A stretch of 20,708 nt of DNA from a virus: the IMG/VR virus record IMGVR_UViG_3300021579_000152, positions 1 through 20,708 of that record, one strand, 5' to 3'. Every line of letters starts with the position of its first letter. Positions within the stretch are counted from its first letter, which is position 1. Below the pieces are notes generated by a model. That model ran no database searches. It worked only from the letters and a program-made list of their open reading frames with translations, and had not been told where the DNA came from. A program made the translations under genes and the position numbers. Below, piece by piece: positions 1 through 20,708 of this stretch.

Positions 1-1
1 T

Positions 2-733
2 CCGGCCACGCAGATTGTGAAACCCGTGTTTTCTTGGGAGCCGGGCGTGATGTGGCGTGAAGGCCGTGAATACGCCATCACCGTGCAATGCGACATCATT
101 GAAGGCTTGCAAGGCGCCACGGTCACGCAGCAACTGCTGCCAGACCTGAAGAAGCTGGAAGCCAAGTGGATGGAAACCGACACCCAGTCATACCGCATTG
201 AAGTGGCGGGCGCGGTGGAGGAAAGCTCTAAAGGCTCTAGCTCCATCTCGGCAGGCATGCCCGTGATGTTGTTCATCACCTTTACTTTGCTGATGCTTCA
301 GTTGCACAGCTTTAGCCGTGCCATGTTGGTGTTTTTGACCGGCCCGTTGGGCTTGGCTGGCGTGGCCGGTGCTTTGCTGGCGCTGAACCGCCCATTTGGT
401 TTCGTGGCTTTGCTCGGCGTGATTGCCTTGATGGGCATGATCCAGCGCAATTCGGTCATCCTGATTGACCAAATTGAGCAAGACCGTGCCAGCGGCGTAC
501 CCGCCTGGGAGGCGATTGTCGAATCGGCTGTGCGACGCTTGCGTCCCATCGTGCTCACGGCGGCGGCGGCGGTGTTGGCCATGATCCCGCTCACACGCAG
601 CGTGTTTTGGGGGCCCATGGCCGTCGCGATCATGGGCGGCTTGATGGTGGCCACCGTCTTGACGCTGCTTGCCTTGCCCGCTATGTACGCGGCGTGGTTT
701 AAGGTCGAAAAGCCGTCTAAAATGCAAGGCTGA
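2..733 (+). CDS. RND-family efflux transporter, C-terminal part (partial)
   Basis: Inner-membrane proton-driven efflux pump subunit of the AcrB/HAE-type RND superfamily; only the last 243 residues are in the window and the reading frame is open to the left edge. After a short periplasmic stretch, five hydrophobic segments follow: one around PVMLFITFTLLML, one around MLVFLTGPLGLAG, one with FVALLGVIALMGM followed by NSVILID, one around RPIVLTAAAAVLAMIPL, and a last one around VATVLTLLALPAMYA. This order and the NSVILID-type loop match the last transmembrane helices of RND pumps. It ends just before a strong hairpin terminator and a tRNA gene, so it is host chromosome, not phage. Drug or metal specificity cannot be told from this part. 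Confidence 0.9.
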   Translation, partial: PATQIVKPVFSWEPGVMWREGREYAITVQCDIIEGLQGATVTQQLLPDLKKLEAKWMETDTQSYRIEVAGAVEESSKGSSSISAGMPVMLFITFTLLMLQLHSFSRAMLVFLTGPLGLAGVAGALLALNRPFGFVALLGVIALMGMIQRNSVILIDQIEQDRASGVPAWEAIVESAVRRLRPIVLTAAAAVLAMIPLTRSVFWGPMAVAIMGGLMVATVLTLLALPAMYAAWFKVEKPSKMQG

Positions 734-742
734 CCGATTTCA

Positions 743-777
743 AGCGGGTGGTCTACCCTGACCACCCGTTGTTATTT
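743..777 (+). terminator. Rho-independent terminator of the RND gene
   Basis: A perfect 9-bp inverted repeat CGGGTGGTC (745-753) / GACCACCCG (760-768) with a 6-nt loop, followed by a T-rich stretch, starts 11 bp after the RND stop codon. It closes the host efflux operon before the tRNA. Confidence 0.75.
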
Positions 778-785
778 AGAAACCC

Positions 786-872
786 GCGCGGGTGGCGAAA
801 TTGGTAGACGCACCAGGTTTAGGTCCTGACGTCCGCAAGGATGTGCGGGTTCGAGTCCCGCCCCGCGCACCA
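786..872 (+). tRNA. tRNA-Leu (anticodon UAG)
   Basis: The acceptor stem GCGCGGG (786-792) pairs perfectly with CCCGCGC (862-868), followed by A and an encoded CCA (870-872). The D-arm, the anticodon loop TTTAGGT (818-824; anticodon TAG 820-822), a long class II variable arm (GTCCGCAAGGAT) and a T-loop TTCGAGT are all present, as expected for leucine tRNA. The outermost anticodon-stem pair looks like a C-A mismatch. The integrase lies downstream in the same direction, so the 3' part of this gene is the leading candidate for the phage attachment core. Confidence 0.95.
840..872 (+). other. Candidate attL region (3' end of tRNA-Leu)
   Basis: Phage tyrosine integrases commonly recombine within the T-arm and 3' end of tRNA genes, and here the integrase gene starts 188 bp downstream of the tRNA. 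The phage copy at the other end (attR) is outside the window, so the core cannot be delimited. An inverted repeat at 898-914 and repeats at 1020-1048 are alternative locations. Confidence 0.35.
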
Positions 873-897
873 ACCATTAAAAACGGTTGAATATCGG

Positions 898-914
898 CGA
901 CTGATACTGAGTCG
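898..914. repeat. Inverted repeat CGACT-N7-AGTCG
   Basis: Two 5-bp arms (898-902 and 910-914) flank a 7-bp centre, 26 bp beyond the tRNA. Short arms around a 7-bp centre resemble the core-site layout of tyrosine recombinases. The second arm sits in GAGTCGTAC, which recurs as GAGTCGCAC at 974-982. The link to recombination is inference. Confidence 0.35.
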
Positions 915-921
915 TACATTT

Positions 922-954
922 AAGCCCGCAAGCCCCGTGTTTGTGGGCTTTTTT
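922..954 (+). terminator. Rho-independent terminator after tRNA-Leu
   Basis: A 10-bp stem (922-931 with 941-950, one G-U pair) and a 9-nt loop are followed by a run of T to 954. It would end tRNA transcription and isolate the integrase gene from the host promoter. Confidence 0.8.
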
Positions 955-1019
955 GTTGCTTATTGATAGTGTCGAGTCGCACGCACTAGCGCTCAGTTTG
1001 GCCTAGTATTACACTGGTC

Positions 1020-1048
1020 TCCCGCAGAAATCCCGCAGCGTGCGGGAT
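1020..1048. repeat. TCCCGCAG repeats and hairpin ahead of the integrase
   Basis: TCCCGCAG occurs directly repeated at 1020-1027 and 1031-1038. The second copy forms a perfect 8-bp hairpin with TGCGGGAT (1030-1037 with 1041-1048, 3-nt loop). The hairpin ends 2 nt before the GGAG ribosome binding site at 1051-1054, so it could be a protein-binding site, an integrase arm site, or an RNA structure that limits integrase translation. Confidence 0.55.
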
Positions 1049-1060
1049 TTGGAGAACCAC

Positions 1061-2074
1061 ATGGCTTACCTCAGAAAACTCAAAACAGGATGGCGCGCCC
1101 AAGTCGAGCGCAAGGGCGTGCGCAAGTCCCAAATGTTTGCGACCAAGGCCGCCGCCGAACTTTGGGCGGCCCAAGAAGAAGCGGGCATATTGAAGGGGGC
1201 CAGCGGTGCATTCCCCGACAAGACGCTGGCCGACGCTTTCGACCGCTACGAGTTGGAGGTCTCCAAGTACAAGCGCGGTGCCCACGCCGAAGCCCTGCGC
1301 TTCAATGCTTGGCGCAAGAACTTTCCCAAGCTCTGCGCCAAAGTTCTTCATACCATCACCCCTGACGATATTGCCCAGTGGCGTGATGCCCGCAGGCAAG
1401 CAGTCAGTGACTCATCCGTGGTGCGCGAAGCCGCCCAGCTTCGCAACGTTTGGACGGTCGCAGCAAACGAATGGGGGTGGTGCGGTGACTCATCACCTTG
1501 GACCAAGGTAAAGATGCCACGCAAGGCCCACGCACGCACGCGCAAGACGACGTGGCAAGAGGTCAAGCGCCTAGTGCGCCACATGGGGTACGTCACGGGC
1601 AAAGCCCCGAAGACGCCGCAACAAGAAGTTGCATGGGCATTCATGGTGGCGCAGCACACCGCAATGAGGGCAGGCGAGATTCGTGGCTTGACGTGCTCGA
1701 CCGTGGACCTCACCAAGCGGGTGGCCACATTGAACGAACACAAAACAGTTGAGAGGGAGGGGGTGCGCTTCGTGCCTTTCACCAAGAAGGCAGAGCGGCT
1801 TTTGAGAGTGCTGGATGCTCAGGCCAAAGAGCTTGGCCGGGCCGAATATTTCACAATCAGTGCACAGTCACTGGACGTGCTATTCAGAAAAGTGCGCGAC
1901 CGCATATTGATTGATGACTTGCATTTTCACGATAGCCGCGCTGACGCCTTGACTCGACTATCCAAAAAGATGGATGTCATGCGCTTGGCCAAAATCAGCG
2001 GGCACCGTGACTTGAATCAACTGTTGTCAGCGTATTACCGCGAGACAGCAGCCGACATCGCCGCAACTATTTGA
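1061..2074 (+). CDS. int: Tyrosine-type site-specific integrase (phage)
   Basis: Catalyses integration and, with an excisionase, excision of the prophage. 337 residues from the ATG at 1061, chosen because GGAG lies 6 nt upstream; an in-frame GTG at 1040 has no such signal. The N-terminal half (about 1-160) fits the arm-binding and core-binding domains. The catalytic half shows R203 in HTAMRAGE, a likely Lys228, H290 and R293 in HFHDSR (HDSR instead of the common HDLR), H315 in SGHRD, and a nucleophilic Tyr at 325 or 326 in AYYR. All catalytic positions are present, so it looks active. It lies next to tRNA-Leu, as expected for the integrase end of a prophage. Its 3' end overlaps the convergent excisionase-like gene by 8 bp. 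Confidence 0.93.
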   Translation: MAYLRKLKTGWRAQVERKGVRKSQMFATKAAAELWAAQEEAGILKGASGAFPDKTLADAFDRYELEVSKYKRGAHAEALRFNAWRKNFPKLCAKVLHTITPDDIAQWRDARRQAVSDSSVVREAAQLRNVWTVAANEWGWCGDSSPWTKVKMPRKAHARTRKTTWQEVKRLVRHMGYVTGKAPKTPQQEVAWAFMVAQHTAMRAGEIRGLTCSTVDLTKRVATLNEHKTVEREGVRFVPFTKKAERLLRVLDAQAKELGRAEYFTISAQSLDVLFRKVRDRILIDDLHFHDSRADALTRLSKKMDVMRLAKISGHRDLNQLLSAYYRETAADIAATI

Positions 2075-2246
2075 GCCCGGCCCAGCTCAAGATGTCGTTG
2101 CGTTTCCACTTCTTCAAGCGCTGAGACAAATCCAAGGCTGGCTTGGGAAAGTCAGGCCGTTTGATGATGCGAGCAACGCAATGCGCGCGTGACACGCCAA
2201 GCAAGTTGGCGATTTCTTTGGTGCCCATGAGTTCCGTTAAAGTCAT
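2067..2246 (-). CDS. AlpA/excisionase-like small DNA-binding protein
   Basis: 59 residues. The ATG at 2246 is chosen over one 48 nt upstream because it follows AAGGAGAA at good spacing. The segment ELMGTKEIANLLGVSRAHC is a helix-turn-helix of the AlpA/MerR-like type, followed by RPDFPKP and KRNDILSWA, a typical AlpA ending in which the conserved Trp closes the wing. Such proteins act as phage excisionases or regulators that bend DNA at att. It is the last gene of the leftward early operon and converges on int with an 8-bp overlap, a position consistent with a Xis role. The function is inferred from fold and location. Confidence 0.7.
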   Translation of the reverse strand: MTLTELMGTKEIANLLGVSRAHCVARIIKRPDFPKPALDLSQRLKKWKRNDILSWAGLK

Positions 2247-2256
2247 TTTGTTCTCC

Positions 2257-2454
2257 TTATTTTTGTGTGCATGTGTGGGTGTGCGGCTCATCAACTTTGA
2301 GCCAAAACACTTCGGCGCAGTCAGGGCAAGTCACCTTTGAGCGCTTGCCAAAGATGCGGTCCATGCCTTCGCTGAAAGCGTCGTGATTGGTTGGCCGGGT
2401 GGCAGAGCCTTTGCCTGCCTCGCGGTTTTGAGTTGGTGTGTTGTCTTCGCTCAT
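2257..2454 (-). CDS. Small phage protein with possible zinc-binding CxxC
   Basis: 65 residues; no family recognised. The N-terminal half is polar and low in hydrophobics (MSEDNTPTQNREAGKG). The C-terminal half has CPDCAEVFWLKV followed by HTHTC, so two cysteines plus a downstream His/Cys cluster could form a small zinc ribbon. Its start overlaps the stop of the upstream gene by 4 bp, so it is translationally coupled within the leftward early operon. Confidence 0.65.
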   Translation of the reverse strand: MSEDNTPTQNREAGKGSATRPTNHDAFSEGMDRIFGKRSKVTCPDCAEVFWLKVDEPHTHTCTQK

Positions 2455-2852
2455 AGTTGCCCTTGTGTCCCAGCGCGGCGCTCTGCGCGCAATGTGTCGC
2501 GTGATTTGCCCATGTTGAAAACGCTGTTCATTGAAAACAATGCGTGGCGTTTGCGGTCATAGCGGCGGCGGGTTTCCAAATCGTTTGGCTTTGGCTTCTT
2601 CGCGTCATGGCGCTTGCCCACGTAGTAGATGGCACGCGGGTATCTGCGCTGGCTTTCGGCATCGTGCGTCCAGCCAGTGATGTAGATTTGCTTGCCCATG
2701 CGTGGCGTTTCTTTGTGAAGGCGCGACAAAATGGCGGCGATTGATTCCTTGTCAACGCCCACGGCTTCTTGAATTTCGGTGCGCGTCATTGGTCCGAGCT
2801 CGCGCAGCTTTTTGAGAATGCCTTTGGTGATCTCACCGTACTTGGCACGCAT
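2451..2852 (-). CDS. Winged-helix phage protein
   Basis: 133 residues. Residues 1-55 (EITKGILKKLRELGPMTRTEIQEAVGVDKESIAAILSRL, given in part as a helix-turn-helix around EIQEAVGVDKESIAAI) look like a winged helix-turn-helix, followed by an IYITGWTHD strand pair as the wing. The C-terminal half is very basic (KKPKPND, RRRYDRKRHA). This points to a DNA-binding early regulator, but no named family is recognised. Its start codon shares one base with the stop of the 50-residue gene upstream. Confidence 0.7.
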   Translation of the reverse strand: MRAKYGEITKGILKKLRELGPMTRTEIQEAVGVDKESIAAILSRLHKETPRMGKQIYITGWTHDAESQRRYPRAIYYVGKRHDAKKPKPNDLETRRRYDRKRHALFSMNSVFNMGKSRDTLRAERRAGTQGQL

Positions 2853-3004
2853 TACACAAACCCCTTGTGGTCGGGTGCTGTCCAGCCTTTGGGCCAGTCA
2901 GCGGTGCGTTTGAAATTTCTCATGTTCTTTTTCTCAATTAGGTGGGCCACCAAACTGGCACTGTGCTCAGGCGGAATTGCCGCCAGCCCGGTGGCCCTTA
3001 TCAC
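2852..3004 (-). CDS. Small phage protein (50 residues, GTG start)
   Basis: This short frame fills the gap between the DUF2303 gene and the winged-helix gene: it begins with a GTG directly after the DUF2303 stop codon, and its TAA shares a base with the next ATG. AAGGG lies about 7 nt before the GTG. The product starts VIRATGLAAIPPEHS and ends WTAPDHKGFV. No family recognised. An internal ATG (2923) would give only 23 residues. Gap-free packing is the main support. Confidence 0.5.
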   Translation of the reverse strand: MIRATGLAAIPPEHSASLVAHLIEKKNMRNFKRTADWPKGWTAPDHKGFV

Positions 3005-3832
3005 TTAGTCGCCCTTGGCGTATTCGCCCAGCATCACGGGCATGGAGTTGCCCAGCGCATCACGCATGAGGTTGGCCAGCTCATTGGCCATTTCTTCTTC
3101 ATGCACTTCTTGCTTGACGATTCGCAAGGTGATTGAAGGCTTGTCGTTTCCAGTCAGCACACTCAAGCGCAAAACAAAGTGGCGCACGACCAGCTCTTTG
3201 TATGGGTTGCAGGTGAAATAAATCACGGTTGGGATTGGGTCTTGGCTGGTTGCCTGCACTGACTCAAACGCGCTTTTGCTGGCGCTCAACGATTGCTCGC
3301 TGGCTTCAATCTTGCGGCTTGATTCGATGGTCAATTTGCGCACGGCAGCAATGGCGTGCTTGGCTTTGACTTCGTTTTCGTCCGTGAAGAATTGCAGGTT
3401 CTCGGCCCAGTCTTCAAAAAACTCGGCAACCATGGATTGCGACAAGGCGCGGCCTTGAGCGGTCGCCAGCAGTGCGGAGTAGGCAGCGGTGCGCTTGAGT
3501 TTCAAGCGGGCTTTGTTGTCGGCATGGCCGGGCAGTGTGGGGGTGCCAAGGTTGAGCACGGCAACGGCTGTCATTTCTTCGGCGTCAATGAATACCGCTG
3601 CGCCTTCTTCTTGGTTGGTCGTGGCGTAGGTGGCAAAGTCCTTGATTGCGAGCGTTGACATAAGGCCACGGATGCGGCGACGGTTTGGAAGGTAGGTTTC
3701 CAAGTCGTGCTTCTTGAATCGCTCGGGCAGGGCCACCACGGCAGCGGTGCCGATTGTTTTTTTGAATGCGTCGCTGGCTTGGTAAATACCAGTGCCTTCG
3801 TTGATTGCGTCGATTGCTTCTTTGTTCAACAT
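3005..3832 (-). CDS. YfdQ-like DUF2303 phage protein
   Basis: 275 residues, a usual length for the DUF2303 (YfdQ) family found in early regions of lambdoid and related phages; the molecular function is unknown. The N-terminus carries ALPERFKKHDLETYLPNRRRIRG, recognised in part by HDLETYLPNRRR, typical of the family, followed by an FIDAEEMTAVAVLNLG strand region and a C-terminal alpha-rich segment with EVHEEEMANELANLM. The start follows a leader containing CTGAAAGAAAACC also seen before other genes here. It lies downstream of SSB and recombination genes, so a role in DNA metabolism is plausible but not shown. Confidence 0.8.
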   Translation of the reverse strand: MLNKEAIDAINEGTGIYQASDAFKKTIGTAAVVALPERFKKHDLETYLPNRRRIRGLMSTLAIKDFATYATTNQEEGAAVFIDAEEMTAVAVLNLGTPTLPGHADNKARLKLKRTAAYSALLATAQGRALSQSMVAEFFEDWAENLQFFTDENEVKAKHAIAAVRKLTIESSRKIEASEQSLSASKSAFESVQATSQDPIPTVIYFTCNPYKELVVRHFVLRLSVLTGNDKPSITLRIVKQEVHEEEMANELANLMRDALGNSMPVMLGEYAKGD

Positions 3833-3854
3833 GGTTTTCTTTCAGAGTTTCGAC

Positions 3855-4211
3855 TTAGGCGATTTCGCCTTGCTTGCCAAACAGGGGGGCTTGGGCAATG
3901 CTCATTGCGCCGCCTTTGCCAACGTGCATGACGGTGGAGGTTTCGATTTCTTCGCTTTGGTTGCCCATTGAGGTGGGGTTGGCGAACTTGACGCCGTGCA
4001 CGATGCGCACTTGGTGTGTGCCCGGAATCTTGAGCACTTCAAACGACACGGACACTTTGCCCTTGCGCTCATGGTCAACCACGGCAGCGGCGACGCGTGA
4101 GAGCGCGGTGGAGAGCATCACCTCGAATTGGCCACCGTCCAAGTCGGTGATGAATTCGGCCACATCGGTAGCGGCGGTTGATGGGCGGGTGGATTTGTTT
4201 TTCTCTGTCAT
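3855..4211 (-). CDS. Conserved phage early protein, unknown function
   Basis: 118 residues. The N-terminus is polar (MTEKNKSTRPSTAATD), then comes a mixed helix/strand core with HERKGKVSVSFEVLKIPGT followed by HQVRIVHGVKF. No catalytic motif is seen. Genes of this kind commonly sit directly upstream of DUF2303 genes, as here, with a 22-bp gap. The leader before the ATG is CTCAGAAAGAAGACC. Function unknown. Confidence 0.65.
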   Translation of the reverse strand: MTEKNKSTRPSTAATDVAEFITDLDGGQFEVMLSTALSRVAAAVVDHERKGKVSVSFEVLKIPGTHQVRIVHGVKFANPTSMGNQSEEIETSTVMHVGKGGAMSIAQAPLFGKQGEIA

Positions 4212-4226
4212 GGTCTTCTTTCTGAG

Positions 4227-4550
4227 TTACTGGATTTGCCAAAGGGAAACCGGGTTGCAGTGCACTTTGGGGTCGGTGGCTGTTGTCCAGCCTTTTTTCA
4301 CAATCAGCTTGGCGCGAGCTGCGCGCAGCATCACGGAGCCCCAAGCACGTTTGTCGGGTGGTGTAACCAGTCCATGAAACTCAGCATGTGAGCGGACCAA
4401 TTCGCTTGTGATGAACTCGCCTTGGCCAAGCAAGACGACCAAGTTCTTGAGCGCGATAAACGCGTTGTCTGACCAGTTGGCGTGCACGCGGTCTGCATGG
4501 TTGATGGCGCGTTCAATGCCGTGGTCACGTAATGTTTGAGCTTCATTCAT
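4227..4550 (-). CDS. Phage early protein, possible winged helix
   Basis: 107 residues, start supported by GGAG 8 nt upstream. The N-terminus has HADRVHANWSDNAF and a helix ALKNLVVLLG, then FITSELVRSHAEFHGLVTP and a region WGSVMLRAARAKLIVKKG, which could be the recognition and wing parts of a winged-helix fold. Similar short proteins occur between SSB and DUF2303 genes in other phages (recollection, not a search). No enzymatic motif. Confidence 0.6.
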   Translation of the reverse strand: MNEAQTLRDHGIERAINHADRVHANWSDNAFIALKNLVVLLGQGEFITSELVRSHAEFHGLVTPPDKRAWGSVMLRAARAKLIVKKGWTTATDPKVHCNPVSLWQIQ

Positions 4551-4567
4551 GGTGGTTACTCCGTGGG

Positions 4568-5038
4568 TTAGAAGGGGATGTCGTCGTCCATGTCCTCAAA
4601 GCCGCCGCGTGCGGGTGTAGAGGGCTGACGTTGTGGTGCTGGCTGACGTGGTGCGGCAGGACGGGCATATCCGGCGTTGTTGCCACCGCCTTGGTTGTCG
4701 TCGCGTCCACCCAAGAGTTGCAACTCAGTGGCCACGATGTCGCAGGTGGGCTTTTCAACGCCAGTGTTTTTGTCGGTGTAGACGCCGTACTTCAAGCGGC
4801 CCTCGACGTAGAGCGGGCGACCTTTCTTGACGTACTCGCCAGCAATCTCAGCCAAACGGTCATAGAAGGTGATGCGGTGCCATTGCGTGTCCTCAATGGT
4901 TTCTCCAGTGGACTTGTCTTTGCGTCGGCTGGATGTGGCCAAGCTGATATTGGCGACGGCTTGGCCGCTTGGTAGGTAGCGCACTTCGGGGTCGCGGCCA
5001 CAGTTGCCGACGAGGATGACTTTGTTAACGGATGCCAT
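4568..5038 (-). CDS. ssb: Single-stranded DNA-binding protein
   Basis: 156 residues. Residues 1-112 form the OB-fold domain with the hallmark start MASVNKVILVGNCGRDPEVRY, seen in part as NKVILVGN, then WHRITFYDRLAE and a KYGVYTDKNTG hairpin. A disordered Gly/Pro/Gln-rich linker with APRQPAPQRQP leads to the acidic tip DDDIPF that recruits host and phage DNA-repair partners. Length and architecture match bacterial SSB. It is a phage copy in the recombination module with ERF and the PD-(D/E)XK nuclease, where it would coat single strands during replication and annealing. Confidence 0.97.
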   Translation of the reverse strand: MASVNKVILVGNCGRDPEVRYLPSGQAVANISLATSSRRKDKSTGETIEDTQWHRITFYDRLAEIAGEYVKKGRPLYVEGRLKYGVYTDKNTGVEKPTCDIVATELQLLGGRDDNQGGGNNAGYARPAAPRQPAPQRQPSTPARGGFEDMDDDIPF

Positions 5039-5049
5039 GTTTTTCTTTC

Positions 5050-5835
5050 TTATGCAGCGCGAGCGGCAATGCTTCGTTCTTCTTTAGCCAACACTCCGGG
5101 GTAGAGCTGGCCAGCCTTTTTGAATGCGCGGGCTTGCGCACCCAAAAACTTGGTATCAGCGGCAATGCACTCAATGGGCGCGGTGCCATTGGCCACGGCC
5201 TTGATGAGCGCCATGAGGTCGGTGACTTCTGCGCTGAATGTCGAGCGGGTGCTAATGCCTGAGACCTTGGCAGGCGCTTCGATGGTTGGGGTGATGCTCA
5301 CGACGTTGGAGGTCATCACGGCTATTGCGGCTTGTTCTTGTGCGTCATTGGCGGCCTGCATTGCTAGGGTGGCGGCTTGTGTGTCGCCAGCTTCGGCGGC
5401 GGCTTGCGCTTGGGCTTGCGCCTCGGCAGCGGCTTGCGCTTGCTCTTGTTCGATCTTGGCCAAGCGTGCGCGCTCGATGCGGGCTTCTTCTTCTGCCACG
5501 CGTCGTGCCTCGGCGGCCAAGCGCTCTTGCTCATTCAAATAATTGAGCATCGAGCGTTTGTGCACTGCTTCGGTTTTTGCCAAGTTCTCTTTGGCAGGGC
5601 GGAACAACTCAGCGACTGCCTTGGCCGCTTGCTTGAGTGGATTGGTTATTGAGGACTCCATGGCCTCAATTTCTTTTGCACGTTTTTTTGCGTGGCGGAG
5701 TTCTTCGCTGGCCAGCTCATACATGAGCGGGCTGTCAATCACGTAGGCAATTGCATCGTCAAGCTGCTTTTGCGTTTCGGTAGTGAGCGCGATGGCAGCG
5801 CTTGCGTCATAGGTCAGGGTATCGGTGGTTTTCAT
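5050..5835 (-). CDS. Alanine-rich coiled-coil phage protein in the recombination module
   Basis: 261 residues from the ATG at 5835, chosen because it overlaps the upstream stop by 4 bp; the same frame stays open far upstream without further support. Residues 20-100 are helical (ASEELRHAKKRAKEIEAME). Residues 100-175 are an uninterrupted Ala/Glu/Gln/Arg coiled coil (ARRVAEEEARIERARLAK), followed by a linker and a compact C-terminal domain (about 200-261) with AEVTDLMALIKAVANG and CIAADTKFLGAQARAFKKAG. The nuclease gene precedes it and SSB follows, so it may be a partner in end processing or annealing, but no enzyme motif is visible. Confidence 0.75.
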   Translation of the reverse strand: MKTTDTLTYDASAAIALTTETQKQLDDAIAYVIDSPLMYELASEELRHAKKRAKEIEAMESSITNPLKQAAKAVAELFRPAKENLAKTEAVHKRSMLNYLNEQERLAAEARRVAEEEARIERARLAKIEQEQAQAAAEAQAQAQAAAEAGDTQAATLAMQAANDAQEQAAIAVMTSNVVSITPTIEAPAKVSGISTRSTFSAEVTDLMALIKAVANGTAPIECIAADTKFLGAQARAFKKAGQLYPGVLAKEERSIAARAA

Positions 5836-6434
5836 TTGGATGCGTCCTTGAGTTTTGGGGTGATGCGGTGACGTGTGCACCAGTTGCGCACGGTCAAGAG
5901 GGAACAGAAAACGGGCCAGTCGGTTTGGTCCGTGTAGTGCTTGGCCACATAGGTGCTGTCGCCTTTGAGTTGCACGGCCATGCGGTGAATGACGGGCTCT
6001 GCAAGTGCCTTCTCGTAGGCGGCGAGCTGGGGGCCCACGCTTGGATAGAGGTCGATTGAGCTTTTGATGTCCAGCAAGGTGCTCATGCCGTCCACATAGC
6101 CATAGCGGTCCAGCGTCCCGGCGTAGCCAAGCGTTTTGTTGTGCACTTGCTTTTCGATGTGCACCCACTTGGCCGCGTGGTCGGCGGAGAACTTGCGCCA
6201 TGCCATGAGGTAGGGCACCAGCGCCGGGTCGAGGGCAATGAGGTCGAGCTCGCCCAAGTCGTCGAGCTCGCAGGCTTTGTGCACTGCGGTACCGAAGTCG
6301 GACGCGGCCTTGAGCACGGGCGCAGGCACCATGTCCAAGTCAGTCAATGGTTTGAGAATGGTGGTCACGCCGGGCACCACGTTGCCTTTGTAGCGGTAGG
6401 TGTGCGTGGCTTCGTCAAAGGTAAGGGCGCTCAT
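5832..6434 (-). CDS. PD-(D/E)XK (RecB/Cas4-like) exonuclease
   Basis: 200 residues. The motifs of RecB-type PD-(D/E)XK nucleases appear in order: FGTAVHKACE (H52 and E56), GYAGTLDRYG (D109), LLDIKSS (D122 and K124, the metal-binding and catalytic pair) and QLAAYEKA (Q137, Y140). It probably resects double-strand ends to give single strands for the ERF annealing protein encoded two genes upstream, a pairing comparable to lambda Exo/Beta. Both ends are in 4-bp overlaps with neighbours. No helicase or Fe-S cysteine cluster is visible, unlike full Cas4 or AddB. Confidence 0.85.
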   Translation of the reverse strand: MSALTFDEATHTYRYKGNVVPGVTTILKPLTDLDMVPAPVLKAASDFGTAVHKACELDDLGELDLIALDPALVPYLMAWRKFSADHAAKWVHIEKQVHNKTLGYAGTLDRYGYVDGMSTLLDIKSSIDLYPSVGPQLAAYEKALAEPVIHRMAVQLKGDSTYVAKHYTDQTDWPVFCSLLTVRNWCTRHRITPKLKDASK

Positions 6435-6652
6435 TTGGTGCCCTTGGTAGCAAGATTGACCACGTTCTTAGCCGTCGCATAGGAATGCCCATTTGGCGAA
6501 CCTTCTGCATAGACTGTTTGGCGTTTGCTCAGTGGCCACCAGTGGACGTTTACCAACCCGCCGACGACAAGAATTCGACCATCCGGGTATTGAATAACTT
6601 GCAACTCAGCCTCGCGGGCTAATCGCTTCAATGTTTGGATTTGGGTGCTCAT
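6431..6652 (-). CDS. Small phage protein between ERF and nuclease genes
   Basis: 73 residues; no family recognised. It contains VQIIQ-like strands around LQVIQYPDGRILVVGGLVNV, then HWWPLSKRQTVYAEGS and a basic tail. It is coupled on both sides by 4-bp overlaps (6649-6652 and 6431-6434), so it is made together with the annealing protein and the nuclease. Confidence 0.7.
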   Translation of the reverse strand: MSTQIQTLKRLAREAELQVIQYPDGRILVVGGLVNVHWWPLSKRQTVYAEGSPNGHSYATAKNVVNLATKGTK

Positions 6653-7371
6653 GCCAACGCTGCCTTGATTGCAACGAAGCCCGCTTTGCTCAAGCCGTCG
6701 AGCGTGTCGCTTTGCTCAAGGCCTGCGGCTTCGCGTGCCTGCGCAACGCTCATGCCCTTGTCTTTGATCTTCTTGCCAATGTGGGCAATCTCGCCAGCGG
6801 TAGCGGGCTCAATATTGCTTTCGGCATCCACTGCCCCGGCAGGCTGTTCCGTGGGGGCGCGGCGCTGGGGTTGGGTGACGGCTGGCTTTCGGCCAGTGGC
6901 GGGCTGTTGTGGCTCAGTTGACTCTTGGCCGTCAGCGTCCAAGTCGTCGTCAGCTGCAACGCCCAGCATGGCCGTCACCATGTAGCGGCGGAAGTAGGTG
7001 ATAGCTGCGCCAAACGCCTTTGGGTCGGCGGCCATGTCGCGTGCCGAGGGGATGAGCACTTCACTTGTGATGATGCCGCCGCATGCGTGCATGAGCCTGC
7101 AAGTCAGGAGCGGGCCTTGTTGGCCATGCTCGACGGTTTGAATCATTGACAAGCCGTTTGACGCGAGTGCCGGGCGTGTCTTGCTCAAGATTTCTTCGAG
7201 GTCGGCGTAACGGAATTGGTAGCTGTAACTCGACTTGGTGGTGATGGTGACGGCTCGGTTCTTCTCGATTGGCTTGAACTCGCCTTGGGCTTTGGCCAGC
7301 GCTGCCATGAGTGCGGCGGATGCGTTGTTTGGCTCTTGCATGGTGTTGGTGTCGTTGGAGGTGGTAGTCAT
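6649..7371 (-). CDS. erf: ERF-family single-strand annealing protein
   Basis: 240 residues. The ERF core spans about 20-148: a helix with LMAALAKAQGEFKP, SYQFRYADLEEIL, and the signature FGAAITYFRRYMVTAMLGVAADDDLDAD, of which TYFRRY (125-130) and the acidic DDDLDAD run are diagnostic. A Pro/Gln-rich linker (150-185) joins a small C-terminal helical domain. ERF proteins anneal complementary single strands in phage recombination and genome circularisation. The ATG at 7371 has no clear Shine-Dalgarno: its upstream AAGACCACTCC is identical to that of the scaffold gene at 17331. The stop overlaps the next gene by 4 bp. Confidence 0.93.
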   Translation of the reverse strand: MTTTSNDTNTMQEPNNASAALMAALAKAQGEFKPIEKNRAVTITTKSSYSYQFRYADLEEILSKTRPALASNGLSMIQTVEHGQQGPLLTCRLMHACGGIITSEVLIPSARDMAADPKAFGAAITYFRRYMVTAMLGVAADDDLDADGQESTEPQQPATGRKPAVTQPQRRAPTEQPAGAVDAESNIEPATAGEIAHIGKKIKDKGMSVAQAREAAGLEQSDTLDGLSKAGFVAIKAALA

Positions 7372-7380
7372 GGAGTGGTC

Positions 7381-7587
7381 TTAGAAAATTGCGTAAGTGA
7401 TGGAGGCCAACAAAATGGTGGCGATGGTGATGAGGGTTCTGGTGGGCATGGCAATCCAGTCCCAAGGGCCAGTGATTTGCTCGGCCAAGTCGAGCGTTTC
7501 TTGGTGGCCTTCAAGGTGATAGATGCCGCAGGTGTAGGGCGTTGGGCAGTCGCCAACGTCATGCGTGCAGTTGCAACGTGGGTTCAT
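7381..7587 (-). CDS. Small Cys-rich protein with C-terminal membrane segment
   Basis: 68 residues. The N-terminus has cysteines spaced CNC...C...C (CNCTHDVGDCPTPYTC) and then GIYHLEGHQ, which could bind zinc. After PWDWIAMPTR comes a single hydrophobic helix (TLITIATILLASITYAIF) at the very end, giving a tail-anchored layout. Start overlaps the previous stop by 4 bp. No family recognised; a host- or phage-exclusion role is possible but speculative. Confidence 0.65.
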   Translation of the reverse strand: MNPRCNCTHDVGDCPTPYTCGIYHLEGHQETLDLAEQITGPWDWIAMPTRTLITIATILLASITYAIF

Positions 7588-7880
7588 ATCGAGCTACCCA
7601 GTTGCTTCGCTGGTGTGCCGTCCGTGGCCACGCAGCGGAGTTGGCCTTGCTCGCTCCAGCGGTGGACGTAGCCAATGCCATTGAGTCGGATGCAAAGCTC
7701 AGTTGCAGCGCGCTCGACGCGGGCTTCTTCTGAGGCCATTTGTGGGGCGCTTTGAATCTCTTGCTGGTAGAGGCGGGCGGTCTCGATGTCGTCAGGGCCA
7801 TCGAGCAAATGCGAGCCAGCCAAAGCCAGTGCCAACACGGTTGCCCAAAGCCAATTCGTTGTGGTTTGGCTCAGAGTCAT
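7584..7880 (-). CDS. Small membrane-anchored phage protein
   Basis: 98 residues from the ATG at 7880, which overlaps the upstream stop as ATGA; a start 9 nt earlier also exists. The N-terminal hydrophobic segment (WLWATVLALALAGSHLL) is a signal anchor. The rest is soluble and presumably periplasmic, with a helical stretch ASEEARVERAATELC and two cysteines (about 66 and 85) that could pair. No lipobox and no known family. It is the second gene of the early operon, so it is made immediately on induction. Confidence 0.65.
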   Translation of the reverse strand: MTLSQTTTNWLWATVLALALAGSHLLDGPDDIETARLYQQEIQSAPQMASEEARVERAATELCIRLNGIGYVHRWSEQGQLRCVATDGTPAKQLGSSI

Positions 7881-8188
7881 TGCATGCACTCGCTTTCCCA
7901 GTTGGCCACGGCCAAGTCGAGGTTGTGTTGGTCGGCTTCTGTGCGGCAGTGTTTGCGGTACTCACGCTCAAGGGCTTGAATCACGACATCTGACAAGAGG
8001 TTAAAAATCTCTTTGCCTTCTACATAGACGTGCCAGAGGTTTGAGGTCTCAGGCTCGAAGTAGCAAACCAAAGTGGCGTCGCTGTCGAGCTGGTCACAAG
8101 CAACGTATTGCTCAAGGTCCGGGTGCAGGTTGTGCGCTTGTTGCAGGCTGGTTGCTTGCGGTAAAACGGCTTGGCTTTCAATGTTCAT
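7877..8188 (-). CDS. First gene of the leftward early operon, unknown function
   Basis: 103 residues, ATG at 8188 with GGAG 7 nt upstream. The sequence is acidic and mixed alpha/beta (DATLVCYFEPETSNLWHVYV, seen in part as WHVYVEGKEIFNLL), ending in a helix with EREYRKHC and a Cys near the C-terminus. No family recognised. In lambda-like genomes this place behind PL holds an antiterminator or host-takeover gene, but this product is not obviously arginine-rich like N, so no role is assigned. Confidence 0.65.
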   Translation of the reverse strand: MNIESQAVLPQATSLQQAHNLHPDLEQYVACDQLDSDATLVCYFEPETSNLWHVYVEGKEIFNLLSDVVIQALEREYRKHCRTEADQHNLDLAVANWESECMQ

Positions 8189-8334
8189 GGTTCACTCCAT
8201 TGCTTTTTCAACTGCGCTGCAAACCACGTATGCACGGGCTACAAGCCCTAAAACCCTTCGCTCTGCGTCCTGTCACGTTCGGGGTTCGTATCGCTTCCCC
8301 TCGTGTTTCGCTGTGTTTTGCTGCGATGAACCGA
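8189..8334 (-). other. Leader of the leftward early transcript
   Basis: About 140 nt between the predicted PL start point and the first gene. It contains a near-tandem repeat (on the transcribed strand CAGCAAAACAC then AGCGAAACAC, within 8306-8330) and a 5-bp hairpin GGGCT-TGT-AGCCC (8236-8248). I see no convincing boxA/boxB nut site and no ORF that I would call. Confidence 0.4.
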
Positions 8335-8363
8335 ATTAAACCATAGTTCATTCATAAAGTCAA
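8335..8363 (-). promoter_or_regulatory. Promoter PL of the leftward early operon
   Basis: On the minus strand TTGACT (8358-8363) and TTTAAT (8335-8340) are separated by exactly 17 bp. Each hexamer touches one copy of the 10-bp operator palindrome, so repressor binding would block the polymerase. This is the same geometry as the rightward promoter at 9708-9736. Confidence 0.8.
8339..8348. promoter_or_regulatory. Operator OL, promoter -10 copy
   Basis: AACCATAGTT, an imperfect palindrome overlapping the -10 hexamer of PL. One of five near-identical copies flanking the repressor region. Confidence 0.75.
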
Positions 8364-8371
8364 CCATAGTT
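8362..8371. promoter_or_regulatory. Operator OL, promoter -35 copy
   Basis: AACCATAGTT, identical to the copy at 8339 and 23 bp from it, overlapping the -35 of PL by two bases. Confidence 0.75.
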
Positions 8372-8383
8372 AAGTGAAGGACG

Positions 8384-8405
8384 AAAAAAAACCCGCATTT
8401 GCGGG
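8384..8405 (-). terminator. Terminator of the repressor operon
   Basis: Read on the minus strand, CCCGC-AAAT-GCGGG (8392-8405) is followed by eight T residues (8384-8391). It lies 22 bp after the secreted-protein gene and just before PL, so repressor-operon transcription would not run into the early operon. Confidence 0.85.
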
Positions 8406-8427
8406 CAGTTGTATGGTGTCTTCTAAG

Positions 8428-8988
8428 CTATCGGCAATTTGTGAAAGCCTGATTCCCGTACATACTAGTGGTGCAATTGGTTCCACCGCCGTATGAGTTT
8501 TTGAATGCGTTTCCTACCCCTTGAAGCATGTTCCCAACGGCTTGCCGTCTTGCGTATTCTTGGCGCTCGGCATCGGCAATTGCGGCTAGCCGCGCGTTCT
8601 CTTGATCTTGCGTAAGTCTTTGCGCTTCTTTTTCTTTGTCTCTAGCCTGTAGTGCTTCATGGTACCGTTTTGTACGAATTTCCAATAATTCAACAGCCCG
8701 GTCTCGGGTTATTTCTTTTTTTTCCATTCTTTCTGCATAGCTCAAAACTGATTCGTAGTAAGCGTGCGTCAGTATGTCGTTTGGAAAATAGACTTTTGAT
8801 GCCAGAAGCACCTCTTTAGCCGCCTCAGAAGTTTTAATCTTCCCATCCTCGGCAGATTTAGCGATGGATGCTTCTTCTGCTCTGAATCTTTCAATATTGT
8901 TTTCTGCCCTAGAGCGCTCCATGTAGTTGGTTTGAGCCAAAGCGATAGTTGTTGAAACAAGTAGAAAAATTGAGATAAAAATTTTCAT
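8428..8988 (-). CDS. Secreted protein co-transcribed with the repressor (lysogenic-conversion candidate)
   Basis: 186 residues. A clear signal peptide (MKIFISIFLLVSTTIALA, cleavage near ALA-QT) is followed by a long helical, charged region (about 22-150, e.g. ERMEKKEITRDRAVELLE and ARLAAIADAERQEYARR). The C-terminus is GGGTNCTTSMYGNQAFTNCR, where two cysteines could form a disulfide. No lipobox. The stop of the repressor gene overlaps its ATG by 4 bp and a terminator follows, so it should be expressed from the prophage together with the repressor. The DNA is visibly more AT-rich than its neighbours, suggesting separate acquisition. No family named; it may alter the lysogen's envelope. Confidence 0.8.
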   Translation of the reverse strand: MKIFISIFLLVSTTIALAQTNYMERSRAENNIERFRAEEASIAKSAEDGKIKTSEAAKEVLLASKVYFPNDILTHAYYESVLSYAERMEKKEITRDRAVELLEIRTKRYHEALQARDKEKEAQRLTQDQENARLAAIADAERQEYARRQAVGNMLQGVGNAFKNSYGGGTNCTTSMYGNQAFTNCR

Positions 8989-9671
8989 ACCCGATCACTC
9001 CTCCAAGTTAAAAGAATCTTTCCAAGCACGTGAAAATCCATGCCCTGAGTTATCTCAAACGGGTCATAGGATGGGTTCATGCTTTTGGCTCTGATGACAA
9101 GCCCCGCAGCTGTTGGTATGCGTTGTAGTTGCTTGATGTAGCCATGCTCACCAATGCGGAAAAAGTAGACGCCATCGCTTGAGCAGTCTGCCACGCCCTT
9201 GTCCATTAGGAGCGGGTCGCCCGGATTGAACATTGGCTGCATGGATGAGCCGAAACCAGTGACGATGCAGAGATTGTGAATCCCTGTATTTGATGGGACA
9301 TTCATCCGCAGCCATTGCTCGTCAACATTCCACGACTTAATGATTCCGGGAGGTTGCTCGTCCAGCACAAGCCCGTTGTTACCCATGGCACCAGCAACAT
9401 CGTATTGAGGAATAAATCTAGTTCCATCAATGATTTCGGTGATAGTGCGAAGAGGCCCAGTAACTTCCCCTTCGCCCGTTGCTAGCCACTCAGCAGATAC
9501 GCCAAGCACCCGAGCCGCCTTCTGATTGTTTGAGGCTGTGAATGCCTTTGTCTTCCCGTCAAATGCCTTTTTAGTTGCCTGATAGGAGATGCCAAGCTCA
9601 TCGGCAAGCATCTGGACGGTGCACCCAGATTGCTTGAGTGCAAGCCTTAATCGTTCGCTGTAATCAACCAT
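8985..9671 (-). CDS. CI-like phage repressor (HTH plus S24 peptidase-like domain)
   Basis: 228 residues from the ATG at 9671, preferred over an upstream TTG because AGGA lies 9 nt before it. Residues 5-65 are a lambda-type helix-turn-helix domain (VQMLADELGISYQATKKAF at about 19-37). Residues 87-220 form an S24/LexA-like domain with Ala93-Gly94 in VAGAMG as a possible cleavage site, Ser143 in GFGSSMQP and Lys180 in HGYIKQL as the serine-lysine pair. Maintains lysogeny by repressing PL and PR; RecA-stimulated self-cleavage would induce the phage, though cleavage in this subfamily is not certain. An operator copy overlaps the start codon, suggesting self-regulation. Confidence 0.92.
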   Translation of the reverse strand: MVDYSERLRLALKQSGCTVQMLADELGISYQATKKAFDGKTKAFTASNNQKAARVLGVSAEWLATGEGEVTGPLRTITEIIDGTRFIPQYDVAGAMGNNGLVLDEQPPGIIKSWNVDEQWLRMNVPSNTGIHNLCIVTGFGSSMQPMFNPGDPLLMDKGVADCSSDGVYFFRIGEHGYIKQLQRIPTAAGLVIRAKSMNPSYDPFEITQGMDFHVLGKILLTWRSDRV

Positions 9672-9675
9672 AGTT
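9666..9675. promoter_or_regulatory. Operator copy over the repressor start codon
   Basis: AACCATAGTT at 9666-9675 contains the repressor ATG (complement of 9669-9671). Binding here would lie downstream of the repressor promoter and could act as a roadblock for autoregulation. Confidence 0.65.
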
Positions 9676-9699
9676 GCCAATCCTATCCTGTAGTAACTG

Positions 9700-9709
9700 A
9701 ACAATAGTT
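9700..9709. promoter_or_regulatory. Operator OR, promoter -35 copy
   Basis: AACAATAGTT, one mismatch from the OL copies, overlapping the -35 hexamer of PR and 23 bp from the next copy. Confidence 0.7.
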
Positions 9710-9736
9710 GCTTTTACACCTGAACTATGGTTTAAT
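9708..9736 (+). promoter_or_regulatory. Promoter PR of the rightward operon
   Basis: TTGCTT (9708-9713), 17-bp spacer, TTTAAT (9731-9736). Both hexamers touch operators placed 23 bp apart, copying PL. Transcription should start about 7 bp after the -10, at or next to the cro ATG (9744). Confidence 0.8.
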
Positions 9737-9739
9737 CAA
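9711..9739 (-). promoter_or_regulatory. Possible repressor promoter (PRM)
   Basis: On the minus strand TTGATT (9734-9739) and TAAAAG (9711-9716) are 17 bp apart, matching consensus at 4 of 6 positions each. It overlaps PR face to face and would give a leader of about 33 nt before the repressor ATG. It is weaker than PL or PR by eye. Confidence 0.4.
9723..9732. promoter_or_regulatory. Operator OR, promoter -10 copy
   Basis: AACTATGGTT, the reverse complement of the OL copies, overlapping the -10 of PR. Confidence 0.75.
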
Positions 9740-9743
9740 GTTC

Positions 9744-9944
9744 ATGAGCAACATTTCTAAACAAGAAGCCATCGCACTGTTGGGCGGCTCCGTAAAGAGC
9801 GCATCACAGGCCATTGGCTGCACAGTCCAAGCAATTTACAAGTGGCCAAACATTCTGTCTTCGCGCATAGCGGATAGGGTGATTGCTGCACAGATACGAA
9901 CGCAAAGCGCTCGCCGTCGCAAGTCAACAACAGGGCGGGCCTAA
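9744..9944 (+). CDS. Cro-like transcriptional regulator
   Basis: 66 residues from the ATG at 9744. The sequence MSNISKQEAIALLGG, then VKSASQAIGCTVQAIYKWP as helix-turn-helix, then ILSSRIADRVIAAQIR and a basic tail, is typical of Cro proteins that oppose the CI repressor and begin SKQEAI...GG. It is divergent from the repressor gene across the operators and is the first gene of the rightward operon. No Shine-Dalgarno precedes the ATG, and the predicted transcript starts there, so translation is probably leaderless. Confidence 0.88.
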   Translation: MSNISKQEAIALLGGSVKSASQAIGCTVQAIYKWPNILSSRIADRVIAAQIRTQSARRRKSTTGRA

Positions 9945-9947
9945 GCC

Positions 9948-10772
9948 ATGGCTGGCGACTGGATCAAGATGCGCGTGGACTTGGCAACAAGTCCAAAGGT
10001 TGTACGCATGGCGTCCGCATTGTGTGCGGACAGGTTGCGCGTGATTGGTGGACTTCATGCGGTCTGGTGTCTGTTCGATGTGCACTCAACAGACGGACAG
10101 CTTGACGGGTACACGCTCGAAGCGCTCGACGAAATGATTGGTTTTTCGGGTTTTGGCGCTGCAATGTCATTAGTTGGATGGCTCGAAGATGGTGGCGATT
10201 TCCTTTGTACGCCACGGTTTGACGAGCACAACGGCCAGTCAGCCAAGCGCCGAGCTACCGAAACAGAGCGCAAACGAGAGGCCCGCAAGATGTCCGCACC
10301 AGATGCGGACAAAAAGCGGTCTAGAGAAGAGAAGAGAAGAGAAGATATATCTTCTACTGACGTAGAAGATAAGAGCGCAAGCGCACAGCGGGCCAAGCCC
10401 GCCGTTGTCACCCAACCCGAAGGCGTAAGCGATTTGGTTTGGCAAGATTTTTTGGCCGTTCGCAAAGCCAACCGCGCACCGCTCACACAAACCGCTCTTG
10501 ATGGCATTGCACGCGAGGCCAGCAAAGCGGGCATCACCTTGGCCAAGGCTTTGTCGATTTGTTGTACACGTGGATGGCGCAGTTTTAACGCGGGGTGGAA
10601 GTGGGATGACACCCAGCCCGACCAATTCCGTGTTGATGTGGCGAGGGCGACGGTGCCTGGCAGCAATATGCCTGACCCAGCACTCGAAAAAATCAAGCGT
10701 GATGCGCAAAAAGCGGTACCGCCGCCAGCCCACATCCGTGAGCAAATGCAAAGCCTGCGAGGGGTGGCGTGA
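9948..10772 (+). CDS. Phage replication initiation protein (O-like)
   Basis: 274 residues. The N-terminal domain (1-100), with GDWIKMRVDLATSPKVVRMA, LRVIGGLHAVWCLFDVHS, EMIGFSGFGAAMSLVGWL and LCTPRFDEHNG, matches the winged-helix N-terminus common in phage replication proteins. A charged, disordered linker (101-145) of Lys/Arg/Glu follows, then a C-terminal helical region with LVWQDFLAVRKAN and GWRSFNAGWKWD. It is the gene after cro, the place of O in lambda, and the linker DNA carries origin-like repeats (10324-10370). No helicase or primase motif is present, so it likely recruits host DnaB. Initiator function is inferred. Confidence 0.75.
   Translation: MAGDWIKMRVDLATSPKVVRMASALCADRLRVIGGLHAVWCLFDVHSTDGQLDGYTLEALDEMIGFSGFGAAMSLVGWLEDGGDFLCTPRFDEHNGQSAKRRATETERKREARKMSAPDADKKRSREEKRREDISSTDVEDKSASAQRAKPAVVTQPEGVSDLVWQDFLAVRKANRAPLTQTALDGIAREASKAGITLAKALSICCTRGWRSFNAGWKWDDTQPDQFRVDVARATVPGSNMPDPALEKIKRDAQKAVPPPAHIREQMQSLRGVA
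10324..10370. repeat. Origin-like repeats inside the replication gene
   Basis: Four tandem GAGAA units (10324-10343) run into a perfect 16-bp palindrome AGAAGATATATCTTCT (10340-10355), which overlaps a perfect 9-bp inverted repeat ATCTTCTAC / GTAGAAGAT (10349-10357 and 10362-10370, 4-bp spacer). AGAAGAT thus occurs three times in alternating orientation around an AT-rich centre. Lambda keeps its origin inside gene O in the same way. Confidence 0.5.
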
Positions 10773-11038
10773 CATGCGGACCTGTAACGAGCTTGGCGTG
10801 TGCCAGTCCCGAGAGTGCTTTGATTGCTTGCCCAGCGTGCGAGTCATCCAAGAAACAGCGATTCAGTGGGGTCTACAACCTCAAGTGCCTCACATGCTGC
10901 GCCAGGCTGGTGCTCAGTGCGCACCCGGACAAGAAGCAAGCCTCTGCCATGTTGGGGGCAATCGCTCGATTCAAGCAGGCCCCTTCGCGGGAATCCGTTT
11001 TGGGGTGCGTACGCCAACACCTGACGAAACAACTTTGA
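10769..11038 (+). CDS. Small zinc-ribbon phage protein
   Basis: 89 residues from a GTG at 10769 that overlaps the upstream stop by 4 bp. Cysteines in ACPACESSKKQ and LKCLTCCARLV form a CxxC...CxxC pair, expected to bind zinc. The C-terminal half is helical (QASAMLGAIARF, RESVLGCVRQHL). Similar short proteins are common in replication regions of Burkholderiales phages (recollection). A second frame starting at 10774 overlaps it completely and is discussed separately; this frame looks more protein-like in its C-terminal half. Confidence 0.7.
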   Translation: MTCGPVTSLACASPESALIACPACESSKKQRFSGVYNLKCLTCCARLVLSAHPDKKQASAMLGAIARFKQAPSRESVLGCVRQHLTKQL

Positions 11039-11078
11039 GCGCTGACGAGGTGTTGCATGCAATGCGCGAGGGCATCTT

Positions 11079-11531
11079 ATGAAAGCAATGCTTGTAAAGA
11101 CCGACAACGGCTTGCGCGGCTCGACAGCGACAGACCACGATGCGTGGGAGAAGTTCAAGCGCCGTTTGCTCACGTTGAAGCCAGGCACTTTCCTGCGCAT
11201 GGAGTGGGTGAGACCACGCAACGGTAAGCACCACCGAAAGCTCTTTGCCTTGCTCACGCTGGTGGCCGAAAACTCCGAGACCTACGACACAACGAAAAAA
11301 GCGTTGGTGGCCGTCAAGTTGGTAACTGGCCATTGCGAGCCATTCATTGACCCCAAGACGGGTGAATTGATGCAGTTGCCAAAGTCGATTTCATACGACT
11401 CGATGGAACAAGACGAGTTTGACGAGTTCTATTCCGCTGCGATTGATGGCGTGCTCCGCCACATCCTGCCGCACCTGGACAAAGTGCAGGCCGAGCGATT
11501 GATTGAAATGATTATTCAGGGGTGGGCATGA
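11079..11531 (+). CDS. DUF1367-family phage protein
   Basis: 150 residues. The family signature is visible as LKPGTFLRMEWVRPRN followed by GKHHRKLFALLTLVAENSE, then a C-terminal helical part with EFDEFYSAAIDGVL and RHILPHL. DUF1367 proteins lie in the ninR-like or recombination segment of lambdoid phages next to RusA or other resolvases; their molecular job is unknown. The next gene's ATG overlaps this stop by 4 bp. Confidence 0.85.
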   Translation: MKAMLVKTDNGLRGSTATDHDAWEKFKRRLLTLKPGTFLRMEWVRPRNGKHHRKLFALLTLVAENSETYDTTKKALVAVKLVTGHCEPFIDPKTGELMQLPKSISYDSMEQDEFDEFYSAAIDGVLRHILPHLDKVQAERLIEMIIQGWA

Positions 11532-11833
11532 AGGGTAGAACGCCAAACAAGGCTGAGAAGTCTTTTCACAACGCCGTGGCCGCGCTGGGTTGCATTGCTT
11601 GCCGTGAAGACGGCATCTTTACCGAGCTGGTGAGCATTCACCACATTGATGGCCGCACCAAGCCTGATGCGCACATGAAGGTGTTGCCGCTTTGCGCTGG
11701 CCATCACCAAGACAACACGGGCATGCCCGGATTGATTGCCGTGCACCCATGGAAAAAGCGCTTTGAAAACCGCTATGGCACCCAGCTTGAGCTTTTGGCC
11801 AAGTGCATGGAGTTGGTGGAGGTGTGCCAATGA
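11528..11833 (+). CDS. Ref-like RecA-dependent nuclease
   Basis: 101 residues from the ATG at 11528, which overlaps the upstream stop as ATGA and has AGGGG upstream; a GTG 6 nt earlier is possible. The pattern matches the globular domain of phage P1 Ref (HNH-type nuclease that cuts D-loops made by RecA): MKGRTPNKAEKSFH, CIACRED, SIHHIDG with the His pair, then LPLCAGHHQ and a final HPWKKRFENRYGT. Four zinc-ligand candidates (CxxC, C, HH) are in place. It would act with RecA in recombination or host DNA breakdown. P1 Ref has an extra N-terminal arm that is absent here. Confidence 0.85.
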   Translation: MKGRTPNKAEKSFHNAVAALGCIACREDGIFTELVSIHHIDGRTKPDAHMKVLPLCAGHHQDNTGMPGLIAVHPWKKRFENRYGTQLELLAKCMELVEVCQ

Positions 11834-12039
11834 AGCGAATGCTCGACATGGAGGATTTCCCGGTCGGAACCCGCGTTGCTACGCCAAGCGGTCGCACTGG
11901 GACGGTGACGAAGCACCGTGGTGCTGAAAGCAAGTTTGACCACTTTCAGCGCATCACCGTGGTGTTCGATGGTGGCAAGCGCAATGACATGGTGACTTTG
12001 CAGCCGCACTTGCTCGCCAAATGTCCGCCGCTGCAATGA
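11830..12039 (+). CDS. Small phage protein, possible SH3-like beta barrel
   Basis: 69 residues from the ATG at 11830, overlapping the previous stop by 4 bp. The sequence FPVGTRVATPSGRTGTVTKH, followed by HFQRITVVFDGGKRN and MVTLQPHLL, is a run of short strands of the kind seen in small beta-barrel (SH3/KOW-like) proteins. No family name is assigned. Coupled on both sides within the recombination segment. Confidence 0.65.
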   Translation: MKRMLDMEDFPVGTRVATPSGRTGTVTKHRGAESKFDHFQRITVVFDGGKRNDMVTLQPHLLAKCPPLQ

Positions 12040-12611
12040 GCGAAGCCAAGAATCAAAAGATGCAAGTCACCTTACCTTTCCCGCCCAAAGAGTTGAACCC
12101 AAACCAAAAGCCGCACTGGGCCGTGCTCGCGCGCATCAAGAAAAAGTACCGCGAACTGAGCTGGGTGCTATCCCTCAAATCCGGCCTGACACCAGAGGCC
12201 ATTGAGGGATGGAAGCAAGCCGACGTGCACCTCAACTTCTTTGCGCCAGATCGCCGCGCCCGTGATGGAGACAACATGCTCGCCGCCATGAAGGCCGGGC
12301 TCGATGGAATCTCCGACGCACTGGGGATGGACGACAAACATTTCAAAGTGACCTTCGACGTGTCAGACGACATCGGCGGCATGGTCAAAGTAACCGTAAC
12401 CAAGAGCTTGAGCATGGACAACAACTACAAGTCGGGCAACACCCGCATCCCCAAGGCCCGCCCAATCAATACCGACATTCTTTCTGGTGACTACGACGGC
12501 AAAGAGCTGCGCCCCTATGAAGGCCGACCCGGTGCCAACGACGCGCTTGCACTGCCAAGCCGAATTGGCAATGAGCTTCACTACCGTGATGGCCGCGAGG
12601 TGGAAGCATGA
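12036..12611 (+). CDS. RusA-like Holliday-junction resolvase with C-terminal extension
   Basis: 191 residues from the ATG at 12036, chosen for its 4-bp overlap; another ATG lies 15 nt upstream. Residues 10-125 are the RusA domain: VTLPFPPKELNPNQ, the acidic catalytic patch PDRRARDGDNMLAAMKAGLDG (D72, D77, D79, D90) and ISDALGMDDKHF. RusA cuts four-way junctions made during phage recombination and replication. Typical RusA ends near residue 120-130, but here about 65 more residues follow (NTRIPKARPINTD, ELRPYEGRPGANDALALPSR, YRDGREVEA) with no RusA features. The tail resembles a separate small phage protein, giving a fusion or an internal start at Met127. Confidence 0.85.
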   Translation: MSEAKNQKMQVTLPFPPKELNPNQKPHWAVLARIKKKYRELSWVLSLKSGLTPEAIEGWKQADVHLNFFAPDRRARDGDNMLAAMKAGLDGISDALGMDDKHFKVTFDVSDDIGGMVKVTVTKSLSMDNNYKSGNTRIPKARPINTDILSGDYDGKELRPYEGRPGANDALALPSRIGNELHYRDGREVEA

Positions 12612-12823
12612 GTACCAAGAACACAGGCGTGACAGCGTTTCCGTCGAAAGACCTGCCGTATAGCCCCGACGACCATAAGGGAATGACCTTGCGCGACGAC
12701 TTTGCATCCAAGGCGATGCAAGGTCTTATTGCGGCAGATGTTGAATTTACGATGTCTCCAAGGGTCGTCGCGAAGCTGGCCTATTCGCAAGCAGATGCCA
12801 TGCTGGAAGCGAGGGGCGAATGA
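12608..12823 (+). CDS. Small phage protein (MTLRDDFASKAMQG type)
   Basis: 71 residues, coupled by 4-bp overlaps on both sides. The core MTLRDDFASKAMQGLIAAD plus AKLAYSQADAMLEAR is a pattern often met in phage and prophage proteins of unknown function, normally about 70-100 residues. The N-terminus (MSTKNTGVTAFPSKDLPYSPDD) is disordered-looking. No role is known. Confidence 0.75.
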   Translation: MSTKNTGVTAFPSKDLPYSPDDHKGMTLRDDFASKAMQGLIAADVEFTMSPRVVAKLAYSQADAMLEARGE

Positions 12824-13020
12824 CTAAGTTGCCACGCCTGCCAAGAGCCGGAAACGTTCTCGAAGCCAAGTACACCGCCAAACAAATGCGCGACTACGCC
12901 CACAAGTCGGTGGCGCAATCAAACGCAACAAAGCAGGAGCCAGCACCATTGCCAGAGAAGTGCCAGCACGGCATTCGCTGGGAGCGTCGATGCTTCGCTT
13001 GCGACAAGGGGCAGCCATGA
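12820..13020 (+). CDS. Small phage protein with C-terminal Cys cluster
   Basis: 66 residues, coupled by 4-bp overlaps. The N-terminus is basic (MTKLPRLPRAGN). The C-terminus CQHGIRWERRCFACDKGQP has Cys-His and CxxC spacing able to bind zinc. No family recognised. Confidence 0.65.
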   Translation: MTKLPRLPRAGNVLEAKYTAKQMRDYAHKSVAQSNATKQEPAPLPEKCQHGIRWERRCFACDKGQP

Positions 13021-13427
13021 AGAAGCGCCAACGCCGTGTGGGCATCCACCCATTCATCAAGCAGGCCATCCGCGCCAAGTGGCGCTCAGAGACCGTGAAG
13101 GCTGAGATTCATAGCTTCATGGGGGAAGACAAGCAAAAACTCATGGATTACGCCTCCGTGCTGTTCTTCGTGGCTGGTGGGTGCGCTTTGTGGCTTGAAT
13201 GGACGGGTGACGAGCCAGACTTTCGCATCCTGCGCGGCTCCGTCAATGCTTTGGATGACATGAACGAGCGCGAAGGCATCACTCATGAAGACCGTGGAGC
13301 CATTCACAGCGGGATGCTCGCTGCCCAACGCATTCTTGAAATCACGCCCGAAGAAGTGGTCAACGATGCCGCGCTCCTGTATGCCGAGCGCAGCCGTGGC
13401 TATAAAGCGGCGACCAAACGACTATGA
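13017..13427 (+). CDS. Phage protein before the terminase genes, unknown function
   Basis: 136 residues from the ATG at 13017 (4-bp overlap). The N-terminus is strongly basic (MKKRQRRVGIHPFIKQAIRAK), followed by helices with a mildly hydrophobic stretch (LFFVAGGCALWLEW) and a C-terminal part LEITPEEVVNDAALLYAERSRG. It lies just ahead of the terminase small subunit, where a late regulator or packaging factor is often found, but I see no signature that decides between them. Confidence 0.65.
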   Translation: MKKRQRRVGIHPFIKQAIRAKWRSETVKAEIHSFMGEDKQKLMDYASVLFFVAGGCALWLEWTGDEPDFRILRGSVNALDDMNEREGITHEDRGAIHSGMLAAQRILEITPEEVVNDAALLYAERSRGYKAATKRL

Positions 13428-14014
13428 CCAGCAACCTCACCGCCAAGAACGAAGAATTCGCCGCAGGCATTGCGTCGGGTCTATCCCAAGCGCAAGCCTA
13501 CCGTCATGCTTTCCCGCAGTCCGTGCGCTGGAAAGACAAGACCGTGCATGAGAAGGCCAGCCGACTCGCAGCTGACGGCAAGGTAAAGGCAAGGATTCAG
13601 GAACTTTTGGACAAAGCCGCCGATGCGAACGACGTGACGATTGAGCGAATCGTGGCTGAGGTGGTCAAGGTGGCATTTGCCAACCAGCGCGACTTGATGA
13701 ACTGGGGACCCCAAGGTGTGAAGCTCAAGCCCAGCGAGGAATTGAGCGACGAGCAAGCCGCCGCCGTGTCAGAGGTGAGCGAGACCACCAGCGCCACGGG
13801 TGGCAGCTTGAAGCTCAAGACGCATGACAAGCTGGGAGCGCTGCGCTTCTTGGCTGAGTTGAAGGGCTACTTGGTCAAGAAGCAGGAGATCACCGGGGCC
13901 AACGGCAAGGACTTGATGCCAGAAGCGCCAAAGGGTGTGCTCATCGTGCCCGGCGTGATGAATGAAGCCGACTGGGAGACCATGATGGCCAACCGGGCGA
14001 AGGGCAACGCGTGA
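13424..14014 (+). CDS. terS: Terminase small subunit
   Basis: 196 residues. The N-terminal helix-turn-helix part (KNEEFAAGIASGLSQAQAYRHAF and VHEKASRLAADGKVKARIQELL) is the Terminase_2-type DNA-binding region that recognises the packaging site. A central helical oligomerisation region and a C-terminal tail with GVLIVPGVMNEADWE follow. It directly precedes the large subunit, with the usual gene order and a 4-bp overlap. Confidence 0.88.
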   Translation: MTSNLTAKNEEFAAGIASGLSQAQAYRHAFPQSVRWKDKTVHEKASRLAADGKVKARIQELLDKAADANDVTIERIVAEVVKVAFANQRDLMNWGPQGVKLKPSEELSDEQAAAVSEVSETTSATGGSLKLKTHDKLGALRFLAELKGYLVKKQEITGANGKDLMPEAPKGVLIVPGVMNEADWETMMANRAKGNA

Positions 14015-15402
14015 TTGCTGCGACCGAGTGGAAGCCGCTGCCCGGCGCTCAATTCCAGTTTCTGACCTGCCCGGTGTTTGAGGCTTTGATGCACGGCACG
14101 CGTGGTGGTGGTAAGACTGACACGCTCTTGATGAGCTTCGCCCAGCATTGCGGCAAGGGCTTTGGTGAACATTGGCGTGGTGTGCTCTTTCGTTTGACCT
14201 ACCCGCAGCTGGCTGACGTGGTGGCCAAGTCGCGCCGCTGGTTCTCGCAGTTTTTCCCGGAAGCCAAATTCAACAAGGCTGACTATTACTGGGAGTGGCC
14301 AACGGGTGAAATGCTGTTCTTTCGGTATGGCGCGAGCGAAGACGACTATTGGAACTATCACGGCCACGAATACCCGTGGCTTGGCTTTGAGGAATTGACC
14401 AACTGGCGTGACCTGAGCTTCTACGAGGCGATGCAATCGACCTGCCGCTCAAGTTTCCCCGGCATGCCGCGCATGGTGCGTGGTACCTGCAACCCGTTTG
14501 GCAAGGGCCACGGCTCCGTCAAAGAGCGCTTTCAGCTTGGCCGTGATGGTTCGCCATCTGGCACGGTGCTGCGCTTGGAAGGGGAGAAGCCACGCGTCGC
14601 CATCCGCTCGACCATTTACGAGAACAAGGTTCTCTTGGCCAATGACCCCGATTACTTGGCCACGCTCGAAGCGCTCAAGGACCCCAACCGCCGCAAGGCT
14701 TGGCTCGAAGGTGACTGGGACATCCACGTGGGCAGCTTCTTGGAAGGCGTGTGGGATGCCAAGCGCCATGTGGTTGAGCCGTTCCCTATTCCATCGACGT
14801 GGAAGGTGTGGAAGGCAATGGACTGGGGTTATGCCCGGCCCTATGCCGTGTTGTGGTTTGCAATGGACCCGGACGGTGTGCACTACATCTGGCGCGAGCT
14901 CTACGGTATTGGCGAGAAGCCCAACGAGGGCAGCCGTGAGCATGCAGGCAAGGTGGCCACAAAGATCAAGAACATGGAAGAACGCGACGAGCGCATGGGG
15001 TACGAGTACCGCATGAACTTGGCCGACCCTGCCATCTTTTCCAAGATCGGTGCGGACCGCTCTATTGGCCAGATATTCCGTGAGACAGGGGTGAAGTGGC
15101 AAGAGGCATGGAATGCCAAGGGCTCACGCGTGAACGGTGCCCAAGAAGTCATCCGGCTTTTGTCCGAGAACAAGCTCAAGGTGTTTTCAACCTGCAAGCA
15201 CTGGCTTCGCACTGTCCCCAGCATCCCGCCTTCGGACGACAACCCGGAAGACGTGGACACCGACGCAGAAGACCACGCATGGGACACCACGCGCTATGGC
15301 GTGATGCGCCGCCGCCGCTCGCCAGAGAGTGAACAAATGTCCGTTGACTATGACGAACCGACACAAAAATACGACGACGACACATTCAGGATGAAGGTAT
15401 GA
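14011..15402 (+). CDS. terL: Terminase large subunit
   Basis: 463 residues from a GTG at 14011 (GTGA overlap with terS). The ATPase domain has a Walker A motif GTRGGGKT (29-36), Walker B YPWLGFEE with Glu127/Glu128, and a coupling motif TCNP (159-162). The RNase H-like nuclease domain has Asp271 in MDWGYARP, Asp339 in LADP, and acidic residues in AEDHAWDTTRYG (about 419-430). The protein is the packaging motor that translocates and cuts phage DNA at the procapsid portal. All key residues are present, so it is likely functional. The next gene overlaps by 4 bp. Confidence 0.95.
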   Translation: MIAATEWKPLPGAQFQFLTCPVFEALMHGTRGGGKTDTLLMSFAQHCGKGFGEHWRGVLFRLTYPQLADVVAKSRRWFSQFFPEAKFNKADYYWEWPTGEMLFFRYGASEDDYWNYHGHEYPWLGFEELTNWRDLSFYEAMQSTCRSSFPGMPRMVRGTCNPFGKGHGSVKERFQLGRDGSPSGTVLRLEGEKPRVAIRSTIYENKVLLANDPDYLATLEALKDPNRRKAWLEGDWDIHVGSFLEGVWDAKRHVVEPFPIPSTWKVWKAMDWGYARPYAVLWFAMDPDGVHYIWRELYGIGEKPNEGSREHAGKVATKIKNMEERDERMGYEYRMNLADPAIFSKIGADRSIGQIFRETGVKWQEAWNAKGSRVNGAQEVIRLLSENKLKVFSTCKHWLRTVPSIPPSDDNPEDVDTDAEDHAWDTTRYGVMRRRRSPESEQMSVDYDEPTQKYDDDTFRMKV

Positions 15403-17306
15403 ACTTGCCCCAAGATAACGCTAACTCAACGCAGTACGAACAACCCAAGCCGGATGAATTGGCTAAGACTTGGGGCAAACGTATCAGCAGCGCCCTTGCG
15501 TACTGGGACAAGTTTCACAAGCGCGTGCGCCACAACCGCAAGACCGTGGCTGGCTTTGACTGGACCAAAGACCCAGATAGCAAAGACTTCTACAAGCTGC
15601 GCGCCAACCTGATTCACGGCACCATCACCGCCGTGTTGCCCAGCATCTACGCCCGCAACCCTGAGATCAGCGCGACCCCCATCTACAAGTCCGACAACCT
15701 CAAGTTGTTTTGCAAGACGCTGGAGACCGTGACCAACCGTTGCTTGGATGAAGCCAAGCTCAAGGCCCGTGCCAAAGCCACCGTGCGCAGCGCGCTGACA
15801 TCGAGCTTTGGCGTGGTCAAGGTGATGTACCAGCGCGACATGCAGCAAGACCCATTGATTCAATCGCGCATCAATGACACCCAAGACAACATTCAGGAGA
15901 TCGAGCGCCTGATCGCCACGATTGACGACCCAGACCAGCGCAGTGATTTGGAGTCCAACAAAGAGCAGTTGAACCAGACCATGCAGGCGCTCAAAGAGAA
16001 GGTGGAAGTCACCGCCTCAGAGGGCTTGGTGATTGACCGCGTGTTGACCGACCACCTCATCATCGACCCAAGCGTTTGCGAGTTTGATGACTACCGCGAC
16101 GCAGGCTGGATGGCCCAGATTATTCCAATGAAGCGCAGCGAGGCAGAGGCCCGCTACAAGATGAAGTTGGACAAGGCCAAGGCATACACAGACAACCAGC
16201 AGATGCCCAAGAAAGATGGCCGCATTGCCACGGGTGCTGCGAGCTTGGAAGAAGACAAGCAAATCGCCGTGATTGAGATTTGGGACAAGACCAGTGACCG
16301 CATTTACACCATGGCCGAGGGTTGCGATTACTGGCTCCGTCCTCCTTTCTCGCCCAAGAAGTCGGGCTCGCGTTGGTTCCCATTCTTCTTGCTGCCGTTC
16401 CAAGTGGTCGATGGCCAGCTCATTGCGCCGAGCTTGGTTGACCTGACCGAACGACTGCAAGACGAGCACAACGACGCACGTGACCGCTTCAACAAGCACC
16501 GCAACTTGTGTTTGCCCGGCTGGATTGCTGGCTCCGATGTCAACGACAAGTCCATCAAGCGCTACACGGACAGCGAGCTTGGCGAAATCACCATCATTGA
16601 CACCGAAGGCAAGCCGCTTTCGCAAGTCATTCAGGCTCGCCAGCATCCACCCATTGACCCCGTGGTCTACGACACCAGTGCCGTGCGCTACGACTGGGAG
16701 CAAGTCACTGGGTTGCAAGATGCCGCACGCTCTAGCGTTGTCACGCCCAAGACTGCAACCGAGGCCAGCATCATGCAGCAAAGCCTATCTGGTCGCGTGT
16801 CCGAGTTCCGTGATGGCGTGGAAGACTGGTTGCAAGAGCTGGCTCAGTACGCCGCTCAAATCTTGCTGCAAGAGCTCACGCCTGCGCAAGTTGAGCGAAT
16901 CATGGGTCCATCCGAAGAACAGAGCATTGACACGGGTGGCCAGCAAATGATTGTTGAGGTGAAGTCCTACGACTGGCCGCAGCTCACCAAAGACCAAGTG
17001 TTTGAAATGGTCCAGCTGCAAATCCGCGCTGGCACTACGGGTGCGCCCGACAAGTTGGAGCAGCAAGAGAACTGGTCCCGCGCCTTGCCAATCATTCAAG
17101 GCTTGGTGACTCAAATCCTGCAAGTGCGAGCGCAAGGCATGGATGCCGAGCCCCTTGTCAATCTCTTACGCGAAAGTCTCAAGCGCTTTGACGAGCGCCT
17201 TGACGTGGAGCAATTCATTCCGAAGGCTCCACAACAAATGCAGATGCCTGCCATTCCCGGCATGCCTGCCACCGGGCCCATGGGCCAACCACAACAAGTT
17301 TCTTAA
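15399..17306 (+). CDS. Portal protein
   Basis: 635 residues, longer than siphophage portals of about 400-500 and nearer to podovirus-like portals. Landmarks: an N-terminal region with RISSALAYWDKFHKRV, an RSALTSSFGVVKVMYQRD segment, a coiled insertion (IQEIERLIATIDDPDQRSDL), a central part SRWFFP-like around GSRWFPFFLLPFQ and DLTERLQDEHNDARDRFNKHRN, and a C-terminal Met/Pro/Gln-rich tail. It follows terL directly (4-bp overlap), as portal genes normally do. It forms the ring through which DNA enters the head. Identity comes from context and the general pattern. Confidence 0.85.
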   Translation: MNLPQDNANSTQYEQPKPDELAKTWGKRISSALAYWDKFHKRVRHNRKTVAGFDWTKDPDSKDFYKLRANLIHGTITAVLPSIYARNPEISATPIYKSDNLKLFCKTLETVTNRCLDEAKLKARAKATVRSALTSSFGVVKVMYQRDMQQDPLIQSRINDTQDNIQEIERLIATIDDPDQRSDLESNKEQLNQTMQALKEKVEVTASEGLVIDRVLTDHLIIDPSVCEFDDYRDAGWMAQIIPMKRSEAEARYKMKLDKAKAYTDNQQMPKKDGRIATGAASLEEDKQIAVIEIWDKTSDRIYTMAEGCDYWLRPPFSPKKSGSRWFPFFLLPFQVVDGQLIAPSLVDLTERLQDEHNDARDRFNKHRNLCLPGWIAGSDVNDKSIKRYTDSELGEITIIDTEGKPLSQVIQARQHPPIDPVVYDTSAVRYDWEQVTGLQDAARSSVVTPKTATEASIMQQSLSGRVSEFRDGVEDWLQELAQYAAQILLQELTPAQVERIMGPSEEQSIDTGGQQMIVEVKSYDWPQLTKDQVFEMVQLQIRAGTTGAPDKLEQQENWSRALPIIQGLVTQILQVRAQGMDAEPLVNLLRESLKRFDERLDVEQFIPKAPQQMQMPAIPGMPATGPMGQPQQVS

Positions 17307-17330
17307 CCACCAACTCAGAAAGACCACTCC

Positions 17331-18479
17331 ATGCCACTTTGGAAACAGCGCCAGTTTTCCCGATTGATGAACCCAGCCGATGAAGGCTCAGACCTTGGCG
17401 GCGGATCAAGCGCACTGGAAAACGCCATCGACCAAGTTGGTGGGGCCGCCAACACAGACACCCCGGTAGACACCAGTGCAGAGGCATCCGCATCAAGCGA
17501 GACACCACAAGGCGGTGCCGATACCTCTGTGAATGATGACCTGCCAACAGACAAGCCGCAGTCGTCGCGCATGAAGGCATTGCTCGACACGCTATCTGGC
17601 GACAAGCCTGCCGAGCAGCCTGCCGCCCCCAAGGTGGAAGTGCCTGCCGACGAAGAAGCCGCCAACACAGACGACAAGCCTGCCGTCGCTGGCGACGCGA
17701 CAAAGACCGTCGAGCAAGAAGAAAGCGAATTGCTCGAAGGCGTGAAGTCCGAGCGCGGCAAAGAGCGCATCCGTCAAGTGTTCGCAGAGCGCAAGCAGCT
17801 AGAGCAAGACGTGACCGAGTTCAAGCAGTTGGTGACATCCACGGGCATGACACCGCAAGACTTTGCGCAGACCTTGGAGTTTGGCCGCTTAATGAACTCG
17901 GGCAAAGAGACCGACTTGCGCGTGGCCTTGGAAATGATCGAGGGCCAGCGTGCCGCGTTGTATCAAAAGTTGGGTGTGGAAGCGCCGGGCATTGACTTGC
18001 TCGAAGGCCAAGACGACCTCAAGGCAGCGGTGGACAACATGGAGATCACGCGCGACAAGGCCGTGGAGTTGGCCAAGTACCGCAAGACCGAAGCTGCCAA
18101 GACGCAGCAGGCCCAGCAAGTGCAGCAAACGCAAGAGCAGCACCAGCAGTACCAGCAGACCGTGCAAACCGCTGCAAGCGCCATGGAAACCTACCTTGAC
18201 ACGCGCAAGAACGAGGTGGACCACCCAGCGCGCATGAAGGCAATCAGTGAGCACTTTCGCAACCCTGCCAACCTGCAAGCCTTCGTGAGCACCTACCAGC
18301 CAAACCAGTGGGCCGCCACCATCAAGATGATGTATGACGGCATCGTGGTGCCCAAGGCTCCAGTGGTGACGCATGAGCAACCCATGCGCTCACGCCCGGC
18401 CACGCTTGGCACGCCAACCGCTTCATCCGCAAATCCCATCGACCGCCTCGCGCAGCGTATGGACAACATGGGCTTGTGA
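17331..18479 (+). CDS. Capsid scaffolding protein
   Basis: 382 residues. Residues 15-140 are low-complexity, acidic and rich in Ala/Ser/Asp/Pro. Residues 140-215 are helical (ERGKERIRQVFAERKQLEQD). Residues 255-285 are a Gln-rich coil (AQQVQQTQEQHQQYQQ). A C-terminal part with MDNMGL follows. This long, helical, charged layout between portal and major capsid genes is typical of scaffold proteins that shape the procapsid and then leave. No protease motif seen. Its start has AAGACCACTCC upstream, identical to that of the ERF gene. Confidence 0.75.
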   Translation: MPLWKQRQFSRLMNPADEGSDLGGGSSALENAIDQVGGAANTDTPVDTSAEASASSETPQGGADTSVNDDLPTDKPQSSRMKALLDTLSGDKPAEQPAAPKVEVPADEEAANTDDKPAVAGDATKTVEQEESELLEGVKSERGKERIRQVFAERKQLEQDVTEFKQLVTSTGMTPQDFAQTLEFGRLMNSGKETDLRVALEMIEGQRAALYQKLGVEAPGIDLLEGQDDLKAAVDNMEITRDKAVELAKYRKTEAAKTQQAQQVQQTQEQHQQYQQTVQTAASAMETYLDTRKNEVDHPARMKAISEHFRNPANLQAFVSTYQPNQWAATIKMMYDGIVVPKAPVVTHEQPMRSRPATLGTPTASSANPIDRLAQRMDNMGL

Positions 18480-18506
18480 GCCTCAACGTAACTGAAAGAA
18501 AACACC

Positions 18507-18881
18507 ATGGCATTGACCGACTTAAAAATCACCAAGGCAGAAGCCAAGAAGGAATCCAAGGAATACGCCCTTGCTGGCCCCGGCGAAGGTGAGCGCTATT
18601 CATACGGCACGCGCCTGACGCTGGACGATGCAGAGCTCAAAAAGCTGGGTATCACAGAGCTGCCAGCCGTGGGCACCGTGCTCATGTTTGAAGCCAAAGC
18701 CAAGGTGATTAGCTCGCGCCAATCAGCAAGCGAGAACTCGAACAACCGAAGCATTGAATTGCAAATCACGCACATGGACTTGGAGCTCGACGAGCTTGAC
18801 GAGGAAGTGGACGAGGGCGAGTTGACCCGTGGCCAAGCGGGTGCAATGAGCAAGGTTGCAAAAAAGATGCAATCAATGTGA
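18507..18881 (+). CDS. Capsid staple/decoration-like protein
   Basis: 124 residues. The opening MALTDLKITKAEAKKESKE, then GERYSYGTRLTLDDAELKKLGI and strands VGTVLMFEAKAKVISSR and IELQITHMDLEL, fits small phage capsid proteins annotated as capsid staple proteins (recollection of the pattern, not a search). The C-terminus is very acidic and then basic. It lies between scaffold and major capsid genes. A strong terminator begins at the stop codon. Confidence 0.65.
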   Translation: MALTDLKITKAEAKKESKEYALAGPGEGERYSYGTRLTLDDAELKKLGITELPAVGTVLMFEAKAKVISSRQSASENSNNRSIELQITHMDLELDELDEEVDEGELTRGQAGAMSKVAKKMQSM

Positions 18882-18925
18882 ACAAATATCCGTCGGTGTA
18901 TTGACTGACGCATATATTTGTTTTT
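18882..18925 (+). terminator. Terminator before the major capsid gene
   Basis: ACAAATAT (18882-18889) pairs with ATATTTGT (18914-18921). Inside, CGTCGGT (18891-18897) pairs with ACTGACG (18904-18910, one G-U), and a T run follows (18921-18925). The outer stem starts right after the stop codon of the staple-like gene. Confidence 0.6.
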
Positions 18926-19184
18926 ACCAAGTCCTGCATCGTTGTGGTGACTGAGTTGTAAAGAGCGTAAGCGGAGTTCGCCAGCCGCAACAACCCAGCC
19001 ATTACTTCGATGCGGAACATGCCTCAATTACCGCTGTCACCGCTGGGGTCGCGTCCAGTAGCGCAAAGCGTCTTGGCAAAAGCTGTACCCGAAGTCGCGT
19101 CGGGAGCCGAGAAGCTGAATCGAAGGGTTTGCGTCCCTTCACGGCATGAAAGGTGTTTTTTAACTTTTCATTCGGAGCAGTGAC
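18926..19184 (+). ncRNA. Candidate structured leader ahead of the major capsid gene
   Basis: About 260 bp with no convincing gene. Several hairpins can be drawn on the + strand: GCATCG/CGATGC (18936-18941 with 19008-19013) enclosing GTTGTGG/CCGCAAC (18941-18947 with 18985-18991); CTGG/CCAG (19043-19058); CCCGA/TCGGG (19088-19104, 7-nt loop); and GAAGGG/CCCTTC (19122-19140, 7-nt loop) inside GCCG/CGGC. The last two loop regions before the capsid gene share GTCGCGTC (19048-19055 and 19094-19101). A hairpin ATGAAAGG/CTTTTCAT precedes the GGAG of the capsid gene. No known RNA family is recognised. Confidence 0.35.
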
Positions 19185-20231
19185 ATGCCTATTTCAAACG
19201 CAGACTTGCAAGAGCTGGCCAAAGTATCTTTGGACGAATACTTGCGCAACATGCCCGTGGACCAAATCGCCACGGAGCGCCCTTTGCTGAAAAAACTCAT
19301 GGAAGGTCGCAAGTCCTTCATGGGTGCCCGTCAGAACGTTGTGGAGAACATCCGCAAAGACTACGGCAGCAACTTCAACTGGGCATACGGCGAAGCAGCC
19401 GTGGCCTTCAACAAACGCAACACCACTGAGCAAGCCGCATTCCCATGGCGTCGTGCTGTTGATGGCTTGTACCTCGACTATGACCGCTTGTTTGGTGCTG
19501 GCATCAAAGTGCGCGAAGGCGACAAGGGTGCATTCAAGCTGGAGCAGAACGAGAAAGTTCAACTGTTGAACTTGCTCGACGAGCAGATGGAGTCTTTGAA
19601 AGAAGGCTTCATGCAAAAGCTGGACATGGAATTGCACCGCAGCGGCACCCAAAGTGCTGACGCTGTGACTGGCTTGGATTCCTTGATCTCCATTGCGCCT
19701 ACGACTGGCGTTGTGGGTGGCTTGGACCGTGCGAGCGCTACTTACTGGCGCAACTACGCTGAGACCGCGATTCAAACTGGAACCGCTGGTACGTTGGCTC
19801 AACGCATGGAATTCGCATGGCGCAAGGCTATCAAGCACGGCGGCTCGCCCAACTTCATCTTGGCTGGTGGCAAGTTCATTGACGCGTACCGCAAGGAAAT
19901 CACCGTCACGAACATGGCCGATGCCAAGAGCGTCAAGACGCTCGATGCGGGTGTGGGTTCTGGTGTGAACACTGGTTTGTTCTTCAAGGGCGTGGAAATC
20001 ATTTGGGACCCCTCATTTGAAGACCTCGACGCTTTGGAAACTCCAACCGTCCAGTGGGAAAAGCGCTGCTACTTCTTGAATACCAAGTATTTGAAGTTGC
20101 GCGACGACGACATGGACATCGTGACGCCTATCCGTCCTCACGACGTGTTGGCCATGTACGCGATGGTCAACTTGCGCTTGGCTCTGTCCTTGAGCCGCAG
20201 CAACGCGCAAGCTGTCCTCGCAATCGCCTAA
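19185..20231 (+). CDS. Major capsid protein
   Basis: 348 residues, ATG with GGAG 7 nt upstream. The N-terminal arm is helical (LQELAKVSLDEYLRNMP, MEGRKSFMGARQNVVENI). Then come FNWAYGEAAVAFNKRN, GLYLDYDRLFGAGI, a helix LLNLLDEQMESLKEGFMQKLDMELHRSG (shown by MELHRSG), and strands SPNFILAGGKFIDAYRKE with GVEIIWDPSFEDLD near the C-terminus. This fits HK97-fold phage capsids. Size and place after scaffold and staple genes support the call. Codon use looks strongly biased, as expected for the most abundant virion protein. A strong terminator follows. Confidence 0.85.
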   Translation: MPISNADLQELAKVSLDEYLRNMPVDQIATERPLLKKLMEGRKSFMGARQNVVENIRKDYGSNFNWAYGEAAVAFNKRNTTEQAAFPWRRAVDGLYLDYDRLFGAGIKVREGDKGAFKLEQNEKVQLLNLLDEQMESLKEGFMQKLDMELHRSGTQSADAVTGLDSLISIAPTTGVVGGLDRASATYWRNYAETAIQTGTAGTLAQRMEFAWRKAIKHGGSPNFILAGGKFIDAYRKEITVTNMADAKSVKTLDAGVGSGVNTGLFFKGVEIIWDPSFEDLDALETPTVQWEKRCYFLNTKYLKLRDDDMDIVTPIRPHDVLAMYAMVNLRLALSLSRSNAQAVLAIA

Positions 20232-20245
20232 CCAGTGATTGAGTC

Positions 20246-20278
20246 ACCCCGGCAGATTCAACCCTGCCGGGGTTTTTT
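20246..20278 (+). terminator. Terminator after the major capsid gene
   Basis: A perfect 10-bp stem ACCCCGGCAG (20246-20255) / CTGCCGGGGT (20264-20273) with an 8-nt loop and a T run to 20278. Together with the hairpin at 18882 it brackets the capsid gene. Confidence 0.9.
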
Positions 20279-20305
20279 GAAACCGAGAGCAATGCGAGGT
20301 ATGCA

Positions 20306-20653
20306 ATGAGCAATGTGAATGTCCCCCTGATTAACGTCACCATCCGACGTGATGCAAACACCATCACCCCAGTGACCATTCCCCCTTACGAAATGATCGT
20401 TCTGCGCAAGCTGTTCGGCAAAGAGAACGTGTCAGAAGGCGATGCCGCTGGCGTGATTTCTATTGACGGCGATGGCGAGTTCGAGCGCTTGAGTGCCAAG
20501 TACGGCAGCGACGTGGTTGCCAACGTGTATGGCGACGACGAAGGCGCACGCTTGGCCGAGTTGGTTGAGAAGGTTGTCGTTGAAGACGAGCCTTTGGCAA
20601 AACAAGCCGCAGGCAAAAAAGCCGCACCAGCCACCGACACACAAAACGCCTAA
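20306..20653 (+). CDS. Small head-region protein, unknown function
   Basis: 115 residues, start ATG at 20306. The N-terminal half is beta-rich (NVPLINVTIRRDANTITPVTIPPYE) followed by MIVLRKLFGKENV, then an acidic region and a Lys/Ala-rich tail (QAAGKKAAPATDTQNA). Proteins like this often follow the major capsid gene; a head-completion or head-tail role is inferred only from position. Confidence 0.7.
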   Translation: MSNVNVPLINVTIRRDANTITPVTIPPYEMIVLRKLFGKENVSEGDAAGVISIDGDGEFERLSAKYGSDVVANVYGDDEGARLAELVEKVVVEDEPLAKQAAGKKAAPATDTQNA

Positions 20654-20677
20654 GCGGCGGGTTTAGAGGGAGACCTT

Positions 20678-20708
20678 ATGCAGCCGCAAGCGTATCAACG
20701 CACTACCG
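20678..20708 (+). CDS. Start of a downstream phage gene (partial)
   Basis: ATG at 20678 preceded by AGAGGGAG. Ten codons (MQPQAYQRTT) are visible before the window ends; too short for identification. Confidence 0.6.
   Translation, partial: MQPQAYQRTT

Follow-up and report, generated by a model that had tools for sequence, protein, structure and literature searches.

The window, by which we mean the whole stretch of DNA analysed here, is a virus record of 20.7 kb from IMG/VR. A host-like efflux-pump gene precedes the tRNA-Leu and integrase genes (786-2074), an arrangement that resembles a prophage's left end at a tRNA-Leu site. The genes and signals used below were located as follows (MCP, major capsid protein):

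786-872: tRNA-Leu
1040-2074: integrase gene, with packed phage genes after it
14011-15402: terminase
15399-17306: candidate portal protein, 635 aa, directly 3' of the terminase, assigned by position and size only
17331-18479: probable scaffold, assigned by position
18507-18881: Gp10-like protein, 124 aa
19185-20231, + strand: MCP gene, 348 aa, matching PHROG 9953 major head protein (E 3e-34)
20246-20273, + strand: intrinsic terminator 3' of the MCP gene, 10 bp followed by TTTTTT

We found no similar DNA among named phages; MCP relatives in named phages reach only ~21-27% identity, and the leaders of those inspected are short or unrelated. The relatives in named genomes are Burkholderiales prophages (Polynucleobacter, Oxalobacter, Achromobacter, Pusillimonas and Quisquiliibacterium), and the window's relatives outside Polynucleobacter are referred to as group 1.

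A structured RNA in the gap before the capsid gene

The gap before the MCP gene spans 303 nt (18882-19184) and is by far the largest intergenic gap across 9948-20653, where the runners-up measure 74 and 40 nt. The original prediction, which took it for a 260-nt stretch and the sole long gap of the right arm, was thus right about the outlier and wrong about the length, and the second terminator that it placed at the close of the capsid gene is real (20246-20273). We distinguished the following parts in the gap:

18882-18921, + strand: promoter-like block with AAATATCC (18884-18891), TTGAC (18901-18905) and TATATT (18913-18918; AATAAT in most relatives)
18933-19015, + strand: 5' domain, the long hairpin P1, with covarying pairs 18934-19015, 18939-19010, 18940-19009, 18956-18993 and 18959-18990
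18965-18988, + strand: HP-A, the apical unit of P1, GCG-UAA-GCGG...UUCGCC...CCGC
19018-19148, + strand: core domain, with P0 as its closing helix (19018-19023 with 19143-19148; 93% paired, both-side changes in 4 of 7 pairs)
19030-19041, + strand: joining strand J1, GUCGCUG in most relatives and ACCGCUGUCACC in the window, with a near-invariant CGC..G
19042-19059, + strand: HP-B, loop GUCGCG (19048-19053), 99.7% paired, pairs 19043-19058 and 19044-19057 with z 18-20
19061-19065, + strand: GCGCA, 5' strand of the pseudoknot PK1 (partner 19130-19134)
19067-19116, + strand: HP-C, outer stem 19067-19077/19106-19116 (82% paired), inner stem 19088-19092/19100-19104 (98% paired), both-side changes in nearly all pairs, loop AGUCGCG
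19122-19140, + strand: HP-D, loop UUUGCGU, 92.5% paired, double changes in 5 of 5 pairs; 19130-19134 is the 3' strand of PK1
19148-19169, + strand: P3, a hairpin adjoining the SD, 99% paired, double changes in 3 of 4 pairs
19173-19187, + strand: MCP ribosome-binding region (RBS), GGAG (19174-19177), spacer CAGUGAC and AUG; possible 3' strand of a second pseudoknot, PK2, with J1

The MFE of the gap was -106.3 kcal/mol on the + strand, compared with -90.4 +/- 4.6 kcal/mol for shuffled sequences (z -3.4), and folding on the - strand gave a z of -2.6. Read on the + strand, the stems are rich in G-U pairs (HP-B, for instance, has one at both ends), which favours the + strand as the RNA. Across relatives, the distances from HP-B to the MCP ATG were evenly split over the three frames (19/18/17), so the region is non-coding, as had been supposed. 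GTCGCGTC occurs twice (19048-19055 and 19094-19101), both times in or beside a hairpin loop, which agrees with the two hairpins of shared loop sequence first noticed by eye, and the further hairpins are present at 18933-19015 (the long one on the 5' side), 19042-19059, 19088-19104, 19122-19140 and just before the SD. The stretch 18882-19184 is real, non-coding and structured.

To assess the pairing across relatives, a covarying structure was derived from an alignment of 33 sequences and turned into a covariance model, with which 52 sequences were realigned. In this second alignment, which is biased towards its own model, 92% of cells pair and the covariation score was 0.516, against 0.176 for shuffled partners and 0.05-0.09 for slid partners. 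PK1, which is absent from the model and joins GCGCA (19061-19065) to UGCGU (19130-19134) in the HP-D loop, was 100% paired with 25 double changes in the 33 sequences, and its three varying pairs had z values of 11.7-15.4. Covariation strongly supports the closing helix, three stem-loops and PK1, and since compensatory changes exceed both the shuffled and the slid controls, this is a structured RNA beyond chance folding. Conservation of pairing in relatives, which the original prediction had named as its check, was thus found, and the conserved RNA, with its covarying stems, sits where a leader of the capsid gene would. We also considered that CGCUG and UAGCG might pair at the foot of HP-B, and discarded this because PK1 covariation in the CAGGAC variants contradicts it.

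A search of Rfam (release 15) at the gathering score gave no match in the window or in 16 relatives except a tRNA and a host tmRNA, and 18882-19184 had no match up to E=10. We found no description of the leader RNA in the open-licence literature.

Promoter-like block and distribution of the leader

The hairpin at 18882-18924 had been taken for a strong terminator opening the gap. It folds well in the window and its closest clade, where the AT-rich arms pair; at the other group-1 loci the complementary outer arms and the U-run are missing, and none of the pairs of the dyad is among the significantly covarying ones. The long hairpin being kept only in the window's clade, the terminator does not hold up as a family feature. 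The pieces of this segment conserved family-wide are AAAnATCC, TTGAC and AATAAT/TATATT. The arrangement AAAnATCC, 21 nt, AATAAT upstream of the RNA is common to group 1 and to Polynucleobacter prophages (the latter without TTGAC), and a search for this spacing near the loci found it mainly in these two. A scan of the window for consensus sigma70 promoters found none; among 73 leaders of distant relatives (described below), 38 carried a sigma70-like promoter (TTGACA-like, 16-18 nt, -10-like), against 4.8 +/- 2.0 in shuffled sequences, at 138-207 nt and mostly ~140-165 nt before the ATG. Because the block is shared and distant leaders have sigma70-like promoters, the opening hairpin is likelier to be part of a promoter, and 18882-18924 is more likely a conserved promoter-like block than a terminator. 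A dedicated promoter of the leader RNA is supported, short of proof.

Two other observations concern this upstream region. In Polynucleobacter loci such as L035, L042 and L051, a conserved hairpin region with alternative pairings, GGGCACCCC...GGGGTGGCTTGCGCACCC, lies upstream of the promoter block, ~280-310 nt before the MCP gene. In Stenotrophomonas phage BUCT555 (L330), a promoter at 1306-1335 (TTGACA, 17 nt, TAGAAT) is followed directly by a ~100-nt leader and then a distantly related MCP gene (~21% identity), which suggests that dedicated capsid promoters are widespread.

Leader stem-loops with the shared loop type were found directly upstream at 106 of 106 distinct MCP loci (~64-100% MCP identity), and the covariance model also matched upstream of MCPs at ~40-45% identity (L146, L151 and L327). 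Apart from chance matches, every locus returned by scans with the core pattern and with the model lay before this MCP family; with a loose J1/HP-B core pattern, all new matches beyond the known MCP-linked loci were chance except L225. L126 and L132 appeared to be such chance matches, and L136, which lies upstream of a PF13252 capsid family and could have indicated spread to a second family, was discarded as chance because its relatives lack the core. Eight host genomes were reached via MCP loci: five had a strong match (E < 1e-28), each at the MCP, and two of these five had a second, weak match (Oxalobacter, E 0.003; Quisquiliibacterium, E 0.04), with nothing MCP-related recognised around the Oxalobacter one. 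Three Polynucleobacter host genomes gave weak or no matches with the group-1 model. In samples of ~400 genomes each from the order, the class and the phylum, all matches were MCP-linked, and none of the genomes and contigs searched had a convincing copy of the leader at another position.

In Polynucleobacter, HP-C and the 5' domain are missing; HP-B, HP-D and P0 are retained, P0 with covariation (for example GCUUCA/UGAAGC, GAUUCA/UGAAUC and GCCUUUU/AAAAGGC), and PK1 there, read by eye, is GCGU/ACGC as against GCGCA/UGCGU in group 1. Two Oxalobacter prophages (L113 and L114) have four stem-loops with UCGCG/UUGCG-type loops rather than three, at ~60-215 nt from the MCP gene on its 5' side, so that phages differ in how many units they carry. 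The start of the MCP gene itself, ATGCCnATTTC (window 19185-19196; L002-L120), is nearly invariant in nucleotides despite a 30% protein difference, as if it had a role in RNA structure or initiation.

A further scan yielded 79 more MCPs, 41-51% identical to that of L146, and the model detects ~12 of their leaders. The remaining distant leaders, read by eye, contain stem-loop units whose loops follow the pattern KUCRY(C/G). We counted 86 of them in 73 leaders, compared with 10.1 +/- 2.9 after shuffling; per 200 nt, leaders had 1.18 units and MCP coding sequence 0.18. In 33 of the 86 units, the 4-mer just 5' of the stem exactly complements the loop (GACG/CGUC, GGUG/CACC, GGCG/CGCC, CGCG/CGCG and GAUG/CAUC), against 9.8 +/- 2.6 with permuted prefixes and loops (maximum 24 in 5000), for a strict Watson-Crick pattern chosen after seeing the data and a control that ignores phylogeny; a looser test allowing G-U gave 42 against 36.8 +/- 3.2, which is not significant. 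Such pairing of a loop with its 5' flank would make each of these units an H-type pseudoknot. The HP-B unit of Polynucleobacter follows the same rule, (C/U)GCG facing the loop CGC(G/A) (50/54 standard pairs, four U-A). Its equivalent in the window's family, CGC (19032-19034) with GCG (19051-19053), is invariant and hence uninformative, and HP-C fits the rule in L016, L022, L119 and L120 and not in most members; unit pseudoknots within the window itself are supported but fall short of being proven.

Tandem units of an unrelated kind, GYMGCCG...CGGGCG, were seen in the ~250 nt upstream of a different capsid gene (PF13252 / PHROG 334; L262-L301). They number 2.5 per leader and 0 in coding sequence, and 25 of the 30 leaders have at least two; by eye, they resemble hairpins with a GCCGCCG loop that pairs with the following CGGGC. 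These are possibly a parallel invention of capsid leaders.

A joining strand complementary to the ribosome-binding region

The idea that J1 pairs with the RBS arose from the MFE fold of the window, in which the J1/HP-B region pairs at long range with bases before the ATG; that particular pairing differs from the consensus structure and was rejected. In most of group 1, J1 reads GUCGCUG and complements the bases that separate the SD from the AUG, as in L015 (GGAG-CAGCGAC-AUG). The complementarity takes in the SD in L151 and L327, is shifted and weaker in the window, and is missing from L025 and L032. The J1:RBS energy was -12.6 kcal/mol, compared with -6.7 with the spacer shuffled (0/500). Using permutations that ignore phylogeny, cognate combinations had -11.8 against -9.5 for permuted ones over 30 RBS types (0/20000) and -13.1 against -11.5 in group 1 plus three distant members (1/20000), the same test being weak in group 1 alone (1077/20000). 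J1 was the best RBS partner within the leader in 22 of 34 group-1 sequences and in only 7 of 38 of the Polynucleobacter set, where no significant J1:RBS signal was found; distant subclades such as L361 and L394 had no such pairing by eye. Support for the pairing is good but incomplete.

The CGC of J1 (19032-19034) could pair with the GCG of the HP-B loop, or J1 with the RBS, and because both pairings use this CGC they are mutually exclusive, which is the basis of the translational switch proposed here. In the main group, the complementarity between J1 and the RBS suggests such a switch; in the other groups it is weaker or absent.

Interpretation and comparison with known systems

A conserved, pseudoknotted RNA is fixed to the capsid gene. 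Its place, immediately 5' of one gene family, does not vary, and no terminator intervenes: a terminator scan between the RNA and the MCP ATG found none, and the group-1 closing helix reaches to within ~36-40 nt of the start codon. The sequence data lend support, short of proof, to the view that this RNA starts a transcript and can reach the RBS. In our reading, it is a new leader RNA that would act in cis on capsid expression. Transcription would probably begin just upstream of the leader, at the dedicated promoter, and the leader would fold into a compact multi-helix domain with PK1 (the HP-D loop and the strand after HP-B) and units with near-constant GUCGCG-type loops. J1 would have two alternative partners, the HP-B loop and the capsid RBS; which of them it takes may raise or lower capsid translation, and a protein binding the constant-loop units may bias the outcome, in the simplest case through autogenous control by the capsid protein or the scaffold. 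This whole explanation, an MCP mRNA 5' leader with a J1 switch and a loop-bound protein controlling capsid translation in cis, we hold to be an even call.

The leader might instead be a constitutive stabiliser and enhancer of expression, whose folded 5' end and pseudoknots shield the mRNA from RNases or give the ribosome a standby site, with no switch. The strong 5' fold of the gap would fit this, as would the promoter seen in relatives and the terminator after the MCP gene, which would give a separate capsid transcript for the product that the phage needs most; however, a simple protective hairpin needs no invariant loops, no compensated PK1 and no loops co-varying with their flanks, and we consider this reading unlikely, if worth keeping in view. 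A put- or EAR-like role, in which the leader would bind RNA polymerase while itself emerging and make it read through terminators, including the post-capsid one, is improbable. The leader does lie at a likely transcript start downstream of a promoter-like block, an intrinsic terminator does stand 3' of the MCP gene inside the morphogenesis region, and the put RNA of phage HK022 also folds, with two stem-loops, close to the promoter (PMC9378689), but put is ~70 nt long without such a pseudoknotted domain, Rfam gave no match here, the leader always ends at the MCP start codon whereas put need not, and complementarity to the RBS would be useless for antitermination.

A compact conserved fold with a likely promoter of its own would also suit a discrete phage RNA (a packaging RNA or a trans-acting sRNA) merely located before the capsid gene; a stand-alone phage RNA had been among the options of the original prediction. 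Against this speak the missing terminator before the MCP gene, the short and fixed distance to the ATG, the complementarity to the adjacent RBS and, across the genomes and contigs scanned, the want of a convincing copy unlinked to the MCP gene, and we regard it as very improbable. Scarcely credible, finally, is the loop-loop contact in which GUCGCG loops would kiss through CGCG, within or between RNAs. The loops of HP-B and HP-C are identical, but where that of HP-C has changed to CACG (L074, L075, L119 and L120) the HP-B loop remains CGCG, uncompensated, and Polynucleobacter keeps the HP-B loop with HP-C missing; the loops pair with neighbouring strands instead. The shared GUCGCG loops are real and are better read as parts of the units.

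To our knowledge, the post-transcriptional setting of capsid level in tailed phages is poorly known. It becomes directly testable with a covarying pseudoknotted RNA that precedes capsid genes in environmental phages and betaproteobacterial prophages and has a candidate strand for pairing with the RBS; the leader is also a new RNA family for annotation. As a doubtful extrapolation, a widespread group of capsid genes in tailed phages might be equipped with a dedicated promoter and a leader containing a pseudoknot; one strand of that leader would pair alternately with a constant-loop unit and with the RBS, governed by a phage assembly protein, a second, unrelated capsid family having evolved analogous tandem units. 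If true, this would amount to an RNA feedback loop matching capsid synthesis to assembly.

Among known systems, the leader of T4 gene 32 contains an H-type pseudoknot bound by the gene's own product and is an autogenous translational operator (PMC3014915). Like it, the RNA described here would be a phage mRNA leader with a pseudoknot upstream of the start codon, here one supported by covariation (PK1). The T4 leader differs in having a single small pseudoknot, placed 67 nt upstream, with A+U-rich sequence after it covering the RBS, and in serving another gene, whereas the capsid leader combines several constant-loop units with a multi-helix domain and a candidate strand for pairing with the RBS. 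HK022 put RNA likewise forms a structure in a nascent phage transcript near a promoter (PMC9378689), but its ~70 nt and two stem-loops act on RNA polymerase, and a pseudoknotted leader of ~250 nt does not fall in that class. The leader of E. coli rpsO, encoding S15 (mentioned in PMC3014915), also places a pseudoknotted translational operator before the gene of an assembly component; rpsO is a host gene with a known ligand, whereas the leader described here precedes a phage capsid gene and is a candidate operator.
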